Below, in pieces: positions 1-64,000 of a stretch of DNA of 64,000 nt. Below the pieces are notes generated by a model. The model did no database searches, was not told where the DNA came from, and saw only the letters and a list, made by a program, of their open reading frames with translations. The translations under genes and the position numbers were made by a program. Source of the DNA: a virus; IMG/VR virus record IMGVR_UViG_3300022839_000006, positions 144,231 through 208,230 of that record; one strand, written 5' to 3'. Numbering within the stretch: the first letter of the stretch is position 1; each line of letters opens with the position of its first letter.

Positions 1-440
1 TTGCACTTATCCCTATCGATCTTCTGCAACTGTGCTTGGGCAATTCTATCGCCTGCATATATTGTAATCGGCGTATCGCTTGCATTGTAGACCATTACGT
101 ATGTAGGATCAATGTAGTCCGAATCGATAACACCAACACCGTTTGCAAGCATCAGTCCATATTTTAGAGCCATGCTTGAACGAATGTAGATCTTCATCTC
201 GTGATATTTGGGGATATCAAATATCAAACCTGTAGGGACAAGAGTTCTGAACGATGCGTGAAGCTGAATAGAAGGTTTGCCACCTGCAATTCTAACTGGT
301 AGTTGCATAGTTTTGTTGTGAGGATTGTATGCTGTAACTTTGTCTTCCAGATCAAAACATGCACGAAGATCAAAACATGCTGACCCTTCTGTTGCAAATT
401 CGGGGATTACAGCTGACTCTTTATCACGAAATATTCTCAT
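1..440 (-). CDS. dut: dUTPase, partial (runs off the left edge)
   Basis: Hydrolyses dUTP to dUMP and pyrophosphate, keeping uracil out of phage DNA and feeding dTMP synthesis. The minus-strand ORF starts at 440 (MRIFRDKESAVIP) and is open to the edge, about 146 codons. The trimeric dUTPase motifs appear in order: SACFDLRA (motif 1), RSSMALKYG (motif 2), NGVGVIDSDYID (motif 3, with the catalytic Asp) and AGDRIAQAQL (motif 4). The glycine-rich motif 5 would lie beyond the edge. The start is 17 bp inside the end of regA, so the two are probably translationally coupled. Confidence 0.93.
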   Translation of the reverse strand, partial: MRIFRDKESAVIPEFATEGSACFDLRACFDLEDKVTAYNPHNKTMQLPVRIAGGKPSIQLHASFRTLVPTGLIFDIPKYHEMKIYIRSSMALKYGLMLANGVGVIDSDYIDPTYVMVYNASDTPITIYAGDRIAQAQLQKIDRDKC

Positions 441-873
441 TGTATGTTCTTCCTCTTTTGGTGCCAACTGTGTACTTGCTCTCTAACGACCAATTACTTT
501 TTTCTTTGAAGGCAATGATTTTAATTTTGTTTAACTCCGCCACGGGCGTATCAGATTGATCAGGGTACACAATTTCTAACAGTCCCCATTCTTCAAGAAG
601 AATGGCTGTGGTGTTTCTACGTGCAATGTCTTCTTCGTCTAGGGTATTATGCTTTCCATCAAGAATAAACAACTCTTTGAAATGCATAATAGCGTACCGA
701 CTTGCATCTGTACTTTTGTCTTTTTTGTGTAGTATGTGACAGGACTGGTACAAGATGCGTTCTCTCCGTGACGCAATTCCTATTCGTGTTAGTGTCTCTT
801 TTATCTTTAGGAAATTGTCTGGGGTGATTAGCTCGATTTCTACACCGTGTCCTCTAAATAGGTTCTGATACAT
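424..873 (-). CDS. regA: RegA translational repressor
   Basis: RegA binds the initiation regions of early mRNAs and blocks their translation. The 149-aa product matches T4 RegA over its length, for example DNFLKIKETLTRIGIASR, LYQSCHILHKK, MHFKELFILDGK and ARRNTTAILLEEWGLLEIV. It has a small N-terminal extension and an insertion in the middle compared with the 122-aa T4 protein. Gene order 44 - small gene - 62 - regA follows T4, but here dut, not gene 43, comes next. A T4-type late promoter lies about 65 bp upstream of the start. Confidence 0.95.
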   Translation of the reverse strand: MYQNLFRGHGVEIELITPDNFLKIKETLTRIGIASRRERILYQSCHILHKKDKSTDASRYAIMHFKELFILDGKHNTLDEEDIARRNTTAILLEEWGLLEIVYPDQSDTPVAELNKIKIIAFKEKSNWSLESKYTVGTKRGRTYNENIS

Positions 874-936
874 GTTATGTTCACTCTCATTTCTTGTTAT
901 TATCTACGACGAGTTCATTGTGAATGTTCGCATGTT

Positions 937-944
937 TATTTATC
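937..944 (-). promoter_or_regulatory. Late promoter (GATAAATA) upstream of regA
   Basis: On the minus strand this reads GATAAATA, one base off the T4 late consensus TATAAATA recognised by gp55. It lies between gene 62 and regA. Activity is inferred. Confidence 0.45.
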
Positions 945-954
945 ATTTTTATTT

Positions 955-1434
955 TTATTTTTTTGTGGGCTTCTGCTCTCCTGTTTCTGATAATGTACGT
1001 AGATCGCTGAGATTTTGCTCTGTAAGTAGTTTCAGGTATTGTTTTGCTATTTCAGGACGAACACCATACAACTTTTGAACCATCACAATGTCATCGTTCT
1101 TTTCTAGTTTGTGCCACTTTGAAAATCTCTTTCGCTTTCTGAGCGAACCCATGTAATAGTAGAACTGTGCTGTATCTGGTATACACGAATGTATATTCAT
1201 CTCATTGGCGTGCAAGACCGTATCAGGGAAAAACCCAAACCCACGATTGATGATATACGCTACATAGTCTTTTGCAACCTCAGGCTCCTGTGCAATCATG
1301 TCTTTTTTGGTTTCAGATACAGCTGTCATGAACTCGAACGGACTTTTCTTCAACGTCTTCGTAACGACTTGTTCCTCAGCACAACCTTCATATGGCTTTA
1401 TCACATCACACGCGTCAATTTCTACCAAACTCAT
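955..1434 (-). CDS. 62: Clamp-loader small subunit gp62
   Basis: With gp44 this forms the ATP-driven loader that places the gp45 clamp on primer-template. The 159-aa protein matches the T4 gp62 pattern: SPFEFMTAVSETKKDM, then NRGFGFFPDTVLHANEMN, then FYYYMGSLRKRKRFSKWHK. Length is slightly below T4's 187. Its ATG at 1434 overlaps the stop of the preceding zinc-ribbon gene (ATGA), so it is probably coupled to it. The C-terminus ends in a lysine-rich stretch. Confidence 0.92.
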   Translation of the reverse strand: MSLVEIDACDVIKPYEGCAEEQVVTKTLKKSPFEFMTAVSETKKDMIAQEPEVAKDYVAYIINRGFGFFPDTVLHANEMNIHSCIPDTAQFYYYMGSLRKRKRFSKWHKLEKNDDIVMVQKLYGVRPEIAKQYLKLLTEQNLSDLRTLSETGEQKPTKK

Positions 1435-1601
1435 AAATCCTTCCCACTGACCATTTTTTGCATCGTATCAGCACACTCTAAACACACAACAAGTACATGA
1501 TCGCCGTCCGCCGTATTGATATGTAGACTGAACTTCTCTTTTTCACTGACCATCGCTGGACATAGCTTACACTTGACTTTCTTGGCTTTGAATATGCTCA
1601 C
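1431..1601 (-). CDS. Small zinc-ribbon protein between genes 44 and 62
   Basis: A 56-aa ORF with a GTG start that overlaps the gene 44 stop (GTGA); its own stop overlaps the gene 62 start (ATGA). The product begins VSIFKAKKVKCKLCPAM and contains CKLC near residue 11 and CLEC near residue 42, the four-cysteine spacing of a zinc ribbon. Both junctions use overlapping stop-start quartets, so it looks like a genuine operon member. T4 has no gene at this place. The function is unknown; a clamp-loader accessory role is only a guess from position. Confidence 0.75.
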   Translation of the reverse strand: MSIFKAKKVKCKLCPAMVSEKEKFSLHINTADGDHVLVVCLECADTMQKMVSGKDL

Positions 1602-2542
1602 AAATCACACGATGCCATTATTTCTGTCAAACATGCAACCAAATTCAACTCGTGATCAGGAACGGAAGTGTGTTGAAACTGGTATTTTCCAAGAAGAACA
1701 ACAAAGTCAGCCATAGAGTTAAGGGGAACAACAGTAAGTCCTGTATCAAACAACTTGCGAAAGATGTTCGCGAAATCTTGGTCAGTATTAGAAGCGACCC
1801 ACTTACGCATTTCTGTGAAGTTCTTGTCTTTCAAAAACACAAACAATCCGTCAACAGACTCTTGTTTGAAGTTAACAAATATCCCCTCGTCAATTCTACC
1901 CGAAGAAGCGTATTTTTGCAATTCGTTAAGGGTCCGACGGAAATCAGGGAAATGCTTTTCAACAACTTTCGCTACTACTTTTGTGTCAAAGTCCACACCT
2001 TCCTCTTTAAGGATCGAAAGTACTCGTTTGAAGAACTGCGCGGCTATTACAGGCTTCTCAGATTTGTCGATGGAAAATTCTACAAGAGAAAAACGTGAGT
2101 GAAGAGGCTCAATGATACGGTTTTTAAAGTTGCATGTGAAAATGAATCCACAGTTGCGGCTAAACTCTTCAGAGAACGATCGAAGTGCATATTGTGTGTT
2201 TGGAGTGAGGTAATCAGCCTCGTCAATTATCACATACTTGCGACCGCCCGCAAACGATACAGAGGACGCAAAATTTGAGATCTCATAGCGGAGAGTGTCG
2301 ATGCCACCATTCAACGATCCGTTGATAATGATGTAGTCGCAGCTAAGCTCTTTGAGCATTGCGACTGCAGCAGTCGTTTTACCTGTTCCAGGCGTTCCAG
2401 AAAGTAGTAGGTTGGGGATGTTTTTATCGTCTACAAACTTTTGAAAAGACTTCGTTGTCTTTTCTGGTAGGATGATATCAGAAACTTTTTGAGGTCTGTA
2501 CTTCTGGCACCACAGCATTTCAGCAGCAATTGAATCGAGCAT
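1598..2542 (-). CDS. 44: Clamp-loader large subunit gp44 (AAA+ ATPase)
   Basis: ATPase subunit of the loader that opens and closes the gp45 clamp. The 314-aa protein has the AAA+ order: WCQKYRPQKVSDIILP at the N-terminus, Walker A GTPGTGKTT near residue 50, Walker B VIIDEADYLT near 105, and the arginine-finger SRF motif (EPLHSRF) near 147. Length is close to the 319 of T4 gp44. It follows the gene 45 transcription unit and is coupled to the zinc-ribbon gene downstream. Confidence 0.96.
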   Translation of the reverse strand: MLDSIAAEMLWCQKYRPQKVSDIILPEKTTKSFQKFVDDKNIPNLLLSGTPGTGKTTAAVAMLKELSCDYIIINGSLNGGIDTLRYEISNFASSVSFAGGRKYVIIDEADYLTPNTQYALRSFSEEFSRNCGFIFTCNFKNRIIEPLHSRFSLVEFSIDKSEKPVIAAQFFKRVLSILKEEGVDFDTKVVAKVVEKHFPDFRRTLNELQKYASSGRIDEGIFVNFKQESVDGLFVFLKDKNFTEMRKWVASNTDQDFANIFRKLFDTGLTVVPLNSMADFVVLLGKYQFQHTSVPDHELNLVACLTEIMASCDL

Positions 2543-2578
2543 AATATAATACCTTTGTGTGTGTTAATCAAATAGGGT

Positions 2579-2612
2579 GGATGGTGATGGTCTTTAAAGA
2601 CCATCACCATCC
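2579..2612 (-). terminator. 14-bp perfect hairpin between the 71-aa ORF and gene 44
   Basis: GGATGGTGATGGTC pairs perfectly with its complement around a TTTAAA loop. No U-tract follows on the minus strand, so this may be an attenuator or RNA-processing site rather than a classic terminator. The stop codon of the upstream ORF lies inside the loop. Confidence 0.6.
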
Positions 2613-2809
2613 ACTTCGTGATCCATTTCGCCATCCACTTCGGTGGCTTCAGCTGAGTGGCTCTCTATAAACACAACAAACCTCTCGCGTACAGTTCCCA
2701 CTGCAACTAACTCACTTCCTTTGAACGAGCCACGCTCTGTACAGGCATCAATGATGTTGACCACCATTCCAAGATCGTTTAGTGTCAGGCTGTTTTGTAG
2801 GTCAGTCAT
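2594..2809 (-). CDS. Hypothetical 71-aa protein after gene 45
   Basis: An ORF starting MTDLQNSLTLNDLGMVVN at 2809, 8 bp inside the end of gene 45, with AGGGG upstream as ribosome site. The tail is acidic (VDGEMDHEVDGDGL) and is encoded by the ascending arm of the hairpin. I do not recognise it. In T4 the RNA-polymerase-binding protein RpbA lies next to gene 45, but I see no clear similarity. Confidence 0.7.
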   Translation of the reverse strand: MTDLQNSLTLNDLGMVVNIIDACTERGSFKGSELVAVGTVRERFVVFIESHSAEATEVDGEMDHEVDGDGL

Positions 2810-3476
2810 GTCGTTGCCCCTTTTTATATGTTGATTTTGATTCGATTGCAATGAAGTATGTAACTTTAGATGAACAGAATTTTGATATCCCTTTTGAGGA
2901 CAGTTCAACTTCATAGTCGCCTGAGAGAAGAGGTAGATTCTCCGTTTTAATAATCAGCGAAAAAGTATCATCTGTATTGCCCAATTCGAACCCATACGAG
3001 TCAGCAGACGGGTTTGCACTGTCAATTGCTTGTAGATAACACTTGCCCTCAGCGCCCACAAACGCAATCTCAGGCAACTGAAAGACACTCGACGCCTTCA
3101 ACACCTTTGATAGATCATCTGCAGAAAGTGAAACAGACACGTCAACAGATGGCAGCTTAATTTCTTTCTCTGGGGGCGAAATTATCATGGACGGATCAGC
3201 ATAAACATACTTCGCCTTGCTCTTTCCTTCAACGATTGTGATAAAGCTGCTACCAAAGTCAAGATCAGGATCTGAATATAGGCTACATACAGACAAGAAG
3301 CGTGGAAGGTTGTATATTCCTGCTGTTCGTGGAAACTCGTCAGGAACAGTGGCAATTGCCATGATAGTTTTTAGCGGACTGATCGTTTTGAGTGTGTTGC
3401 CTTCTTTAAGAAGGATGGATTGGTTGATTCCTGCAAAATTCTTTAGTACTGTCATCGTTTCACTTGATAGCTTCAT
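2802..3476 (-). CDS. 45: Sliding clamp gp45
   Basis: Trimeric processivity ring for the DNA polymerase and, in T4, the mobile enhancer of late transcription through gp55/gp33. The 224-aa product has the gp45 length and pattern: MKLSSETMTVLKNFAGINQ at the N-terminus, KAKYVYADPSMI in the middle, and the C-terminal SKGISKFCSSKVTYFIAIESKS. It is the first gene of a clamp operon (45 - 71-aa ORF - 44 - zinc ribbon - 62 - regA - dut) with a consensus promoter just upstream. Confidence 0.96.
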   Translation of the reverse strand: MKLSSETMTVLKNFAGINQSILLKEGNTLKTISPLKTIMAIATVPDEFPRTAGIYNLPRFLSVCSLYSDPDLDFGSSFITIVEGKSKAKYVYADPSMIISPPEKEIKLPSVDVSVSLSADDLSKVLKASSVFQLPEIAFVGAEGKCYLQAIDSANPSADSYGFELGNTDDTFSLIIKTENLPLLSGDYEVELSSKGISKFCSSKVTYFIAIESKSTYKKGQRHD

Positions 3477-3508
3477 AGTATATCCTTTGTATGTGTTGGA
3501 GTGTTATA

Positions 3509-3537
3509 ATTATAACAGATCTTGGCGTCGAAGTCAA
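3509..3537 (-). promoter_or_regulatory. Consensus sigma-70 promoter for gene 45
   Basis: Minus strand TTGACT (3537-3532), 17-bp spacer, perfect TATAAT (3514-3509), about 33 bp before the gene 45 ATG. One of few such promoters on the minus strand in this window. Confidence 0.85.
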
Positions 3538-3540
3538 TGG

Positions 3541-3565
3541 GGGACCGCTCTTCAATAGCGGTCCC
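3541..3565 (-). terminator. 9-bp hairpin ending the unit upstream of gene 45
   Basis: GGGACCGCT and AGCGGTCCC flank a 7-nt loop just upstream of the gene 45 promoter. No U-tract follows. The stop of the small ORF at 3552 falls in the loop, the same arrangement as at 2579-2612. Confidence 0.55.
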
Positions 3566-3653
3566 GTTCTATGACAGACGCTGATTTTCCTCGATAGCTG
3601 GGGCTGTATTCCAGACACAATCTACTGATCATTTCCTCACGAGTAGTTGTCAT
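3552..3653 (-). CDS. Hypothetical 33-aa protein
   Basis: ORF beginning MTTTREEMISRLCLEYSP at 3653, with GGAG 8 nt upstream as ribosome site, placed between the exonuclease gene and the clamp promoter. Its last codons are read through the hairpin stem. Short and unrecognised, but it has a good ribosome site and sits head to tail with its neighbour. Confidence 0.45.
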   Translation of the reverse strand: MTTTREEMISRLCLEYSPSYRGKSASVIERDRY

Positions 3654-3687
3654 TTGTCACGCTCCATTTTTTGTAGAAGGGCGATTG

Positions 3688-4332
3688 TTATCTGTCGACG
3701 TTTTCCATGTCGAGCTCTGCACGCATAATTGCTTGCATACGAAGAATATTAGCCATAACGTCGATGCTCGAGTCTGCTTTTACATGAATGCTTTTCCAAT
3801 ATTCTTCATCGTTAATTGGCGCCATGTCAAGCTTGGGAAGATTGAACTCAAACTTCGAATCTATAAACGTTGACATGTCGCGGGACTTGTGACGAGGAAG
3901 GTGTTCGCGGATCACACCTTCTTTCGTTGATTCACAGAACAGACGCCACAAGATTGCTGCATCATCCATGCTGTTCCAAGACCACCAAAGATCGATTTTA
4001 CCGTACGGTGCTAGGTAATTTACGAATTCTTTCGTAAATTCGTCTACTGTAAGATCTTTAGAATGTGGCTTCAACGTCCTTTCAATAATCGCTTTGGGCT
4101 GAGATGTCCAAAACTCAACACCGTCTGACAGTGCCACACGTCCACGCGCTTTTTGGTCAGCAATGCTAAACTTGAATCGTCTTATCTTTGAATAGGCTGA
4201 TTTTGTAGTGTACGGAGTAGAGGATACCATTGTTTTTGTGTCGACTACAGCAACAGAGCAGTCCAAGACAATACAGCTTTCAGGGTGGTAACCAAGCATT
4301 GAGAAGTCTATGAACAGAAACTTATCCTTCAT
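3688..4332 (-). CDS. DexA-like 3'-5' exonuclease homologue, catalytic Glu replaced
   Basis: A 214-aa DEDD-fold protein resembling T4 DexA: FLFIDFSMLGYH at the N-terminus, a central WSWNSMDDAAILWRLF, then SRDMSTFIDSK, and DSSIDVMANILRMQAIM at the C-terminus. In T4 DexA the first motif is D-x-E (IDFETMG). Here it is D-x-S, so one of the metal-binding acidic residues is missing while later aspartates are kept. It may have low activity or use another residue. The start at 4332 (MKDKFLF) overlaps the upstream dCTP-deaminase-like gene by 11 bp. Confidence 0.75.
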   Translation of the reverse strand: MKDKFLFIDFSMLGYHPESCIVLDCSVAVVDTKTMVSSTPYTTKSAYSKIRRFKFSIADQKARGRVALSDGVEFWTSQPKAIIERTLKPHSKDLTVDEFTKEFVNYLAPYGKIDLWWSWNSMDDAAILWRLFCESTKEGVIREHLPRHKSRDMSTFIDSKFEFNLPKLDMAPINDEEYWKSIHVKADSSIDVMANILRMQAIMRAELDMENVDR

Positions 4333-4855
4333 TACACGTTCCCGCTTTATACAAATTAAGTTCCATTTGCTTGGTTGTACCGTCCGTTGCACGTCCATAG
4401 TCACCGTCATACGTCTTCAATGCTTCTGCTTCAAACAACACAAATTGAGCAATTCGAGTGCCTTGTTTGACTCTGACAGGCCCTGTTGTAACATGCAGTG
4501 CACCACCAACATTCCCACTGTATCCTGTATCATAAACACCCGACGTGATGAACACTCCATTACGATTAAACGAGGAGCGAATTACCAGCCATCCAGCCTC
4601 ACTCTCCCCGACCGAGACATCGCTACCCATTACAACATCATAAACACCAACGTCTAAGTTAAAATATCCGTCGGCATCAACCTCGACATTGGTGCGATCG
4701 CGGTGCTGTTTTTTATCGTCATCAATCTCAAAAAGCGCAGATGAAATGGCGAATACTCTGTCCAATCGTACATCTATCGCGTTGGAGCTTACCATGTCCT
4801 TATCGACGTTGGTCGCTGTACTGTTGCTCTGTTCACTGGCGATGTGTTTCATCAT
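4322..4855 (-). CDS. dCTP deaminase / dUTPase superfamily protein
   Basis: A 177-aa protein of the dUTPase/DCD fold: SNAIDVRLDRVF (residues 24-35), IRSSFNRNGVFITSG near 92, GVYDTGYSGNVGGALHV near 107, and GTRIAQFVLFEAE near 132. The RSSxxRxG and GxxDxGYxG motifs place it in the family. The catalytic Glu of true dCTP deaminases is not obvious, so dCTP deamination is uncertain. A clear dUTPase lies at the left edge, so the two probably differ in role. It starts four bases inside the upstream gene (ATGA). Confidence 0.8.
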   Translation of the reverse strand: MMKHIASEQSNSTATNVDKDMVSSNAIDVRLDRVFAISSALFEIDDDKKQHRDRTNVEVDADGYFNLDVGVYDVVMGSDVSVGESEAGWLVIRSSFNRNGVFITSGVYDTGYSGNVGGALHVTTGPVRVKQGTRIAQFVLFEAEALKTYDGDYGRATDGTTKQMELNLYKAGTCNEG

Positions 4856-5190
4856 GTTTCCCGACGCTCCTTGTCCGTAAAATGTGTCAGAAGGATGATG
4901 TAATGCATCGACTTGAGAAGGTCCTTCCGGTTGATACCTTCTTTACGTCCAAGTCTCATGAGATATTTGATGGCTGTCCCTTGACACATTTCACTGGCAA
5001 TGTCGAGTGATTCCCACACGTCTATTGTTTGAATCTCTTCCTTGCCGACGTAGTGTTGAGAATAAGTACTTCCGATGTACTCTCCTACGTCGCGGAGTAT
5101 TTCTTGCTCACTAAACTTGTATTTAATTGGAGGCAAGTAGTGGTCGTCTGTCGTTTCTTTATGTTGGGGTTCGTCTAATTCATCTTGCAA
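4852..5190 (-). CDS. DUF3310 (SaV-like) family protein
   Basis: About 112 aa. The C-terminal half (IQTIDVWESLDIASEMCQG, then KYLMRLGRKEGINRKDLLKS and HYIILLTHF) is typical of the DUF3310/SaV family found near phage nucleotide genes. A TTG at 5190 is preceded by GGAG at good spacing and follows the upstream gene closely. An ATG at 5244 would give a 65-bp overlap with dpdA. Function unknown; sometimes annotated as a nucleotide kinase without proof. Confidence 0.75.
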   Translation of the reverse strand: MQDELDEPQHKETTDDHYLPPIKYKFSEQEILRDVGEYIGSTYSQHYVGKEEIQTIDVWESLDIASEMCQGTAIKYLMRLGRKEGINRKDLLKSMHYIILLTHFTDKERRET

Positions 5191-6037
5191 GGTCAGTCTC
5201 CATGTTAATAAGGTTGTCGATATAATCACAATTGGTCCTGGCAAGGTTGATCAAGGCTGAATCGGTACATACCATGTCAAAATCAACCTCGTGCTCATAC
5301 TTGCCGTTCACTAAGCCTGAAGGACTATTGTCGAATCTGACGTTGTTCAATCCTGCCCACACAGCAGCAGAACTGTCCCACGTGTTAATATACCCAAGGT
5401 GATCTTTGACCAGAGATATTTCATTGGGACCGTCGACCATTCCAAGCATGTGAACACGCTTGTTGTTGTCCTGGATCTTTTGTACAATCCCACGATCAAC
5501 GAGGGCGTTCAGAAAGTGCCATCTGGAAAGAAACCGTTGAAGTTTGTTGTCTTGCTCTACGCCATATGCATTCGGTATAGCAAGAATGGACACGCCAATG
5601 TAATCTACGTGTTTGGAATCAGCTGCCCATGCAAAACCATCGATTAGATCTTCGATGTCACCAATATTCGACTGTGGGACAAAGAATGTCCCAAACCCAC
5701 CATCCCTGATTTCTCGGCTAGTTTCAACAGCTTTGTCGATTGTTTTTTGACCTGGCTCAGCAGGATAATCAGACATTACAATGTAATCGGCACCTACTGT
5801 TGTGCCCATCTCGACAAGCTTTGATGAAGGATACATAGGTAACCCTTGCTTGAACATCTCAAACCCGCCGTTATCAAGAATTGTGATGTTATCAGGGTTT
5901 TCAAAATTTTCGTCGCTATACCACTGTGCATAACGTTGATCTGTTTCAACAAGATGTGCCAACACAAGATGTGTCTTTCTTCCTTTAGCAAAGTCGTCAA
6001 GGTGGGGGGTGGGCGCAATGTGACAAAAGTCTGTCAT
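5180..6037 (-). CDS. dpdA: TGT-like 7-deazaguanine transglycosylase (DpdA-type)
   Basis: Members of this tRNA-guanine transglycosylase-like family replace guanine in phage DNA with a 7-deazaguanine. The 285-aa protein shows the TGT signature LDNGGFEMFKQGLP near residue 53 (catalytic Asp), MSDYPAEPGQ near 90, and TWDSSAAVWAGL near 222 (candidate nucleophile Asp). The zinc-binding cysteines of tRNA-acting TGTs are absent, which favours a DNA substrate. FolE, QueD and QueE, the enzymes that make the base precursor, are encoded within 6 kb. The start at 6037 is chosen because GGAGA lies 5 nt upstream. Confidence 0.8.
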   Translation of the reverse strand: MTDFCHIAPTPHLDDFAKGRKTHLVLAHLVETDQRYAQWYSDENFENPDNITILDNGGFEMFKQGLPMYPSSKLVEMGTTVGADYIVMSDYPAEPGQKTIDKAVETSREIRDGGFGTFFVPQSNIGDIEDLIDGFAWAADSKHVDYIGVSILAIPNAYGVEQDNKLQRFLSRWHFLNALVDRGIVQKIQDNNKRVHMLGMVDGPNEISLVKDHLGYINTWDSSAAVWAGLNNVRFDNSPSGLVNGKYEHEVDFDMVCTDSALINLARTNCDYIDNLINMETDLAR

Positions 6038-6064
6038 GTAGTTCTCCATACTATAAATGCAAAG

Positions 6065-6092
6065 AAGTGGAGGGCATTGGTGCCCTCCACTT
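6065..6092 (-). terminator. 12-bp perfect hairpin upstream of dpdA
   Basis: AAGTGGAGGGCA and its complement around a 4-nt loop lie in the short gap between two minus-strand genes. The following minus-strand sequence is only mildly U-rich. Confidence 0.6.
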
Positions 6093-6103
6093 ATTAGTTC
6101 TGG

Positions 6104-6484
6104 TTATTGGTAGATTGAAGTGGAGCCGTTCTCACCATCTTCAGATATTTCGATGTGAATGCCACGATCGGGATATCGCGCTGATATCTTCTCTGCAAGA
6201 TCATCTGAAATCATCTCACAGCTTTTGTAGTCTAGCTGCAGGGTACCGTCACCATACAACGATTCAAGCCAACGCTTGAATTGAATAAATTCAATGTCAC
6301 GGTCGTCGTGAAAGACGTCAATGGCCACTTTGATGTGAAAGATGTGACGATGTGGATAACCCAAAAAGCTGACATCATACTCGTCACCTGTAGCGAGTTC
6401 CGGATCAGTCAGGGCAGCGGGATATTTGTGAATCCCCTCTCGCTGAAACTTGACCCAAATACGGTTTGTAATTTTATTTAGCAT
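6104..6484 (-). CDS. Conserved T4-like phage protein of unknown function
   Basis: A 126-aa protein with a distinctive pattern: RIWVKFQREGIHKYPAA, FLGYPHRHIFHIKVAIDVFH, DRDIEFIQFKRWLESLYG, LDYKSCEMISDDLAEKI and HIEISEDGENGS. I recall very similar proteins in marine T4-like phages, where no function is assigned. The paired histidines (HRHIFH) and the CEM segment resemble T-fold enzymes such as 6-pyruvoyl-tetrahydropterin synthases, which would fit the adjacent deazaguanine genes. That link is inference. Confidence 0.75.
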   Translation of the reverse strand: MLNKITNRIWVKFQREGIHKYPAALTDPELATGDEYDVSFLGYPHRHIFHIKVAIDVFHDDRDIEFIQFKRWLESLYGDGTLQLDYKSCEMISDDLAEKISARYPDRGIHIEISEDGENGSTSIYQ

Positions 6485-6559
6485 TATACGTCTCCATTAT
6501 ATAGAAAATGATGTAGGACAGAACCTACACCATTTTGATTGTTGTTCGTCGGTTCGTCA

Positions 6560-6826
6560 TTAGTCGATTTGCGTAACAGGAACCATCGTCATTCCTCCTT
6601 TGTTATCAACTTCAACTTTTGCATAAGATCTGCCGCCGCGATTCTCAAGACCTTTATATCGTCCAGTTGTCTTCACACCCTTGGTGTTTGTAAAGGATAC
6701 AGGATCGCCTTTTTTCATCTTTTGTACGCGCTTTTTGGCTTTGTCATATTCTGCATCGCGTGATGCAGGCATGTCCTCGGAAAGCTTAGCTTTAATTGAT
6801 TCTTCGATTAGTTGTTTGATTGACAT
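6560..6826 (-). CDS. Hypothetical 88-aa protein
   Basis: Starts MSIKQLIEESIKAKLSED at 6826, with AGGAG 8 nt upstream. The C-terminal half (KKGDPVSFTNTKGVKTTGRY, then GGRSYAKVEVDNKGG) looks like a small SH3-like beta barrel. The MSIKQLIEES-type N-terminus is common in T4-like phage virion or maturation proteins. A late promoter lies 41 bp upstream. Function unknown. Confidence 0.7.
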   Translation of the reverse strand: MSIKQLIEESIKAKLSEDMPASRDAEYDKAKKRVQKMKKGDPVSFTNTKGVKTTGRYKGLENRGGRSYAKVEVDNKGGMTMVPVTQID

Positions 6827-6866
6827 GTGCAATTCTCCTGTTATTGACTTGATTAGCATTGTCGTC

Positions 6867-6874
6867 TATTTATG
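6867..6874 (-). promoter_or_regulatory. Late promoter (CATAAATA)
   Basis: Minus strand CATAAATA, one base off the T4 late consensus, 41 bp before the ATG of the 88-aa ORF. Confidence 0.6.
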
Positions 6875-6886
6875 TGAAAACGAAAA

Positions 6887-7117
6887 CTACACAACGCGGT
6901 TATCTGGAAATAATGCAAGCTGGGCTGCAATTCGGTCAAGTTCATTGGGCGTAGAGGCTTTGCGAATCGTCGACTGAAAGCGTTTGACGTTTTGGCTATT
7001 CTCGCCTTTAGCGACGAATTCTTTCACAGCTTTCAAGAGAATCTGTTGTTTTTCGTCTGCTGATTGTGCTGCCCATACTTTTTTTGCTACGTCGCTATAA
7101 TCATTCAGAGTTTTCAT
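6887..7117 (-). CDS. Hypothetical 76-aa helical protein
   Basis: MKTLNDYSDVAKKVWAAQSA; mostly alpha-helical and lysine/alanine-rich, ending FPDNRVV. It looks like a small folded phage protein. It resembles no family I recognise and lies between two other small hypothetical genes. Confidence 0.65.
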   Translation of the reverse strand: MKTLNDYSDVAKKVWAAQSADEKQQILLKAVKEFVAKGENSQNVKRFQSTIRKASTPNELDRIAAQLALFPDNRVV

Positions 7118-7122
7118 TTGAT

Positions 7123-7521
7123 CTATCCTTTTATTGACGCCTTATGATACGATTTAGAGCGACGGGAGTCAACACTGGTACTCATGAATGTAGGAGGACC
7201 GTCGCAATAAATTGTCCTATCGCCTCCTCTTTTGAGATGGTCTTTTAAGATTTTTGTGTCACACCATGCCATCTGTTGGTTTGAATTGTCAACAAAGAAC
7301 ATCCGATGTGTCTTGACAGACTCGATTAATTTGTCATTAAGCATGAGGTGTCCTCTTGAATTGAATGGAACGACAGTGCCTGTATATCCATTTGACCACT
7401 TAGGGTTCTTGAATCTTATCGTGTTGTTACCTGTTCTGTTGCATTCCCATCTCCATTTGACGATTGTATAGACTGCAGTCTTTACCGCACCATCTACTTG
7501 TAGATCAACAAATTCTTCCAC
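7123..7521 (-). CDS. Hypothetical 132-aa protein
   Basis: MEEFVDLQVDGAVKTAVYTI; central part RWECNRTGNNTIRFKNPKW with several aromatic residues, and a basic C-terminus (SRRSKSYHKASIKG). Unrecognised. It follows the Vsr-type homing nuclease on the same strand. Confidence 0.65.
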   Translation of the reverse strand: MEEFVDLQVDGAVKTAVYTIVKWRWECNRTGNNTIRFKNPKWSNGYTGTVVPFNSRGHLMLNDKLIESVKTHRMFFVDNSNQQMAWCDTKILKDHLKRGGDRTIYCDGPPTFMSTSVDSRRSKSYHKASIKG

Positions 7522-7537
7522 AATTACGTTCCTTCGA

Positions 7538-9250
7538 TTATTTTGTATACTTCAACTTTCCACAATCATACACTTTTAAAAACCCGTGATTTAGTGCGTT
7601 CTGGTGCTCTGTCAATTCGGGACAAAAAGTGTCAGGATACTTTGCTTGGAGTTTGGCTCTTGTCATTTGCCTCCGAGGGATTCTCCTCTTTGTAGCTCTA
7701 CAGTAGTAAGTGTAATCTGGTTTTGTCTGATGGGTCAGACTCATCCCCGACTTTTGATATATGTTGTTTTCAAAATCAGTCCACAACAAATCAGCATACG
7801 TGTAGACGTTGGTAACCTTTGACATTATTTTTGACAGTCCACCTACAACAGGGAGTTTTGACGCAAATCTTGTAAGATCGTGACTGTCACCATACCGCTT
7901 AAATGTCGCAACAGAAACCAACAGACCCTCATGCTCGAGGCCTATGTTGAAAGAGTGATTGACATTCCCTTGAATGTGATGATGCTCGAGAAACTCCTTA
8001 CAATCAACATCATATACTACTTTTGTCTTTCTTGCCCCTATAGATATATCTGATGGCTCCAAAAGAGACATGATTTTTCGTCGGATTAGATCTGGACCAT
8101 CTCTTAGATCATCTTCAAACAGGTGGATCAATCTTATACCATTATGTGCAGCATCTTTCTTTTTGTCTAAATGATAATTTGTAGGTTTGAATTTCTCGGA
8201 GTGCCAATAACAACCATTTATTTCAAACCCTATGTTATAATCAGGGAGAAAGATGTCAATCTCCTTACGGTCACTCAACAATGTTCTATCATTGAATATA
8301 GGAGAATAATCAGCTAGCCATCTACCAACCATGTGCTCGTAGGATGAAGGCTGTCCAATTCCCTTTCTCAGAATGTCGAAACTATCAAGCATCTCTGCTA
8401 CAATAGGGTGGCTGCATCCTAGAAATTCGCCCATTTGCTCGAGTGACATCGTTTTATAAAGTTCCTCCAACAGAACTTTGTCGTAAAGACCTTCAATGTT
8501 TTCTCTTGGTGTTCCTTTTGTAAACACACCCAGTTTGTGTATTTGTGTGTTGATTATGTGATTCTTGACCTTATATTTTTTCGCAATCTGTGGTATCGTA
8601 TATTGCTCTCTTAGTTTACGTAGAGTATCAGCACTCTGTATGTCTATATGAATCTCTACATGTGTGTTTCTTTTTGTGTCTTCTCCAGACTGTTTAATAA
8701 TATCTGATGCTGTCTGAACACTACAGCCAATTTCTTTTGAACATTGTGTGACATTAGAACCGCTATGCCATTGTTTTAATATCTGTGTTTTCACACTCTC
8801 TACATCGAACTTAAACTTGTCAAACTTTTTGTACTTTTTGGCCCACTTGGTTACAGTAGAGGGTGCATGTCCTGTAATTGCTGATATTCCAACAATTGTC
8901 TCGCACGAATCGAATAGGATAGGATCGAAGGGGATTGATTTAATCACAACAATCTTGCTAATTCTCACAAATCTTCGAACAGAATCTACTGGAACCTCTA
9001 ACCTGTCTGCAATGACTCTGCAATTGATATTTCCGCTAATATAATCATCCTGAAACTCACAGAACCTACGCGCGACAATATCATAGAACGTCTCCCTCAA
9101 TACTACGCCCCAACGATCTGCAAGTTCCTGCACCGACGAAGACGATACGCCGTACGTATTTGCAATGGAAGAGAAGCTCTCTCCCGAATCGATTAGATCC
9201 TGAAAAGAGCTTCTATTAAGAACAGACGTAAGTGTTCCTCTTTTAGACAC
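7538..9250 (-). CDS. Vsr-like (EDxHD) homing endonuclease with repeated HTH modules
   Basis: A 570-aa freestanding nuclease. The N-terminal 300 residues are a string of helix-turn-helix units (SFSSIANTYGVSSSSVQEL, IVGISAITGHAPSTVTKW, VTQCSKEIGCSVQTASDII, TIPQIAKKYKVKNHIINTQ). The nuclease core near residue 328 (EIDIFLPDYNIGFEINGCYW, then HSEKF and LDKKKDAAHNGIRLIHLFEDD) is the PD-(D/E)XK/Vsr fold of the I-Bth0305I group. It is inserted between folE and a small gene with its ATG at the folE stop, and there is no sign that it interrupts a gene. It probably drives its own spread. Confidence 0.88.
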   Translation of the reverse strand: MSKRGTLTSVLNRSSFQDLIDSGESFSSIANTYGVSSSSVQELADRWGVVLRETFYDIVARRFCEFQDDYISGNINCRVIADRLEVPVDSVRRFVRISKIVVIKSIPFDPILFDSCETIVGISAITGHAPSTVTKWAKKYKKFDKFKFDVESVKTQILKQWHSGSNVTQCSKEIGCSVQTASDIIKQSGEDTKRNTHVEIHIDIQSADTLRKLREQYTIPQIAKKYKVKNHIINTQIHKLGVFTKGTPRENIEGLYDKVLLEELYKTMSLEQMGEFLGCSHPIVAEMLDSFDILRKGIGQPSSYEHMVGRWLADYSPIFNDRTLLSDRKEIDIFLPDYNIGFEINGCYWHSEKFKPTNYHLDKKKDAAHNGIRLIHLFEDDLRDGPDLIRRKIMSLLEPSDISIGARKTKVVYDVDCKEFLEHHHIQGNVNHSFNIGLEHEGLLVSVATFKRYGDSHDLTRFASKLPVVGGLSKIMSKVTNVYTYADLLWTDFENNIYQKSGMSLTHQTKPDYTYYCRATKRRIPRRQMTRAKLQAKYPDTFCPELTEHQNALNHGFLKVYDCGKLKYTK

Positions 9251-9957
9251 TATGCGCGATTACCTGCAAACTGCTGCTGCATTTTCACATTGTCAAAGAA
9301 CTCTTGCTTGACACTTTGGTTGAAGAATTGTCCCCTAAGTTCTGTTGTTTGAGTCAAAGAGCTGTTTGCCATCACTCCTCGTGTGGAACAACATCCGTGT
9401 GTAGCTTGGATGTAGACAGCAACATCACGCGTTTCTGTCGCCTTGCTGATCTCGTTAGCAATGTCCATCGTCAACTGCTCTTGGAGTGTTCCACGACGTG
9501 CTGCATGTTGAGCAATTCGAATGTACTTCGAGAGCCCGATCACACTTGATGATGGCAAAACTCCGATATATGCGACACCTTGAACGTCCTTGTGGTGGTG
9601 ACTACACATTGAGTGGATCTCTGCACGTACAACAATCATTCCGCTATACCGTGTATCAGGATCAGTGTTTGGGAATGAAGTTACAGGTGGAGGTGGCGTG
9701 TAGCGACCTCGCATCGTTTCGTTGATGTACATCTTTGCAAGACGCTTTGCTGTTCCCATTGAGTTTGGATCTGTATTGCGATCGATAATTAGAGAGTCGA
9801 GTACACCTTCAAACTTAATTGCCAATTCATCGATCAGCATATCCGTTTCGCCCTCTTCAATGAATGGCGATATGTTGTCATTTGCCCAGAAACGGCTATT
9901 ACTGTCTTGTATCCGCGCACGTATTGTCTCGGAGATTGTTTTGTTTTCTTTCGTCAT
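9250..9957 (-). CDS. folE: GTP cyclohydrolase I
   Basis: Converts GTP to 7,8-dihydroneopterin triphosphate, the first step toward 7-deazaguanine bases (and folate). The 235-aa protein carries the FolE core: CSHHHKDVQGVAYIGVLP (zinc Cys plus catalytic His), GLSKYIRIAQHAARRGTLQ, then QEQLTMDIANEI and THGCCSTRGV. The start at 9957 (MTKENKTISET) has AAAGG upstream. It belongs to the dpdA-folE-queD-queE group. Confidence 0.93.
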   Translation of the reverse strand: MTKENKTISETIRARIQDSNSRFWANDNISPFIEEGETDMLIDELAIKFEGVLDSLIIDRNTDPNSMGTAKRLAKMYINETMRGRYTPPPPVTSFPNTDPDTRYSGMIVVRAEIHSMCSHHHKDVQGVAYIGVLPSSSVIGLSKYIRIAQHAARRGTLQEQLTMDIANEISKATETRDVAVYIQATHGCCSTRGVMANSSLTQTTELRGQFFNQSVKQEFFDNVKMQQQFAGNRA

Positions 9958-10069
9958 GTTTGTAGTGCCTTTCAGATTGTGTTTTATGTCAGTGGAAAGG
10001 AGCGAGGACTGACACACTCGGCCAACAGAAAACCTTACGGTGCAACCTGTTGGAAAGTCTTGTTGCTTT

Positions 10070-10510
10070 CTATTGTTGTTCCCAGGGAAATGTGACCCAG
10101 GGCGCATCGGCTGGGATCAACATGGCTGTCACATCACTGTTGAATATGCTATCTACTTTTGTAACAAGTGATGCGTATACGACGTTGTCTGTGCCGCCAT
10201 ACACATTGTTTATTGAGTTAAAAGTATGACCAGTATCATTGATGTCGTCAACAAATACAACTCTTTTACCTGATTTTATACCTTCTTTGAGTTCAGAGTT
10301 GTGCTCACACTTCTGAACATCGCGTGTTTGCCACACAATAGTTTGGAGCGGCAACTCAAGATGGTGTGATAGGTAAAGAGCAGGAAGAAGCCCCCCTCTT
10401 GTAATTCCTACAATAATGTCAGGACTATGTGTTTCGACGTGCGTCCTGAGGTGTTTACACATGAGATCAATATCATTGTAGCTGATATGCATTTTAGCGA
10501 CTGTGCTCAT
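10070..10510 (-). CDS. Phosphoribosyltransferase-domain protein
   Basis: A 146-aa type I phosphoribosyltransferase: IIVGITRGGLLPALYLSHHL (residues 32-51) and the PRPP-binding loop VVFVDDINDTGHTF (residues 84-97). It is close in layout to hypoxanthine/xanthine phosphoribosyltransferases and to small PRTases found in phage nucleotide and deazaguanine clusters. The place between queE and folE suggests purine salvage for the modification pathway, but the substrate cannot be read from the sequence. Confidence 0.82.
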   Translation of the reverse strand: MSTVAKMHISYNDIDLMCKHLRTHVETHSPDIIVGITRGGLLPALYLSHHLELPLQTIVWQTRDVQKCEHNSELKEGIKSGKRVVFVDDINDTGHTFNSINNVYGGTDNVVYASLVTKVDSIFNSDVTAMLIPADAPWVTFPWEQQ

Positions 10511-10538
10511 TTACGTGCTCCTATTGTAGGCGGAATGA

Positions 10539-10573
10539 ACGACAGATCTGCTTCATTCAATCAGATCTGTCGT
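10539..10573 (-). terminator. 12-bp hairpin in the queE - phosphoribosyltransferase gap
   Basis: ACGACAGATCTG and its exact complement flank an 11-nt loop in a 157-bp gap (10511-10667) in which I see no gene. A second short hairpin (CGATTTG/CAAATCG) lies near 10590-10608. Neither is followed by a U-tract. Confidence 0.55.
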
Positions 10574-10667
10574 TTGTATGTTAGGTTACGATTTGGTTTT
10601 CAAATCGATACACGTGAACTCTTGCAGCTACGTTGGGTGTGGGCACAAGAGGCTCACCACCTTGATG

Positions 10668-11552
10668 TTACGCTAAACTGGCATAGAGGTGAATCTGAAG
10701 ATTGAGAACGTAACCGTGTTCGATGCAGTATTGTGCTGCATATTCATGATTACGTTGATTTGCATCCATATCCAACAATCCAGGTTCCCAGAAGCTAATT
10801 ACCTCATCGACTGTAGATCTTTCTCCGATCTCAATTCTATTTGCTCCACTGTTCCGCAACTCCTTACTCTTTATTGGCTCGTCGTTGTATACGTTCATTG
10901 GACTGATGTAGATTGGCTTGTTTGTCTTTTCGTGCCATTCTTGTGCCCACTCTGGAATTGAGCTGTATGGGCTGTCCGGATCCGCTTCCATCACGAACTT
11001 CAAACAATCCGCATCGATCATGTTGTCTTTGTGTGGTTTGATGTACTTGCCCATCATTCCACCCTTCTCGATGCACTTTGGACTCATAACCAAAACCGTT
11101 GTTTTCGGAATACTCGATTGATGAACGATCCCATTGGATTCGATTTGAGTATTCTTAAATACCTTATTCATCCGTTCCAACAGCGGTCCAATATTCTTCT
11201 GTAAGAGGGGTTCACCACCCGTCATTACAAGAACCACTTGCTTTTTAATTCCCGTCAACGGATCATGCAAAGTCCAATCAGGACGATTCATCCCCTTGTC
11301 TGAATAGAATTTGTCTATTGCTGTTTCGATGTTCGCATCGACCTCGTCGAACGTCATCCAATCGCCATCATCAAAGAATGTGTCACAAAAACTACAAGCC
11401 AGATTACATTTTGCTAATCTAATAAAGAAAGCTGGTTCGCCCCGGAATGGCCCTTCCCCTTGTAAGGTCATGAACATCGAAGTGACGAACAACTTGTCTT
11501 CTTCTGCGTCCTTAAAATATTTTTGTCCTACTATTTCGTTTTTTCCAAACAT
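10668..11552 (-). CDS. queE: 7-carboxy-7-deazaguanine synthase QueE (radical SAM)
   Basis: Converts 6-carboxytetrahydropterin to 7-carboxy-7-deazaguanine (CDG) using S-adenosylmethionine and a 4Fe-4S cluster. The 294-aa protein has FMTLQGEGPFRGEPAFFIRL near residue 28, the cluster motif CNLACSFC near residue 49 (CxxxCxxC), VLVMTGGEPLLQ near 110, and the C-terminal LNLQIHLY typical of QueE. Insertions make it longer than the roughly 220 residues of E. coli QueE. It lies just after queD. Confidence 0.93.
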   Translation of the reverse strand: MFGKNEIVGQKYFKDAEEDKLFVTSMFMTLQGEGPFRGEPAFFIRLAKCNLACSFCDTFFDDGDWMTFDEVDANIETAIDKFYSDKGMNRPDWTLHDPLTGIKKQVVLVMTGGEPLLQKNIGPLLERMNKVFKNTQIESNGIVHQSSIPKTTVLVMSPKCIEKGGMMGKYIKPHKDNMIDADCLKFVMEADPDSPYSSIPEWAQEWHEKTNKPIYISPMNVYNDEPIKSKELRNSGANRIEIGERSTVDEVISFWEPGLLDMDANQRNHEYAAQYCIEHGYVLNLQIHLYASLA

Positions 11553-11616
11553 TACATGTCCTTATTTCTTGAGTGTTGAAATTTCATTGATCAGTTGAAA
11601 CTGTGTGTCGTTCACT

Positions 11617-12261
11617 TTACGGTGTGCCACAAGAGCATTCATGATCTCCTTGCTCGATTTTTGTTAGATGTGACCAGGATCCAAGACGCTCAATCGCATC
11701 GATTGGCGCTTCCCAATCCCATCGTGATTTGATAGGAAGAGTTTCGTGACCGCCATCAATCTTACTATTTGCATCAGCAAAGGCTGTTTGTTTATCTACT
11801 TCGCACATTGCATCGTTGCGGTTGTGCTCATATACACGTACACGTTCTACATAACAGCGTCCGTCCGTTACCTTATACACGTAATGGTTGACGTGCTCCC
11901 AGATAAACAGCGAGCTCATTTCCATAGATACACCACTTGGCAATACACGCAACGTGCCAAGTATGCCACCAGGCGCTGTCAGTTCGGACGTGATTTGTCC
12001 AAGTCTCGGATCGTCAGCAGGAAGTACTGTGACGTGATCGAAGTAATATTCGAGGAAGTGTTTCACAGGACCGAGTTCACCAAACGGAACAATCCATCCA
12101 TGTGGATCAATCTCTCCTGCAAATGTAAACTCAACTTCACGATCGTATCCGTGAACGCTTGCACAATCACCTGGCGTGCCGTCAGGATTCTTGTCAAAAT
12201 GTTGTGCATGGCCACACGGAAGGTACTTGAACACCTTCGTTGCCTTAATTTGTATTGCCAT
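11617..12261 (-). CDS. queD: 6-carboxytetrahydropterin synthase QueD-like
   Basis: Makes 6-carboxytetrahydropterin from dihydroneopterin triphosphate. The 214-aa T-fold protein has FKYLPCGHAQHFD near residue 12, GDCASVHGYDREVEFTFAG near 31 (catalytic Cys and the first zinc His), FGELGPVKHFLEYYFDHVTVL near 60, and a late VERVRVYEHNRNDAM. The usual HGH zinc pair reads HGY here, so a zinc ligand is changed. The C-terminal 50 residues are extra and end in CSC. It sits directly before queE. Confidence 0.82.
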   Translation of the reverse strand: MAIQIKATKVFKYLPCGHAQHFDKNPDGTPGDCASVHGYDREVEFTFAGEIDPHGWIVPFGELGPVKHFLEYYFDHVTVLPADDPRLGQITSELTAPGGILGTLRVLPSGVSMEMSSLFIWEHVNHYVYKVTDGRCYVERVRVYEHNRNDAMCEVDKQTAFADANSKIDGGHETLPIKSRWDWEAPIDAIERLGSWSHLTKIEQGDHECSCGTP

Positions 12262-12329
12262 TGTAAATACTCCTTTGATTATCGGTCGGAGTGTTTAGAG
12301 AGGGTCGATCCGTAGTCCTCTTGCTTAAT

Positions 12330-12791
12330 CTATTGTACGGCATTTCCATAGTTGACGTCAACAAAATTGTCGCTTATAGACGTGCCGTAATATCTGTACC
12401 AACTAGGTTTAGATCGGATTCGCTCGACGACTCTTGCTACATTCACAGCGAGATCTACACTGTTGGGGACCCAATCTTGCCACAGACCCTCAGCTCGTTG
12501 AAACACTGTCCAATCTATCACCCTTTCTTCTGGTTTCATGTTATAACCACGCATACGCAACTCAGCGATTAGGCTATGGTACCTGTTTAAGAGATACAGG
12601 CCCTTGTCGTAGTGAAAGGTTACGTGTCCCTTATTTAGCGTATAATTCTTAGGGATCCGTCCTTTGACTAGTCCACTTTTTGAGTCTAATGTGCGTCTCA
12701 GAGATGCGTTGACCATAGGCAATTCCCTATATTCAGCCATTGCATGTTGATCTGTGAGTTTCGATGGAGGAATCACGTTAATTCTAGTCAT
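12330..12791 (-). CDS. denV: DenV pyrimidine-dimer DNA glycosylase (endonuclease V)
   Basis: Cuts the glycosyl bond at UV pyrimidine dimers and nicks the abasic site. The 153-aa protein aligns with T4 DenV from its first residues: MTRINVIPPSKLTDQHAMAE (Thr2 nucleophile after Met removal), AEYRELPMV with the catalytic Glu, GHVTFHYDKGLYLLNR, and a C-terminal KPSWYRYYGTSI. Length is slightly above T4's 138. A useful enzyme for a phage in sunlit water. Confidence 0.95.
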   Translation of the reverse strand: MTRINVIPPSKLTDQHAMAEYRELPMVNASLRRTLDSKSGLVKGRIPKNYTLNKGHVTFHYDKGLYLLNRYHSLIAELRMRGYNMKPEERVIDWTVFQRAEGLWQDWVPNSVDLAVNVARVVERIRSKPSWYRYYGTSISDNFVDVNYGNAVQ

Positions 12792-12792
12792 A

Positions 12793-12978
12793 TTAGCAAT
12801 TCCAAAGGTAAGTAGTGTCTGTCTCTGGATTGTCTAGGATGTCTTCTGACATTCCAACGATCATTTCCGCTTCTTCTTCTACGTCGCCTTCAAGCTGTAC
12901 AGTGTTGATGTAATGCTCCATCGCTTTTTTGATAATTTCAAGTTGGTCAGAGTTCATCTCAATGCTAATTTTACTCAT
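12793..12978 (-). CDS. Hypothetical 61-aa acidic protein
   Basis: MSKISIEMNSDQLEIIKKAM; N-terminal strand-helix pattern and an acidic stretch (GDVEEEAEMIVGMSED) before TDTTYLWNC. Short conserved phage proteins of this type are common near denV or gene 43; no function is known. Start chosen at 12978, with GAGG upstream. Confidence 0.65.
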   Translation of the reverse strand: MSKISIEMNSDQLEIIKKAMEHYINTVQLEGDVEEEAEMIVGMSEDILDNPETDTTYLWNC

Positions 12979-13033
12979 TGCGTGTTCCTCAATGTTACTT
13001 ATACAAATAACGTACACTTCATATGAGGCAGCG

Positions 13034-14746
13034 TCAAGCGAAAAAGTCTTCCAACGTGTCAACCTTTGTGGCAGACCACCCCAATGAGTCGAGAATGTTT
13101 TGAATTGGATCTAGGAACACTTTTGAGAACTGCTTCTCTCTGTCAACGTAATTGTCTATTTCCATTTCAGCAGGAGGACTCTCAATGAACGATATTATAT
13201 TTTCGCGAAGAGGATTCGGCAGCTTCAAGTACACGAACTTGATTTTGTCTCCTGACTGTATAAGAGGATAACGATTGACGAGGTCATTGTCTACAGTCCA
13301 CTTGTTTGATAGAAGACAACCACGGATGTGAATTGGACAGGCCTTTTTGTATATCGTCCTTGGATCAGCATAGCCATCCACGTCGTTGGTCCCAGAGACC
13401 TTAGCTATGTGTTGAACAGACAAACCAAAAAACTCCTCCTTGAAGTCTCTTATAAATTCCTGTGTCTCAGACTCGCCTTGCGTAACAATGATCTTAAACG
13501 CTTCAAAAAACTTCTTTCTACATATTTCTGGTGTAGAGCTTCTTGCCGCATCAATTCCCGTGACAGACACCTTTGGCTCATCATAGTGAACACCCTCACT
13601 ATTAAGAACATTTAATATGTATCGCTTCTTTGCAACAAAGATGGCCTTGTCTGCAATCTTTTCACGTTTCATTTTCATTGCATTACGATATGCACCCATT
13701 CTTTCAGCTAAATCATCATACGCATCGTCAAGCAACGGCTCAATCTTTTCTTTGCACACTTTGTCAATAAAAGACTCGCCTTGCTCGCGCGTAACATTGA
13801 CGGTTCCAAACACCTTTTCGACGAGTGGACCAAGATTGACATACACACTGTCTGTGTCGCAATACACACAATAATCAACATCTGTCGTTTTGAGCACTTT
13901 GTTTACGTACATGTTAATTGCCTGTGCGGCCCACTTGGTGGAAAGCTGTCCTGACGTTGTAATGCCCTCAGCCATGTCACTAATGTAGTAGATAAAAAAT
14001 GCGTTGGCTGTACTTCCATAAAGTCCGTTCATTAGAATCTTGATGGACATTTGGCTGTTGTGTAGCTGGGTTATCAGCTTTTTCAACCGTACAATTTCAT
14101 CCTTCGTTGTTGCTATCTCAAGCTCAGACTCTGCCATGAGCATCTTTACTTTGATCTCTGCACGTTCGTCGTAGTATCCTTGAATGATCTGAGGAATGAT
14201 CCCCTCACGTTCTTTAGAGAAGCAAGCTCCATTTGCTGCTACTGCATACTTGGTCGTGTTTTTGTAGTTGCCGTCTAGTACAATCTGTTGTGACACGTCC
14301 TCTTTTACGTTGTGTTGATATGTTTCTGGTGACATGTTGTATTGCATCATTAAGTGCGGATAAAGGCTGTTAAGGTCAAAGGACACAACCCAATCTTTCA
14401 TTCCCTTTTGTGGGTCCTTTACATATCCACCAACGATGCCCCTTGCACTTTCCTCTGATGCAGATTTGATGAATGGTACGCGTCCTTGATCCATTAGGGC
14501 TCTGAATATAGTGGTATCCCACAGTCCCACAGTTCCAAACGCCTCGTTAAAATTGACACCACTCTTGTATGCAACAGTAAACGACAGTGCAAGAAGAGCT
14601 ACTTGCTCTTCAAACATCTCAACAAGCCTCGTGTCATACAAGTTGTAATCCAATCCAAGCTGATAATATTCACGATCGGCAAGGTCGGAATACTTGCGAT
14701 GCATTTCAAGCAACTGCTTGTCCGTTAGGTCCTTCATATCTTCCAT
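13034..14746 (-). CDS. 43: DNA polymerase gp43, C-terminal part (polymerase domain)
   Basis: 570 aa carrying palm, fingers and thumb of a T4-type family-B polymerase: motif A SFDLNSLYPHLMMQYN near residue 123, motif B KILMNGLYGSTANAFF near 237, motif C YCDTDSVYVN near 297. It also carries the third exonuclease motif (DYNLYDTRLV near residue 33), so the exonuclease active site is divided between two proteins. It starts at ATG 14746 after GGAG, 94 bp downstream of the N-terminal part. The C-terminus ends in EDFFA, plausibly the clamp-binding tail. Confidence 0.92.
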   Translation of the reverse strand: MEDMKDLTDKQLLEMHRKYSDLADREYYQLGLDYNLYDTRLVEMFEEQVALLALSFTVAYKSGVNFNEAFGTVGLWDTTIFRALMDQGRVPFIKSASEESARGIVGGYVKDPQKGMKDWVVSFDLNSLYPHLMMQYNMSPETYQHNVKEDVSQQIVLDGNYKNTTKYAVAANGACFSKEREGIIPQIIQGYYDERAEIKVKMLMAESELEIATTKDEIVRLKKLITQLHNSQMSIKILMNGLYGSTANAFFIYYISDMAEGITTSGQLSTKWAAQAINMYVNKVLKTTDVDYCVYCDTDSVYVNLGPLVEKVFGTVNVTREQGESFIDKVCKEKIEPLLDDAYDDLAERMGAYRNAMKMKREKIADKAIFVAKKRYILNVLNSEGVHYDEPKVSVTGIDAARSSTPEICRKKFFEAFKIIVTQGESETQEFIRDFKEEFFGLSVQHIAKVSGTNDVDGYADPRTIYKKACPIHIRGCLLSNKWTVDNDLVNRYPLIQSGDKIKFVYLKLPNPLRENIISFIESPPAEMEIDNYVDREKQFSKVFLDPIQNILDSLGWSATKVDTLEDFFA

Positions 14747-14840
14747 AGAGTCTCCGAGATTGGTTATTTTTCAAAAAGAGGATTCATAGTACAACGAAAC
14801 ATTAATTCTGATGCTTAACAGAAATAGTAATGGACACAAG

Positions 14841-15887
14841 CTAGACAGAAAGTCCTCTACGCTGGATTTCTTCCAGCAAAACGTCCCTTCGTTTTACACA
14901 CATTTCTCCATGTGTCAGTACATCATCGGGAAGGTCGCGCGATATTTTTACGTCCTTGGCTCCATCAGAAATGAATCGGTGAGTATCAACTTTGTTTCCG
15001 TGCGCCTCATAAGAAAGCTTCTTTGTGCCAAGTACAATCGTAGCGACGTTATCAAGCTTGTATGACTGCATCGTGCCGTACTTGTATCCGAACTTCTTAA
15101 ATGCATTCATGTAATCGACAATGCTGATACCGCTAATTACGTATGTTTTTTGCATCTTATTGAACATCTCGAACGACCGTTCGCGAACATGTCCCCACGG
15201 CGAAAGTCGTTTGACAGCAGCCATTCCAAGTATGTTTTCAATTCTCTTTACAATATACGTGATGTCAAACAGCTCGACGTTCCACCCCGTGACAACATCT
15301 GGATAGTCACTACACCACAAATCGACAAACCTGTTCAGCATGTCATACTCTGATTGACACTTGTGGTACTTGATCAATGAGGGATCAATTCCTGTTATAG
15401 TCTTTTCTGGATCGTAGTCTTTTGTACCAAACATGTAGTAATTAGACGATTTAGACGATTTAATTGCGACAGACGTAATCTCGTTGTCTGCAGTCTCCAT
15501 GTCAGGCTTCTTCTTGCTGATATCTACCTCGATGTCAAAGGTAAAGATGTTAATCAGCGAAGGATCAAAATCAATGGTACCAGGATACATGTCATATGTG
15601 AAAGACGCGACGTAATTGGTATTCCCACACATGACCATGTTCTGAACGTCTTTGTACCTCTCCACAAATTCTGTTGCACGCTTCATGTCATCACACTGGA
15701 TCGACTTCAATGGCCTGTCACCTATTAACGACACGTGCGATGGCTTTTGGTCCTCATTCTGACGATCCTCTACGTAGAATGTAGGCTGATACTTGACCTT
15801 CTTGTAGAACCGTTTGCCGTTGTCATATCCTGTCCATAGGATATCATTTCCATAACGTTCGATCTTTGTGTACATCGTGTTGTTCAT
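14841..15887 (-). CDS. 43: DNA polymerase gp43, N-terminal part (N-terminal and exonuclease domains)
   Basis: 348 aa. The first 300 match the gp43 N-terminus: MYTKIERYGNDILWTGY, exonuclease motif I FTFDIEVDI near residue 114 (D-x-E), motif II VVTGWNVELFDITYIVKR near 197, and SYKLDNVATIVLGTKKLSYE near 276-295. After KKLSYE about 50 residues (HGNKVDTHRF onward to RRGLSV) are not recognisable polymerase. The polymerase reading resumes in the separate downstream ORF. The two proteins would have to associate, or the gap might be removed at the RNA level. Confidence 0.9.
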   Translation of the reverse strand: MNNTMYTKIERYGNDILWTGYDNGKRFYKKVKYQPTFYVEDRQNEDQKPSHVSLIGDRPLKSIQCDDMKRATEFVERYKDVQNMVMCGNTNYVASFTYDMYPGTIDFDPSLINIFTFDIEVDISKKKPDMETADNEITSVAIKSSKSSNYYMFGTKDYDPEKTITGIDPSLIKYHKCQSEYDMLNRFVDLWCSDYPDVVTGWNVELFDITYIVKRIENILGMAAVKRLSPWGHVRERSFEMFNKMQKTYVISGISIVDYMNAFKKFGYKYGTMQSYKLDNVATIVLGTKKLSYEAHGNKVDTHRFISDGAKDVKISRDLPDDVLTHGEMCVKRRDVLLEEIQRRGLSV

Positions 15888-15945
15888 TGATTGTCCTTAT
15901 ATGATCTGCGTGGATTCTTCATTATGCATCAAAACGTACGAAACA

Positions 15946-17676
15946 TCAATTGTCATCATCTGCTGATTCAGCCACTTGGGTGAAATTCTTCACCTTCTCG
16001 AACTTGAGGTGGCGATCAAATCGCTCAGTGAAAGCATCACCACGGTGGGTAATGACAAAGATGTTGTCGTTTGCATTTAGCTTTTTGAGGATCTCAAGGA
16101 GCGAATCTACTCCTTGTGCATCGCTACCGCTGTCGAGTATCTCGTCCAGAATTAACAGGTTGGTCGAGACACTGTTTCTTAGTTTTGATAACGCTCTCCA
16201 TGAGAACAGCAGGCTCAGGTTGATTCGCATCTTTTCGCCCTCTGAAAATGAGCCGAACGAAAACGTATCACGGAATCTGCTTTTTATCACTTCGTTGAAA
16301 TTCTCGTCAAGATTAAAGTCTACAAACAACTCGAACCCTGAAAGATATTGATTAATTAGCGTGTTCATTATTGGAATGTAGGTCCTGACAATACTCGTCT
16401 TGATTCCTCCATCCTTTAACATTGTTGCCACAACACCAAGAGTCTCTCTTTGTTCGTACAAATCTGTCTGAACGCCTTCTAAGTCTGTCAAACTCGCCGC
16501 ATATTCAACAATTCTACTTTGATCGATCTCCCGGACGTCCTTTTCAGCAGATTGTAGTTCTTCCTTGATGTTGTTTAGTTGATTGATGGTCATCTTGACT
16601 GACAAACGACATTCACTCGCCTTGGTGTGCAATTTCTGAATGTCGTCTTCTACGACAGATATTTCTTCCAGTCGTTGTTCCAGTGCAGTTTTTTTGTTTT
16701 GAAGTTGGACAATGCCATTTCCAAGCTCGACGCCTCTGCTTGTTTTCTCCTCAACAACAGCCTGTTTGAATTCGTGTTCAATTCCCTGCTTGCAGGTAGG
16801 ACAGTTGTCATGTACAGAGTAAAAGTCAATCTCTTTTTCAAACGTTTTTTGTTTTGTGTCGAGATCGTAAATCAATTCTTTGACTTTTTCGTGTGATGTC
16901 TTCTGCTTGGATTTATCACGGATCGTCGTTGCTAGTTCTGTAATATTCGTCTCGTATCCTTCTATCTCAACTTTGTCACGCTCTACTGTAGTAAGATGCT
17001 CCGATATTCTTAGTTTGAGTTTATCAACCTCTGTTAGTTTGAGTTTTCGGATCTCTACATTGTGTTCTTTAGCGGACGTGATTTTCATCTTCAGCAAATC
17101 AACAGAATGGTTGTTGTCCGATATAAGCGTCTTGTTTGAGGATATCCGATCCTTTAGCAACGTGTTCATCGTACTGAACACTTGAATGTCGAGGAGATCT
17201 TCGATTATTTCCCTTCGTTGGCCTGTAGGAAGGTCCATGAACGGGACGTACGTTGCACTTCCCAAGATTACAATTTGTGTAAATGACTTGTAGGTCATTT
17301 TAAGAATAGACTGTTCCAAATAATCCTGATAGTCTTTTGAGGCTGCATCCTTGTTGAGTATTACACCGTCCTTGAGGACCTCAAATATGTTTGGTTTGAT
17401 TCCTCTGCGAATTGTGTAGTCACTCGACCCTATTGAGAATTCAACTTCGACGAGCATGTCCTTTTGGTTGACAGAATTGACAAGCTGTGGCTTGTTTATT
17501 TTTCTGAAACTACGACCATACAACACAAAAACAATTGCCTCAATCATCGTTGACTTGCCTGCACCATTACTGCCTGATAGCAACGTGGTCTTCACGTCCG
17601 TGAAGTTAATTTCGACAAATTGATTTCCGACAGAAAGGATGTTTTTATATCTAATGTTCTTAAAGTGAATATGCAT
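15946..17676 (-). CDS. 46: Recombination nuclease subunit gp46 (Rad50/SbcC-like ATPase)
   Basis: ATPase partner of gp47; the complex resects DNA ends for recombination-dependent replication. The 576-aa protein has Walker A SGSNGAGKSTMIEA near residue 34, long coiled coils broken by the zinc hook CPTCKQG near residue 293, the ABC signature SFGSFSEGEKMRINLS near 470, and Walker B NLLILDEILDSG near 505. Length matches T4 gp46 (560). Its ATG overlaps the gp47 stop (TAATG), showing coupling. Confidence 0.96.
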   Translation of the reverse strand: MHIHFKNIRYKNILSVGNQFVEINFTDVKTTLLSGSNGAGKSTMIEAIVFVLYGRSFRKINKPQLVNSVNQKDMLVEVEFSIGSSDYTIRRGIKPNIFEVLKDGVILNKDAASKDYQDYLEQSILKMTYKSFTQIVILGSATYVPFMDLPTGQRREIIEDLLDIQVFSTMNTLLKDRISSNKTLISDNNHSVDLLKMKITSAKEHNVEIRKLKLTEVDKLKLRISEHLTTVERDKVEIEGYETNITELATTIRDKSKQKTSHEKVKELIYDLDTKQKTFEKEIDFYSVHDNCPTCKQGIEHEFKQAVVEEKTSRGVELGNGIVQLQNKKTALEQRLEEISVVEDDIQKLHTKASECRLSVKMTINQLNNIKEELQSAEKDVREIDQSRIVEYAASLTDLEGVQTDLYEQRETLGVVATMLKDGGIKTSIVRTYIPIMNTLINQYLSGFELFVDFNLDENFNEVIKSRFRDTFSFGSFSEGEKMRINLSLLFSWRALSKLRNSVSTNLLILDEILDSGSDAQGVDSLLEILKKLNANDNIFVITHRGDAFTERFDRHLKFEKVKNFTQVAESADDDN

Positions 17677-18737
17677 TACAGATTCAAAGCCTCCTGATAG
17701 AGATCGTCGACCACGGTCTTGATCTTTATTTTGTTAATTTTTGTGTCAACCAGATCTATGTATGTGTGCATCACGTCTTTGGTATCTTTTGCTCCATCCA
17801 TCACAACATCAACGCCAACATCAGAAAGATTTAAGACATCCTCTACAGCTTTAACATCTGCAGCATTGCTGTCATTGAGACGGTTCATGAACATATCATA
17901 CAAGTAAGGATTGGTGCGGTTCTTTACCATTACCTTGACATAACAACCATCTAACATTGACAGATCAAGAGATGTAATCTCATCAATTGTCAAGTCCGAA
18001 TCATCGTACTCTAGCTTGTGGTGTATTGTCGACTGATTAGCAACAAATGTCAACTCTCTTGTTTCACAATCAAGTAAGTAGAATCCGCGCTGTGAGTTGT
18101 AATCAGACCAGCTCATTTCGTATTGAGCGCCGAGATAACGTACATTACCGTATTGGGAAGGGTGATGAAAATGTCCTGAAAACACAGATTCAAAGTGGCT
18201 AAACTTTTTGTGATCGTCACCGTGATCACTGACAAACCCCTTCATCATCTCAAAGCCTTTTAGCTCGAAATGTCCCATCAAAATGTGAGCTGTTGATTGT
18301 TGAACAGTGCTCATCGAATCAGCATAGTTTTCCTTTACGAGCCACGGACACATCATTATCCGCGTCTGATCAAACTGAAGTTCGACAGGATCCTTCTCAT
18401 AAACATGAATATTTTTGTACTCTTTTAACAGTAAAGACGATGAATTCACATCGTTTGTTGTTGTATATGTGGTATCGTGGTTACCGAGTATTGTGTGCAT
18501 GGTAATATTCTGATCGCGTAGCACATCGAAAAAGAATTCTTTGCTACGCTTCAGTGTTCCAAAGCTGATATATTTTCTACGGTCAAACACGTCACCAAGA
18601 TGTAGGACCGTGTCCACTCCGTGTTTAGCCAATGTTGGGAAAAACGTATCTGTGAAGAATTTAGATTGGTGATCAAGGAAGATCTTCGAATCGTTTCTTA
18701 CGCCAAAGTGCGTATCGTTAAGTAGCGCTACCTTCAT
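17676..18737 (-). CDS. 47: Recombination nuclease subunit gp47 (Mre11/SbcD-like)
   Basis: Metal-dependent nuclease with gp46. The 353-aa protein has the calcineurin-type phosphoesterase motifs: LLNDTHFGVRND near residue 5, LHLGDVFDRRKYI near 46, TILGNHDTTY near 82, and ILMGHFEL and FSGHFHHP in the middle. Length is near T4 gp47 (339). It lies between gene 55 and gene 46 in the T4-like order. Confidence 0.96.
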   Translation of the reverse strand: MKVALLNDTHFGVRNDSKIFLDHQSKFFTDTFFPTLAKHGVDTVLHLGDVFDRRKYISFGTLKRSKEFFFDVLRDQNITMHTILGNHDTTYTTTNDVNSSSLLLKEYKNIHVYEKDPVELQFDQTRIMMCPWLVKENYADSMSTVQQSTAHILMGHFELKGFEMMKGFVSDHGDDHKKFSHFESVFSGHFHHPSQYGNVRYLGAQYEMSWSDYNSQRGFYLLDCETRELTFVANQSTIHHKLEYDDSDLTIDEITSLDLSMLDGCYVKVMVKNRTNPYLYDMFMNRLNDSNAADVKAVEDVLNLSDVGVDVVMDGAKDTKDVMHTYIDLVDTKINKIKIKTVVDDLYQEALNL

Positions 18738-18740
18738 ACA

Positions 18741-19259
18741 TTACTCCTCGCGCTTTTTAGCTTTTGCCTTGTCTCTTGCAAGTTTGTCTTCAAAGTCGCC
18801 AATGAAGGTGTCGATATAGTCTGCATCAAGACTAAGGTTCAATCCTATCTCACTGCCACCGACGTGCGTTTCGCCCATTGCAAGTAGCGCCTGTGAGGAC
18901 TTGAGTTTTGTGTAGAGGAACTTCTTCTCTTTTGCAATCCGGCGCAAGAAAGCGAACCAAATGATCTGAGTGAAATATGCAAACGGATTGCTCGATTTAG
19001 CTGCATCGAAATTCTCGATGTACAGCAGCGAGTTTTCTATTCCATCCATAACCATGTCCTCTCTGAAGGAATATCCTGAGAAGTTAGGCTTTGATGATAG
19101 TCGATTAGAAATGTGGTAAATACACTCTCCAAGATAATTAGGAACAACGGGAAGCTGTTTACTTGCATCTCTCGCATCTTGACAGTTCTTCTTGTGCAGG
19201 ATTAGCGCTTCGAGAAAGTCAGGATTGTTCACGTAGTTTCTCTTTTTTCTCTTTTGCAT
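18741..19259 (-). CDS. 55: Late-transcription sigma factor gp55
   Basis: Directs host RNA polymerase to TATAAATA late promoters with help from the gp45 clamp. The 172-aa protein matches T4 gp55: NYVNNPDFLEALILHKK near the N-terminus, YLGECIYHISNRLSSKPNF, MVMDGIENSLLYIENFD, and NPFAYFTQIIWFAFLRRIAK (sigma region 2 type). The basic tail is normal for the family. Late promoters of the expected form occur on both strands of this window. Confidence 0.95.
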   Translation of the reverse strand: MQKRKKRNYVNNPDFLEALILHKKNCQDARDASKQLPVVPNYLGECIYHISNRLSSKPNFSGYSFREDMVMDGIENSLLYIENFDAAKSSNPFAYFTQIIWFAFLRRIAKEKKFLYTKLKSSQALLAMGETHVGGSEIGLNLSLDADYIDTFIGDFEDKLARDKAKAKKREE

Positions 19260-19279
19260 TTTGTACCCTCTGATGGTTT

Positions 19280-19314
19280 TACAGCGGTGCGGACGTTACA
19301 TCCGCACCGCTGTA
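19280..19314 (-). terminator. 14-bp GC-rich hairpin after the PARP-like gene
   Basis: TACAGCGGTGCGGA and its exact complement flank a 7-nt loop, in the gap between the end of the PARP-like gene and gene 55. The strongest intergenic hairpin in the window, but with no long U-tract. Confidence 0.65.
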
Positions 19315-19331
19315 TTTGTTAATTGTATATT

Positions 19332-22300
19332 TTAGGTTGTTGTCAACATCTTCTCTTTGAGATACGCTACGAACCGTTCCGCATAAAGAACCAGTCCATC
19401 ACCTACTAAAAGATGAGCATATCGCTCGTCGTACACTTCACTCATTGTTGCGCTTGGAAACACGACTGCAGGTCCTTGACTTGTTATGTCATAAAGCTCT
19501 TCGGGCAGTTTACCTTGTTGTAGAGCCTCTTGAAAATCGACATATTCAATTTCATTCGTTTCCACATCTACAATAGGGATCATTCCGTCCCTGAATATAA
19601 ATGTGGTTGTTGGCGCAAAGTTGTCCATTAACTGTTCCGTAATGTAATTTTTGAAGGTAGATACCTTGTTATTATTACAGTATACACCCTCAGCCAAGTG
19701 TTTGTCAACGTTTTGTTTTGTGGCTAACTCAACTTCGTACACTTGCTGAATGCGCAACTGCGCAGGCGGATTGAACACGCACCATTCAGGCGATCTGATA
19801 CCACCACCTGCTCCAGGGACACCTGCAACCTGATAGTCTGTTCTTTTTTCCCCAAGGTTGACGTCCATCGAGAACAAATAGCCCTTTTGGCCTGCACGTC
19901 TTGAGTAACCGCCGTTAGAAACATATTGTAGCGCTTTGTCGACCTTGTTGCTGAAATATATACCGTCACCAAGCATTCTACCAACAACGCCTGAATCAGA
20001 AGGCTTGATGACTCTGAACCCATATCTCAATATCATTGATGCTGCAACACCACCTGTACCATGGTAAGCAGGTTCTACTGTTCCATCACCAAACTTGTTT
20101 TTGCGGAAGTCGTCAAACAGAGGGTTGTCTGTTGTTCCGTCATATACGTTTAGAATCTTAGGAAACACATCGCCATGCTTTCCTGCATGATCTCTTTGAA
20201 TAATGGTTTTGTTCAGCGCATTAACGTTTATAGTATCGTTTTTTGCAATCTCCGGTTCGGGAAGAATTGTCCCTTTCCGAGCAATTGTAGCTTTTGCGCG
20301 TGCAAAGAACTGTGTATACGTCTCGCCCTTCTTTTTCTTTGATACTGCGCCTGATACAATTGCAGACAAATCAATGTCGTTGTATAAAAACAGCTGCTTT
20401 AATCTATTGTTATCGATTTTATCGAACGGTTTAATCTCTCCGCTAGAAATTTCATCTATCAAAACTTGCGAGCCGACAAGTGACATTCTAATCTTCTGTA
20501 CAACATGAGGTGCGAGCCCATCGATGATGTCATTGACATAATCTTCGACATCTGTGCCAATAGTGTCAAGAATGATTCCTGTTAACACTTCAACATATTT
20601 ACCTTTCTCGTCTTTGCGGATGCTTTTATACAGTCCTACACTCATAATGTATTTCTTCTGTGAGGATTTTGCGAATCTCATCCACTCTAATACTGTCTCT
20701 GATGTTGCACTTGAAAGAAGGTTCATGATAGTATCGCCACCCTTTGACGTATCAAAATCAAAACCGGTGTCTTTCTTTGCAACGATCAGTGACGCTTTGG
20801 CCAAAGCGTCACTGATCTTGTCTTTATCACCAGGCGCATATTTTGCGACACTTAGATTGCTGTAGAAACTGTTTCTTGATTCAAGGAAGTCTACTAACAC
20901 TTGTGTATCAAGATCCCCAACGCCGTCACGTCGAACCTTCACTCCCACTAGTGCCTCATCGTTGGGGAATTTAGCCATCATTTGATCAAGATCAATGTTA
21001 AGCACTCTAACAACTTTGACAGTTTTATCTACATTATATATACTATTTGAACCTATTAATTTGCCTATCAACGACTTTTCAAAACCTACATCTACAAGGT
21101 CCGCTGCATAGCGGTCGTGCAGCAGCTCAAAGAGCATGCCGCCGTTTTGAGGAGCCTGTGTATCATACACCTCTCCCTTTCTGAATTCTTCAAACAATTT
21201 TGGAACGATAGAAGCCTCATAGGTAGAAAACAAATCAGCTTGAATGAAGTGTTGAGCCATCTTCTCAATACGGTCCATCGTTGACTGTTTAAGTCTCGTA
21301 GTTACATCGGTAACTTTTGATCTACTGTCTCCTGATACTATAAGCAATTCTATAAAATTTGCCTGCGACGCTCCAACAGTCACTGTATCGTTGTACACAG
21401 TTGATAAGAAATCTATCGGCTGTGCAGCAACAAATTCCACCAGCATCTGGTCATAATATCTTCCATATTGGATATCACCACTAGGATACGATCGCGTTAA
21501 GCCATTAAATGTGTTTTGAATAAGCATTTTGCTTGAGATTTCCGGATCAGAAACAATGAACGATATCAATCTTTGTTTTTGTTTTTCCTGAACAGTGTTT
21601 TTGTATACATCTGATAGAAGAGAACTATAAAATTCACCTATATTGATTATACGCTTTATTAGTGGATCTTTTGCCTCTATTTCAAGTGCAGCGTTTATAA
21701 ACGCTGCAACAGATGATTTGCGATAGGACGCCATTTTACCACTACTGTATATCTGATCGACGAACATTTCAAGAAAACCAATTGGCGTATATTTAGTCTT
21801 CCGTACAGCATTAGCTTGTTTAAGCACTGGTGTAAAATCTTGGGAGGTGTCACGATCTCTAAAAGCTTCAATATAATTTTCAACGTTAGTCACAGTTTTA
21901 TATATTGCTTCAAATGCTTGGCGAGGTGCATCAGGTAAATTATCAGCATAAATCAAGGTATCTGCAAGATTGTATTTTGTTTTAACAAATTTAAGGGCCG
22001 CTGCTGCAAGTGCATCACTTTGATACATACCGTCCACGTGTATATCTACAAGGAGCTTTATGCCCTCATCAATCAATTGATCTATGTCGATGTTACTTGC
22101 AACTAATGTCTGCGCTGCCTCTCTTTCCTTCTGATCAATAGCAGCCTGAGCATCACGTGCCTTCTGATCAATAGCAGCCTGAGCATCAATCGCTTGTTGT
22201 GCTTGTTGTGCTTGTTGTGCAGCAGCTTGTTTAATCTGTTTTTGACGTTGATAATAACCCAGCTTCGGTGCTGTAGGCGCAGGAACAGCAGGGTCAACAG

Positions 22301-23051
22301 GCGCACCTGTCAGTGCCGCAAGCTTCTTCAGTTTTTGACGTTGATAATAGTTCATTGGTGGTGCAACAGCAGGTGTTGTAGTGACCTGAGCTGACGGATC
22401 AACAATTGGTGTTGGCACTGTAGGAGCTGCAGGTACCGCAGCTGTGGCCATAGGAGACACTCCAGCAGGCTGCGGTGTTATTTCTGTCAATCCAAAGAAT
22501 CTCTTGGCATATTTTTGATAGTCACCACCACCATCAACTGTATTGACTCTCTTCTTCAATTGAACAGCAAATCTGGAAACATCAACAGCCGTTCCGCCAC
22601 CACCTACGAAATCATCAAATACTTGACGCATCTTTGCATCTTTAATATTCAATCGGAAACTTGGAACCATCCCTCTAAGCCATCCTGCAACAACGTTCGA
22701 GTCAATAGAATCGATTTGGCCTGATTTCAACTTGAAAAGGAATTTTGTTATTTCGTTTGCTGTGATGTCCTGCTTGAAGAATCCTGCCTCATGAGCCAAC
22801 TTCACGGACAATGAAATGTCATGGTTATCATCGCCGATTGATCCAAGACGTACCTGTTTGTCTTTGCGCAAGAACTTGATAATTGTTCCACGTTGGGTAG
22901 GGCTCGTTGCGTTAATCATCCCCAGCATTCCGAGAAAGTTAAACATGAAAGCAGCAGCAACTCGATCTTTATCTGCGAGTAACGCAGCTCTTTCTGCATC
23001 GTTAGAGTAAAGAGAATTTTCCCCAAGAAAAGATTTGAAGTTTTTGGTCAT
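19332..23051 (-). CDS. Large PARP-like ADP-ribosyltransferase
   Basis: A 1239-aa protein with a PARP-type catalytic domain near residues 970-1110. It has the donor-loop motif YHGTGGVAASMILRYGFRV (His997), GDGIYFSNKVDKALQYV (Tyr1032) and SPEWCVFNPPAQLRI (Glu1089), matching the H-Y-E triad of poly- and mono-ADP-ribosyltransferases. The first 200 residues are a folded unknown domain. Next comes a Pro/Ala/Gln-rich linker with two NYYQRQK-like repeats and an AIDQKAR/AIDQKER repeat, then about 650 unknown residues. A late promoter 39 bp upstream suggests a late, perhaps virion-carried protein, as T4 Alt is. It differs from Alt (R-S-E) in its triad. Target unknown. Confidence 0.82.
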   Translation of the reverse strand: MTKNFKSFLGENSLYSNDAERAALLADKDRVAAAFMFNFLGMLGMINATSPTQRGTIIKFLRKDKQVRLGSIGDDNHDISLSVKLAHEAGFFKQDITANEITKFLFKLKSGQIDSIDSNVVAGWLRGMVPSFRLNIKDAKMRQVFDDFVGGGGTAVDVSRFAVQLKKRVNTVDGGGDYQKYAKRFFGLTEITPQPAGVSPMATAAVPAAPTVPTPIVDPSAQVTTTPAVAPPMNYYQRQKLKKLAALTGAPVDPAVPAPTAPKLGYYQRQKQIKQAAAQQAQQAQQAIDAQAAIDQKARDAQAAIDQKEREAAQTLVASNIDIDQLIDEGIKLLVDIHVDGMYQSDALAAAALKFVKTKYNLADTLIYADNLPDAPRQAFEAIYKTVTNVENYIEAFRDRDTSQDFTPVLKQANAVRKTKYTPIGFLEMFVDQIYSSGKMASYRKSSVAAFINAALEIEAKDPLIKRIINIGEFYSSLLSDVYKNTVQEKQKQRLISFIVSDPEISSKMLIQNTFNGLTRSYPSGDIQYGRYYDQMLVEFVAAQPIDFLSTVYNDTVTVGASQANFIELLIVSGDSRSKVTDVTTRLKQSTMDRIEKMAQHFIQADLFSTYEASIVPKLFEEFRKGEVYDTQAPQNGGMLFELLHDRYAADLVDVGFEKSLIGKLIGSNSIYNVDKTVKVVRVLNIDLDQMMAKFPNDEALVGVKVRRDGVGDLDTQVLVDFLESRNSFYSNLSVAKYAPGDKDKISDALAKASLIVAKKDTGFDFDTSKGGDTIMNLLSSATSETVLEWMRFAKSSQKKYIMSVGLYKSIRKDEKGKYVEVLTGIILDTIGTDVEDYVNDIIDGLAPHVVQKIRMSLVGSQVLIDEISSGEIKPFDKIDNNRLKQLFLYNDIDLSAIVSGAVSKKKKGETYTQFFARAKATIARKGTILPEPEIAKNDTINVNALNKTIIQRDHAGKHGDVFPKILNVYDGTTDNPLFDDFRKNKFGDGTVEPAYHGTGGVAASMILRYGFRVIKPSDSGVVGRMLGDGIYFSNKVDKALQYVSNGGYSRRAGQKGYLFSMDVNLGEKRTDYQVAGVPGAGGGIRSPEWCVFNPPAQLRIQQVYEVELATKQNVDKHLAEGVYCNNNKVSTFKNYITEQLMDNFAPTTTFIFRDGMIPIVDVETNEIEYVDFQEALQQGKLPEELYDITSQGPAVVFPSATMSEVYDERYAHLLVGDGLVLYAERFVAYLKEKMLTTT

Positions 23052-23089
23052 TGTGCACGGTATCCTTGTGAAAGCTGGTGTGTCTTGCT

Positions 23090-23097
23090 TATTTATC
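23090..23097 (-). promoter_or_regulatory. Late promoter (GATAAATA) for the PARP-like gene
   Basis: Minus strand GATAAATA followed by AGC, 39 bp before the ATG at 23051. Confidence 0.6.
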
Positions 23098-23120
23098 AAA
23101 ACACTCCAGCTTCGACTCTT

Positions 23121-23438
23121 TCACGTAAATTTTACAGACGTGTGCCAATATTCAACTTGTTCAGATGTCACGATCATTTCAGGATTATCATCAATCCACA
23201 CATCAACCTTGATGTTGTTGTCTTCCGCAAACGTCTTCTTATAACTGCCGCCTGTCGGCCTACAATTGTGTACTCCAATAGTCACGCCAAGTGTATCATA
23301 CACTTTCTGCATCTCGTCGTGTCGTCTGAACGTGATGCACAGAACTGTATGTCCCCTCTCCATAGCTGATTTGGCCCACAACGTCCAAAGGTCAGGATCT
23401 GCCGTATAAGTCCCATCAAAATCCAAAGCAAAAATCAT
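23121..23438 (-). CDS. HAD-like phosphatase/hydrolase
   Basis: About 105 aa. Motif I ALDFDGTYTADPDLW follows the start, CITFRRHDEM carries the motif II position, and VDVWIDDNPEM is the motif III/IV acidic pair. This is the short haloacid-dehalogenase fold seen in many phage 5' nucleotidase-like proteins. The start at 23438 (MIFALDFDG, AGGGA upstream) is preferred over in-frame codons at 23459 and 23483. Confidence 0.8.
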   Translation of the reverse strand: MIFALDFDGTYTADPDLWTLWAKSAMERGHTVLCITFRRHDEMQKVYDTLGVTIGVHNCRPTGGSYKKTFAEDNNIKVDVWIDDNPEMIVTSEQVEYWHTSVKFT

Positions 23439-23499
23439 GTCTTTATCTATCCCTGACATACAAAAATTAGCACCCCAAATCACAAGGATGCTATTTTTA

Positions 23500-23826
23500 T
23501 TACATTGTGCGTGCTACACTCGAAAGCTTCTGGTAGTATGTTGCTGCTGTGCCGCGTGACACGCCTTGCTTGACTGCAAGGTCGATCACGTCTTTGCGAC
23601 GAAGCAAACCGTAGTTTGCTTGAAAGATTTGACGAAATTCAGCAACAGGAGATACAATCGAGGACGATACAGGTGAATCTTTTTTTGTCTTTGCTTTTGC
23701 AGGAAGTGTGACAAGAATTTTACCGCCATCGCGTTTGGTGAAAATGGGCTGTACCAAGCCTGCGCGAACTGCACCGCGCTTTGCACTTGACATTGAGGTG
23801 TATGTTTTTTCAAAGTTCTTAGTCAT
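23500..23826 (-). CDS. Hypothetical basic protein with helix-turn-helix
   Basis: 108 aa. It begins MTKNFEKTYTSMSSAKRGAV, sharing the MTKNF start with the PARP-like protein. There is a basic linker (PAKAKTKKDSP) and a C-terminal helix-turn-helix-like RRKDVIDLAVKQGVSRGTAA followed by TYYQKL. It may bind DNA. A similar C-terminal module is common in small phage proteins of unknown role. Confidence 0.7.
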   Translation of the reverse strand: MTKNFEKTYTSMSSAKRGAVRAGLVQPIFTKRDGGKILVTLPAKAKTKKDSPVSSSIVSPVAEFRQIFQANYGLLRRKDVIDLAVKQGVSRGTAATYYQKLSSVARTM

Positions 23827-23915
23827 TTTTATGTTCCGTTTATTTGTTGCTGTTTGCTTACCTTTATAAGCTAGCGCCAAGCAAATAGAATGGCAACAAT
23901 GTTTTTGGAACATTC

Positions 23916-24413
23916 TTAACTAATTTCTACCAGACTGACTTTTATCTGTTTTTCACCTCTGAGTTGAGCAGCGACGACAGCATGGTGCCCATCACTTATG
24001 AAGAACCTCCCAGCATACTTAACAACATGGATGTGGTTAGGGTTTGTGTTTGTGATCTTGTCGCGTAGCTTTTCAACGTCGTTTGTCATGACGTATGGCT
24101 GTGTGGCAACCAACTGACTGATGTTCAATGTGGTCTGTTTGTTCATCTTGTCGTACTGACGCTGGCCTTCATCTCTCACCTTCTTATCTACGTCTTCCAT
24201 TCCCAACTCCATCTGCAAGTCATATAGTGCCTCTGCTGCCTGACTTGAAAGTTTTTCATCGAAGGACGTAAGGGGGATGTGACCTCCCTTTGGGACCTTC
24301 TCCCATGTGCCAAAGCTTGAACGTGTGCCGTATCTACGTGATGCACGCTGCGCGAGCCTTACAGGGTCCACCTTACGTTCAAATAATTGACAAAATTGTG
24401 TAAAAAGTATCAT
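23916..24413 (-). CDS. ParB/sulfiredoxin-like domain protein
   Basis: 165 aa. The C-terminal part (QPYVMTNDVEKLRDKI, then HVVKYAGRFFISDGHHAV and AAQLRGEKQIKVSLVEI) has the ParB N-domain signature DGHH(A)xxAA. In ParB this motif binds and hydrolyses CTP; in phages such domains are also reported as nucleases or kinases. The N-terminal part is basic (RASRRYGTRSSF). The substrate here is unknown. Confidence 0.72.
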   Translation of the reverse strand: MILFTQFCQLFERKVDPVRLAQRASRRYGTRSSFGTWEKVPKGGHIPLTSFDEKLSSQAAEALYDLQMELGMEDVDKKVRDEGQRQYDKMNKQTTLNISQLVATQPYVMTNDVEKLRDKITNTNPNHIHVVKYAGRFFISDGHHAVVAAQLRGEKQIKVSLVEIS

Positions 24414-24496
24414 TTTGTTGTTGACCTGCTTGTGAAAATAGGGATAATAGAGTTATGGCTCTGGATATAAGAGGCTATAGTAGGTGCTGAGGTGGT

Positions 24497-24775
24497 TTAG
24501 TTTAGGTCGATGTTGAACACTTTGAATGGAAATTGTTCAGAAGAATATATCTCAATTCGCTTCTTAAAGTGGTCTAATGTATAGTTAGTGTATGCGCCAT
24601 GGGTGATATCATCAGCAATGTCATACAGTGTAGCTTCGTCAGCATTGTTACCCTTTCTTAGCACTCTACCAATGGATTGAAGAATACGAACTTCTGATTT
24701 TGATCCTGAGGCGAGAATTAGATTATCAAGCCGCTTGATCGACACACCTGTGGAGAAATGTTCCATACGAAGCAA
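24497..24775 (-). CDS. uvsW: UvsW helicase, C-terminal fragment (exon 2)
   Basis: The C-terminal RecA-like lobe of UvsW, cut off from the rest by the insert at about 24773-26154. It reads HFSTGVSIKRLDNLILASGS, then KSEVRILQSIGRVLRKG, holding helicase motifs V and VI (QSIGRVLR). A TTG at 24775 could start a separate protein, but motif V and VI alone would not be a helicase. Splicing to the upstream part, or assembly of two proteins, is therefore expected. The +1 frame just upstream reads ASYGTF, the residues expected before STG in T4 UvsW. Confidence 0.85.
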   Translation of the reverse strand: MLRMEHFSTGVSIKRLDNLILASGSKSEVRILQSIGRVLRKGNNADEATLYDIADDITHGAYTNYTLDHFKKRIEIYSSEQFPFKVFNIDLN

Positions 24776-24816
24776 GTATATTGTGATTCTTAACAGCGTA
24801 TGACCTCCGTTCTATT

Positions 24817-25971
24817 TTAGTCGGTTTCATTTATAATTTCCTCTATTTTATGTTCATATCCATTTAACATACCGTATCTTTCACAATATATCTTTATGAT
24901 GTTGTGTAAATTTTCAATCGAAGTTCTATACCACCCTCTATCTGTAAGAGGATCCTTGCTAACTTTATTTTTTAGTTTATACGCTTTAATAATTTTTATT
25001 TCTATACGTTTTGCAAGTTCTGTATTTGGAGTTTTAGTATTTAATTTTCTGGAGTATTTTCCGTATGTTTTTATTATTTCATCATCAGCTAAATCTTCTA
25101 ATAGATGTATCATGTCACTTGGTATTTTATTTCTTATATGACTTATTTTTCTGCTTTTTAGTGTTCTTTCTTTGTAATTTGGATCTTTCCAAAGTTCTGA
25201 AATGGCAGATCCATCAGAACCTCTGTATTTCCTATTTTTCATTTTTTCTATAAAGACTTCATCATTTTTCCAAAGACTTTTTAATTTTTTAGAAGCTTGT
25301 TCTTTTTTCTCTTTTGATCCATTTATTTTTTTCATAGTATTTTTGAAATTGTTAAAATCGCTTTCGGACATTTCAGAATATCTCTTATTCAGCGCATCTG
25401 AATATCTTTGTGTACCATTTATTATATTATACTCTATCATGTCTTTTGATTTTTGCTCTCGTCTTTCAGGTATCCACCACCTTTTTAATTGCTCTGATTT
25501 TTTAACACGATTTTCTGGAGAATTGCCAATGGCAGACATATTTTTAGAATGCCCATTGAGCATTTGTGCTCTGGCAATGTTTCTTCTTTTTTCTCTCCAG
25601 TCTTCATATTTTGGAGACTTTTTAAATTCTATCCACGCATTTTTTGTCGCCGTTGATATTATTTTTCTATATTCTTTTGATTCTCTGGTAGTTTTAGGAA
25701 GCATAAAGTTTAATGGTCTCGTAAATCTCCTTATTGGATACGCTTTTGACAATAGAAAATGTGCTTCCACGTGATCGGTATATGTTAAAGCATATACTAA
25801 ATCATTTGCGTATATACATCGTGGAATTATATGGTGATCTTCACAATATAATTCTGATGAAATCTTGTCTGTTTTATTTTCAAGAACAAAATCTATATAT
25901 TTTTCTAGTGTAGACTCGTCTGATGGATCACCCAAAAGTTCAACAAATTTATCAAATATGATCTTTTCCAA
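24817..25971 (-). CDS. HNH homing endonuclease inside uvsW
   Basis: 384 aa. The HNH core lies near residues 43-75: CEDHHIIPRCIY and YTDHVEAHFLLSKAY. The middle is very rich in Lys/Arg and contains repeated AIGNSPENRVKKSEQLKRWW-type DNA-binding segments (NUMOD-like). Codons are strongly AT-biased compared with neighbours, typical of mobile genes. It lies inside the uvsW interruption and has its own late-type promoter 22 bp upstream, as T4 intron endonucleases do. Confidence 0.9.
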   Translation of the reverse strand: MEKIIFDKFVELLGDPSDESTLEKYIDFVLENKTDKISSELYCEDHHIIPRCIYANDLVYALTYTDHVEAHFLLSKAYPIRRFTRPLNFMLPKTTRESKEYRKIISTATKNAWIEFKKSPKYEDWREKRRNIARAQMLNGHSKNMSAIGNSPENRVKKSEQLKRWWIPERREQKSKDMIEYNIINGTQRYSDALNKRYSEMSESDFNNFKNTMKKINGSKEKKEQASKKLKSLWKNDEVFIEKMKNRKYRGSDGSAISELWKDPNYKERTLKSRKISHIRNKIPSDMIHLLEDLADDEIIKTYGKYSRKLNTKTPNTELAKRIEIKIIKAYKLKNKVSKDPLTDRGWYRTSIENLHNIIKIYCERYGMLNGYEHKIEEIINETD

Positions 25972-25992
25972 TATAATACTCCTTATAGGTAT

Positions 25993-26000
25993 TATTTATC
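25993..26000 (-). promoter_or_regulatory. Late promoter (GATAAATA) for the HNH gene
   Basis: Minus strand GATAAATA, 22 bp before the ATG at 25971. Late transcription of intron-borne endonucleases is known in T4. Confidence 0.6.
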
Positions 26001-26012
26001 AAAGATGACATT

Positions 26013-27365
26013 TCAACCGCCATTAGCTTTATTTTTTATCCAATTTTCGGAAATGTCAGAATTTTCGGTTATATTTTTTCCTAAACAGACAGATCCGTCA
26101 GTAAGAATTACTTGTTCATCTTCTTCTATTTCAAGTTTATGTTCACCGAAAAAAAGAACTACCATTGTTTTGTTATCATTTTCGATTAAATGTCGAATTC
26201 GTTCTCGTTCTTCTCCTTTGGTATCTCCGTAGATGAAGTGAAGATTTGTATCTGGGCTTTCAAGCATTGGAGCAAGAACCTTACCATGCTTCTCTACAAG
26301 TTCAAACAAAATAAGATTGTTCTGACCTTTGAGTGACCATACGAGATTGCGTATGAATGTGTTTCTCTTACTGCTATTTATGATGAACTCGCGCTCTGCA
26401 TGGTAACGCTCTTCTTTTTTCAGCTTCTTAATTGCCTTTGAGAACGTTGACCGTGTCTGTGCAGGATGTTTGAGAACAATTGCTTTGACATTAAATGTTG
26501 CAACTGTACCACTATCAATTAGGTCCTTTGTCGATACATATCTCTTAACATTTCCAAATAGTCCTGTCAAGATTAAAACGTGTGTTTTAGAATCAGAGGA
26601 GATGGTACCAGTAAAGCCAAATCTGTAGGGAGCTTCAGTGCATTTTTCCATGATCTGGGTAAGCGACTTGCCTGTAAACAAATGTGCCTCATCACCCATC
26701 ACAACGCGGAATTGGTCAAACCACTCCTTTTGTAACGGTCCTAACGACTGCCATGTTGATATTACAATTTGTGCCGAGGTGTTTTTATCAACACCCCCTT
26801 GGATCTTGTATATCAAACTTGGATCACAGCCATAATCGATGAAGTCTCCTGCCATCTGATGTACAAGGGAAATTGTTGGGACAATTATTAGAACACGGTG
26901 TTGAAAGGCAGAAATGTAGTGGTGAGATATTAAATACTGCATGAACGATTTGCCACTAGAAGTTGGCGAAAGAGATAGGGTTCTCTTTTTACGAATGGCA
27001 TTAACAATGTAGTCGTTTTGATACTCACGAAGCTCGAGCTTCGTCCCTGTTTCTTTTGCTAGTTGGTATCCGTAGTCATCAGGAACATTTGGTTCGTCGC
27101 ATATTTCTTTGTCTACAATCAGATCATACGATCTGATTTCACAAAATTGTCGAAGCTGATCGATTAGACCTATGTGGAGATAAGGCTTGAATGGGGTGAT
27201 CAGGCGAATGTACCCATCCCAAACCTTCGCCTTGTACTTCGGTGAGAATTGATAGTTTGCAGGTTGGAAGGCAAAGAATTCCATCAACTCTTGCATTATG
27301 CTCACATCAGCGATTACCTTCATGTGAACTTCGTTCATTTTCTCAACTCGAATTGTATCAGTCAC
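26013..27365 (-). CDS. uvsW: UvsW helicase, N-terminal part (exon 1 plus read-through into the insert)
   Basis: UvsW unwinds branched DNA and switches origin to recombination-dependent replication. 450 aa, of which about 404 are UvsW: an N-terminal domain (FFAFQPANYQFSPKYKAKVW), motif Q REYQNDYIVNAI, Walker A LSPTSSGKSFMQYL near residue 129, motif II MGDEAHLF near 222 and motif III GFTGTISS near 249. The last 45 residues after NKTMVVL are read from the insert. A GTG start at 27365 is preferred because the distance to the first domain matches T4 UvsW. It lies 6 bp after uvsY. Confidence 0.93.
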   Translation of the reverse strand: MTDTIRVEKMNEVHMKVIADVSIMQELMEFFAFQPANYQFSPKYKAKVWDGYIRLITPFKPYLHIGLIDQLRQFCEIRSYDLIVDKEICDEPNVPDDYGYQLAKETGTKLELREYQNDYIVNAIRKKRTLSLSPTSSGKSFMQYLISHHYISAFQHRVLIIVPTISLVHQMAGDFIDYGCDPSLIYKIQGGVDKNTSAQIVISTWQSLGPLQKEWFDQFRVVMGDEAHLFTGKSLTQIMEKCTEAPYRFGFTGTISSDSKTHVLILTGLFGNVKRYVSTKDLIDSGTVATFNVKAIVLKHPAQTRSTFSKAIKKLKKEERYHAEREFIINSSKRNTFIRNLVWSLKGQNNLILFELVEKHGKVLAPMLESPDTNLHFIYGDTKGEERERIRHLIENDNKTMVVLFFGEHKLEIEEDEQVILTDGSVCLGKNITENSDISENWIKNKANGG

Positions 27366-27371
27366 GGTATA

Positions 27372-27809
27372 TTAATAGCCTCCGTTTTGGAATTTCTGAA
27401 AGTCGATCATGTTCTTTATGATGAAGTTTCTGTTATTTATCTGCTTGATTACATCTTCAAGAAACTTAGCCATTCCTGTATAGTAATCGATCTGTAGGGA
27501 CAATTTAATTACCTCCTTGTCAGAGTGAATATATTTATCCATGTCGCTCCGAAGTATTTTCAAAGGGTTTGGCTTCCACCCACGCTCCTTCAAATCTTCC
27601 ATGGCCATCGTACCGTTGTAATATTCTATCTTGTCCTTCTCAAGGACCTTTAGGTCCGCTTTAAGTTTATTAGCTTTCATTACAGCACGGTAGTATATTT
27701 TATAGTATTTTGCGTGTAGTCCAGGGATCTTCCCCGACTCTTGCGACAAGTTAGTTTCGTTTATTGTTGCGTCTTGGGCCCACATCTCTTCATATTTTTC
27801 AATGTCCAT
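27372..27809 (-). CDS. uvsY: Recombination mediator UvsY
   Basis: Loads UvsX recombinase onto gp32-covered single strands. The 145-aa protein matches T4 UvsY: YEEMWAQDATINETNLSQES, GLHAKYYKIYYRAVMKANKL, EYYNGTMAMEDLKERGWKP, and a C-terminal INNRNFIIKNMIDFQKFQNG. Length is near T4's 137. It directly precedes uvsW. UvsX itself is not in this window. Confidence 0.93.
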   Translation of the reverse strand: MDIEKYEEMWAQDATINETNLSQESGKIPGLHAKYYKIYYRAVMKANKLKADLKVLEKDKIEYYNGTMAMEDLKERGWKPNPLKILRSDMDKYIHSDKEVIKLSLQIDYYTGMAKFLEDVIKQINNRNFIIKNMIDFQKFQNGGY

Positions 27810-27827
27810 AAATTCAATCCTATCATA

Positions 27828-28328
27828 TTATTTTGGTATCTTTTCAATTGTGAACGAGTCGTATTGAAACGTCGCCGTCGCTTGAGGGTATGTGACGTCT
27901 GAATCAGTTACATTTAACGAGACATCGCTCAGCGACGTTGGAAAGCAATTTATATATTTCACAAGAATGTTTGAGTTCTTCTTGCTGTTCATTACTGTAA
28001 TTGTAATGTCCGAAAACAGTCTTTGTACAGTATTCTGTATTTTCTCATATTGACTGTGGTTGCTTGGAAATGCTGAACCGACAATCCAATCAAAAATCTC
28101 CACGTAGTTGTTCATGTCTTCATCGATTATAAAAACAAGATCTAGATTTGAGTATGTTACGTTGCTAGGAGTCTGAAATACGGGGTTGAATCGTGTAGGC
28201 TGCACAATTGGTGATGTGCTGATGCTTGGGATCGAGGACTGTTGCGCGAAGAACTCAACATTAGGTAGCCTCTTTATTGCTACTCTAAATTCAATTGGTG
28301 AAAAATAGTTCGGTACTATTGTTGACAT
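27828..28328 (-). CDS. Tail-tube (gp19-family-like) structural protein
   Basis: 166 aa of beta-rich sequence: FRVAIKRLPNVEFFAQQSS, NVTYSNLDLVFIIDEDMNNY, FDWIVGSAFPSNHSQYEKI, then NCFPTSLSDVSLNVTDSDV and ATFQYDSFTIEKI. This is the pattern of T4-like tail-tube and related proteins found beside uvsY in marine T4-like phages. Which tube-fold protein it is (gp19 itself or a baseplate relative) cannot be decided here. A late promoter lies 48 bp upstream. Confidence 0.68.
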   Translation of the reverse strand: MSTIVPNYFSPIEFRVAIKRLPNVEFFAQQSSIPSISTSPIVQPTRFNPVFQTPSNVTYSNLDLVFIIDEDMNNYVEIFDWIVGSAFPSNHSQYEKIQNTVQRLFSDITITVMNSKKNSNILVKYINCFPTSLSDVSLNVTDSDVTYPQATATFQYDSFTIEKIPK

Positions 28329-28375
28329 GATATCCTGTTCCCTGTTGACTAAGCAATTTCAGACGACTACAGTGT

Positions 28376-28383
28376 TATTTATG
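28376..28383 (-). promoter_or_regulatory. Late promoter (CATAAATA) for the tail gene
   Basis: Minus strand CATAAATA, 48 bp upstream of the tail-tube-like ATG at 28328, in the divergent region where transcription changes direction. Confidence 0.6.
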
Positions 28384-28405
28384 TTTAAAGATGAAGGACG
28401 ACCTG

Positions 28406-28651
28406 ATGAAACAGAAGCGACACGACTTTCATATAATCAGCGGAGACAGAGTCGAAGATGCTCGAGGAAATGTGTACTTGATTACAAGCATTACGGAGCC
28501 TGTCGGATATCGATGGTGTGAACCGTATGTAGGTAGGACGGTCAATTTGGTTTGTGTGTCAGGACCAAATACTACAAGCACTCGTGCTATTGAACACAAA
28601 GTGTTGGATGGCATGTCACAGAGCTCTAAACTGTGGAAGTGTAACACCTAA
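28406..28651 (+). CDS. Hypothetical 81-aa protein
   Basis: First gene of the rightward half. MKQKRHDFHIISGDRVEDAR; the middle (GNVYLITSITEPVGYRWCEP) looks like a small beta barrel. The start at 28406 has GAAGGA 7 nt upstream; an in-frame ATG at 28391 has no ribosome site. Unrecognised. Confidence 0.6.
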   Translation: MKQKRHDFHIISGDRVEDARGNVYLITSITEPVGYRWCEPYVGRTVNLVCVSGPNTTSTRAIEHKVLDGMSQSSKLWKCNT

Positions 28652-28680
28652 CATACCACAATTTCAAGAAAAAACAACCG

Positions 28681-28709
28681 TTGACCACGTGTTCTATAAC
28701 ATGTATATA
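28681..28709 (+). promoter_or_regulatory. Early-type promoter
   Basis: GTTGACC, 17-bp spacer, TATATA, 32 bp before the lipoprotein gene. Confidence 0.75.
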
Positions 28710-28740
28710 AAACTTATAACAAACGTGAAAGAAAACCAAA

Positions 28741-28935
28741 ATGAAATGTGCAATCATCACTTCCGTCCTGCTTCTATCAGCTTGTTCTTCGCCATCGATT
28801 ACAGACCTCGATAAACGCCTTCGTGCCGAGGAAGATTTCCGCTCACACCAAATGTATCTCGAAGAACTGTACACTAAACATGACCCTGAGTTTGTAGATG
28901 ACTGCATCTACCACAATCTCAGTTGTGAGTTTTGA
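28741..28935 (+). CDS. Small lipoprotein
   Basis: 64 aa: MKCAIITSVLLLSACSSPSI has a signal peptide and the lipobox LSAC, so the mature protein would start at Cys15 and be lipid-anchored. The rest is acidic and helical (LDKRLRAEEDFRSHQMYLEE), ending NLSCEF. Size and form fit an outer-membrane spanin subunit or a superinfection-exclusion lipoprotein. No partner inner-membrane spanin is seen next to it. Confidence 0.72.
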   Translation: MKCAIITSVLLLSACSSPSITDLDKRLRAEEDFRSHQMYLEELYTKHDPEFVDDCIYHNLSCEF

Positions 28936-28993
28936 AACGACACGTGCTAGAAATAACAGCAAAAGAAGACATATTACAAAAGAGGGCGTGGAA

Positions 28994-30235
28994 ATGAAAA
29001 AATATCTTGTAGGTGGTGCAGTTCGCGACATGCAAATGGGTATTGAGCCTAAAGATCTAGATTATGTTGTAGTAGGTGCTACACATGAACAAATGATTGC
29101 TAGTGGGTTCGAGCACGTTGGTGCCGATTTCCCCGTGTTTCTACATCCTGTTACGAGTGATGAGTATGCGCTGGCACGACGTGAAAAGAAGACAGGCGTA
29201 GGATACGTCGGATTCACGTCTGAATTTGGTGTGGGTGTGACCCTGGAGGAGGATCTAGGGAGGAGAGACATTACTGTTAACAGCATGGCATATGACATTG
29301 ATGAAGGACTAATCGATCCGTTCAACGGTCAAGACGATGTTGCTAACAAAGTTCTTCGTCATACCGGCACTGCCTTTGTTGAAGATCCTGTTCGTGTTCT
29401 CCGGATCGCACGACTTCGCGCACGATTTGGCTCGGAGTGGACAGTTGCACCTGAGACAAAGGTTCTAATTTATCGTATGGCCAAATCGGGCATTCTCAAT
29501 GAGCTGCAAGCAGATCGTGTGTGGAAAGAAATGAGCCGTGCACTGATGGAGCCAAATCCACAGCTTTTCTTTGACACACTACTTGAGTGTGATGCGCTTC
29601 ATGTTATATTTCCTGAAATCTACAAACTGCTGACCGCACTGGAAAGTAACCGTTGGCACCCAGAGAAAACAGCGCTAGCACATACAATGCTTGTGCTCGA
29701 GCAATCTGCAAGGTTTGATTTTCCTCTTGATGTACGCTTTGCGTGTCTCGTTCATGACATTGGAAAGGGACTCACACGTTTTGAGAATCTTCCAAGTCAC
29801 TTTGGCCATGATGTCAATGGGGTGGCTCTTGTAGAAGCGTTTGCAAACCGAATTTCAGTTCCTGCAAAAATTCGTGACCACGCGAAGAAGGCAACACGCT
29901 ACCATATGAGCATGCATAAACTCAGTACGTTGAACGACAAGACGTTTGTTAAGATGTTTGATGCTATGAGTGTTAAGAACGACCCACGCAGCGTAGAGGT
30001 TTTACTTTGCGTTGGTATTTGCGACGAGAGAGGACGTCTTGGCTCTGAAAACAATTCTATTGACCACCTCAACGATCTGACCACGTTGTTTGAAGCATAT
30101 GACAGCGTGAAGTTTACTAATGTTTTCCCAAACGGTCAAACAAACGTCAACAAGATCAAAGACGGAATGTTCAAGGCGAGAATCCAAGCGATTAAATCAG
30201 CCAGAGCCTCTATCCGATCTGATTGTAAATTATAA
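28994..30235 (+). CDS. cca: CCA-adding tRNA nucleotidyltransferase
   Basis: Adds or repairs the 3' CCA of tRNAs. The 413-aa protein starts MKKYLVGGAVRDMQMGIEPK with the GGxVRD motif, then DLDYVVVGAT (catalytic D-x-D), EDLGRRDITVNSMAYD, and DPVRVLRIARLRARFG. The C-terminal half has an HD domain (HDIGKG near residue 253), as in E. coli Cca. The start at 28994 follows GAGG. Phage copies are rare. A role in maturing or repairing the unusual tRNAs of this phage is likely, since some lack an encoded CCA. Confidence 0.94.
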   Translation: MKKYLVGGAVRDMQMGIEPKDLDYVVVGATHEQMIASGFEHVGADFPVFLHPVTSDEYALARREKKTGVGYVGFTSEFGVGVTLEEDLGRRDITVNSMAYDIDEGLIDPFNGQDDVANKVLRHTGTAFVEDPVRVLRIARLRARFGSEWTVAPETKVLIYRMAKSGILNELQADRVWKEMSRALMEPNPQLFFDTLLECDALHVIFPEIYKLLTALESNRWHPEKTALAHTMLVLEQSARFDFPLDVRFACLVHDIGKGLTRFENLPSHFGHDVNGVALVEAFANRISVPAKIRDHAKKATRYHMSMHKLSTLNDKTFVKMFDAMSVKNDPRSVEVLLCVGICDERGRLGSENNSIDHLNDLTTLFEAYDSVKFTNVFPNGQTNVNKIKDGMFKARIQAIKSARASIRSDCKL

Positions 30236-30238
30236 ATA
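30231..30238 (+). promoter_or_regulatory. Late promoter TATAAATA
   Basis: Perfect T4 late consensus overlapping the end of cca, 31 bp before the next ATG. Confidence 0.75.
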
Positions 30239-30268
30239 AAGCACATACTTTACAAGAGGCTTACTCCA

Positions 30269-30889
30269 ATGATGTCATTTAAACAGCACGTGAATGAAAA
30301 CTATAAGAATTTTATAGGACCTGTAGAAACAAGAATTCAACGTGAGAAGTGGATTGATCGGGTGTGGGACATCGTACAGAAGTCTTACGCACCGATTGGT
30401 GGAATTCAAGGTAGCGGTTTTGGCTCTAAAAAAGATATGATCGAAAAGATCCCCTTTTGGAAATTGTACACAAAAGGGGATAACCTTGTGGCTGCAGCCT
30501 TCTATAAAGATAAAGGCGGCAGAAAGTCAGTGGCAATTGCCACTGACGGGTCCGATCTTGGTAAGAAAGTTGTTGGAGATATTTTTAAGGCGTCTCTTGG
30601 TGTTTCATATGGTGAAAAGTCAGGACCTTCTCTTGCAATGATGATAAAAACAGTCCCGTGGGACGTGTTGCAGAACTTCATGCTTACACCAAAGCAAATA
30701 TCAAAAATTAGTAGCGTGGACGTAATGACAGTGGCAGAGTTTGGTGTAGAACAATTGAACACGAAAGACAAATTAACGTACGACAAATTTCCTCAATTAC
30801 GTCCTTTCTTCTACATCAGATCACTTGGCGGTGAGATGCATCTGAAAGCTGCTATGGGAACTCCAAATCTTGGTATAATGTCAAAATAG
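30269..30889 (+). CDS. Hypothetical 206-aa late protein
   Basis: Begins MMSFKQHVNENYKNFIGPV, the SFKQHVNE-type N-terminus frequent in T4-like phage virion-associated proteins. The body (KWIDRVWDIVQKSYAPIGGI, DNLVAAAFYKDKGGRKSVAI) resembles GNAT-fold proteins described in such phages, but I see no clear acetyl-CoA motif. A perfect late promoter precedes it. A small inverted repeat inside the gene near 30451-30483 is probably incidental. Confidence 0.65.
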   Translation: MMSFKQHVNENYKNFIGPVETRIQREKWIDRVWDIVQKSYAPIGGIQGSGFGSKKDMIEKIPFWKLYTKGDNLVAAAFYKDKGGRKSVAIATDGSDLGKKVVGDIFKASLGVSYGEKSGPSLAMMIKTVPWDVLQNFMLTPKQISKISSVDVMTVAEFGVEQLNTKDKLTYDKFPQLRPFFYIRSLGGEMHLKAAMGTPNLGIMSK

Positions 30890-30891
30890 CG

Positions 30892-30920
30892 TTGACGTCT
30901 GTCTGTATTCAGCTTATAGA
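30892..30920 (+). promoter_or_regulatory. Early-type promoter
   Basis: GTTGACG, 17-bp spacer, TATAGA, 22 bp before the esterase-like gene. Confidence 0.75.
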
Positions 30921-30941
30921 TACACACAAGGAGACCGCACA

Positions 30942-31526
30942 ATGTATTACATTTACTTACACGGCTTTAATTCGGCATACGGATCAGATTCGCAGAAGGT
31001 TGTAGATCTATCTACAATTGGTGAAGTCTCGGGTATTACGTACGACACCTTTGATACGTTCTCGAACATATTTAAGTACATCGTCAGCCAAGTTCCTGAT
31101 TCCTCAGACGTTGTGTTTGTTGGAACGTCACTCGGTGGTTTCTGGGCTGCGCAGATGGGTCACTACTTTGGTGTTCCGTCTATCATAATTAATCCGTGTA
31201 CTGACCCGTTTACAATGCTTCGTAAGTATGTAGGAATGCCGCAAGTGAACTACCAGACGGGCGAAGAGCAGGTTTTAACGGACCGTGACGTAGATACCTA
31301 TTACACAGCTCCGTTGAAGAGTTGTAAAAAAACGTTTGGTGTACTTCCTCTAGTGTTACTTGATATGGGTGATGCAGTCATCGCTTCGCGCGAAACGGTG
31401 GTCACTCTTGAAGGGTTCCCAACCAATACATGGGAAGGTGGGAGTCACCGGTTTGAACACATGAAGGAAGCACTCGAACACATCGCTGCGTATGTCAATC
31501 ACGCCTCATACGTCTGTAACACATAA
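30942..31526 (+). CDS. YqiA-like alpha/beta-hydrolase (putative esterase)
   Basis: 194 aa: MYYIYLHGFNSAYGSDSQK, nucleophile elbow FVGTSLGGFWAAQMG (Ser in GTSLGG), PSIIINPCTDPF, LVLLDMGDAVI (Asp), and GGSHRFEHMKEAL (His). This is the UPF0227/YqiA family of small esterases. Substrate unknown; T4-like marine phages carry such genes among early accessory genes. Confidence 0.83.
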   Translation: MYYIYLHGFNSAYGSDSQKVVDLSTIGEVSGITYDTFDTFSNIFKYIVSQVPDSSDVVFVGTSLGGFWAAQMGHYFGVPSIIINPCTDPFTMLRKYVGMPQVNYQTGEEQVLTDRDVDTYYTAPLKSCKKTFGVLPLVLLDMGDAVIASRETVVTLEGFPTNTWEGGSHRFEHMKEALEHIAAYVNHASYVCNT

Positions 31527-31556
31527 CACACATGTAGTACAGATAAGGCAAGAAAA

Positions 31557-31670
31557 ATGTTTGAGGCTGCTTGCATGATATTCTGTAAAGAAAAGACTGT
31601 TGATGGAATAATGAGTATCTATAACATCATTGAAGAGGAAGCAGTTGCTCTTGTTGAAGCATGCAAGTAA
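31557..31670 (+). CDS. Hypothetical 37-aa protein
   Basis: MFEAACMIFCKEKTVDGIMS, then IEEEAVALVEACK. AAGG lies 7 nt upstream. Helical and acidic. Unrecognised. Confidence 0.45.
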   Translation: MFEAACMIFCKEKTVDGIMSIYNIIEEEAVALVEACK

Positions 31671-31716
31671 CATCAACACCAACCCACGTTCCCCACACAA
31701 TGAAAGCGAATATAAC

Positions 31717-31902
31717 ATGTATAGTGTCTTTTTTACTCGGCCATACTCTAACAAACCGCAATCTGCCAAGTGTCGCACGTATGCGCGTGCTCTGGATCGT
31801 CTTGACGAGGAACTGTCAAACGGCTCTGTCAAGTGCCAAATGGTTTATCGAGACACAGACGAGTCTCTTGAGCGTGAGGAACAATTCCTCTACGAAGATT
31901 GA
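31717..31902 (+). CDS. Hypothetical 61-aa protein
   Basis: MYSVFFTRPYSNKPQSAKCR, ending SLEREEQFLYED. The ribosome site is weak. A second frame through the same DNA (31661-31951) is also open; this frame is chosen because its composition looks protein-like. Confidence 0.45.
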   Translation: MYSVFFTRPYSNKPQSAKCRTYARALDRLDEELSNGSVKCQMVYRDTDESLEREEQFLYED

Positions 31903-31961
31903 AAGTGTTGATCCCCATGAGTTAAACAAGTATCTATGTTTTAAGCGATGAAAGGCTTCAA

Positions 31962-32138
31962 ATGCAAAAAGAAACACGAGCTCTGATTCATACAATCAAC
32001 AACAATTATTTCACACCTATCAGTTTGTATTCTAAAACTGATAGGGTGGTGGCGAAACTCTGTCCCAAAATTGGGAACACAGAAGGTAAAAAGTACATCC
32101 GCATTTCTTTAAACGGATCTGCGTGGACGGGAGCTTGA
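31962..32138 (+). CDS. Hypothetical 58-aa protein upstream of the TilS-like gene
   Basis: MQKETRALIHTINNNYFTPI, ending LNGSAWTGA, with AAAGG at good distance. It overlaps the GTG start of the next gene by 16 bp, so the two are probably coupled. Basic; resembles a small nucleic-acid-binding protein, but that is a guess. Confidence 0.5.
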   Translation: MQKETRALIHTINNNYFTPISLYSKTDRVVAKLCPKIGNTEGKKYIRISLNGSAWTGA

Positions 32139-32743
32139 TTAAAATTCAAGGGAAAATTGACCGTGAAGTAAACGTTGCCTGCTCAGGTGGAATCGACTCC
32201 ATGGCTGTTGTCGACTTCCTGATGCAAAACCACAAAGTGAATTTGTTGTTTTTTGATCATGGCACAGAGACATCAACAGATGCAAGAAACTTCATCACAG
32301 AAAAATTCACACAAAGAGAGTTTTCTGATGATACGCGTGTCGAATTTGGCAACGTCCAAAACACAAAATCGAAATCAGAATCGTGGGAAGAGTACTGGAG
32401 GAATGAACGGTATGCGTGGTTCCACTCATTTGACAGCCCTGTTATTACCTGCCACCATCTTGACGATTGTGTTGAAACGTGGCTGTGGTCATCCATTCAC
32501 GGGAATGGTAAGATTATCCCATATGCAAACCTAAACGTCATCCGTCCGTTCCGCCAGAACAGAAAAGCAGAATTTGCCAACTGGGCAAGACGTAAAGATG
32601 TGTCATGGATCGAAGACGTGTCCAATCAAGATGTGAAATATATGAGAAACTTCATTCGTCGTGATCTGATGCCAAAAGCATTGGTTGTCAACCCTGGACT
32701 GCACAAAGTTGTGGAAAAGAAGGTTGGGGCAGATGCACCCTAA
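32123..32743 (+). CDS. tilS: TilS-like tRNA(Ile)-lysidine synthetase (PP-loop ATPase)
   Basis: Cellular TilS changes C34 of tRNA-Ile(CAU) to lysidine so that it reads AUA. The 206-aa protein has the PP-loop VACSGGIDSMAVVDFL near residue 18, ITCHHLDDCVETWLW near 108 and the TilS signature SWIEDVSNQDVKYMRNFIRR near 160. Only the N-terminal catalytic domain is present (E. coli TilS has about 430 aa), as in other short TilS forms. A GTG start is used. The phage encodes a CAU tRNA at 45140, the expected substrate. Confidence 0.82.
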   Translation: MDGSLIKIQGKIDREVNVACSGGIDSMAVVDFLMQNHKVNLLFFDHGTETSTDARNFITEKFTQREFSDDTRVEFGNVQNTKSKSESWEEYWRNERYAWFHSFDSPVITCHHLDDCVETWLWSSIHGNGKIIPYANLNVIRPFRQNRKAEFANWARRKDVSWIEDVSNQDVKYMRNFIRRDLMPKALVVNPGLHKVVEKKVGADAP

Positions 32744-32903
32744 CGACGACGAGTATCAACAGTTCAAGCAATCTTTTTGGTTGTGGTTTGATGGGATGTC
32801 GATTGGAGAGAAAGAAAAGTTTTGGAGTTATAAAGATGACATGTCCGAAACGAACTACTACTTCTCTATGTGGTCAAAAATTAACAAGGACAACTACAAA
32901 TGA
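32733..32903 (+). CDS. Hypothetical 56-aa protein
   Basis: MHPNDDEYQQFKQSFWLWFD; aromatic-rich. It overlaps the end of the TilS-like gene by 11 bp, and its own stop overlaps the next ATG. Part of a tightly packed run of genes. Unrecognised. Confidence 0.6.
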   Translation: MHPNDDEYQQFKQSFWLWFDGMSIGEKEKFWSYKDDMSETNYYFSMWSKINKDNYK

Positions 32904-33262
32904 AACCTCTAATTCACGCGCGGAACTCAGTTAAGCGATACGGCGGAACAGTTGAAGATTATCTCGAAGTTCACAACTGGCTCGACAGTACAAAAGCGTC
33001 CACAGCAAATTTTTACCATCGAGCAATTCTCCACAATACGTTTGGAATCTTCCTTTGTGAGCAGTTGTTTGGCGTGTACGTTACTAATACAGATGGCAAG
33101 CAAGTATCTGTACGGGACGTTGCCGAGGATCATGTCAAAGAAGATTGTCAAGGTAGGATCCCTACCATCGATCAGTGGCTTGGGGACTTGCCACCACAAG
33201 ATTGGATGGTCGGCAAAGGTTTGCGAAAGCACATAATGAGTATAGGAATGGAGGCTGATTAA
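32900..33262 (+). CDS. DUF6915-type phage protein
   Basis: 120 aa: HARNSVKRYGGTVEDYLEVH, FYHRAILHNTFGIFLCEQLF, VTNTDGKQVSVRDVAEDHV and GRIPTIDQWL. This conserved pattern, with many histidines, is found in many phages and is, to my recollection, DUF6915. No function is known. Starts four bases inside the previous gene (ATGA). Confidence 0.72.
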   Translation: MKPLIHARNSVKRYGGTVEDYLEVHNWLDSTKASTANFYHRAILHNTFGIFLCEQLFGVYVTNTDGKQVSVRDVAEDHVKEDCQGRIPTIDQWLGDLPPQDWMVGKGLRKHIMSIGMEAD

Positions 33263-33549
33263 TGGAAAGACAAGAGTTTAACGAGATTGTAGATGGTGAC
33301 GGCGAAGACTATTTGCACGTCAATAGTGTAACCATTGAAGATCAGAGTCGGTGGTCGATCTATAAGAGTGTTGTAGTGCAGCAGTTTTCGACAGGGAAAT
33401 TCTTCAAGTGTTATTGGGGTGAAGGCGCCACAGAGATACAAGATGGCCAAGACGAGATGTGGTCCATCAATGAGGTCGAATCCTACACTGTTTCTGAAAC
33501 AAAATGGAGACCCGTCAAAGATGGGATTTTAATTGAAGGGAGTTGCTGA
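33262..33549 (+). CDS. Hypothetical 95-aa protein
   Basis: MERQEFNEIVDGDGEDYLHV, with WGEGATEIQDGQDEM in the second half; acidic, beta-rich. Starts at the stop of the previous gene. Unrecognised. Confidence 0.65.
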   Translation: MERQEFNEIVDGDGEDYLHVNSVTIEDQSRWSIYKSVVVQQFSTGKFFKCYWGEGATEIQDGQDEMWSINEVESYTVSETKWRPVKDGILIEGSC

Positions 33550-33551
33550 AA

Positions 33552-34226
33552 ATGGACACAAAAACACTCAAACTGCTGAAATTTGAATGTGGTGAGCTTA
33601 ACAACCAGATAGAAGCACTAAAGACGAAGGCGCAAGCGAAGTCGCGTGACCTGATGGCAGAAGGGTTCAAAGAGTTTTTTACGTGTCATGGGGAGCTTGT
33701 TGAAAACCTGTTTTGGACTCAATATACCCCACATTTCAACGACGGAGAGGAATGTTCGTTTGGTGTCAACGAGGTCTGTATATTGCTCAAGGGCGACGAA
33801 GAAGCGTGCGAGTGTGAAGGGTCGCTACTGTATGACCAAGAGAGAATTGTTGAAATTGAAAATGACATTGCCACAACTATCGCATGGCAAAAAGATCCTA
33901 TTGGCGTAGCACAGAAGTACGCAGATGATTATTTCGCAAAGTATAAGAGGGATCTGTTCCAAGCAAATATTTGGGACAGAGAAACTGTTCAACAAAAAAT
34001 GAAAAAATGGACACCGTGTCGTCAGAGCATCGTCGAACTTAATAGTGAGCTACTGTTTGCTACGCAGTTTGTTTCGAAAAGCAAGAATCTCAAAAAAGAC
34101 TTCAAACAGATCAAGAGGACAGTTGAATCAATGGACGACGATATGATGAAAATGGTGTTTGGTAATCATGTCAAAGTGATTGTTTCTAGGGACAGTATTG
34201 ACGTGGAAGAATATCATCACGACTGA
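33552..34226 (+). CDS. Hypothetical 224-aa protein
   Basis: MDTKTLKLLKFECGELNNQI, helical start; HFNDGEECSFGVNEVCILLK in the middle, CECEGSLLYDQER, then a long helical second half. Similar proteins occur in other phages without an assigned role. The start at ATG 33552 follows GAAGGGAG; a TTG three codons earlier is less likely. Confidence 0.68.
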   Translation: MDTKTLKLLKFECGELNNQIEALKTKAQAKSRDLMAEGFKEFFTCHGELVENLFWTQYTPHFNDGEECSFGVNEVCILLKGDEEACECEGSLLYDQERIVEIENDIATTIAWQKDPIGVAQKYADDYFAKYKRDLFQANIWDRETVQQKMKKWTPCRQSIVELNSELLFATQFVSKSKNLKKDFKQIKRTVESMDDDMMKMVFGNHVKVIVSRDSIDVEEYHHD

Positions 34227-34255
34227 TGCTTATTGAAAAATGAAAGGAATCCACC

Positions 34256-34507
34256 ATGTTTGAAGTTATAATTATGATTTGTGCTAGTTCTTTTGCACTT
34301 GAGGTCGATTTTGACAATTGCATATACATAAAGGATGCGTGGGGTCCGTATAAGACAGAACACTACTGTGAGATAAGGTCAGATCAATTGTCAGAAGAAC
34401 TACTTGTTGGTGAGCTTAATAGGCACTTTACAGTAATGTTAGACTATCCTGAGATGTTGTCTGCAATGGGACATTGTCGAAAAGTGGACGGCGATGAAAT
34501 GACATAA
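34256..34507 (+). CDS. Hypothetical exported small protein
   Basis: 83 aa: MFEVIIMICASSFALEVDFD looks like a short signal peptide, and three cysteines follow (NCIYIKD, YCEIRSD, GHCRK), with a fourth in the signal region. It may be secreted to the periplasm. GGAA lies 7 nt upstream. Unrecognised. Confidence 0.5.
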   Translation: MFEVIIMICASSFALEVDFDNCIYIKDAWGPYKTEHYCEIRSDQLSEELLVGELNRHFTVMLDYPEMLSAMGHCRKVDGDEMT

Positions 34508-34510
34508 ATA
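34503..34510 (+). promoter_or_regulatory. Late promoter (CATAAATA)
   Basis: One base off the late consensus, 29 bp before the ATG of the DUF6321-like gene. Confidence 0.55.
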
Positions 34511-34538
34511 ACTGTAACCTCTAAATAGGAAGCAGTTG

Positions 34539-34847
34539 ATGAATACGTTTAAGGAATATATCGTTGAGTCAGAAGCACAGCTCAAAGCAGCAGGTGTTTC
34601 AAAATACAATGAACCAAAAAGAACACCCTCACATGCAACAAAATCGCACGTGGTTGTCGCCAAAGAGGGTGGTAAAATTAAACTGATTCGGTTTGGTGAG
34701 CAAGGTGCTGAAACTGCTGGTGAGCCCAAAAAAGGCGAATCTGATAGAATGATAGCCAAGCGCAAATCGTTCAAAGCGCGACACGGTGAAGACATCGCTC
34801 GCGGCAAAATGAGTGCAGCATATTGGTCCGACAAAGAAAAGTGGTAA
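34539..34847 (+). CDS. DUF6321-like late phage protein
   Basis: 102 aa: MNTFKEYIVESEAQLKAAGV, YNEPKRTPSHATKSHVVVAK, LIRFGEQGAETAGEPKKGES and RKSFKARHGEDIARGKMSAA. Very typical of a basic protein widespread in marine T4-like phages (I recall it as DUF6321). Function unknown; the basic, late-expressed nature suggests DNA packaging or a virion role. Confidence 0.75.
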   Translation: MNTFKEYIVESEAQLKAAGVSKYNEPKRTPSHATKSHVVVAKEGGKIKLIRFGEQGAETAGEPKKGESDRMIAKRKSFKARHGEDIARGKMSAAYWSDKEKW

Positions 34848-34850
34848 TTG

Positions 34851-34891
34851 ACAATGACTACCGTTGACTAAAAAGGTAGTCATTGTATACT
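34851..34891 (+). promoter_or_regulatory. Early-type promoter inside a perfect 12-bp inverted repeat
   Basis: ACAATGACTACC (34851-34862) and its exact complement (34875-34886) flank the -35 box TTGACT (34864-34869). The -10 box TATACT is at 34886-34891, spacer 16. The repeat may be an operator, or a hairpin ending the upstream transcript that shares sequence with the promoter of the macrodomain gene. Confidence 0.75.
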
Positions 34892-34928
34892 ACGGATCTG
34901 TGTATAACCTACAAATGGAAGATTTATT

Positions 34929-35372
34929 ATGAAAATTGAGTATCGTCGCGGCGATGTGTTAACCACAGACATCGCCCACATTATCCACGGCTGTAATAGT
35001 CACGGAGTGATGGGCTCTGGCGTTGCTAAGATGGTCAGATCAAAATATCCCCCAGCATATCAAAGATACGTAGATGAGTATAACCGTGTCGGTCTTGAAC
35101 TGGGCACGGTCATCCCTTCTATCCAACGTGACGACAAAGTGATTTACAACGCCATCACGCAGCAAAACTACGGCAACAATAAAAATGTAGTGTATGTGTC
35201 ATATTGGGCCATTGCTGAAGCTTTCAGATACATTGACTCGGCCGTCAACATTAAACAGATTGCGCTGCCGATGATTGGTGCAGGATTAGCAAATGGAAAT
35301 TGGGACGTAATCTCCGCAATTATAGAAAACACCCTGACACGAACATTGCCTGTGGTATACGTCTATGGGTGA
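34929..35372 (+). CDS. Macrodomain protein
   Basis: Macrodomains bind ADP-ribose and many remove it from proteins or nucleic acids. The 147-aa single-domain protein has IIHGCNSHGVMGSGVAKMV near residue 18 (the ADP-ribose-binding N and GxGVA loop), YPPAYQRYVDEY, and LPMIGAGLANGNWDVISAII near 115 (second loop). It is closest in form to the Poa1p/TARG1-like or ADP-ribose-1''-phosphatase branch. The same phage encodes a PARP-like transferase, so this may reverse or limit ADP-ribosylation. It has its own early promoter with an inverted-repeat operator. Confidence 0.9.
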   Translation: MKIEYRRGDVLTTDIAHIIHGCNSHGVMGSGVAKMVRSKYPPAYQRYVDEYNRVGLELGTVIPSIQRDDKVIYNAITQQNYGNNKNVVYVSYWAIAEAFRYIDSAVNIKQIALPMIGAGLANGNWDVISAIIENTLTRTLPVVYVYG

Positions 35373-35511
35373 TTTGTGGTCTTCGTGTCACGTTGAACAA
35401 ACACTAAAAGGTTGGACGATTTTATATCCTGACAACACAAGCGCTTGGTCTCAATCTTTCAAAACGAGGGGTTGGGCTACAAGAACGCTTAATTGGCTCA
35501 ACAAACAGTAG
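35365..35511 (+). CDS. Hypothetical 48-aa protein
   Basis: MGDLWSSCHVEQTLKGWTIL, ending TLNWLNKQ. It overlaps the end of the macrodomain gene by 8 bp. Tryptophan-rich. Unrecognised. Confidence 0.5.
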   Translation: MGDLWSSCHVEQTLKGWTILYPDNTSAWSQSFKTRGWATRTLNWLNKQ

Positions 35512-35523
35512 TAATTACGATAG

Positions 35524-35554
35524 TTGACATTGTGTAATTCCGCATATATAAATA
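35524..35554 (+). promoter_or_regulatory. Overlapping early (TTGACA..TATAAA) and late (TATAAATA) promoters
   Basis: TTGACA at 35524, 17-bp spacer, then TATAAATA at 35547-35554, which serves both as -10 box and as perfect late consensus. The next gene could be read at all stages. Confidence 0.75.
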
Positions 35555-35594
35555 GTCTTACGTGTGCGAAGTTTTAACAAAGAAAGCAAATCCA

Positions 35595-35762
35595 ATGAAG
35601 CAAAAGAAGAAAAAGGGCCTGCCCAAACAAAGAAACGAATTTGTTGTGCAGCTGATTCAAAGAGCAGGAGCAGGTGCAGGAAGCCATCAGAAGTCGAAAA
35701 AGGCTTCGAGACGTAACGATAAAATGAAACTGAACAAGGAATGGTCAATCAAGGTCACTTAA
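35595..35762 (+). CDS. Small very basic protein
   Basis: 55 aa: MKQKKKKGLPKQRNEFVVQL, then a KSKKASRRNDKMK stretch. Highly positive, with a glycine/alanine-rich turn; probably binds nucleic acid. Served by the dual early/late promoter. Confidence 0.65.
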   Translation: MKQKKKKGLPKQRNEFVVQLIQRAGAGAGSHQKSKKASRRNDKMKLNKEWSIKVT

Positions 35763-35777
35763 TCACAGTGTCTTTCA

Positions 35778-35805
35778 TTGACTGTTCCTTTTAATGTTTT
35801 ATACA
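35778..35805 (+). promoter_or_regulatory. Early-type promoter before the topoisomerase operon
   Basis: TTGACT, 16-bp spacer, TATACA, 49 bp before the GTG of the 65-aa gene that leads gene 39. Confidence 0.7.
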
Positions 35806-35853
35806 TTGTAACTGTCAGAACCCCCCAATTACCCCAAACAGGAGGCTTGAACT

Positions 35854-36051
35854 GTGTTTCAGCTTAATAGACGCGACCAGAGATTTACTCAGGAAGAACG
35901 TGACATGATCGATGCAGCAGTTAAAGCAGGTAATGTAAGCATCGTTGAATTAGGGAGTGTAGGCTATGTTGATAAGTTTCAACAGAAGAGGGATGATGCA
36001 CGTAAAGAGCGTGCAAGATTGCGAGCGATTGAAAAGAAGGCTGAAGAGTAA
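35854..36051 (+). CDS. Hypothetical 65-aa protein leading the topoisomerase operon
   Basis: GTG start with a strong AGGAGG 8 nt upstream, which decides the start. MFQLNRRDQRFTQEERDMID; the C-terminal half is a charged helix (QQKRDDARKERARLRAIEKK). It ends 3 bp before the gene 39 ATG. Unrecognised. Confidence 0.68.
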   Translation: MFQLNRRDQRFTQEERDMIDAAVKAGNVSIVELGSVGYVDKFQQKRDDARKERARLRAIEKKAEE

Positions 36052-36053
36052 TC

Positions 36054-37883
36054 ATGACTGAAAAATTTGAAATACTGACACCACGTCAACATGTAAGGCT
36101 AAAAACAGGGATGTGGCTTGGATCGACATCTATTGAGGAGATTGATAGGTTTGTTGTGGGCAAGTGGGATAGAGTGTCCTATGTGCCAGCATTGTCAAAA
36201 ATGATCGACGAGATTGTTGATAATAGCATCGACGAAGCAATCAGAACAGACTTCAAGCATGCCAATAAAATAGGGGTCTCCGTTGACGGTGATACTGTCA
36301 CCATCGTTGATAATGGTAGAGGGATCCCACAGGATGATATCCTAGACGTGTCCACCAACGAAATGATTTCAAGACCTGTTGCAGCGTGGACAAGAAACAA
36401 TTCTGGTACGAGCTTTTCAAGTGAAAGAACGTCTATTGGCTCGCACGGACTCGGAGCAGCACTTGTAAATTATATGTCAACAAGTTTTGTTGGACACACG
36501 TGGCAGAATGGTAAATGCATTGAGGTAAATTGCCTCAATGGTGCTGAAACAATTGAGGCAAAAACCAAGAAGAAAGAAGGGCATGGCACATCTGTATCCT
36601 TTACTCCTGATTTCAGTCTTTTGGAAGTTAGTGGAGTATTAGAGCTTGATACTGTTGCTTTGGTTGAAGATAGGTTGACGTCTCTACAATTAGCATTTCC
36701 TGAAATTCAGTTCTCGTTCAATGGAAGCAAGATTAAGGTAACTGACCTCAAAAAGTATGCGGCGTTGTTTACTCCGCAAGATGCGTCCATCGTCGTTGAA
36801 AAGACAGACGACTTGTCGTTCTTCTTTGTAGCGTCTGATGACGGATTTCGTTCAAACAGCTTTGTCAACGGAGTGAATACACGCCAGGGCGGCGTCTATG
36901 TTGATTATATTGTCAACAATGTAATGGACGAACTCGGCGGAATGATTAAAAAGAAATACAAAATTGAAGTTGCTAAATCTACGCTGAAGAACGGAATTAC
37001 CTTTGTAATGTTTGCGCGTGGTTTCACAAACCCAAAGTTTGACAGTCAGACCAAAGAGAGGTTGACCAATCCACTTGTAGATGTTCGGGAGCATTTTGAG
37101 AAATCAGGAGCGAAGCCTTTTCAACATATAGCTAAGAGACTGTTTGCAGCACACGACATTATCGAGCCAATCATTGCTGCTCAGATTGCAAAGAAAGAGC
37201 AGCAGGATCGACGTGAGGCACTTCAAGCACAGAAGAAACTCAAGAAGGTTAAAGTTGCAAAGCACATCTCTGCTTCTTCGCCTGACGCGACACTCTTCTT
37301 GACTGAAGGCCAATCTGCATCAGGTTTCTGCATCAAAGTTCGCGATCCGAAAATGCACGGAATGTATCCTTTGCGTGGTAAGGTAATGAACATCTGGGAC
37401 ATGAAGGCCTCAGACGTTTTGAAAAACAAAGAACTTAGTGAACTTGTTGCTGTCCTCGGACTAAACATTAACGATCCGAGTAGCGCTCAATTTGCTCACT
37501 ATAAGAACATTGCGATCCTCGCTGATGCTGATAAAGACGGTGGACACATTGCTGCTCTTCTGGTAACATTCTTCTACAAGTTTTGGCCAAAACTGTTGGC
37601 TGATGGTCGGATCAGAATCACGCGAACACCTATTATGATCTCCACAAAGGGCAAGGAGACGTCATGGTTCTACACGTATAAGGAAGCTGAGGAATTCAAA
37701 AAGGATGTTACTAATGGATATGCACACCGATTCATAAAAGGTCTTGGATCTCTCGAAGAGAGTGAATATTCTGTGATTCTGAACGACCCAACAATGGATC
37801 AGGTTACTGTTGATGATGAAGGACTGTTTGAGGTGATGTTTGGCAATGACTCGAGCCTCCGTAAAAAGTTCATGTTGACATGA
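36054..37883 (+). CDS. 39: Type II topoisomerase large subunit (gp39-gp60 fused)
   Basis: ATPase plus metal-binding TOPRIM part of the phage topoisomerase. 609 aa: GHKL ATPase motifs DEIVDNSIDEAIRTD near residue 52, VDNGRGIP near 85, and SIGSHGLGAALVNY near 126. TOPRIM motifs are LFLTEGQSASGF near 411 and ILADADKDGGHIAALL near 490. In T4 this is split into genes 39 and 60; here it is one chain, the ancestral form. It overlaps gene 52 by 4 bp. Confidence 0.96.
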   Translation: MTEKFEILTPRQHVRLKTGMWLGSTSIEEIDRFVVGKWDRVSYVPALSKMIDEIVDNSIDEAIRTDFKHANKIGVSVDGDTVTIVDNGRGIPQDDILDVSTNEMISRPVAAWTRNNSGTSFSSERTSIGSHGLGAALVNYMSTSFVGHTWQNGKCIEVNCLNGAETIEAKTKKKEGHGTSVSFTPDFSLLEVSGVLELDTVALVEDRLTSLQLAFPEIQFSFNGSKIKVTDLKKYAALFTPQDASIVVEKTDDLSFFFVASDDGFRSNSFVNGVNTRQGGVYVDYIVNNVMDELGGMIKKKYKIEVAKSTLKNGITFVMFARGFTNPKFDSQTKERLTNPLVDVREHFEKSGAKPFQHIAKRLFAAHDIIEPIIAAQIAKKEQQDRREALQAQKKLKKVKVAKHISASSPDATLFLTEGQSASGFCIKVRDPKMHGMYPLRGKVMNIWDMKASDVLKNKELSELVAVLGLNINDPSSAQFAHYKNIAILADADKDGGHIAALLVTFFYKFWPKLLADGRIRITRTPIMISTKGKETSWFYTYKEAEEFKKDVTNGYAHRFIKGLGSLEESEYSVILNDPTMDQVTVDDEGLFEVMFGNDSSLRKKFMLT

Positions 37884-39280
37884 ATAACCAACTGACAGAC
37901 TTCTTTGAACAAGATGAACAAACACAGCGAAAGGATACTCCTCAAGTGTCAAAATCCACCGTTAAACCGTATCCTCTTTCCGCACTTGCCAGCAACGAGT
38001 GGAAAGATTACGCAATGTACACCATCGAGTCGCGCGCAATCCCAAACATGATCGATGGCATGAAGCCTGTCAATCGGTTTTATCTTTATTCGTCCATCAA
38101 AAATTCTAAGAAGGAATTTAAGAAGGTGTCTGCCGTATCAGGTGTGGTCTCGGGATATGGCTACAACCACGGCGAGACGTCTGCTGCTGCAGCGGGTCAG
38201 TTAATGGCAGCTGATTGGGCAAACAACATTTGTTTGATTCAAGGACGTGGTTCCTTTGGAACACGACTGGTTAATGATGCTGCTGCTCCACGATACACAT
38301 ATACGAAATTACACGACAACTTCGAGAAGTATATCAAGGATATCGACATTGCTCCTGTTCACAGTGACCCTGAGCACGAGCCTCCTGCATTCTACGTTCC
38401 GTCGATTCCTCTTGTTCTTGTAAATGGCATCAAGGGAATTGGTACGGGGTTCGCGACAAACATTCTACCACGCGATCCTATTGAGCTCGCACGCGCATGT
38501 GAAGAATATATCAATACAGGTGACATTGTTAATAAGGTCAATCTGAAGTTTCCTGATTTTCGAGGAACAGTGTCATATGACGTTGAGAATGATCGTTATG
38601 TCAGTCGTGGTATTTTTGAACGTAAGGGCAAGACCATCGTCACGATTACTGAAGTTCCCTACGGTTACGACAGAGAAAATTACGTGAAGATTCTTGATGT
38701 TCTTGAAGATAGGGACCTCATCGTTTCATACGACGATCTATGCGACAAGGACGGATTCAAATTTGAGGTCAAGCTCAAGCAAAGCACCTCATCAGGATGG
38801 AGCGATGAAAAGATTCTCACACAGTTTAAACTTGAGAAGATGTTCACAGAGAATCTTGTTGTGATCGATCATGATGGAAAGTTGCGCGAGTATAAAGACG
38901 AGCGACAGTTGATTAAGGACTTTTGTGACTATCGCAACACTGTAATCGAAAAAAGAATTGCAAAAAGGATCGAGGAGTGTGTTGAAGACACGAGATGGCT
39001 CAATGCTAAAATGCAATTTATTCAGGCGGTAATCGACAACAAGATCACGTTCAAGAATATGAAAAAAGACCGTGTGGCAAAACAAATTGTTGACAACACG
39101 TCTGCCAAAGACGAAGATGTTGACAAGCTACTAAGAGTTAATATGATGAGTCTTACTGATGAGATGGTCAAACAGCTCGATAAAGAATGTCAAGACGCAG
39201 AAGTTCAATTGAAGTTTTGGTCCAAGACAACCATCAAGAAGCAGTTTCTCAACGACCTAAATCAATTACAAACAAATTAG
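37880..39280 (+). CDS. 52: Type II topoisomerase medium subunit gp52
   Basis: DNA-cutting subunit. 466 aa: ESRAIPNMIDGMKPVNRFYL (GyrA-type DGLKPV region) near residue 50, LIQGRGSFGTRLVNDAAAPR, and the catalytic tyrosine in PRYTYTKLHD near 138. C-terminal coiled segments follow. Length is close to T4 gp52 (442). Confidence 0.96.
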   Translation: MNNQLTDFFEQDEQTQRKDTPQVSKSTVKPYPLSALASNEWKDYAMYTIESRAIPNMIDGMKPVNRFYLYSSIKNSKKEFKKVSAVSGVVSGYGYNHGETSAAAAGQLMAADWANNICLIQGRGSFGTRLVNDAAAPRYTYTKLHDNFEKYIKDIDIAPVHSDPEHEPPAFYVPSIPLVLVNGIKGIGTGFATNILPRDPIELARACEEYINTGDIVNKVNLKFPDFRGTVSYDVENDRYVSRGIFERKGKTIVTITEVPYGYDRENYVKILDVLEDRDLIVSYDDLCDKDGFKFEVKLKQSTSSGWSDEKILTQFKLEKMFTENLVVIDHDGKLREYKDERQLIKDFCDYRNTVIEKRIAKRIEECVEDTRWLNAKMQFIQAVIDNKITFKNMKKDRVAKQIVDNTSAKDEDVDKLLRVNMMSLTDEMVKQLDKECQDAEVQLKFWSKTTIKKQFLNDLNQLQTN

Positions 39281-39292
39281 AGGAATTATAAA

Positions 39293-39712
39293 ATGGTAAC
39301 TGTAGAACTAACGTGCGATCAAGCAGATGGCATCATACTAGCAGATCTAAAATCTGTTGTTAGAGGGATTCTTGACGATCCGTGGGAATGTCACCACAAC
39401 CTTGATGAGACATCTAGCTGTGTGGATGGATTTCTGAAAGTGATTGAGTACTACACAGTGTCGAAGGAGTATGAATATTTTGTTGAAACGTTGGATTTTA
39501 AAAAACTCAAAACAGTTTCGTCTTCGTCTGATAAAGTGGTAGGACGCGCAGAGGTTGTTGACATCACTGAAATGGAAGACGGTTCTGCAGTGGTAAATTT
39601 CAACGTCGATGTTGAAAATCAAGCGACGTTGATCGGAGAGGGATTCAAGTTCTTGATGATCAAAGCGGCACTTGGCAAAACAGATGACGAGATCATGAAG
39701 GCGTTCGATTGA
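39293..39712 (+). CDS. Hypothetical 139-aa protein
   Basis: MVTVELTCDQADGIILADLK; acidic, with a beta-rich second half VVDITEMEDGSAVVNFNVDV. The SAVVNFNVD..A..L...G type C-terminus occurs in several phage proteins of unknown function; a 62-kb gene here ends in a related pattern (DGSATYTFDMSND). GAGG lies 8 nt upstream. Confidence 0.68.
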   Translation: MVTVELTCDQADGIILADLKSVVRGILDDPWECHHNLDETSSCVDGFLKVIEYYTVSKEYEYFVETLDFKKLKTVSSSSDKVVGRAEVVDITEMEDGSAVVNFNVDVENQATLIGEGFKFLMIKAALGKTDDEIMKAFD

Positions 39713-40122
39713 TTTACGAGGTTTACAACAAGCCTAAACGGATCGAGATTGCTTTCCTCGACAAAGCAATCTCGTTTGCGTGCGATTACCTGCATGTTGA
39801 TGTTGATGTTGTGTTAGAATTTAAAAAACTTAAAAAGCACGTCTACGGTTTTTGCGATTACGAACAGGACGAAGTGGTCATTACTCTATCACAGCGACTG
39901 AACACAAATGACGTGGCGAGGACACTGTTCCACGAAATGGTTCACGTCAAACAGCACCATGATGGAAGGCTTGTACACGGACGTCCTAACACGTGGATGG
40001 GCGTTCCACACACAGAAATTTACGAGAATCTTCCATGGGAATTAGAGGCGTTCGACATCGAGAACAAAATGGTAGAGTTGTTTAGTGTTGATAATTGCAC
40101 ACCACTGTTGTCAACCACATAA
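39709..40122 (+). CDS. SprT-like HExxH metalloprotein
   Basis: 137 aa with LFHEMVHVKQHHDG near residue 65 (HExxH zinc motif) and a downstream ENLPWELEAFD that can supply the third ligand. SprT-like proteases act on DNA-protein crosslinks; phage versions are uncharacterised. TTG start overlapping the previous stop. A second member lies at 41963. Confidence 0.72.
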   Translation: MIYEVYNKPKRIEIAFLDKAISFACDYLHVDVDVVLEFKKLKKHVYGFCDYEQDEVVITLSQRLNTNDVARTLFHEMVHVKQHHDGRLVHGRPNTWMGVPHTEIYENLPWELEAFDIENKMVELFSVDNCTPLLSTT

Positions 40123-40134
40123 AGGAGAACGTAT

Positions 40135-41025
40135 ATGTCGTCCCGTGCACAGCTTATGAAGCAAAAAGGATTGATCAGTCCTCCAAAATGGTTGACACCA
40201 AACATCCACTATGAAACCATTGCAGGCTCACAATCATATGGAATCAACTCAGACGATTCAGACATGGATATTGTCGGTTTTTGTATTCCTCCCAAAGAGG
40301 ATGTGTTTCCTCACCTCGCAGGCATTATCCCAGGGTTTGGAACACAAAGAGACAAGTTCAATGTGTGGCAACAACATCATGTAACAGACAAAGAAACACG
40401 ACAGGAATACGATTTTGCGATCTACTCTATTGTGTCCTATATGTCACTTGCAATGGACAACAATCCGAACATTCTCGATTCGCTGTTCACGCCTCAACGG
40501 TGTGTGCTGTTCTGTACCACTGTCGCACAGCTTGTTCGTGACAATAGAAAATCGTTCTTGCATAAAGGAAGCTATCAGAAGTTTAGAGGATATATGTTCA
40601 GCCAACTGCACAAAATTGGCACAAAGGCAAACTCTGCTAATGAGAAAAGAGCAGCAAACATTGCCAAGTTTGGTTTTTGTACAAAATTTGCAACACATAC
40701 AATACGTCTCGGACTGCAATGCGAACAGATTCTTGTCGAGCACGATTTGGACATTGAATGTAATCGAGAAGTGCTTAAATCTGTTCGTCGTGGCGAATGG
40801 TCTTATGAAAGAATCAAAGAGTGGGCAACGCAGAAGGAACGACACCTTGATGACTTATATCAGAAGTCGACACTTCAGCAGGGCCCAGACGAGCAAGCAA
40901 TCAAAGAATTGTTGATGAGCTGTCTCGAGCAACATTATGGCTCTCTTAGCACAGCGGTCAAGCGTGAAGTCCCTTTAGATCGCATGGTCAACGAGCTTCA
41001 AGCGGTCATCGACAAGTATAGTTAA
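40135..41025 (+). CDS. RlaP-like nucleotidyltransferase
   Basis: 296 aa with a polymerase-beta-type nucleotidyltransferase motif GSQSYGINSDDSDMDIVGF near residue 31 (GS..YG..SxxSDxD), the form seen in RlaP (RNA-ligase-associated) nucleotidyltransferases. The C-terminal part is helical (SYQKFRGYMFSQLHKIGTKA). The family is linked by gene neighbourhood to RNA ligases and RNA repair; the reaction is not firmly established. AAGGAG lies 7 nt upstream. Confidence 0.78.
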   Translation: MSSRAQLMKQKGLISPPKWLTPNIHYETIAGSQSYGINSDDSDMDIVGFCIPPKEDVFPHLAGIIPGFGTQRDKFNVWQQHHVTDKETRQEYDFAIYSIVSYMSLAMDNNPNILDSLFTPQRCVLFCTTVAQLVRDNRKSFLHKGSYQKFRGYMFSQLHKIGTKANSANEKRAANIAKFGFCTKFATHTIRLGLQCEQILVEHDLDIECNREVLKSVRRGEWSYERIKEWATQKERHLDDLYQKSTLQQGPDEQAIKELLMSCLEQHYGSLSTAVKREVPLDRMVNELQAVIDKYS

Positions 41026-41315
41026 ATTTTATACTTGAGCATCGGATCGTGAGCCCATGTTATATCTGCAAATGTCAGATAACTGATAGCATCTAACTTT
41101 GTCATGTCAAACCATTCACCTTTCAACCGCTTGTAGCCAATGTCCTTGTGCAAGAATTTCTCTAATATGCGGACATTGTCCTCAGACACCTGTATAGTGT
41201 GATGCAAGTGTAGTGTTTCAGAGTTCCCTGTTTGCAATTGCTTCAGCCTTGCCTTAGGATTTTTGCTGAACCCTATTTTTTGCTTCGTCTCAGTCCCAAT
41301 CGCGTAGATTTCCAT
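41022..41315 (-). CDS. T5orf172/MUG113-type (GIY-YIG-like) protein
   Basis: 97 aa: MEIYAIGTETKQKIGFSKNP, ARLKQLQTGNSETLHLHHTI, and EKFLHKDIGYKRLKGEWFDM. This is the reduced GIY-YIG fold of the T5orf172 family. It lies on the minus strand against its neighbours, with its end overlapping the RlaP-like gene end. The ATG at 41315 follows GGAG. A nuclease role is possible but not shown. Confidence 0.8.
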   Translation of the reverse strand: MEIYAIGTETKQKIGFSKNPKARLKQLQTGNSETLHLHHTIQVSEDNVRILEKFLHKDIGYKRLKGEWFDMTKLDAISYLTFADITWAHDPMLKYKI

Positions 41316-41347
41316 CACATTCTCCAATAAAACAATATTTATTAGAG

Positions 41348-41376
41348 TTGACTTTTGATTGTAACCGTTTTATGTT
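41348..41376 (+). promoter_or_regulatory. Early-type promoter
   Basis: GTTGACT, 17-bp spacer, TATGTT, 30 bp before the zinc-finger gene. Confidence 0.65.
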
Positions 41377-41406
41377 GTGTAGGAACCGTAGAGGATACGT
41401 CAACGC

Positions 41407-41646
41407 ATGACCTACACAAAAAAAACTTGCTCTGTATGTGGCCTTCGTTGTAACCAGTCTACAATGCGAAACGAAAAGGTTTATGTCGAGACAGGAAAGT
41501 CCAAACAAGGCCTTTCATGGGCAACGTGGATTGGAGCGATACTCGGAAATCAAAAGAGTCGCCGAGCAGTATGGACATGGATTTTTAATTCAGGCCAGAG
41601 AACCTATAGCAGAAAGAGAACTGTTTGGTTCTGCCAAAACTGCTAG
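41407..41646 (+). CDS. Hypothetical zinc-finger protein
   Basis: 79 aa: TCSVCGLRCNQS at the N-terminus and WFCQNC at the very end give two CxxC pairs. The middle (SWATWIGAILGNQKSRRAVW) is hydrophobic with a basic patch. Possibly membrane-associated; unrecognised. Confidence 0.6.
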   Translation: MTYTKKTCSVCGLRCNQSTMRNEKVYVETGKSKQGLSWATWIGAILGNQKSRRAVWTWIFNSGQRTYSRKRTVWFCQNC

Positions 41647-41733
41647 AGCATGTATAACAACCTCGTTGACAAACATCCGCAGTCGAGGTAATAACAAGCA
41701 TATAAAACAACATAGACGTGGAGTCGAAAAACA

Positions 41734-41958
41734 ATGGTTGTAGTAGCTTCTATTAAATTACTGAAGGTTGGTGAACCTGATTCTGTGATTATGGCCAACA
41801 CAATCACAGATGAAATTCGAGGCGTTGTAGACGTTGTTCACACCGCAAACCATGTAATTTTCAAATTCACAGATGTTAGACACGGCGGAACTTCTGAAGT
41901 TGCTTTCCGTGCTGATAGAGTGTTATCATACTACACCTTCTTCGAAGAGGAAGTATAA
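41734..41958 (+). CDS. Hypothetical 74-aa protein
   Basis: MVVVASIKLLKVGEPDSVIM; beta-rich, like a small SH3-type barrel (EVAFRADRVLSYYTFFEEE). Ends 4 bp before the next gene. Unrecognised. Confidence 0.6.
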   Translation: MVVVASIKLLKVGEPDSVIMANTITDEIRGVVDVVHTANHVIFKFTDVRHGGTSEVAFRADRVLSYYTFFEEEV

Positions 41959-41962
41959 ACAC

Positions 41963-42343
41963 ATGAAAATCGAACTCACGTCCGATTTTGATACAAACGT
42001 TGTTGAGAGGTTTGTCACCTTTTTGTGTTCAGAATTGGACATTGTACCACGAGAGCTGACGATCGCAACATATCGCATGTCTGATGCTGTAGGGATGTGC
42101 ATTGATACGTCTCCAGACGAGTTTATCATTCTTGTTAATGAGGAAGAGAGACAACCGATTGACATTTTTGTCACAATTGCTCATGAGATGGTTCACGTGA
42201 AGCAGTACATGAAAGAGAATCTGGGGTGGTTTCTCGACAACCGATCTGATATTCCTTACATGAAACGGTGGTGGGAGGTGGAGGCTTACAAAGACTCTGT
42301 CACGTTGGTTGAAAAGTTTATACACACCATCCAAAAAAATTAA
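41963..42343 (+). CDS. SprT-like HExxH metalloprotein, second copy
   Basis: 126 aa; IAHEMVHVKQYMKENLGW near residue 72 carries HExxH, and WWEVEAYKDSV can give the third ligand. Related in layout to the 39709 protein but diverged. Followed directly by a strong terminator. Confidence 0.72.
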   Translation: MKIELTSDFDTNVVERFVTFLCSELDIVPRELTIATYRMSDAVGMCIDTSPDEFIILVNEEERQPIDIFVTIAHEMVHVKQYMKENLGWFLDNRSDIPYMKRWWEVEAYKDSVTLVEKFIHTIQKN

Positions 42344-42350
42344 ATTGAAA

Positions 42351-42385
42351 AATTCCAAGTTTATTTGTCGAACTTGGAATTTTTG
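42351..42385 (+). terminator. Rho-independent-type terminator
   Basis: AATTCCAAGTT, 9-nt loop, complement, then TTTTG; starts 8 bp after the stop of the HExxH gene. Confidence 0.8.
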
Positions 42386-42386
42386 T

Positions 42387-42394
42387 TATAAATA
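42387..42394 (+). promoter_or_regulatory. Late promoter TATAAATA
   Basis: Perfect late consensus directly after the terminator and 29 bp before the 35-aa ORF. Confidence 0.75.
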
Positions 42395-42422
42395 AGCTTA
42401 TAATTCCATTAGAGAGAAGAAA

Positions 42423-42530
42423 ATGAACATTCTACGAACATCGACATCACTGCAGTATGGGAGACCGAATAGTATCAATTCAGGTCGCATTCCATCCGTG
42501 AGTAATATAGCGAAGGCTGATTTAGAATAA
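42423..42530 (+). CDS. 35-aa late protein ending in a hairpin
   Basis: MNILRTSTSLQYGRPNSINS, ending NIAKADLE. A perfect late promoter precedes it. Its last 16 bases form the ascending arm of a long hairpin. Small and unrecognised; could be a virion peptide. Confidence 0.6.
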   Translation: MNILRTSTSLQYGRPNSINSGRIPSVSNIAKADLE

Positions 42531-42592
42531 TAGAGTTTTTTATAAACATTTTTATTCTAAATCAGCCCTGATATTGTTATCAGGGTTTTTTT
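42515..42592 (+). terminator. Double hairpin terminator
   Basis: First a 16-bp perfect stem (GGCTGATTTAGAATAA, complement at 42551-42566), then CCCTGATA-TTGT-TATCAGGG at 42566-42585 followed by seven T. A strong end to the 28.4-42.5 kb transcription unit. Confidence 0.88.
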
Positions 42593-42599
42593 GTTTTAA

Positions 42600-43087
42600 C
42601 GGTTGATGAAAAGGATCGTTGAGTATACTATGAACACTACGGACATCCAAAAAAAGAAGTTTGAAACAACACTACGACTTGGTATTTTTTAGAAATACCA
42701 ACGCTCTTTAAATCTAACTGTATCCTATGATCTTAGAGAATTTTCTCGATGATAGATTGAAAGCAAAGTTTTTGAATATACACTGTTCAAAAACTTTGCG
42801 TGAGGCAATAATTGGTGCACTGCTCTTCAGATTGTGTGGTGGTTGTTGCCTTCTGCTTTCACCTACATTGTCTCTAATCAACAAACAACGTAACTGAAAA
42901 CAGAAGAACTCGTGGTACTGCATACTGCAGCTAAGTCGCCACACTTGTGGTCGAGCCTACCCCGTTGGTAGACAGTCTCTTTGGCTGTATACGAATAGCA
43001 TGACGCCAGATGTAGCTACCTGGAAGTGGACTATATAGTCAGTGACAATTAAACACGTTCGATTCGTGGTCATGCTCACTTATTTCC
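42600..43087 (+). other. Structured non-coding stretch before the tRNA array
   Basis: No convincing gene beyond a 20-codon ORF at 42630-42692 (MNTTDIQKKKFETTLRLGIF). That ORF ends in a hairpin (TTGGTATTT/AAATACCAA) and could be a leader peptide. A 13-bp hairpin lies at about 42770-42803 (CAAAGTTTTTGAA and complement). The element TGCAGCTAAGTCGCCA at 42926-42941 recurs at 44036. A tRNA-like structure follows at 42997. Confidence 0.6.
42997..43077 (+). other. tRNA-like sequence without encoded CCA
   Basis: AGCATGA pairs perfectly with TCATGCT over seven bp. A D-arm (CCAG/CTGG) and a T-arm with the loop TTCGATT are present. The anticodon region (ACTATATAGT) does not give a standard 5-bp stem, and no CCA follows. 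Either a degenerate tRNA or one needing processing and CCA addition. Confidence 0.5.
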
Positions 43088-43128
43088 TGACGCTTAGCGT
43101 TGACGTGCTAGGCGTCATAGTGTAAAAA
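43088..43128 (+). promoter_or_regulatory. Promoter flanked by an 11-bp inverted repeat
   Basis: TGACGCTTAGC (43088-43098) and GCTAGGCGTCA (43107-43117, 10 of 11 complementary) flank TTGACG (43100-43105). The -10 box TAAAAA is 17 bp later and is weak. The layout is the same as at 34851-34891. Confidence 0.55.
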
Positions 43129-43163
43129 GATGTAGCAATCAAAAAAGGTAAAGGAACTAGACA

Positions 43164-43379
43164 ATGATTCGGAACAAAATTGAAAAACGTGAAATCGTTT
43201 TGGACCTTACAGGGCCTGATGGCAATGCATATGCTCTAATGGGATATGCGAGAGACTTGGCAAAACAACTAGGGTTTGATCATGAGCTGATCATAAATGA
43301 AATGAAAAGTGGTGATTACGATAATCTCGTACTTACCTTTGATAGATACTTCGGACGTATCGTAACTTTGGAGCGTTAA
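43164..43379 (+). CDS. Conserved hypothetical 71-aa phage protein
   Basis: MIRNKIEKREIVLDLTGPDG, then YALMGYARDLAKQLGFDHEL and SGDYDNLVLTFDRYFG. I recall very similar short proteins in many T4-like and other phages; no function is known. AAAGGA lies 7 nt upstream. It overlaps no neighbour; the next gene starts one base after its stop. Confidence 0.72.
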   Translation: MIRNKIEKREIVLDLTGPDGNAYALMGYARDLAKQLGFDHELIINEMKSGDYDNLVLTFDRYFGRIVTLER

Positions 43380-43380
43380 T

Positions 43381-43545
43381 ATGGACGTTTATGAAACTAA
43401 CGGCTTTGCGAATCGCGAAGAATATCTCGACACACTTGCAGAAGAGCATGGCCACATTGCTTTTGAACTTGCAGATCTTCTAGGTCCAACCGAAGACTTC
43501 GATGGGTTGGTCACGTCACTAGAAGATGTTGGTGACATGTGGTGA
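43381..43545 (+). CDS. Hypothetical 54-aa acidic protein
   Basis: MDVYETNGFANREEYLDTLA, helical and acidic, ending LVTSLEDVGDMW. GGAG lies 8 nt upstream inside the previous gene. Short proteins of this type recur beside the previous gene in phages, from memory. Confidence 0.62.
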   Translation: MDVYETNGFANREEYLDTLAEEHGHIAFELADLLGPTEDFDGLVTSLEDVGDMW

Positions 43546-43595
43546 TGTACTTTATTGTCAGTAGCGGAACAACTAAGAAAAATAAAATGTAGTCG

Positions 43596-43624
43596 TTGAC
43601 AAAGCTGTACAAATAAGTTACAAT
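43596..43624 (+). promoter_or_regulatory. Early-type promoter of the tRNA array
   Basis: GTTGACA, 17-bp spacer, TACAAT. It would drive the long untranslated leader and the first tRNAs. Confidence 0.75.
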
Positions 43625-44076
43625 GAACGTATCAGATAATAACACACTCTTTGAAACCAACTACAAACGTTGTTAGGTTGAAAGATGATTAAGTATGGAT
43701 AGTATCCTGTAAACCTTAATTGAAATTCTTTCTGTTCTCTACTGCATGTTAGGTATAGTCTACTTGAAAGGTTCTGATTAGTCATTAGGTTACCAAAGTG
43801 GATTAACCTGATAGGAAGCAATCTTTGGACGTGCAGTGGAAAACAGAATAACGTTTAACAACAAAAAAATTCCAGCCTTGGTTAATGCAATGTCTCAGTT
43901 AAAAGCTGTTGTAAAGTGAAACACTACTTGGTAAACTCCCAGGATAGGTCAGAAAGCCAAAACCAACTTTAGGTCAAATTGCCCAAGTGATAGAATGTAT
44001 TTAAAATTAGTAAATTAAAACACGGTAATGCATTGTGCATCTAAGTCGCCATCCGGTAGAGCCAACCACAACCATT
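43625..44076 (+). other. 450-bp leader with degenerate tRNA-like pieces
   Basis: No gene seen. It contains a hairpin AGGTTA/TAACCT near 43783-43809. Around 43921-43995, CACTACTTGG and CCAAGTG enclose a degenerate D-loop-like GGTAAACTCCCAGGA. A second copy of the element CTAAGTCGCC lies at 44041. It looks like transcribed, decayed or processed tRNA-derived sequence. Confidence 0.5.
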
Positions 44077-44147
44077 CCAATGTAGAAGAACTGGTAAACT
44101 CACCAGACGCGAAAGCACTGTAGGTTCGAGTCCTACCATTGGAGCCA
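44077..44147 (+). other. Leu-type tRNA-like gene lacking an anticodon arm
   Basis: TCCAATG pairs perfectly with CATTGGA, followed by G-CCA. The T-arm GTAGG-TTCGAGT-CCTAC is perfect. The D region (GAAGAACTGGTAAACTC) and the variable region (CGCGAAAGCACTG) are those of a class II tRNA. The roughly 17 nt that should form the anticodon arm are missing between them. Confidence 0.6.
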
Positions 44148-44198
44148 AAATTCAATAATATATATTGACACGAAAAGTTTAACACAGAACATTATATT

Positions 44199-44230
44199 AA
44201 GAAGTAATAATCGTGGTCCTTTCGTCTAAT
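44199..44230 (+). repeat. 32-bp direct repeat, copy 1
   Basis: AAGAAGTAATAATCGTGG and the following 14 bases recur at 45057-45088 with one mismatch. The repeat carries the first 16 or so bases of a tRNA (GGTCCTTTCGTCTAAT). Confidence 0.85.
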
Positions 44231-44237
44231 TAATAAC

Positions 44238-44363
44238 GGACCATTAGCTCAGTTGGTTAGAGCAGCGGACTTTGGACAGAGGATTTTAAGTCCTGTGAAG
44301 TGCGAATCTTCTATGTCAACAGTAATCCGCGTGTCCTAGGTTCGAATCCTAGATGGTTCACCA
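44238..44363 (+). tRNA. tRNA-Gln(TTG) with a 49-nt insert in the anticodon loop
   Basis: Acceptor GGACCAT/ATGGTTC, D-stem GCTC/GAGC, anticodon stem GCGGA/TCCGC, T-loop TTCGAAT and CCA are all present. After CTTTG (positions 32-36) the sequence runs 49 nt (44275-44323) before AA and TCCGC. The insert folds by itself: outer GACA/TGTC and an inner T-arm-like GAAG-TGCGAAT-CTTC. Without the insert the loop is CTTTGAA. The insert lies at the place of archaeal and eukaryotic tRNA introns (36/37 or 37/38). Confidence 0.75.
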
Positions 44364-44412
44364 ATAATTGATGTGGAGGAGGTTGAGATACTTTTTGTCA
44401 ATACCAAATAAC

Positions 44413-44499
44413 GGAAGATGATTTAATCTGGTGATTAAGACTGATTGCTAATCAAATCGTGGAGAAATCCATGGGGTTCAATTCCTCCTTCTTCCGCCA
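44413..44499 (+). tRNA. tRNA-Ser(GCT)
   Basis: Class II tRNA with a long variable arm (TCGTGGAGAAATCCATG), anticodon loop centred on GCT, acceptor GGAAGA/TCTTCC, and G-CCA encoded. Confidence 0.85.
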
Positions 44500-44518
44500 A
44501 TAACAAAGTATATTTTGC

Positions 44519-44641
44519 TCTTGTTTAGCTCAGTTGGTAGAGCGCCTGACTGTGGATACTAAAGGTAAATTGTTCAGTTCGATTCTGAAAGTATCAAAAG
44601 TAATCAGGTTGTCGCAGGTTCGAGCCCTGCAACAAGAGCCA
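44519..44641 (+). tRNA. tRNA-His(GTG) with a 47-nt insert in the anticodon loop
   Basis: Acceptor TCTTGTT/AACAAGA with G73 and CCA; D-stem GCTC/GAGC; anticodon stem CCTGA/TCAGG; T-stem GCAGG/CCTGC. After CTGTG come 47 nt (44555-44601), then AA-TCAGG. The insert starts GATAC, ends GTATC-AAAAGT, and contains a perfect T-arm (TTCAG-TTCGATT-CTGAA). The insert has the same place and plan as in the Gln gene 160 bp upstream. No G-1 is encoded. Confidence 0.75.
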
Positions 44642-44660
44642 AATATACTTGCTAACAAAT

Positions 44661-44735
44661 GGGGTCATAGCTCAGTGGGAGAGCAGTTGCTTTGCAAGCA
44701 TCAGGTCCTCGGTTCAAGTCCGAGTGACTCCACCA
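44661..44735 (+). tRNA. tRNA-Ala(TGC)
   Basis: Complete cloverleaf, acceptor GGGGTCA/TGACTCC, anticodon loop TTTGCAA, CCA encoded. Confidence 0.9.
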
Positions 44736-44745
44736 AATAACAAAT

Positions 44746-44820
44746 GCGGGCATAGCTCAGAGGCAGAGCACTAGGTTTCCAACCTGGGTGTCGGGATTTC
44801 GAAATTCCCTGTCCGCTCCA
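44746..44820 (+). tRNA. tRNA-Gly(TCC), copy 1
   Basis: Acceptor GCGGGCA/TGTCCGC, anticodon loop TTTCCAA, T-CCA encoded. A second TCC tRNA is at 46119. Confidence 0.88.
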
Positions 44821-44828
44821 AACAATGA

Positions 44829-44903
44829 TCACTGTCCGTCTATGGGTTAGGACACTACTGCGGAGTCAGTGGAGAGAAAGGTTCAAATCCTTTACAGTAA
44901 CAA
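44829..44903 (+). other. Degenerate tRNA-like sequence, no CCA
   Basis: TCACTGT nearly pairs with ACAGTAA. D-stem GTC/GAC and T-arm AAAGG-TTCAAAT-CCTTT are good. The anticodon region folds as CACT-ACT-GCGG-AGT-C-AGTG and does not present a 7-nt loop. A shortened copy lies at 47061. Confidence 0.5.
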
Positions 44904-44910
44904 TAAACAA

Positions 44911-44987
44911 GGTTCTGTGGCTCAACTGGATAGAGCAACTCCCTTCGAAGGAGTAGGTTATAGGTTCGAATCCTATCAGAATCACCA
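44911..44987 (+). tRNA. tRNA-Arg(TCG)
   Basis: Acceptor GGTTCTG/CAGAATC, anticodon stem ACTCC/GGAGT with loop CTTCGAA, A-CCA encoded. Confidence 0.9.
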
Positions 44988-45017
44988 ATAAGGCATACGG
45001 GAAAGCAAGAAAGACTG

Positions 45018-45046
45018 TTGACGAGTTCTGTAGTTTGTAGTATATT
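45018..45046 (+). promoter_or_regulatory. Early-type promoter inside the tRNA array
   Basis: AGACTGTTGACGAG, then TATATT with a 17-bp spacer. The segment around the -35 is repeated before 47324 and 48242. Confidence 0.75.
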
Positions 45047-45056
45047 AGTGTTAATA

Positions 45057-45088
45057 AGAAGTTATAATCGTGGTCCTTTCGTCTAATG
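45057..45088 (+). repeat. 32-bp direct repeat, copy 2
   Basis: Second copy of the 44199-44230 repeat (one mismatch), directly downstream of a promoter. Confidence 0.85.
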
Positions 45089-45113
45089 GGTTAAGATCCT
45101 ATCTAATTGATAG
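45072..45113 (+). other. 5' tRNA fragment (D-half plus short hairpin)
   Basis: GGTCCTTTCGTCTAATGG looks like the 5' half of an Asp/Glu-type tRNA, then CTATC-TAATT-GATAG forms a hairpin. No T-arm or 3' acceptor follows. A tRNA remnant or half. Confidence 0.5.
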
Positions 45114-45139
45114 TGTAGTAAAAGTAAGAACATAATCGT

Positions 45140-45216
45140 GGGCCAGTAGCTCAATTGGTTTGAGCAATCCCCTCATAAGGGAGAGGTTGTAGGTTCAAGT
45201 CCTACCTGGCCTACCA
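45140..45216 (+). tRNA. tRNA with CAT anticodon (Ile2 or Met)
   Basis: Acceptor GGGCCAG/CTGGCCT, anticodon loop CTCATAA, A-CCA encoded. CAT is read as Met, or as Ile(AUA) after lysidine modification. The phage TilS-like protein (32123) makes tRNA-Ile2 the likelier identity, as in T4. Confidence 0.85.
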
Positions 45217-45249
45217 TTATGTTCTTACATTAAAATTTAGGAGTTTCTT

Positions 45250-45936
45250 ATGAGTCAAGTTTGGGATGCGCTTGTCGACATTCAAGACAGGTTAGTTCAA
45301 AGATTTGAGTCTAGTGGACATGAGGTGTTTGAAGAAGGCATGACCCAGTTTAACAAACCAAACTGGGTCAACAGAGTGTGGACCAGTGAAAACTACCGTC
45401 GTGCACATGTTGATGTGGTAGATGTTAGAGAGACAAAAGGTCTTTGGATGATGCATTGTTGCATATTCCCACACCTACACAACAACGGTCCTATTTTTGG
45501 TCTTGATGTAATTGCAGGCAAAAATAAAATTACTGGATTTTTCCATGATTATTCTGCGAGTGTAGATGTTGAACATGAAATGATTATCAACTTTGGCGAA
45601 GAAGTTGACAGTTTAGAATGGCGAAAGAAACGCGATCTACCAGATTGGGCAAAAGCTATTTTTAGCCCGCATATGATTGCAGCAGGTAATATAAATATTA
45701 AAGAAGAGATTGATCAGATTGTAGAAGTCAGTTGTAAAAGCATAGACGAATATCTTTTGAGTATAGGAAAAACTAACAACACGTCTGATACAATTTTAGT
45801 GAAAGAAGCGCAAAATCGCTACGCATATTATCAGAAGCAAAACCCCCACACTCCTAAGACAATGGTTAGTTTGGGACTGTCCGAAGAAGATGTGAAGACA
45901 TTCATACAAGAATGTCTTTTTCCAGAAATTAAATAA
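45250..45936 (+). CDS. pcyX: Ferredoxin-dependent bilin reductase (PcyX-like)
   Basis: Reduces biliverdin, probably to phycoerythrobilin, with electrons from ferredoxin. 228 aa: MTQFNKPNWVNRVWTSENYR near residue 31, then the family core HCCIFPHLHNNGPIFGLDVI near 76 with the conserved Asp, and ITGFFHDYSASVD near 98. It is shorter and more diverged than cyanobacterial PcyA and matches the PcyX type described from marine metagenomic phage DNA. It lies within the tRNA array, 33 bp after a tRNA gene, with AGGAG near the ATG. The substrate would come from the heme oxygenase at 59092. Confidence 0.83.
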   Translation: MSQVWDALVDIQDRLVQRFESSGHEVFEEGMTQFNKPNWVNRVWTSENYRRAHVDVVDVRETKGLWMMHCCIFPHLHNNGPIFGLDVIAGKNKITGFFHDYSASVDVEHEMIINFGEEVDSLEWRKKRDLPDWAKAIFSPHMIAAGNINIKEEIDQIVEVSCKSIDEYLLSIGKTNNTSDTILVKEAQNRYAYYQKQNPHTPKTMVSLGLSEEDVKTFIQECLFPEIK

Positions 45937-46016
45937 CACGTTGACGGATACTAATAACTATGCAGGATTTTGGCATCTGAATACAGATGAAATTTGTGGT
46001 AACGGTTCAAAGAATT

Positions 46017-46085
46017 GTAGGAATTCCATCTAATCATACGCGGAGAGTTTGACCTAACTCGTTGATGCGATTAAGGAATTCCTAC
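46017..46085 (+). other. Long RNA hairpin after pcyX
   Basis: GTAGGAATTCC (46017-46027) and GGAATTCCTAC (46075-46085) pair perfectly, with an inner TAATC/GATTA. A structured 69-nt element, not followed by U. The rest of 45937-46118 holds no gene I can see, apart from a TTGACG box at 45945 without a good -10. Confidence 0.6.
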
Positions 46086-46118
46086 CTGCTAGAGAAATTG
46101 GTCCTCTTTAGACAGTTT

Positions 46119-46192
46119 GCGGCATTGGTATAGGGTATGTGCCTTGGTTTTCCAAACCAAAGAGGTGGGTTAAATTCCCACATGCCGCTCCA
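46119..46192 (+). tRNA. tRNA-Gly(TCC), copy 2
   Basis: Acceptor GCGGCAT/ATGCCGC, anticodon stem TTGGT/ACCAA with loop TTTCCAA, T-CCA encoded. The T-loop is TTAAATT. Confidence 0.85.
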
Positions 46193-46304
46193 AACAACAA
46201 CCGAGTCATTTGGCTTTAAACCTGTCGAACATATTATGGACTATCTACCATATATTGCTTGTATGCCTACATGGTAAATTATAGGCGCTATTTTAAACTA
46301 ATAC

Positions 46305-46379
46305 GCTGATGTGGCCGAATGGTAAGGCAACTGATTTGTAATCAGTAGATTGGGAGTTCGATTCTCTCCATCAGCACCA
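46305..46379 (+). tRNA. tRNA-Thr(TGT)
   Basis: Acceptor GCTGATG/CATCAGC, anticodon loop TTTGTAA, A-CCA encoded. The 112 bp before it (46193-46304) hold nothing I recognise. Confidence 0.9.
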
Positions 46380-46423
46380 AAAATTAAGAAACTAATGATG
46401 TGTATTCACATGATAGTAGTAAT

Positions 46424-46498
46424 GCGGGATTAGCTCAATGGTGGAGCAGTGGTGTTACATACCGAAGGTTGTTAGTTCAAGTCTAACATTCCGTACCA
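46424..46498 (+). tRNA. tRNA-Val(TAC)
   Basis: Acceptor GCGGGAT/ATTCCGT with wobble pairs, anticodon loop GTTACAT, A-CCA encoded. The anticodon stem has one mismatch. Confidence 0.82.
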
Positions 46499-46503
46499 AA
46501 CAA

Positions 46504-46568
46504 TGTCGTCTTAGCTCAGGTGGTTACGAACCAGAGTGTCCGGAGTTAGAACTTTCGTGGCAGCACCA
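46504..46568 (+). pseudogene. Degenerate tRNA remnant
   Basis: TGTCGTCTTAGCTCAGGTGG starts as a tRNA, but the anticodon and T-arms are broken within 65 nt. It ends GCA-CCA. Confidence 0.5.
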
Positions 46569-46609
46569 CTATTCAATAAACTCACGTGCGTAAATTAGCG
46601 AGTTTGTTG

Positions 46610-46638
46610 TTGACTATCTGTTCTAGATGTACTAATAT
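46610..46638 (+). promoter_or_regulatory. Early-type promoter
   Basis: GTTGACT, 17-bp spacer, TAATAT, directly before a decayed reading frame. Confidence 0.7.
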
Positions 46639-46866
46639 GAATTATAAACAAATTGAAGATGCTTAGTATGATAATTATCACTGGATACAAGATCTGAAAG
46701 AGAGCATCGGAAAGAAACTGACATACAAGGAAACTTCGTTGTTTGGCAACGAATATAAAGATGGAGAGTTCGTGGGTGCTCACCCCCTGCAGTGACCGGA
46801 CTACCTGGTCGTGAATTCCTTACAACGTTCACAATGGAAAATCGTGTGATTGTTGAGGTAAGCTAA
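46637..46866 (+). pseudogene. Decayed small protein gene
   Basis: From ATG 46637 the frame reads MNYKQIEDA, stop (TAG), YDNYHWIQDLKESIGKKLTY, GNEYKDGEFVGAHPLQ, stop (TGA), PDYLVV. A frame shift then leads to FTMENRVIVEVS and a stop at 46866. The stretches are protein-like and a promoter is present, so this looks like a recently broken gene. Identity unknown. Confidence 0.6.
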
Positions 46867-46879
46867 AAAGAATATATTT

Positions 46880-46964
46880 GGGGCCGTGGTGGAATTGGTA
46901 GACACATCACGTTTAGGTCGTGACGCCGCAAGGTATGAGAGTTCGAGTCTCTCTGGCCCCACCA
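46880..46964 (+). tRNA. tRNA-Leu(TAG)
   Basis: Class II; acceptor GGGGCCG/TGGCCCC, anticodon stem TCACG/CGTGA with loop TTTAGGT, A-CCA encoded. Confidence 0.92.
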
Positions 46965-46969
46965 AATAC

Positions 46970-47056
46970 GGAAGCTTAATGGCACAGGAGTGTCACCCGG
47001 TCTTGAAAACCGGTGGTACCGCAAGGTATGGGGATCAAGACCTCAGGCTTCCGCCA
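46970..47056 (+). tRNA. tRNA-Ser(TGA)
   Basis: Class II; acceptor GGAAGCT/GGCTTCC, anticodon stem CCGGT/ACCGG with loop CTTGAAA, long variable arm, G-CCA encoded. Confidence 0.92.
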
Positions 47057-47060
47057 ATGA

Positions 47061-47100
47061 TCACTGTTCGTCCGTGGGTTCAGACCCTTTGTAGTAATAA
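47061..47100 (+). pseudogene. Shortened copy of the 44829 tRNA-like sequence
   Basis: TGATCACTGTTCGTCCGTGG and TAATAATAAACAAGG match 44826-44911, but the anticodon and T-arm part is deleted. Part of a duplicated block. Confidence 0.6.
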
Positions 47101-47107
47101 TAAACAA

Positions 47108-47180
47108 GGTTCTGTAGCTCAACTGGATAGAGCAAAAGTAAGGGAGTAGGTTATAGGTTCGAATCCTACCTAGCCTACCA
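47108..47180 (+). pseudogene. Chimeric tRNA without an anticodon arm
   Basis: The 5' part (GGTTCTGTAGCTCAACTGG) matches tRNA-Arg(TCG) at 44911. The 3' part (TCCTACCTAGCCTACCATTA) matches the CAT tRNA at 45140 and its flank. Between them AAAAGTAAGGGAGTAGG replaces the anticodon arm. A product of recombination between array members. Confidence 0.65.
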
Positions 47181-47323
47181 TTATGCTCTTAAAGTCAGAG
47201 ACGAAACACAAGTGACGAGTTAACTAACTCTTCTAATTTCCTTGCCAATAAACCACTGTATAGTTGGACCATCTCTCACTAACCACGAATGTGCGTTGTG
47301 TTAAAGTTGTGCGAGAAAGACCG

Positions 47324-47352
47324 TTGACGAGTTGTATGGTTTGTTGTATATG
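47324..47352 (+). promoter_or_regulatory. Early-type promoter
   Basis: GAAAGACCGTTGACGAG, 17-bp spacer, TATATG, 30 bp before the 75-aa gene; near copy of the promoter at 45018. Confidence 0.75.
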
Positions 47353-47381
47353 CAATGTAACAGATGACAAAGGACATTATC

Positions 47382-47609
47382 ATGTTTCTCACACACCAAA
47401 TGACAAAATCAACCCCAATGGCAGAAAATGTGACAGTAAACGGAATTAAAAATTGCGGCTTGAGAGTGGGCGATGTTATCAAATCCAACGATGCTGCTTA
47501 CTTCCGGGTTGAAAGTTTTGTTTTTACTGAGAATATGATTGTAGTGGAGACAATTGACGGAGGACACATGAGGATTTCAGGTTCCAATAAAATTGATCTG
47601 ATATGCTAG
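47382..47609 (+). CDS. Hypothetical 75-aa protein in the tRNA array
   Basis: MFLTHQMTKSTPMAENVTVN, then LRVGDVIKSNDAAYFRVESF and a beta-rich end. AAGGA lies 8 nt upstream of ATG 47382, better than the in-frame ATG at 47364. Unrecognised. Confidence 0.6.
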   Translation: MFLTHQMTKSTPMAENVTVNGIKNCGLRVGDVIKSNDAAYFRVESFVFTENMIVVETIDGGHMRISGSNKIDLIC

Positions 47610-47796
47610 TTAATTAGTTTCAAACAAACACCGCCGCTCACTGGTTTATGTGATGAACTCACAAGGTAAAACTATTATGACTCATGATTTTACTGGACCC
47701 CAATCCGAGTAAATGAGATCGCCGATCAAGGCTCGAATGCTGTAGAGTTCTACAGGCACGCATAACTACAGTACTTTTATCAAGGCAATTTTTGAT

Positions 47797-47873
47797 GGAT
47801 CCTTAGCTCAGTAGGATAGAGCATCGAACTTCTAATTCGAGGGTCCCCAGTTCGAATCTGGGAGGGTCCACCA
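47797..47873 (+). tRNA. tRNA-Arg(TCT)
   Basis: Acceptor GGATCCT/AGGGTCC with one wobble, anticodon stem TCGAA/TTCGA with loop CTTCTAA, A-CCA encoded. The preceding 47610-47796 holds only an 11-codon ORF and nothing else I can name. Confidence 0.9.
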
Positions 47874-48092
47874 CAAATTGCCCTTTACAATTCGCTACGC
47901 GTTAGAACAAGAAGAGCATCTCGTGATTTCGTACGACCCAATATGAGCGAATCTAGCATCAAGGGTTGGCGTGACAAGCAGTCACGCCAACCCTTCTTCA
48001 TGTCTAGAGATCTTATAACTTCAGAGACGACGAGGAAAAGGTTATATCTCTGTGAAAGTGTAGTATGTTAGTTTCATCGAGCATTAGTTTTT

Positions 48093-48150
48093 GGTGCTTC
48101 TGTAGCACAATGGGGACAGTGCTACCGCCTTATGAGCGGTAGGTTGCACC
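48093..48150 (+). other. Ile(TAT)-like tRNA lacking a T-arm
   Basis: GGTGC pairs with GCACC. A 7-bp D-stem (GTAGCAC/GTGCTAC) is followed by anticodon stem ACCGC/GCGGT with loop CTTATGA (TAT, Ile). Where the T-arm and 3' acceptor should be, the sequence passes into an HNH reading frame. Probably a tRNA truncated by a homing-nuclease insertion. Confidence 0.55.
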
Positions 48151-48217
48151 TGGATATTATGAGTGTGATCACATTGTTCCTAGATCACTTGGTGGACATA
48201 CAACATTGAAAATTTAG
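48143..48217 (+). pseudogene. HNH endonuclease remnant fused to the tRNA end
   Basis: The frame GYYECDHIVPRSLGGHTTLK then a stop is the core of an HNH nuclease (ECDHIVPxSxGG). The rest of the gene is absent. It abuts the truncated Ile-type tRNA. Confidence 0.7.
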
Positions 48218-48241
48218 TAAATTTAACGGCAAGAAAGACTG

Positions 48242-48270
48242 TTGACACACACCACCAAAACACATAATAT
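48242..48270 (+). promoter_or_regulatory. Early-type promoter
   Basis: AGACTGTTGACAC, 17-bp spacer, TAATAT; precedes the tRNA-like genes at 48319 and 48435. Confidence 0.75.
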
Positions 48271-48318
48271 CAGTTTAAGAAACAAGACACGAACAAGTAC
48301 AAAAGAGTGACGTTATGT

Positions 48319-48397
48319 GCCCAAGTATCGGAACCGTCTTCTAAACGGTAGTACCGTAATTGGATCGATGGGGGTTCGAATCCCTCCTTGGGCACCA
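48319..48397 (+). other. Arg(TCT)-like tRNA with no normal D-arm
   Basis: Acceptor GCCCAAG/CTTGGGC, A-CCA and T-arm GGGGG-TTCGAAT-CCCTC are good, and ACCGT-CTTCTAA-ACGGT is a perfect anticodon arm (TCT). Only 10 nt (TATCGGA region) stand where the D-arm should be, and about 20 nt replace the variable loop. CGG/CCG could pair around the anticodon arm. Confidence 0.55.
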
Positions 48398-48434
48398 AAG
48401 GTCACTTTTTGGTACTTGATTGTATTAACACAAT

Positions 48435-48556
48435 GCCCATTTGGCGGAATGGTAGACGCCTGAGACTTCTACGATGGTTTTAAAATTGTTTGGGACCATC
48501 GCTAAAAATCTCATGTCCTTAGTGGCGTACCGGTTCGAGTCCGGTAATGGGTACCA
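48435..48556 (+). tRNA. Leu-type tRNA with a 36-nt insert in the anticodon loop
   Basis: Class II body of Leu type (D-arm GGCGGAATGGTAGACGCC, long variable arm), acceptor GCCCATT/AATGGGT, A-CCA encoded. Anticodon stem TGAGA/TCTCA encloses 43 nt instead of 7, with a perfect CGATGG/CCATCG stem flanked by CTA repeats. Removing 36 nt can leave CTTAAAA (TAA, Leu), or CTTCTAA (TCT) if cut at the 37/38 position. Confidence 0.68.
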
Positions 48557-48568
48557 GAATAAACAGAT

Positions 48569-48626
48569 TGCGGGATGGAGCATTCCAGTAACTCGTCAGG
48601 TCGACAACCAAGTCTAGGAGACTCGC
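48569..48626 (+). pseudogene. Initiator-tRNA-like remnant
   Basis: TGCGGGATGGAGCATTCCAG and TAACTCGTCAGG follow the 5' half of initiator tRNA-fMet, but the anticodon loop reads TCGACAA and the T-arm is missing. Confidence 0.5.
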
Positions 48627-48815
48627 TTAACAAATTGTCTTTAACCATCCGAAAAGGAAATTCCTGAATGTTTACAGGGCATGTCGATAATAGCTGGCAG
48701 AAGGTATGGAGACAGATGCTGCACGGCCGTGCAACATAACCAGAACTTCAATTATTGTGACTGTTTGACGAAAGCGGCCCACATCAGTGAATGTGCCACG
48801 CCAAGTTGGTAAAAC

Positions 48816-49082
48816 CACGTTCTTCGATACTCTTACAAATCCAAATTCAATCTTGACAACAAATGTAAATTTGGCCGTGGCGACGAGAATGTACTGACAG
48901 GAGACCAGTTTAAAAATTACAATTACAACAAAAGAGGTCAACACAGATCGTTATCAGCTCTTTTGATTGACGAACATTCGTCCTTGCAGAGTAATTTGAG
49001 CGCGATGGGCATCCAAGAGATGTTCGGATATGGTGTGACATTGGAGAAGAATTCCTTTGTGTTTGGTCTATCCACAAGGTAA
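48816..49082 (+). pseudogene. Remnant reading frame without a start codon
   Basis: An open frame to TAA at 49082 contains CKFGRGDENVLTGDQFKN, RGQHRSLSALLIDEHSSLQS and MGIQEMFGYGVTLEKNSF. It is protein-like but has no usable start; stops lie just upstream. Probably the end of a lost gene. The sequence from 48627 to 48815 holds nothing I recognise. Confidence 0.5.
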
Positions 49083-49105
49083 CATTCGATCTTAGAAATA
49101 ATTAC

Positions 49106-49180
49106 GCCCCTGTAACTCAGTTGGTCGAGCGTCTGGCCACTAATCAGACTGTCGTAAGTTCGAACCCCGCAAGAGGAGCA
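49106..49180 (+). pseudogene. Degenerate tRNA
   Basis: GCCCCTGTAACTCAGTTGG, anticodon stem TCTGG/TCAGA, loop CCACTAA without the invariant U33, broken T-stem and no complete CCA. Confidence 0.55.
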
Positions 49181-49209
49181 ATCTTTTTATTATGACACGA
49201 AGATATCTC

Positions 49210-49238
49210 TTGACGTCACTTACTTTAAAGGCTACAAA
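49210..49238 (+). promoter_or_regulatory. Early-type promoter
   Basis: CTTGACG, 17-bp spacer, TACAAA, 37 bp before the 95-aa gene. Confidence 0.6.
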
Positions 49239-49274
49239 GAATGAGTAAGAAGAAATTAAACGAGAGACACGACA

Positions 49275-49562
49275 ATGAAAATAGGCACACAGATCAACGA
49301 ACTGATGAAAGCACAAGGCTTTGACCACGCCGCTTACGGACGCGTTTCGAGGTACAGCACCAAGGTTGGTCTCCTAATGCACTTGTGGGCCTACACTTCT
49401 GAACACAAGAGAGTTGCTGTGAACCGTAACGAAGATGGCACTTACCACATCGATACAAACCCGACACCCGATAACTGTGCTCCTTGCATCGTTCAAAACA
49501 ACATCGCCGAAGAAGTTCTTTTTGAAACATTCGAAGCTGAAATGAGTTTGTTGGCAGCGTAA
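49275..49562 (+). CDS. Hypothetical 95-aa protein
   Basis: MKIGTQINELMKAQGFDHAA; the middle has TSEHKRVAVNRNEDGTYHID, and the end is acidic. GAGA lies upstream. Unrecognised, with its own promoter. Confidence 0.62.
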   Translation: MKIGTQINELMKAQGFDHAAYGRVSRYSTKVGLLMHLWAYTSEHKRVAVNRNEDGTYHIDTNPTPDNCAPCIVQNNIAEEVLFETFEAEMSLLAA

Positions 49563-49582
49563 AAGTATAAGGGTGTAGTAAA

Positions 49583-49755
49583 ATGGTAATTACATCAACG
49601 AAGAAATCAAAAGTTATTTAGGCGAATCGCGTCCCGAGAGAGGAGCAAAACTAGTATCCTCGATGTCATACAGCGCCGCTAAGGCTGCTGCAGACAAGGC
49701 TACGAAGAGCGCGATGCACAAAAAAGAAGCAGACAAAATGAAAAAGGCTCAGTAA
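49583..49755 (+). pseudogene. Frame-shifted small gene
   Basis: AAGGG and an ATG at 49583 start a 12-codon frame. The other frame, from about 49588, reads NYINEEIKSYLGESRPERGA, then SYSAAKAAADKATKSAMHKK to TAA 49755. One missing base after ATGG would join them (MGNYINEE..). Either a broken gene or a shorter 30-aa ORF from the internal ATG. Confidence 0.45.
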
Positions 49756-49797
49756 GCCTATATTTCAGGAGTGTGTTTGGGCTTTGTTGAAATCCTA

Positions 49798-49826
49798 TTG
49801 ACATCTCACATGTTTGAAGCTATAGA
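49798..49826 (+). promoter_or_regulatory. Early-type promoter
   Basis: TTGACA, 17-bp spacer, TATAGA, 40 bp before the 45-aa gene. Confidence 0.7.
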
Positions 49827-49865
49827 GGATGTATAGACAGAAAAGCAAACAAGTGAGGAAATGAA

Positions 49866-50003
49866 ATGACAAAATCGGAAATCGCGGCCGAAATCATCAG
49901 GGTCGAAGCCCAGTTAGAGTCCCCCGAAGGAAAGGGGAAAATCACCAGCTTAAAGGCATACCACCGCAAGCTGTGCACTGCGTACCACAAAGCCTCCGCC
50001 TAA
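49866..50003 (+). CDS. Hypothetical 45-aa protein
   Basis: MTKSEIAAEIIRVEAQLESP, then KAYHRKLCTAYHKASA. Helical, with GAGGAA upstream and a promoter. The composition is richer in GC than its neighbours. Unrecognised. Confidence 0.55.
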   Translation: MTKSEIAAEIIRVEAQLESPEGKGKITSLKAYHRKLCTAYHKASA

Positions 50004-50032
50004 ACCCACACCACCAATAAGAAAGATCGAAA

Positions 50033-50170
50033 ATGAACACTGCAGCACAGAACTTGATTGCTTCTTTTTACTCAAAGCCAGTAACATTCTTTGAGACTGA
50101 TACGGGTGAGCGTATGGTTCATGATCCCTCCGCAAGAATGGTTAGTCTAAACATGTTAATTTGCCATTAA
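50033..50170 (+). CDS. Hypothetical 45-aa protein
   Basis: MNTAAQNLIASFYSKPVTFF, then DTGERMVHDPSARMVSLNML. AAAGA upstream; 29 bp after the previous stop. Unrecognised. Confidence 0.5.
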   Translation: MNTAAQNLIASFYSKPVTFFETDTGERMVHDPSARMVSLNMLICH

Positions 50171-50188
50171 CATTATAAAGGAAACAAA

Positions 50189-50701
50189 ATGAAAAAATGT
50201 TATGTCATGGTGGGTGTTCCTGCCAGTGGAAAATCAACATTTGTGAAAAATGTCATTTCTGCTGATCCGGATTCGTACTTTGTATATAGCACTGATCAGT
50301 TTATTGAAGATGCTGCTACTCATTTCAATTCAACGTACAATGAAATGTTCGAGAATAATATCAAGGGGGCAACTGCCTCGATGAATCAGATGTTGGAAGA
50401 AGCGGTTGCTGATGAACGTCAGTGGATTATCTGGGACCAGACAAATCTAGGCATCAAGAAACGGAAGTCAATCATCAACAAGATGAAATCCGTGGGTTAT
50501 TCTGTTGAGTGTGTTAGTTTTACACCTCCAGAAACAGAAAATGAACGTGCTGAATGGCACCGACGTCTAGGGTCTCGTCCAGGTAAGACTATCCCAGACC
50601 ATATTCTAAATAGCATGATGAAAAACTATCAGAAGCCAGAATTGTCAGAGGGGTTCGACGACATCACGACGTATGATATGTTTGGCACTGTGATCACGTG
50701 A
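50189..50701 (+). CDS. Polynucleotide-kinase-like P-loop kinase
   Basis: 170 aa: MVGVPASGKSTFVKNVI (Walker A) near residue 7, STDQFIEDA (acidic pair near 34), WIIWDQTNLGIKKRKSII near 86, and a C-terminal IPDHILNSMMKNYQKPE that recalls T4 Pnk (VPIDVLRSMYKSM). It corresponds to the 5'-kinase domain of T4 polynucleotide kinase without the 3'-phosphatase. A role in RNA 5'-end repair is inferred, and it would fit the tRNA-rich neighbourhood. Confidence 0.8.
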   Translation: MKKCYVMVGVPASGKSTFVKNVISADPDSYFVYSTDQFIEDAATHFNSTYNEMFENNIKGATASMNQMLEEAVADERQWIIWDQTNLGIKKRKSIINKMKSVGYSVECVSFTPPETENERAEWHRRLGSRPGKTIPDHILNSMMKNYQKPELSEGFDDITTYDMFGTVIT

Positions 50702-50756
50702 GTAGCTTACTGCAAAGAGCAGGAAATTAGAGTACACATCTGAACAAGTTCGTTCC

Positions 50757-50861
50757 ATGATTAACAAAGAACGAACGTTTCAAAGGATCCTCGACTGCAA
50801 ATCTGTCGAGGATATCAAGATACTTCTATTGGTGTGGGTTGAAGAAGAGAAGATTAGATGA
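50757..50861 (+). CDS. Hypothetical 34-aa protein
   Basis: MINKERTFQRILDCKSVEDI, ending VWVEEEKIR. Its stop overlaps the next ATG (ATGA). Unrecognised. Confidence 0.5.
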   Translation: MINKERTFQRILDCKSVEDIKILLLVWVEEEKIR

Positions 50862-51070
50862 GCACTGAAGAACAACTGAAATCAAAGTTGACCGAAACTT
50901 CTGTCATTTTAGCTAAAACACGAGAAGGAGCAATTTATCAAATTGTTTTCTCTGAAGCAGAAGATGAGGATGGACAGTCCTCATACCACACAGAGAATTG
51001 GTCGCATTGCTGGAATACAAACGGCGAATCTGTTAAGAATCCAAGTCTTGACATTGTAGAGGTAATGTAA
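50858..51070 (+). CDS. Hypothetical 70-aa protein
   Basis: MSTEEQLKSKLTETSVILAK; acidic, ends SLDIVEVM directly before the Thg1-like gene. AGAAGAGA upstream. Unrecognised. Confidence 0.58.
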   Translation: MSTEEQLKSKLTETSVILAKTREGAIYQIVFSEAEDEDGQSSYHTENWSHCWNTNGESVKNPSLDIVEVM

Positions 51071-51301
51071 ATGAAACGTGATGACTTTGGAAATAGAATG
51101 AAGGCATTTGAATCAGTTTACACTGATGTTAGAATTCCAATTGAATTGCCAATGATGGTGAGAGTGGATGGCAAAGGGTTCAGCAAGTTTACAAAAGGAT
51201 TCAACAAACCTTTTGACGATGACTTGAGCGGTGCCATGATTGCCATGATGCTGCACCCAAATTCTGCCAGACCGTCAGAGGAATTGTCCTGCGATGGTTA
51301 G
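51071..51301 (+). pseudogene. Truncated Thg1-like 3'-5' nucleotidyltransferase
   Basis: The first 57 residues (DDFGNRMKAFESVYTDVRIP, MMVRVDGKGFSKFTKGFNKP) match the N-terminus of tRNA-His guanylyltransferase/Thg1-like proteins, including the metal-binding RxDGxxF motif. After LSGAMI the sequence changes to a short unrelated tail ending at 51301. Full Thg1 is over 220 aa, so catalysis is not possible alone. A broken gene or a fragment left by deletion. Confidence 0.78.
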
Positions 51302-51470
51302 GCGATACACAGTGACTGGACTGTTTAGTGATGGTGGCAGAGATGTTGGGTCGCGTTCTGATCTGGGAGAAGCAAGACTTCTAGCCGAATCTGCAATTCA
51401 CAGTGGCGCACAGAGAGTGATAATCACAATGGTCCAAGAAACACACGTTGAAACAATCAGACAGAAATAA
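51294..51470 (+). CDS. Hypothetical 58-aa protein
   Basis: MVRRYTVTGLFSDGGRDVGS, then ARLLAESAIHSGAQRVIITM. It overlaps the end of the Thg1 fragment by 8 bp. It looks like a small two-layer fold. Unrecognised. Confidence 0.5.
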   Translation: MVRRYTVTGLFSDGGRDVGSRSDLGEARLLAESAIHSGAQRVIITMVQETHVETIRQK

Positions 51471-51529
51471 CATCTTGACAGCATACAAGATGTGGTTCAT
51501 AGTGAGGTACGTATACTAATAAGGAGTTT

Positions 51530-51589
51530 ATGATAAAGCCCTTGCCAAGCTTACTGACATTGAAAAGGAATGATTGGGTCTGTTCATGA
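51530..51589 (+). CDS. Hypothetical 19-aa leader-like peptide
   Basis: MIKPLPSLLTLKRNDWVCS with a strong AAGGAG at 5 nt. Its stop overlaps the ATG of the next small membrane protein (ATGA), so it may act as a translational leader. Confidence 0.4.
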   Translation: MIKPLPSLLTLKRNDWVCS

Positions 51590-51678
51590 TGTCTAGTCTG
51601 TATGCAGTATTCTTGGTGTTGGCCTCGGTTAGGTTGTACAGATGGTACAGAAACTACAAGCAAATCATACAATACTGA
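51586..51678 (+). CDS. 30-aa single-helix membrane protein
   Basis: MMSSLYAVFLVLASVRLYRW then basic YRNYKQIIQY: one transmembrane helix with a positive tail. Coupled to the peptide at 51530. Confidence 0.45.
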   Translation: MMSSLYAVFLVLASVRLYRWYRNYKQIIQY

Positions 51679-51687
51679 AAAGAGGAG

Positions 51688-51716
51688 TTGACGTGGCCCC
51701 TCTTTTGTTTTATAAA
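51688..51716 (+). promoter_or_regulatory. Early-type promoter
   Basis: GTTGACG, 17-bp spacer, TATAAA, 32 bp before the 61-aa gene. GAGGAG before it and CCCCTC in the spacer could also pair. Confidence 0.72.
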
Positions 51717-51747
51717 GTATATAGAAACACGATAGAGAGATGTAGTG

Positions 51748-51933
51748 ATGAAAGTTTATGTTGTAACAGCAGATACAGTGACAGATTGTTCAGGCGAAGT
51801 GTTTTCGGATGGATATGTTATTGGAACTTTCTCGTCCTATGAGAAAGCAAGCAGTGCAATTGAAGCAATTGAAGAAAACTACACTCGAAAGCGGCGTGAT
51901 TATGACATTGAAGAATTTGAAGTGGACATTTGA
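51748..51933 (+). CDS. Hypothetical 61-aa protein
   Basis: MKVYVVTADTVTDCSGEVFS, then YVIGTFSSYEKASSAIEAIE. The ferredoxin-like alternation resembles small phage proteins described as host takeover factors; unassigned. Start ATG 51748. Confidence 0.6.
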   Translation: MKVYVVTADTVTDCSGEVFSDGYVIGTFSSYEKASSAIEAIEENYTRKRRDYDIEEFEVDI

Positions 51934-52069
51934 CGTGGAACTAGATAACAATAAGGGTGGGTGCACTGTTGACGGTCTGCACATTTATCAGCTATGTTGT
52001 CGTTACGTATATTGCAACGATCTTCAGCTCACTACCAAAGATCGTTTGTGCGCTAGGGGCGTGTTGTGA
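51902..52069 (+). CDS. Hypothetical 55-aa cysteine-containing protein
   Basis: MTLKNLKWTFDVELDNNKGG, then YQLCCRYVYCNDLQL. It overlaps the previous gene by 32 bp and the next by 4 bp. The start is uncertain (GTG at about 51932 is possible). Confidence 0.4.
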   Translation: MTLKNLKWTFDVELDNNKGGCTVDGLHIYQLCCRYVYCNDLQLTTKDRLCARGVL

Positions 52070-52368
52070 GCGCGCCGGAGCGGATCGACTTGATCGAAGC
52101 GAGCGGAATGGTGCATGACTATTGGCGAGGAAATTACCAAGGGTCCGGTAGTATCCCGACTTCCTACGTCCGCGCAGACCTTGTCCTGCAATGGCAGAAC
52201 ATATCAACCGCACCGAAAGATGTACTTTTGGAGATGGGGTATTGGAACGTCGAGACGTGTGGGGATGTCAATTGGACAACGGTGTTTGATATGTATGCTT
52301 GCACAAAAGGCTCGTGGTACACGCCGAGAGTCACTCACTGGAAACATACTACTGCGCCACCATTTTGA
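52066..52368 (+). CDS. DUF551-like protein
   Basis: 100 aa, GTG start: MSAPERIDLIEASGMVHDYW. The pattern WQNISTAPKDVLLEMGYWN, then PRVTHWKHTTAPPF, matches the W..I.TAPKDG...THW..LP form of DUF551 proteins common in phages of Rhodobacter-like hosts. First gene of a GC-richer island. Confidence 0.62.
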   Translation: MSAPERIDLIEASGMVHDYWRGNYQGSGSIPTSYVRADLVLQWQNISTAPKDVLLEMGYWNVETCGDVNWTTVFDMYACTKGSWYTPRVTHWKHTTAPPF

Positions 52369-52402
52369 AAATTCTTATCGCGGCAAGCAAAGGAGAAAAG
52401 AC

Positions 52403-53350
52403 ATGACAGATTTTGACGTTTGGTGGACTGATCAAGATTGCGGAAACCTAGACACGAAAGACCTGTGCCGAGACCAATGGGTCACGATGGAGAAAAACGG
52501 ATTGGACTGCTCAACCATAACAAAAATTATGGGCAATTTTTGGGCATCTGAATTTTCCAAGCGTATCGCGGCAATGAATGAACTGGCCGCACTTGGTCAA
52601 GATTTTGACCGTTCACAATCAGGTCCAACAAAACCACGAAATCTGGCGGAAGCAGCGCGGGTAATGCAAAAGCGCATTGGCTCAACGCCCTTTCCCGGCG
52701 AATTTCAGCAAATTGCAGATGATGCCCACATGATGATTGCCCGGCAAATGTTTCGCATTGCGGATTTGGAAAAGCGTATGACAGTATTTTCCGAGGAAAC
52801 TTTTGCGACACCTGCTACGAGATTGGAGACTGACATGACTAATCCAGACACCAGCACAGAGGCGGTGGAGAAGTTGGCAGAAAATCTGAAGGATTGGGAC
52901 GAGATTGACGAGGGCGTGATAAACGACTGGCGGGGTCGTGCATCCGTAACGGTGATCGCCCTTGCAGCCGAACGTGACACTCTACATACTGCCATAAAGC
53001 GTCAGGCTGGGGCAGCAAAAACATTGCACGAGTTTACGCTTGATCAGGTACAACACTTGAGGGATGTAGATCGTACCAATTACATCGCCCCAAGCGTTAT
53101 TCAGGGTGAACGTGAGGCAAACGCTTCACTGAGCGCTGACAACGAAGCTCTACGTGACAGACTCACAACAGTAGAGGCGCGGGTCAAAGCTGCCGATGCC
53201 CTGGTAGGGATGCTACAAGAAACTGTAGCAGAACACGACACTGCGGACTACGGACACGACGAGGAAAACCCGTGGACTATGAAGGAATGGTTTGATGAAG
53301 AAGATAGGGAAGCCATTAAAAATTACATCGACGCAGGAGAAAAGCCATGA
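52403..53350 (+). CDS. Hypothetical 315-aa protein, probably two joined genes
   Basis: MTDFDVWWTDQDCGNLDTKD starts after AAGGAG. Residue 144 onward (MTNPDTSTEAVEKLAENLKD) looks like an independent N-terminus: it has GGAG 7 nt upstream and is a familiar start of Rhodobacter-phage proteins. The second part has coiled coils (ALRDRLTTVEARVKAADAL) and an acidic end. Fusion or missed stop; function unknown. Confidence 0.6.
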   Translation: MTDFDVWWTDQDCGNLDTKDLCRDQWVTMEKNGLDCSTITKIMGNFWASEFSKRIAAMNELAALGQDFDRSQSGPTKPRNLAEAARVMQKRIGSTPFPGEFQQIADDAHMMIARQMFRIADLEKRMTVFSEETFATPATRLETDMTNPDTSTEAVEKLAENLKDWDEIDEGVINDWRGRASVTVIALAAERDTLHTAIKRQAGAAKTLHEFTLDQVQHLRDVDRTNYIAPSVIQGEREANASLSADNEALRDRLTTVEARVKAADALVGMLQETVAEHDTADYGHDEENPWTMKEWFDEEDREAIKNYIDAGEKP

Positions 53351-53601
53351 CTGATACAAGCGCAGTGGAGTTTCTAGACATGCCCGGCGGGGATATGCGC
53401 GGTCTTATTTGTCGTCAGTCTGATACCATAGCAGCTCTACGTGCCAAACTCGCAACGGTAGAGGATGAACGTGACGCGCTAACCGCAGAGATTGCAACGC
53501 AGGTTGGTTATAAGAATGACTACAAAGCCGCATACGCGGAGTGTGTCGAGAATCATCACACCTTTAGGGCGCGTATTACACAGGAGAACAACAATGAATA
53601 A
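53347..53601 (+). CDS. Hypothetical 84-aa coiled-coil protein
   Basis: MTDTSAVEFLDMPGGDMRGL, with a coiled coil IAALRAKLATVEDERDALTA. Coupled to the previous gene (ATGA). Unrecognised. Confidence 0.55.
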   Translation: MTDTSAVEFLDMPGGDMRGLICRQSDTIAALRAKLATVEDERDALTAEIATQVGYKNDYKAAYAECVENHHTFRARITQENNNE

Positions 53602-53857
53602 TATTGATATAGAGGCAGCAATGGGATACGATTCTGCGACTATACTGGAAATAGTCAGCGACTTGCGCAATGTCGCTGAAGCGGAGGGAGACGTTCTATG
53701 CCGCGCAGCCGCTAGTCTTATTGACACTCTTCGCGACCGGCTTGTCGCCGCAAACGGTGCGCTGGAGATATGCAGCAAGTCTTGGGAAGAGTGTAACACT
53801 CAGCTTATCGCTGCACAGGCCCAGACGGCGCGGGATGATGCTCTCCGAGAGCGATGA
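53594..53857 (+). CDS. Hypothetical 87-aa helical protein
   Basis: MNNIDIEAAMGYDSATILEI, then LCRAAASLIDTLRDRLVAAN. AGGAG 8 nt upstream. Part of the overlapping run. Unrecognised. Confidence 0.55.
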   Translation: MNNIDIEAAMGYDSATILEIVSDLRNVAEAEGDVLCRAAASLIDTLRDRLVAANGALEICSKSWEECNTQLIAAQAQTARDDALRER

Positions 53858-54012
53858 TGCCTGTACACACGTTATCAAGGACTGTCCAAACGGCACAACA
53901 TACGAAGGCTGGCATGGCACAAACGGCGGCGGTACGCCTCGTCAGTGTTGCTCGCGAAGACATCCGCGCCCTAATAGCGGCTCTGGTTGACGAACAACAA
54001 ACAGGAGACTGA
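53857..54012 (+). CDS. Hypothetical 51-aa protein
   Basis: MPVHTLSRTVQTAQHTKAGM, ending REDIRALIAALVDEQQTGD. The internal ATG (MAQTAAVRL) has AAGG upstream and may be the true start. Another frame over the same bases is also open, so this call is weak. Confidence 0.4.
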   Translation: MPVHTLSRTVQTAQHTKAGMAQTAAVRLVSVAREDIRALIAALVDEQQTGD

Positions 54013-54068
54013 ACCAACGGAAACAAAAGAAGTTTACGCGGTGTGTGTCAAACTACTGATCGTGCAAA

Positions 54069-54100
54069 TGTTCTCGTTGTCACGCATCACAACGAGAACA
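54069..54100 (+). other. 12-bp perfect hairpin
   Basis: TGTTCTCGTTGT, 8-nt loop, complement; in the 230-bp gap after the GC-rich island. No U-tract. Nothing else seen in the gap except the next promoter. Confidence 0.5.
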
Positions 54101-54183
54101 TAAAGAAGTGTCACCACGAAATTTTATTTGGTAGTGTAACAACTGTGCCAATAATTACAGCGGCAGAGAAACAAAATGACACG

Positions 54184-54212
54184 TTGACACAGACTATAGA
54201 ATATCGTAATAT
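54184..54212 (+). promoter_or_regulatory. Early-type promoter
   Basis: GTTGACA, 17-bp spacer, TAATAT, 32 bp before the 81-aa gene. Confidence 0.78.
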
Positions 54213-54243
54213 GAATTGTAGACAAACAAAAAAGGTAGCACCC

Positions 54244-54489
54244 ATGTCACGTAAAACAGTTGAAGTTGGTAAGATTTTGGCAATGGTCAATGTGGCATTG
54301 GCTTGTCCAGACAGTACACCAGATGGTCGTGAAGCCTTGTGCACGATGCTTGAGACAGTATTGATGGACGCGGGTAGTTACCAAGGTTATTCTTACATTG
54401 ACACTGATGAGGTAGAAGGAAATGGTACACGTCGAAAGTATTTTGCCCACAAGACCAATGTTGACGACTATCAAGAGTGTATTAAATGA
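54244..54489 (+). CDS. Hypothetical 81-aa protein
   Basis: MSRKTVEVGKILAMVNVALA, then TPDGREALCTMLETVLMDAG and YFAHKTNVDDYQECIK. Helical; conserved-looking. Short relatives occur in other large phages, from memory. Function unknown. Confidence 0.65.
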   Translation: MSRKTVEVGKILAMVNVALACPDSTPDGREALCTMLETVLMDAGSYQGYSYIDTDEVEGNGTRRKYFAHKTNVDDYQECIK

Positions 54490-55022
54490 CCTATTTTTTC
54501 AAAAATGACAGAGAATCAAGTCAGTAACCAAGTCAGTTGTTATGCCAGTGGCCACGTGTCTGGAAAAATGTAAAGACCAGCACTTATTAAATAATTATGT
54601 GGTTGTTGAAATTGGTTGTTGACACGCAAACAAAAATATGTTAATATAACCTATAAGACCAAGCAGAGTAAGTAACTTGTAAGACTTGGTTGATCAAACA
54701 AATTCTGGATTGCACGAGACAAAATGCTGTGGCAATGGACTTATATGGAAGGGTTGCTCCTTTAACATTATAAGTTCTAGACGGCAATCTGGAGGCGCTA
54801 TACGATACTAAAGCTTGATGAATAGTTCTATACTATGAACGTAGACATTAATAACATTCCAAATTTTCAAGAGTAGAAAAGCAATCTCATTGCTTTGTTT
54901 TTAGCGGAATAAACAAAGCATGATGTGGCGCAGTACTTGCCGGCCATGTTTGAAACGTAAATGCCAGTTTGCCTCAACCCAGACTGTTCTTCAAAAATTA
55001 GTACAAATCAAAGGACAAAGAC
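54490..55022 (+). other. 530-bp gene-free region with a promoter
   Basis: Holds a promoter (54619-54647) whose transcript would run about 370 nt before the next start codon. Possible pairings include CCAAG/CTTGG near 54660-54689 and ACTTATA/TATAAGT near 54739-54775. A long leader or small RNA is likely; no gene seen. Confidence 0.5.
54619..54647 (+). promoter_or_regulatory. Early-type promoter
   Basis: GTTGTTGACAC, 17-bp spacer, TAATAT. Confidence 0.78.
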
Positions 55023-55583
55023 ATGAAAATCTCTCTTCGTAAGGCAAATGCAGTACAGAATTCAATCAACGAGCAGATCAAATCTCTTGGTCTCAGTCAC
55101 ACTGTTCAATTCAACGAATTCCAATCTGTTCAAGGACAGATTGACACTGTGAGGGACAAATTCTTCAAGGATGTTGAAACATGGACACGCTTGATGTCTT
55201 CGTTGTATGAAATTCGACAGTCTGTTGGAACTGCCAATGCAACCTCAAAGATTAATGAAATTCTTTCCACAGCGGCAAAATTGGAAAAAGATGGCAACTT
55301 TGTTGCGATGTTGGCGAGCAAGGGAACACAGACCGACTTGGCTGTTCTAAATGGTAAACTCAAGAAAAATGCCAATGTGGTTGAAGATTCTTATCGCCCC
55401 TGCGCACCGATCAGTACCACGATCTTCACACAAGAAGAGGTTGATGGCTACAAATCAACAGCGGCGAATCTCAAGAAACAGAAGCAAAAGCTTCAGGACC
55501 AGCTTCTAGAATTGAACATTACAACCCAGATTGAATTGAGTGATGCTACTGCTCAGTTCTTGACTGGATTGGACATCATTTAA
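55023..55583 (+). CDS. Hypothetical 186-aa coiled-coil protein
   Basis: MKISLRKANAVQNSINEQIK; helical throughout, with NLKKQKQKLQDQLLELNITT near the C-terminus. I recall similar MKISLRKAN-type proteins in marine T4-like phages, function unknown. AAAGGA lies upstream and it has a long transcribed leader. Confidence 0.68.
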   Translation: MKISLRKANAVQNSINEQIKSLGLSHTVQFNEFQSVQGQIDTVRDKFFKDVETWTRLMSSLYEIRQSVGTANATSKINEILSTAAKLEKDGNFVAMLASKGTQTDLAVLNGKLKKNANVVEDSYRPCAPISTTIFTQEEVDGYKSTAANLKKQKQKLQDQLLELNITTQIELSDATAQFLTGLDII

Positions 55584-56069
55584 ACAGTTTGGTGGTTATG
55601 TAGGATAGACTCCTAGGAGAACCTGTAAACCACCGCAGTAAAGGGAAGAAAGAGAATAATCAACGTAAGGTAATTCTTACATATCAAATGGAGGGTTTTA
55701 ACCCATAATTTCATGCTCCAGTGTAAATAGATCACCCCAGGGTGTTGCACTTTGTTTACTGGAAACAAGAATTTATTTCACTTTGAACGTTGCACTTTGC
55801 ACGAATGGGGCCTATATACCGCGCCGCCATACGCACATTGTCCTGATTATCACTCACTTCTCTTTGCTAAATATTTGACCAAATGGTCACCAAAATCAGT
55901 AGCGAAGTTGAGATGCTCAGCCCGAGGGTGGCTGCGATAGCCTGAAAGAGAACTGCGGGAATTAAATAATATCAACAACCGGCTTGCTAGGTCGGTATAT
56001 AAAACATCAGTGGAACCCACCTGAGCAGCATGGCTGAAGCCTGTGGAAAAACTGCTCTGCAAATTACAT
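55584..56069 (+). other. Gene-free region before the second tRNA group
   Basis: About 490 bp with only short frames. A pairing GGTGGTT/AACCACC (about 55592 and 55622) follows the previous gene. Scattered tRNA-like words (CCGGCTTGCTAGGTCGG near 55978) suggest decayed tRNA sequence. Confidence 0.4.
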
Positions 56070-56157
56070 GTCCAGTATTGGCTAGGTTCGGCCGGTTATG
56101 ATTGTCTAGGCGTCACAGTTATAATCAGAGGGGGTTCAATTCCCCCACTGGATACCA
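56070..56157 (+). other. tRNA-like gene with a 21-nt anticodon loop
   Basis: Acceptor GTCCAGT/ACTGGAT, A-CCA, T-arm GGGGG-TTCAATT-CCCCC and D-stem TGGC/GCCG are good. Anticodon stem GTTAT/ATAAT encloses 21 nt (GATTGTCTAGGCGTCACAGT plus T), 14 more than normal. An inner ATTGT/ACAGT can pair. Identity unclear (Asp if GTC is the anticodon). Confidence 0.55.
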
Positions 56158-56162
56158 AATAT

Positions 56163-56238
56163 CCTGAGTTGGTGTTAGCGGTTAGCACGTCTGGTTGTGG
56201 ACCAGGAAGGAACAGTTCAAATCTATTACTCAGGACCA
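56163..56238 (+). tRNA. tRNA-His(GTG), uninterrupted, A73 and no G-1
   Basis: Acceptor CCTGAGT/ACTCAGG, D-stem GTGT/GCAC, anticodon stem TCTGG/CCAGG with loop TTGTGGA, A-CCA encoded. No G-1 is encoded and the discriminator is A, as in alphaproteobacterial tRNA-His. Confidence 0.85.
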
Positions 56239-56266
56239 TATCTACTATAAATAGTAGCAACACCGC

Positions 56267-56341
56267 AGGGGTGAGGGAAACTGGCAATCCGCAGGTCTCC
56301 AAAACCTTGAGAACCCAGTTCGATTCTGGGCACCCCTGCCA
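56267..56341 (+). tRNA. tRNA-Trp(CCA)
   Basis: Acceptor AGGGGTG/CACCCCT, D-stem GGA/TCC, anticodon loop CTCCAAA, T-arm CCCAG/CTGGG, G-CCA encoded. Confidence 0.88.
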
Positions 56342-56383
56342 AATTTTCTAGGAGTATCGAAGTATATAACGACACAAGACGTG

Positions 56384-56412
56384 TTGACACAATATCTTCT
56401 TTGTGCTAAATT
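56384..56412 (+). promoter_or_regulatory. Early-type promoter
   Basis: GTTGACA, 17-bp spacer, TAAATT, 32 bp before the 114-aa gene. Confidence 0.75.
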
Positions 56413-56443
56413 GAATGTATAGAGAAGATATAAAGGAAACGCC

Positions 56444-56788
56444 ATGTCTTTTGAAACAACAAATCGTCCCTCTGTCGGAGAAGTAAACGGTCTTGTGAAC
56501 GGTGCACAGTACCACAACGAACGCTACGCTCAAAAAGGTGGTGTTGCTAAAGTGTGTTGGACGACAGCAGGTCTTGAGATTACACGTCTCCGTCTGCTTT
56601 CCGACCGAGGATGTCCTTTCTTTGATGTGTCATATTGTGACGGCGTTCTCAACGGACAGCACGTCAATGTCCAGCTTCCTTTTTCGCAGTTGCCGAAGCG
56701 TACAATGAAAGCGTTTCTTTATAAAGAAGCTAAGGACACTGGAAAGTTCATCAAGGGACTTTTCAATGCGGTTTCGTCACTGTGTTAA
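56444..56788 (+). CDS. Hypothetical 114-aa protein
   Basis: MSFETTNRPSVGEVNGLVNG, then TTAGLEITRLRLLSDRGCPF and VQLPFSQLPKRTMKAFLYKE. AAGGAAA upstream, own promoter, and a strong hairpin after the stop. Unrecognised. Confidence 0.65.
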   Translation: MSFETTNRPSVGEVNGLVNGAQYHNERYAQKGGVAKVCWTTAGLEITRLRLLSDRGCPFFDVSYCDGVLNGQHVNVQLPFSQLPKRTMKAFLYKEAKDTGKFIKGLFNAVSSLC

Positions 56789-56792
56789 AAAA

Positions 56793-56828
56793 TGGCTCCT
56801 ACTTGCACGATTGTTTAAGTAGGAGCCA
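56793..56828 (+). terminator. 12-bp hairpin after the 114-aa gene
   Basis: TGGCTCCTACTT, 12-nt loop, exact complement; 5 bp after the stop codon. No long U-tract. Confidence 0.7.
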
Positions 56829-56860
56829 ACAACAGAAACTCAATTACAAGAAACAACATT

Positions 56861-56944
56861 GGTCAGCGGCTCGGATGATAAGAGGCGGGATTGCAAATCC
56901 CAGGCACTGCAAGGTAACGTGTTTGATTCACGTGCTGACCTCCA
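56861..56944 (+). tRNA. tRNA-Cys(GCA) with an unusually long variable region
   Basis: Acceptor GGTCAGC/GCTGACC, T-CCA, T-arm ACGTG/CACGT, anticodon loop TTGCAAA within GGGA/TCCC. About 14 nt (CAGGCACTGCAAGG region) stand where Cys tRNAs normally have five. Confidence 0.72.
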
Positions 56945-57010
56945 AAAAACAAATCCTGTGATCTCTTTGAGGATGACTGTAGGATTTTCATCTCAGGATT
57001 GAATTTGACA

Positions 57011-57190
57011 ATGAAAAAACTTATTATGATAATTGTCATGATGGTGTCTCTTTCTGCCTGCGTGGTGAGCATCGAACAGTATCTAGTCGTTCAACCACAT
57101 GTCTTGTGTACAAAGCAGATATGTGGCCATGTAGACCTCTATGGGTCACATGACACTACAGTTCGCGTGACTGAATATGGACATGCATAA
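57011..57190 (+). CDS. Small lipoprotein, second
   Basis: 59 aa: MKKLIMIIVMMVSLSACVVS has a signal peptide with lipobox LSAC (Cys17). The mature part has two more cysteines (VLCTKQICG). Like the 28741 protein it could be a spanin-type or surface-exclusion lipoprotein. A weak hairpin (AAATCCT/AGGATTT) lies between it and the Cys tRNA. Confidence 0.65.
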   Translation: MKKLIMIIVMMVSLSACVVSIEQYLVVQPHVLCTKQICGHVDLYGSHDTTVRVTEYGHA

Positions 57191-57191
57191 T

Positions 57192-57199
57192 TATAAATA
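57192..57199 (+). promoter_or_regulatory. Late promoter TATAAATA
   Basis: Perfect late consensus, 25 bp before the dps start. Confidence 0.78.
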
Positions 57200-57223
57200 A
57201 GTTTATAATAAGGAGTATTAACA

Positions 57224-57667
57224 ATGGACAACATGGCCCTCGCGGAGTTTCTCAAGACGCTTCTCGCATCAACAGTATCACTGAGCATTAAAGCGCAAAA
57301 TTATCACTGGAATGTCAGCGGGATAAATTTTGGTGATCATCATAAGTTTTTTCAGAAGTATTACACTTCGTTGAATGGATATACAGATATGTACGGAGAG
57401 CACATTCGACAGCTCGGTGCTTACGCTCCTGGATCACTCACCAGATTTTCAGAATTGACAAAAATCTCAGACGAGGTGGGGATCCCCAGTGCTAAGTTCA
57501 TGTTTGTTCGTCTGTCAGGCGACAATGCGCTAATCGAGACACTGATTCAGGAGGTGCATGTAGCAGCCACGTTGAACGGTAGTATAGCCCTTGTGACGAC
57601 GCTCGAAGATGCTATACGCTTTCATTCCAAAATGCAGTGGACAATCGACAGCTATGCAGGCACCTGA
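57224..57667 (+). CDS. dps: Dps/ferritin-like protein
   Basis: 147-aa four-helix protein of the Dps family: KAQNYHWNVSGINFGDHHKF near residue 23 with the ferroxidase His and Asp, then QKYYTSLNGYTDMYGEHIRQ with the Glu ligand. Dps binds iron and protects DNA from oxidation. It has a late promoter, so protection of packaged or late DNA, or a virion role, is possible. Confidence 0.85.
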   Translation: MDNMALAEFLKTLLASTVSLSIKAQNYHWNVSGINFGDHHKFFQKYYTSLNGYTDMYGEHIRQLGAYAPGSLTRFSELTKISDEVGIPSAKFMFVRLSGDNALIETLIQEVHVAATLNGSIALVTTLEDAIRFHSKMQWTIDSYAGT

Positions 57668-57711
57668 TTGTATACTGATTTCAATCCATTTCTATCGGAG
57701 GCGACTCACAC

Positions 57712-57942
57712 ATGTTTACAAACGAATTTTTCTCTGACGAGACAGTAACAACTGTAATGGACGATCGAGGCAATCACGAGGACGTTCACGTTTTTATTGA
57801 TGGCAACGAAGTGTTTATTCGCCAATGGAACGAAAACATAGCTCGCTATGATTTGATCAACATGTCACACTCTATGTGGTTCGAAGCCCAACAAGCAATG
57901 AAAACAACAGAAGGTGTATTCAGAATTGAGTACAACACTTAA
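57712..57942 (+). CDS. Hypothetical 76-aa protein
   Basis: MFTNEFFSDETVTTVMDDRG; acidic, with IDGNEVFIRQWNENIARYDL and a SMWFEAQQAM helix. I recall relatives in marine T4-like phages without a function. Good GGAGG 12 nt upstream. Confidence 0.65.
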   Translation: MFTNEFFSDETVTTVMDDRGNHEDVHVFIDGNEVFIRQWNENIARYDLINMSHSMWFEAQQAMKTTEGVFRIEYNT

Positions 57943-57944
57943 AA

Positions 57945-58406
57945 ATGTTCACAGTAAATCAAGAAGAGCAGTTAGTTGAATTGCTTTGTTCGTTAAGTCC
58001 TGATACAAGACTGTATATAGGAACTGATTCGTTCAGATTCAAAATATGCAATGTTTGGCATGCTCGATACGCGACTGTGCTTGTCGTTCATAAAAACGGT
58101 CGCCATGGATGTACGATCTACAGATCTGAACATGTTGCACGAGATTATGATGAAAAGAAAAACCGTCCTTCAATCCGTTTAATGACTGAAGTGCAGAAGT
58201 CATGCGAACTTTACACTCAACTTGCACCCCTAATTGATTCGTATGATGTTGAAATACATTTGGATATTAGCAACGACACGAAGAACGGATCAAGCTGTGT
58301 CGCAACACAGGCTGCAGGCTATGTTCTTGGCGTCACAGGAATTCAAGCAAAGTTAAAGCCTGAATCGTGGGCTGCTTCTACGAGCGCAGACCACTACACA
58401 AGGTAA
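57945..58406 (+). CDS. YkuK/DUF458-like RNase H-fold protein
   Basis: 153 aa: RLYIGTDSFRFKICNVWHAR near residue 22 (first Asp of the RNase H fold), YATVLVVHKNGRHG, MTEVQKSCELYTQLAPLIDS, and EIHLDISNDTKNGSSCVATQ. The family has a predicted RNase H-like nuclease fold; its substrate is unknown. Starts 2 bp after the previous stop. Confidence 0.78.
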   Translation: MFTVNQEEQLVELLCSLSPDTRLYIGTDSFRFKICNVWHARYATVLVVHKNGRHGCTIYRSEHVARDYDEKKNRPSIRLMTEVQKSCELYTQLAPLIDSYDVEIHLDISNDTKNGSSCVATQAAGYVLGVTGIQAKLKPESWAASTSADHYTR

Positions 58407-58458
58407 ACCAATACAACCGAGCAATAATGCTCATACAACACAACACTAAGGACACTAC

Positions 58459-59025
58459 ATGAAAACATTTATGATGACACTAGCAGCGATTGCCACACTT
58501 CTAGTTACACCAGCCATTGCAGACAACTTCAACAACACAACAGCTGACCTCACACTCGTGTCTGGAGCACTTGACGTCGAAGTTGGTGCAAACAACGACG
58601 GCTTGGCAGACATTCAAGTGGGCGTGACTGTATCTGACTTCCACATTGCTGTCGGCACGGACATCGTTGAATCAGACAATTTGTACGTGCGTGGAGAGTA
58701 CACGCGATCTGCTACTTTGATTGACAGTGTTGATGTTTACGGCACCGCGGCTATTAAATATGCAAGTACGGTAGATTTCAGCAGTGGTGTATGGTCTATT
58801 GATCCTACTGTGGGCGTATCACATGAGATTGCAGACATGGTCAGTGTATATGGTGAAGTTGGGTACACGTGGGACGCGTCAAACGACTTTAACGGTTTGG
58901 GCGGCGTTGTAGAAGTTGGGACACCATTCACACTCACATCCGGAACGACTGTTACACCAAGTGTAACATATTCAACTGAGTCTAAAAACGTAGACTTGAA
59001 TGTAAACGCGACATATCGTTTCTAA
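58459..59025 (+). CDS. Outer-membrane beta-barrel-like secreted protein
   Basis: 188 aa: a signal peptide (MKTFMMTLAAIATLLVTPAI, cut after AIA) and then alternating polar/hydrophobic strands (YVRGEYTRSATLIDSVDVYG, VSVYGEVGYTWDASNDF). It ends NATYRF, with the C-terminal Phe typical of outer-membrane barrels recognised by BamA. Possibly placed in the host outer membrane to alter adsorption or uptake. Unusual cargo for a phage. Confidence 0.75.
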   Translation: MKTFMMTLAAIATLLVTPAIADNFNNTTADLTLVSGALDVEVGANNDGLADIQVGVTVSDFHIAVGTDIVESDNLYVRGEYTRSATLIDSVDVYGTAAIKYASTVDFSSGVWSIDPTVGVSHEIADMVSVYGEVGYTWDASNDFNGLGGVVEVGTPFTLTSGTTVTPSVTYSTESKNVDLNVNATYRF

Positions 59026-59027
59026 CC

Positions 59028-59035
59028 CATAAATA
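59028..59035 (+). promoter_or_regulatory. Possible late promoter (CATAAATA)
   Basis: Late-type octamer 57 bp before the heme oxygenase start, but with a strong hairpin between them. Confidence 0.35.
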
Positions 59036-59043
59036 TAGATTGT

Positions 59044-59074
59044 AGAAGGAGGGGCCATTATGGCCCCTCCTTCT
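59044..59074 (+). terminator. 13-bp GC-rich hairpin after the outer-membrane gene
   Basis: AGAAGGAGGGGCC, 5-nt loop, exact complement, then CATTAATAG. Separates the barrel gene from heme oxygenase. Confidence 0.75.
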
Positions 59075-59091
59075 CATTAATAGGAGTTACA

Positions 59092-59664
59092 ATGTCATTA
59101 AAAGAGCTGACGTGGGAAAATCACAAAAAGGTCGAGAGAACTGTTTTTGTGAAACGCCTTCTCAAAAAACATCTTTCACAACACCAATATTATGTATATC
59201 TTTGTAACCTACACCACGTGTACGTACATCTTGAAGGATGTGCGAGACAAGTAGGTGTGCTCGAAGGCATTGAAGACATTTCAAGAGCTTCCAAGATGAA
59301 CGACGACATGTTGGAGATGGAGAGCTCAAATGCTTCGTTTGTAGTTCCTACAATGTGTAAAGCTACATACGCTTACATCGACCATTTAAACGCCATCAAA
59401 GAGGATTACGATTCCCTTTTAGCTCATGTTTATGTCAGACACATGGGCGATCTGTCTGGTGGCCAAATTATCAAAAAATACGTGCCAGGACCTTCGACAC
59501 ATTATGAATTTGACTGTGAGGTAGATGACTTGAAAGCTAGAGTGAGAGAAAAATTACATGATGGTCTTGCAACTGAAGCTAACCTGTGCTTTGAATTTGT
59601 CTACAAAGTTTTTGATGAAATTGAAGTGGTGTTTGCTGACATGGAATCGCCGACCAAACCATAA
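59092..59664 (+). CDS. ho: Heme oxygenase
   Basis: Opens heme to biliverdin, CO and iron. 190 aa: LTWENHKKVERTVFVKRLLK at the N-terminus (the heme-ligand His region), CNLHHVYVHLEG, YVRHMGDLSGGQIIKKYVPG near residue 121 (distal-helix glycines), and FVYKVFDEIEVVF near the end. It should supply biliverdin to the PcyX-like reductase 13 kb upstream. AGGAG lies 7 nt upstream. Confidence 0.92.
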   Translation: MSLKELTWENHKKVERTVFVKRLLKKHLSQHQYYVYLCNLHHVYVHLEGCARQVGVLEGIEDISRASKMNDDMLEMESSNASFVVPTMCKATYAYIDHLNAIKEDYDSLLAHVYVRHMGDLSGGQIIKKYVPGPSTHYEFDCEVDDLKARVREKLHDGLATEANLCFEFVYKVFDEIEVVFADMESPTKP

Positions 59665-59711
59665 CTGTTAATAATGTACCGTATACTTGGACCCCTGCAC
59701 GAAACCCTAGG

Positions 59712-59840
59712 ATGGACCAAGAGGCGGTGTTTGCGGCCTTGACTTACCTGTGGGTCCACCGTGCCTGGCTTAATAGCTTGAGTGCTGTTTGCGTGTCAAC
59801 TCCACCTGCGGAAAAGGAACAATTAGAATGTCAGATGTAA
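59712..59840 (+). CDS. Hypothetical 42-aa protein
   Basis: MDQEAVFAALTYLWVHRAWL, ending EKEQLECQM. The ribosome site is poor; it overlaps the next ORF by 13 bp. The composition is protein-like. Confidence 0.4.
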   Translation: MDQEAVFAALTYLWVHRAWLNSLSAVCVSTPPAEKEQLECQM

Positions 59841-59923
59841 TCAAGAGTGACTTCCAACTGGACGTGTACGGCGCGATGGGCATCGCTGAGGATATAACGC
59901 TGATGTTGTATGTGAATACGTAG
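59828..59923 (+). CDS. Hypothetical 31-aa protein
   Basis: MSDVIKSDFQLDVYGAMGIA, ending LMLYVNT, with AAGGA at good distance. Unrecognised. Confidence 0.45.
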   Translation: MSDVIKSDFQLDVYGAMGIAEDITLMLYVNT

Positions 59924-59938
59924 CAAGGATGGAATAAA

Positions 59939-60079
59939 ATGTACTTATCTAAGGTAATATTCTCTGTTGATAATGTGTCTAGTCTTCACACTATGGCCAC
60001 CTTCACTCGTTTTCTTGATACTAAGCGTGCTACGGGGAACTTGAGCCCTCTTTACGGTGGGTCAGGCCAACTTCGATAA
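59939..60079 (+). CDS. Hypothetical 46-aa protein
   Basis: MYLSKVIFSVDNVSSLHTMA, ending GNLSPLYGGSGQLR, with AAGGA upstream. Unrecognised. Confidence 0.45.
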   Translation: MYLSKVIFSVDNVSSLHTMATFTRFLDTKRATGNLSPLYGGSGQLR

Positions 60080-60101
60080 ATTCATTCGAGACACTGACTA
60101 G

Positions 60102-60281
60102 GTGGAGGACCAACAGAGCGTATTGCATGTGACTACCGATGTGTGTCAGCTATGTGTGTTGGAGTATCAAGTCAGTGGTCACGTGGAAACCCTTGGTCCT
60201 ATGCGTGAAACATCTTACAATTTCGCTAAGCGGATTGAGAGCTGGACATGTGTGCAAGTCACAGGTATGCTTGACATGTGA
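60102..60281 (+). CDS. Hypothetical 59-aa protein (GTG start)
   Basis: MEDQQSVLHVTTDVCQLCVL, then SGHVETLGPMRETSYNFAKR. Contains CQLC. The start is uncertain: GTG at 60102, or a later GTG at 60129. Confidence 0.38.
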   Translation: MEDQQSVLHVTTDVCQLCVLEYQVSGHVETLGPMRETSYNFAKRIESWTCVQVTGMLDM

Positions 60282-60305
60282 GGTACGCGGCAACGCATCA
60301 CTTAG

Positions 60306-60410
60306 ACGGCAGAACATAAAGCTGCTACATCTAAGAAGCCTAGTTGTAATGGTAAAGAAGTAGTAATTGGTGGTATTACTTACACCCTAAAGGAGAGTAA
60401 ACTAAAATGA
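60306..60410 (+). pseudogene. C-terminal remnant of a MORN-like repeat protein
   Basis: The frame TAEHKAATSKKPSCNGKEVV, then IGGITYTLKES, matches the ends of the two intact repeat proteins downstream (AEHKAATSP..CEGKEVVIDG). The repeat part is lost; a stop lies just upstream. Confidence 0.7.
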
Positions 60411-61132
60411 TTGAATATACAGTTAAAGTATATACTGATGGCACTAAGTATTGGTACCTCAACGGTAAGCGGCACCGAGAAGATGGGCCTGCTGTTGAGT
60501 ACAGCAGTGGTAATAAGTCTTGGTGCCTCAATGGTAATCTACACCGAGAAGATGGTCCTGCTGTTGAGTATAGCAGTGGTTATAAGTCTTGGTACCTCAA
60601 GGGTAAGCGACACCGAGAAGATGGGCCTGCTACTGAGTATAGCGACGGTACTAAGTTTTGGTACCTAAACGACAAGCGACACCGAGAAGATGGACCTGCT
60701 ATTGAGTATAACAATGGTACTAAGTTTTGGTACCTAAACGACAAGCGACACCGAGAAGATGGACCTGCTATTGAGTATAACAATGGTGATAAGTGGTGGT
60801 ACCTTAAAGGTAAGCAACACCGAGAAGATGGCCCTGCTATTGAGTATAGCAATGGTAATAAGTCTTGGTACCTTAACGGTAAGCTACACCGAGAAGACGG
60901 CCCTGCTATTGAGTGGGCCAATGGCTCTAAGTCTTGGTATCTTAACGGTAATCTACACCGAGAAGATGGACCAGCTATTGAGCATAGCAATGGTGATAAG
61001 TGGTGGTGCCTCAATGGTAAAGATTTGAAAGAAGCAGAGCATAAAGCTGCTACTTCACCTTCAGCTAAGGCTACTTGTGAAGGTAAAGAGGTAGTAATTG
61101 ACGGTGTGACTTATATTCTAAAGGAGAAATAA
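60407..61132 (+). CDS. MORN-like repeat protein
   Basis: 241 aa made of eight 20-residue repeats of the form WYLNGKLHREDGPAIEYSNG, an aromatic/Gly pattern of the MORN-variant type found in phages and bacteria, then a unique tail KEAEHKAATSPSAKATCEGK. The DNA repeats are about 60 bp. Function unknown; such repeats are thought to bind proteins or lipids. It overlaps the remnant stop (ATGA) with AAGGAG 13 nt upstream. Confidence 0.8.
   Translation: MIEYTVKVYTDGTKYWYLNGKRHREDGPAVEYSSGNKSWCLNGNLHREDGPAVEYSSGYKSWYLKGKRHREDGPATEYSDGTKFWYLNDKRHREDGPAIEYNNGTKFWYLNDKRHREDGPAIEYNNGDKWWYLKGKQHREDGPAIEYSNGNKSWYLNGKLHREDGPAIEWANGSKSWYLNGNLHREDGPAIEHSNGDKWWCLNGKDLKEAEHKAATSPSAKATCEGKEVVIDGVTYILKEK
60440..61020 (+). 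repeat. 60-bp tandem repeat (8 units)
   Basis: Each unit contains a variant of CACCGAGAAGATGGNCCTGC. Two neighbouring units (60661-60780) are nearly identical, showing recent duplication. The same unit occurs once in the gene at 61134. Confidence 0.9.
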
Positions 61133-61133
61133 A

Positions 61134-61373
61134 ATGATTGAAGCTACAGTTAAAGTAGGCACTAATGGTTCTAAGTATTGGTACCTCAACTATAAGCTAC
61201 ACCGAGAAGATGGCCCTGCTATTGAGTATAACGATGGTGATAAGTATTGGTACCTTAATGGTAAGCTACTAACAGAAGCAGAGCATAAAGCTGCTACTTC
61301 ACCTAAGAGGCCTAGTTGTGAAGGTAGAGAAGTAGTAATTGATGGTATTAATTATATTCTAAAGGAGAAGTAA
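61134..61373 (+). CDS. Short MORN-like repeat protein
   Basis: 79 aa: one full repeat (LHREDGPAIEYNDGDKYWYL) between the same N-terminus and the same tail (LTEAEHKAATSPKRPSCEGR) as the larger protein just upstream. A paralogue with fewer repeats; starts 1 bp after the previous stop. Confidence 0.75.
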   Translation: MIEATVKVGTNGSKYWYLNYKLHREDGPAIEYNDGDKYWYLNGKLLTEAEHKAATSPKRPSCEGREVVIDGINYILKEK

Positions 61374-61378
61374 ATAAG

Positions 61379-61576
61379 ATGGCACGCATGGTACTTCCTC
61401 AGTCCCTAATGACCGAATTTTACTGGTCTGGCAGCCTAGATGCCTTCGCTGCGATGTGCCGACTACGCTGCGCCAGTGACACACAGTATGAAAGCCGTGT
61501 CGTGGCGGACCAGATCAGTGAGGGAATGCGGGAGCTGTTCCCCGTGAGTTGGTCGGCTTTGATGGGGGAGGGGTAA
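61379..61576 (+). pseudogene. thyX: C-terminal fragment of thymidylate synthase ThyX
   Basis: 65 aa: MARMVLPQSLMTEFYWSGSL, then AMCRLRCASDTQYESRVVAD and LFPVSWSALMGEG. This matches the last third of ThyX (ARxVLPxSLxTExYWxGSL..LR...AQYE.R). The FAD and substrate motif RHRxxS would lie in the missing part. GC is higher than in the genes to the left. Either a remnant or recombination debris. Confidence 0.78.
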
Positions 61577-61625
61577 CAGAATGTCTATGGATAGAGACAT
61601 GGACTACTACAGAGAGGATAGACTA

Positions 61626-61835
61626 ATGACTAAACTAGAAGAACTCAAGGCAGCTCAAGCTGCTGCTAAAGCTGCTGATGCTTATGCTGCTAAAGCTGCT
61701 GATGCTGCTTATGATGATGCTGATGCTGCTGATGCTGCTTATGCTGCTTATGATGATGCTGATGCTGCTGATGCTGCTGATGCTGCTTATGCTGCCTATT
61801 ACACTGAGCTAAACAAGGAACAAACAAATGGCTAA
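61626..61835 (+). CDS. Alanine/aspartate-rich repeat protein
   Basis: 69 aa: MTKLEELKAAQAAAKAADAY, then repeated DADAADAAYAAY units made from GCTGATGCT-type tandem DNA repeats. An in-frame ATG at 61581 would add 15 residues. Low-complexity proteins of this type are common in phages and vary in repeat number. Confidence 0.65.
   Translation: MTKLEELKAAQAAAKAADAYAAKAADAAYDDADAADAAYAAYDDADAADAADAAYAAYYTELNKEQTNG
61670..61800 (+). repeat. GCTGATGCTGCTTAT-type tandem repeat
   Basis: Triplet-phase repeats coding Ala-Asp-Ala-Ala-Tyr units; likely to change length by slippage. Confidence 0.8.
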
Positions 61836-62103
61836 AGACAAACTAGACTTACGTTCAAGCAGCATACTGTCTGTTAAGTTCGCAGAGGTGCTGAAAGATT
61901 ATCAGGACGACTACGAAGATGAAATCGTCGTTGTTACACTGCTAAACTATTATAGGATGTGTAGTGGGGATGAAGACTTGCAGTGGGCCGTTGAACGTGT
62001 ACTGCAAGAGTTCATGCCACCAAATAACTTCCTTGAGTGGCAACGTGCAAGAGCTTTAGGAGAGCTTGCTGAGTTAGATAAGGAGGAGATTGCAAATAAC
62101 TGA
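61828..62103 (+). CDS. Hypothetical 91-aa protein
   Basis: MAKDKLDLRSSSILSVKFAE, then LQWAVERVLQEFMPPNNFLE; acidic. It overlaps the previous gene by 8 bp and the next by 14 bp. Unrecognised. Confidence 0.62.
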   Translation: MAKDKLDLRSSSILSVKFAEVLKDYQDDYEDEIVVVTLLNYYRMCSGDEDLQWAVERVLQEFMPPNNFLEWQRARALGELAELDKEEIANN

Positions 62104-62347
62104 TAAAGAAAAGACACACTACCTCGTCGTAGAAAAGGTGACAGAACATGAGGATGGCTCAGCCACCTACACGTTTGACATGAGTAACGACACCAACGAC
62201 GTGTTTATAAAGGATGAAGACATACGTAATACTACTGAGTTCATTGTTGATAAGAACAGGCCTTTCAGTAAGCTAGGTAAGGCCGGTTCAATATTTTATA
62301 ATTCTGAAACTACTATATTAGAAGAGTACGGTTTTGATGGAGTATGA
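62090..62347 (+). CDS. Hypothetical 85-aa protein
   Basis: TTG start inside the previous gene, close behind a strong AAGGAGG. MQITDKEKTHYLVVEKVTEH, then EDGSATYTFDMSNDTNDVFI. The second part resembles the C-terminal pattern of the 39293 protein. Unknown. Confidence 0.55.
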   Translation: MQITDKEKTHYLVVEKVTEHEDGSATYTFDMSNDTNDVFIKDEDIRNTTEFIVDKNRPFSKLGKAGSIFYNSETTILEEYGFDGV

Positions 62348-62352
62348 CGTTG

Positions 62353-62381
62353 TTGACTTTGATAATGAGGACTAGTATAAT
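62353..62381 (+). promoter_or_regulatory. Consensus promoter
   Basis: GTTGACT, 17-bp spacer, perfect TATAAT. A 16-codon ORF (MNKDLDYLDNDTGDSQ, 62381-62431) overlaps the next ATG (ATGA) and may be a leader. Confidence 0.82.
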
Positions 62382-62426
62382 GAATAAAGATTTAGATTAC
62401 CTAGACAATGACACTGGAGACAGCCA

Positions 62427-62630
62427 ATGACTAACACACGCAAGGAATCGTTGACGGCGCTGCGGGACGAGATCGCGGGCAATGGCAGGGGCGAGTGGGA
62501 CACAACACCGGAGTTGTTGGAAACATGGGCGCAACATCATAAGGAACAGCGGCAGAATACGACTGCCATGCTTCTGCGTGAATACGCCAGCATCCTGTCC
62601 GCCCTGATCGCAATGGAGGATGGGGAATGA
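62427..62630 (+). CDS. Hypothetical 67-aa protein
   Basis: MTNTRKESLTALRDEIAGNG, then ELLETWAQHHKEQRQNTTAM and ILSALIAMEDGE. High GC compared with the phage core, and of the type seen in Rhodobacter-host phages. Unknown. Confidence 0.58.
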   Translation: MTNTRKESLTALRDEIAGNGRGEWDTTPELLETWAQHHKEQRQNTTAMLLREYASILSALIAMEDGE

Positions 62631-62688
62631 GCAGGTGGATAATGTCGGTAATATACAGAGCCGAAGTTGCTAAACAAGGAATTACAAA

Positions 62689-62781
62689 ATGACAGAACCC
62701 TGCACATGGCCTAGCGGCGCTTGCGCCTGCATGATGGCACAAGAGGCAAAGCCTGACGACATTATAGGGATACAACGATGA
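62689..62781 (+). CDS. Hypothetical 30-aa cysteine-rich peptide
   Basis: MTEPCTWPSGACACMMAQEA; CACMM gives closely spaced cysteines. It overlaps the next gene (ATGA). Unrecognised. Confidence 0.45.
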   Translation: MTEPCTWPSGACACMMAQEAKPDDIIGIQR

Positions 62782-62948
62782 CACCACTTAGGCAAAAAAG
62801 ACTTACGGTCGTAATTTTAGCTTTTTCACTGCAAATTCCTGCGATTATTTGCCTTTGGGCTTTGGGCTTTGAACCGGCGTCTTCAGTGTATACTACGGCA
62901 ATACCTGCACTTGCTCTTTTGTGGAGCATGAAAACAAGGATAAACTGA
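62778..62948 (+). CDS. Two-helix small membrane protein
   Basis: 56 aa: MTPLRQKRLTVVILAFSLQI starts a first transmembrane helix (to about ICLWALGF), and a second helix is TTAIPALALLW, ending MKTRIN. The layout could fit a holin-like or inner-membrane accessory protein; not shown. Confidence 0.52.
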   Translation: MTPLRQKRLTVVILAFSLQIPAIICLWALGFEPASSVYTTAIPALALLWSMKTRIN

Positions 62949-63139
62949 TGGACGAAACATTTGAAGGATATACTGACGGACTTGACATGAATAACCCAGA
63001 GCCGTCCAAAAATCGGAGCCATTCTTATAGGCATGGATTTGCAAACGCTAGGGATGATAAACGCGGCGAACCACGCGCCCCTGCTTACATATTAAGGGCG
63101 GCCCACATTGCCGCTCTTGAAAAAGACAACGTATTTTAA
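62948..63139 (+). CDS. Hypothetical 63-aa protein
   Basis: MDETFEGYTDGLDMNNPEPS, then SYRHGFANARDDKRGEPRAP. The GF.NARDD..GEPRA pattern is familiar from small phage proteins. Starts at the previous stop (ATG overlaps TGATG). Unknown. Confidence 0.55.
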   Translation: MDETFEGYTDGLDMNNPEPSKNRSHSYRHGFANARDDKRGEPRAPAYILRAAHIAALEKDNVF

Positions 63140-63151
63140 GGAGCAATAGAC

Positions 63152-63307
63152 ATGGATTTATCTGCATTCGCTGGCGTTTCTTTTGGCATTTCAATCGGGG
63201 TTGGGATAGCGTTTGGGTTTGAAGCTGTGATGCGCCTGTCTGGTGACGGTAGGGCCGTAATCCTGACACGGGCACGCACTAAGAGCGAACAAGGAATCAC
63301 AGAATGA
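63152..63307 (+). CDS. Small membrane protein (51 aa)
   Basis: MDLSAFAGVSFGISIGVGIA then FGFEAVMRL: one glycine-rich transmembrane helix with a basic tail. AAGGAG at good distance; overlaps the next gene (ATGA). Confidence 0.52.
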   Translation: MDLSAFAGVSFGISIGVGIAFGFEAVMRLSGDGRAVILTRARTKSEQGITE

Positions 63308-63471
63308 CAGACCAAGAGCACGCAGACGAAATCAATCGCGCCGTTTACGAATTAAACGTAGCAATACGAGGGGCTTGCAAAAATGGGTTGGTCGTGTCGG
63401 CTTCAGCCCTTAATCAACAGCGGTTCTGCGGCCCTAGTTGCGTTCGGGTGGAAATTACTAGAACTTTATAA
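63304..63471 (+). CDS. Hypothetical 55-aa protein
   Basis: MTDQEHADEINRAVYELNVA, ending CVRVEITRTL. A second frame (63383-63571) overlaps it and reaches the next gene directly, so a frame shift in this stretch is possible. Confidence 0.48.
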   Translation: MTDQEHADEINRAVYELNVAIRGACKNGLVVSASALNQQRFCGPSCVRVEITRTL

Positions 63472-63567
63472 CCCGCTTGCGCACCATGTTCGCTTGTGGT
63501 ATAATCGCCGCATTCGCGCGCCAGTCGTGGAGGTGGCAGGACAGAACAAATTAACCGGAGAGAACCA

Positions 63568-64000
63568 ATGACTAATATTCTAACACGAAACTACGACACC
63601 CTTGTCGCTGAGGTAAAAGCGCATATCGCAGCTGATGCTATTGTTCGCGGCTCATACTGGAAGCCGTCTGACAACGAACTAGGCGGCATAGGTTGCTTTA
63701 TTGGGTGCTTGACGCACTCCGACGACCCGGCCCCAGCCTCTGAGCGTTTTGGCCTGACCGAGCCGCTTCTTCGGATTGCAGAAAGCATTTTTGAGGCTCT
63801 TCCAAGCGCAGATGGAACGGCATTTTTCGCCGCACTGCCAGCTGCTGTGGCTTGCGATGGGAAAGACCTTTCGCGCGTTCACTGGCATTTTCTAGCGGCT
63901 GAATTGCGGGCATTGCCTGCGCAGACCGGCGACGTAAAAGCGGCAATTGATCGCGTTATTGTTGGCATGGATTTGCTTGCTAAAGGCCAAGAGTGGCCAG
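63568..64000 (+). CDS. Hypothetical protein, partial (runs off the right edge)
   Basis: At least 144 aa: MTNILTRNYDTLVAEVKAHI, GSYWKPSDNELGGIGCFIGC, LTEPLLRIAESIFEALPSAD, VHWHFLAAELRALPAQTGD. GC-rich; similar proteins occur in prophages and phages of alphaproteobacteria, from memory. No function known. Open to the last base. Confidence 0.68.
   Translation, partial: MTNILTRNYDTLVAEVKAHIAADAIVRGSYWKPSDNELGGIGCFIGCLTHSDDPAPASERFGLTEPLLRIAESIFEALPSADGTAFFAALPAAVACDGKDLSRVHWHFLAAELRALPAQTGDVKAAIDRVIVGMDLLAKGQEWP

Follow-up and report, generated by a model that had tools for sequence, protein, structure and literature searches.

This locus raises the question of what a short hairpin does inside the anticodon loop of an otherwise intact tRNA gene in a large phage, and by what route, if any, it leaves the RNA. 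The gene is part of a 208,230-bp virus record, whose final 64 kb form the stretch of 64,000 nucleotides that is referred to here as the window. The locus consists of the following features:

48435..48556, + strand: interrupted tRNA-Leu(UAA) gene with encoded CCA; joined exons called Leu(taa) by ARAGORN and matched by the tRNA-Leu of RHph_TM30
48469..48504, + strand: 36-nt insert (probable intron) between U34 and A35; homologous 36-nt insert in locus L599
48472..48501, + strand: 13-bp insert hairpin with loop AUUG, arms 48472-48484 and 48489-48501

The Rfam tRNA model matched positions 48435-48553 with 42.5 bits, while plain ARAGORN made no call on the interrupted gene. In agreement with the initial annotation, which had described a Leu-type tRNA with a 36-nt insert flanked by CTA, the anticodon stem TGAGA (48461-48465)/TCTCA (48509-48513) encloses 43 nt, and the insert within them starts and ends with CTA. 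Excision of 48469-48504 leaves the loop CUUAAAA, which is that of Leu(UAA), and ARAGORN called the joined 86-nt sequence Leu(taa) and made no call on the unspliced one. The joined sequence is 87.4% identical over 100% of its length (E = 3e-19) to an uninterrupted tRNA-Leu(TAA) of Rhizobium phage RHph_TM30, whose loop reads GACTTAAAATC. This uninterrupted loop, together with the normal Leu loop formed on joining, therefore places the insert at U34^A35. Both states of the site were found, empty in RHph_TM30 and filled with 36 nt in L599. A loop reading TCT, which had been considered beside TAA, is mechanically possible and was rejected, being at odds with the Leu body and with the homologue; TAA agrees with the RHph_TM30 loop and with ARAGORN. 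The gene shares two features of small phage tRNA introns of the Lak type, an insert between otherwise intact exons and boundaries set by an intron-less homologue, here RHph_TM30 Leu(TAA).

The insert is predicted to fold into an unbroken 13-bp helix with three G.U pairs, an AUUG loop and 3-nt tails. The pairing CGATGG/CCATCG reported earlier holds, although its length of 6 bp does not, since it forms part of this longer helix. The helix is far more stable than expected by chance (z = -5.3; none of 500 dinucleotide shuffles was equally stable), and the entire 122-nt transcript has a z-score of -3.05. A disrupted, decaying tRNA gene or an assembly artefact might give a similar picture, and several degenerate tRNA copies (47108-47177, 48096-48165) do lie nearby. 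However, the outer stems of the Leu gene are whole (acceptor 7/7, T 5/5, anticodon 5/5), and homologous inserts with covarying stems are found in other phages, which makes decay or artefact very improbable. We conclude that the insert is real, conserved and no chance fold, and that it is very probably an intron, that is, removed from the RNA.

The Leu gene belongs to a tRNA array at about 44.0-49.3 kb of the window. The Rfam model detected 15 tRNA genes above threshold in the window, plain ARAGORN 11, and ARAGORN with introns allowed 14. In three array genes (44238-44363, 44519-44641 and 48435-48556) the anticodon loop is interrupted, in the first two by a different kind of insert:

44238..44363, + strand: interrupted tRNA-Lys(UUU) gene, identified by Rfam, intron-allowing ARAGORN and joined exons
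44274..44322, + strand: 49-nt tRNA-like (T-arm) insert of the Lys gene at 35^36, matched by model R1
44519..44641, + strand: interrupted tRNA-Asn(GUU) gene, identified by Rfam, ARAGORN, joined exons and homologues
44554..44600, + strand: 47-nt tRNA-like (T-arm) insert of the Asn gene at 35^36; homologous insert in phage Atu_ph07

ARAGORN read the joined exons of the three genes as Leu(taa), Lys(ttt) and Asn(gtt), and joining at 35^36 produces the loops CUUUUAA (Lys) and CUGUUAA (Asn); the labels Gln and His given initially to the Lys and Asn genes therefore have to be replaced. Empty homologues exist here as well. For Asn, the exons in the window match tRNA-Asn genes of OLIVR5 and RHph_TM30, which have the same loop and no insert, and the Lys gene is empty in Phosso and interrupted in Atu_ph07. 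Model R1, which describes a T-arm with T-loop and an outer helix at the 5' edge, matched the Asn and Lys inserts (44545-44608 and 44265-44330) and gave no match to the Leu insert. The array thus holds more than one insert type, as had been proposed from the missing T-arm core of the Leu insert. The further proposal that all inserts occupy the same place did not stand: the Leu insert is located at 34^35 and the Lys and Asn inserts at 35^36, so the sites are not exactly the same.

The array also contains degenerate or partial tRNA copies at 47108-47177 (25.8 bits) and 48096-48165 (23.9 bits), both under the Rfam threshold, and at 44213-44237 and 45067-45130; two partial copies begin with ggtcctttcgtctaat. 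Other genes of the window include a ferredoxin-dependent bilin reductase (PF05996) inside the array (45250-45936) and a heme oxygenase (PF01126) downstream of it (59092-59664), a possible phage bilin pathway. A 1255-aa ORF at 19332-23099 has a PARP-like catalytic domain near its C-terminus.

The Leu insert has relatives in other viruses. In IMG/VR, genes for Leu(UAA), Asn and Tyr carry hairpin-type inserts. One of these loci, L599, is a Leu gene with a 36-nt insert that has the same ends (YTACG...CGCTA) and a stem that is changed yet still pairs. A dedicated scan, whose pattern itself required GACT upstream, returned the related form TACGGAACATCT-loop-GGGTGTTC at 11 loci, all 11 within tRNA anticodon loops (eight Leu, two read as Asn, one Tyr). 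The Asn and Tyr inserts are also at 34^35 when read in register with the Leu members, and ARAGORN called these joins Asn(gtt) and Tyr(gta). Across an alignment of 12 members, the 5' boundary GACT(T/G)^N(T/C)(A/G)C is kept, and AUCU/GGGU is kept in ten, that is, in all but the window and L599, whose stem register is shifted by two. The window insert nevertheless has the family features, namely the GACTT^YTAC boundary, a long helix, a 3' tail of 3-4 nt and the 34^35 site. Since members occur in Leu, Asn and Tyr genes at the same point, the same small element must have entered different tRNA genes there. Ile and Arg labels first given to six hairpin inserts were replaced by Asn or Lys fits. L070, L176 and L191 would fit Asn (cut at 34^35; U1-A72 and G73, which we take to be Asn identity signs), and L192, L032 and L210 fit Lys. 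ARAGORN takes L070 as Asn, or as Ile at another cut, and a search with its joined body returned mixed Asn and Ile annotations, so that for this insert Asn is what we infer.

Phage introns and the U34^A35 site of Leu(UAA) are both classic for group I introns, and the insert with its flanks could in principle be a very small ribozyme that removes itself. That the hairpin family keeps sequence besides pairing (AUCU/GGGU with U.G pairs) would suit such a ribozyme. Its size would not: inserts measure 26-57 nt and are longer only where whole tRNAs are nested, which is far below any known splicing ribozyme. The 36-nt Leu insert shows neither a group I core of more than 200 nt nor an Rfam match to one, no Rfam intron family was detected at E<=1 in 44000-49300, and neighbouring sites carry insert types that look unrelated. 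We therefore regard self-splicing as quite unlikely.

Pattern scans of IMG/VR gave an overview of these inserts. The Leu(UAA) pattern returned 21 loci, one of which (L600) is an artefact; an earlier Leu pattern had yielded, among the matches listed, mostly other tRNA-like things. Counting the window and leaving out L600, there are 14 distinct Leu inserts at U34^A35, with L596, L608 and L609 differing from one another by one or two bases. The window, L238, L598, L599, L602 and L607 are of hairpin type; L307, the L596 group, L597 and L603 are of T-arm type, L597 and L603 with an arm loop GGCAGCA instead of the T-loop. L601 and L604 are of other types; L604 and the Asn insert L016 look alike, each being 41 nt long and containing GGTGGATTG, and perhaps represent a third type. 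When close relatives of the window Leu 5' exon were sought, two loci came up, both an unrelated uninterrupted Leu gene. An Asn/Lys pattern with 33-63 extra nt found 14 loci, 13 of which are interrupted tRNAs; the other, L014, was rejected as a tandem-tRNA artefact. Among the matches listed for the early and broader patterns, at least 46 distinct candidate loops were counted, 24 with a T-arm-like core (including L151, an artefact), while among at least 120 listed matches to the general pattern most were other tRNA-like things. A long-gap pattern for whole nested tRNAs identified one of 120 loci (L516), two further loops with paired outer stems being tandem tRNAs. Outside viruses, where each species of bacteria or archaea was represented by one genome, a scan revealed three T-arm inserts in intact tRNAs among at least 115 loci listed (L337, L356 and L384). 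These are on three contigs of one Armatimonadetes MAG (LacPavin_0818_WC50_MAG_59_12), which may represent misbinned phage; the remaining listed loci were judged to be tandem tRNAs, archaeal introns or unclear.

Two other sets of elements came up in the scans. Many viral contigs (L214-L332) have Leu-like tRNA bodies with a long centre that lacks an anticodon stem, often with the acceptor stem AGTCAGG/CCTGACT. In addition, tRNA-like bodies with enlarged anticodon loops starting with AT (L092, L104, L105, L111, L114, L118 and others) lack the UAA 3' exon and form a class apart.

The T-arm class is found in Asn, Lys, Thr, Arg, Ile and Leu genes of IMG/VR. We analysed 31 distinct inserts, which had been picked for having a T-arm, so that the T-arm itself is not independent evidence; the outer helix was no criterion. 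In 29 of the 31, the insert parses into an outer helix beginning 0-1 nt past the 5' exon, a linker usually with GG, a T-arm with a 7-nt loop and a tail of 1-7 nt, as did only 55 of 15,500 shuffled inserts. L014, L151 and L600 were dropped as tandem artefacts and L187 for an ambiguous cut at a contig end. A MAFFT alignment of 29 inserts (A1, with L356 and L307 left out) had 88.8% of cells paired compared with 51.8% in column shuffles, and a covariation score of 0.94 compared with 0.21. At each of the six outer-helix pairs both partners vary among the inserts. G53, T54, C56, A58 and C61 of the T-loop are invariant (tRNA numbering as used in this analysis).

The ends of these inserts recall those of mature tRNAs. 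Exactly 15 nt follow the closing C of the T-arm in 21 of 35 inserts, the rest having 12-18; in a mature tRNA, A76 is spaced in the same way from C61. Three more Leu inserts (L596, L597 and L603) also have 15 nt after this C. NCCA stands exactly at the exon boundary in five of 38 inserts (L015, L307, L471, L597 and L603; chance p ~3e-4 at 1/64 each), and L024, which is nearly identical to L015, has GCCA at its end. Two inserts are entire tRNA-like molecules: the 71-nt insert L471 in an Asn gene, found via model R1, has a 7-bp acceptor stem and ends in TCCA, and L516 is an 81-nt insert in a Thr gene. The intron ends of this class thus mostly correspond to tRNA positions 1 and 76, and with the T-arm and the nested tRNAs the class looks like tRNAs within tRNAs at several stages of reduction. 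In a further tRNA, which has a long variable arm (L473 in G004), a T-arm insert would leave on joining a loop that reads GTT.

Small introns in the anticodon loop are typical of archaea, and single strands of 3-4 nt flank the hairpins, as a bulge-helix-bulge intron of archaeal or eukaryal type, cut by a splicing endonuclease, might have. However, a 4-bp central helix with cuts in 3-nt bulges was present in none of 31 T-arm and none of 10 hairpin inserts, compared with 6.5% and 5.1% of the respective shuffled inserts, and an intron of this type is hardly credible here.

The insert might also stay in place, and the RNA, without decoding, could counter the anticodon nucleases of the host, either as a decoy or as a tRNA mimic that resists cleavage. 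The insert would indeed hide the anticodon loop, and attack on this loop is described as a common anti-phage defence in the accessible part of a jumbo-phage survey (PMC7824862). However, joining yields perfect Leu, Lys and Asn loops, and the fixed sites and anticodons preserved across isotypes would be needless in a non-decoding RNA. Retention as a decoy is unlikely for these reasons.

We favour removal of the small Leu(UAA) intron of the hairpin family by cutting and ligation with T4-type enzymes, a reading to which we assign a probability of roughly one half. The genes to which it refers are the following:

50189..50701, + strand: homologue of the T4 polynucleotide kinase 5'-kinase domain (PDB 1ly1, E = 4e-6; phrog_505; Pfam AAA_33)
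40135..41025, + strand: putative RlaP-family RNA-repair nucleotidyltransferase (PF10127, E = 1.1e-17)
28898..30235, + strand: putative CCA-adding-type tRNA nucleotidyltransferase (PF01743/PF12627/PF01966)
L143:1324-1932 and 2313-2870 (G000:C1, ~62.7-64.2 kb, outside the window): two ORFs, the halves of an Rnl1

The Leu transcript would fold into a tRNA whose anticodon arm is extended to a considerable length, both insert ends would be cut by nucleases, and the exons would be held together by the acceptor, T and anticodon stems. Rnl1 could then seal U34 to A35, giving a normal Leu(UAA) tRNA, assisted by the phage polynucleotide kinase if the ends need healing; the T4 Pnk-like kinase gene directly after the tRNA array encodes a candidate end-healing enzyme. 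For the T-arm class, here the Lys and Asn inserts, the match of insert ends to mature tRNA ends makes host RNase P a natural candidate for the 5' cut. RNase P cleaves acceptor/T-arm minihelices, producing an upstream 3'-OH and a 5'-phosphate, and would so suit the 5' end of these inserts. Some RNase Z enzymes are known to cut after CCA; as a bacterial step, a 3' cut after NCCA is unusual, which counts against cutting and ligation, as does the fact that no nuclease can be named for the hairpin class.

Homologues of both Rnl1 and Pnkp are encoded in the same genome, with Rnl1 split in two ORFs. The ligase (PF09511, E = 9.9e-24) is of T4 Rnl1 type, its ORFs matching residues 52-193 and 217-319 of T4 RNA ligase 1, and the split makes its activity uncertain. 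The Rnl1 Pfam match likewise stops at model position 156 in G001 and G007, so the split may be conserved. Rfam contained no match to a group I intron between the halves, and the genome has a weak second ligase match.

Rnl1 was present in 19 of 30 insert-bearing records and in seven of 30 comparison records (Fisher p = 0.0038; the p-values given here ignore relatedness, contigs may be incomplete, and one comparison record, G031, was later found to hold a nested tRNA). Either T4-type ligase family occurred in 22 of 30 versus 17 of 30 records of all sizes (p = 0.28), and in 15 of 15 versus seven of 14 records of at least 150 kb (p = 0.002). RtcB, as an alternative ligase, was detected in none of the insert-bearing and three of the comparison records. 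Eleven insert-bearing records lack Rnl1 and eight lack both families at a threshold of E 0.001; in six of these eight the insert belongs to a single family, which means that related phages are counted too often. The association is suggestive, giving support and no proof, and is not universal. Moreover, T4-type ligases are already explained by the repair of tRNAs cut by host nucleases.

A wider scheme, which we consider tentative, is that large phages bring protein-dependent tRNA splicing into bacteria, in which the enzymes that form tRNA ends release the intron, RNase P cutting at position 1 and a second cut following position 76, and a T4-type ligase joins the exons. The introns would be tRNAs, tRNA relics and worn-down hairpins, and the inserts tiny mobile introns that move between tRNA genes. 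If so, the ligase and kinase of counter-defence repair would double as splicing enzymes.

A direct test of insert removal is possible in a cultured phage, Agrobacterium phage Atu_ph07. It has a homologue of the window Asn insert (85% over 79% of the query), in which the T-arm TTCAG-TTCGATT-CTGAA is identical and the outer helix is AGAGGC/GCCTCT instead of GATACT/AGTATC. A second interrupted gene is tRNA-Lys (L476), and the record carries no tRNA annotation at either gene. In the accessible text of its description, Atu_ph07 is reported to be without tRNA-Asn (PMC6102473); the interrupted Asn gene indicates that phage tRNA repertoires are under-counted.

The nearest known counterparts are the tRNA introns of Lak megaphages, called "enigmatic" in the accessible portion of that report, where one Thr(TGT) intron "may encode a possible tRNA" (Devoto et al, 2019; PMC6784885). 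They too are small inserts in phage tRNA genes, and the Thr(TGT) intron resembles L516 (Thr) and L471 (Asn). That portion deals with one phage group and describes no structure classes or mechanism, whereas here hairpin and T-arm classes, covariation, tRNA-end geometry and fixed sites are seen in many phages. The literature searched, mostly open-access and excluding most preprints and subscription papers, contained no removal mechanism for such introns and no reports of them beyond Lak. In the main text of "Clades of huge phages" (PMC7162821) no word starts with "intron", and the jumbo-phage survey, in its accessible part, does not mention tRNA introns and attributes RNA ligases, kinases and RlaP to the repair of tRNAs cut by host defence (PMC7824862).

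Other known systems each share part of the picture. Archaeal tRNA introns of bulge-helix-bulge type are also short and in the anticodon loop; however, the motif is missing here, the usual site is 37^38 and those seen here are 34^35 or 35^36, and the context is a phage. In cyanobacteria and plastids, tRNA-Leu(UAA) has group I introns at U34^A35, as is the case for the window insert; they are self-splicing ribozymes of more than 200 nt, compared with 36 nt and one hairpin. The intervening sequences in 23S rRNA of bacteria, which are excised by RNase III, are likewise hairpins in a structured RNA that are removed without a ribozyme; the rRNA stays fragmented, whereas a tRNA would need religation. 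T4 Pnkp and Rnl1 repair tRNA cut by anticodon nucleases, and here, too, ligase and kinase genes are present and the exons would be held like broken tRNA halves, although the break would be programmed by the intron and not made by host defence. In the common view, the introns in tRNA genes of bacteria and their phages are essentially all ribozymes. Compared with these, widespread inserts of 26-81 nt, of no known ribozyme kind, at fixed anticodon-loop sites and partly built from tRNA, imply either that bacteria have a tRNA splicing pathway not described so far or that the RNA-repair enzymes of phages serve a second function.
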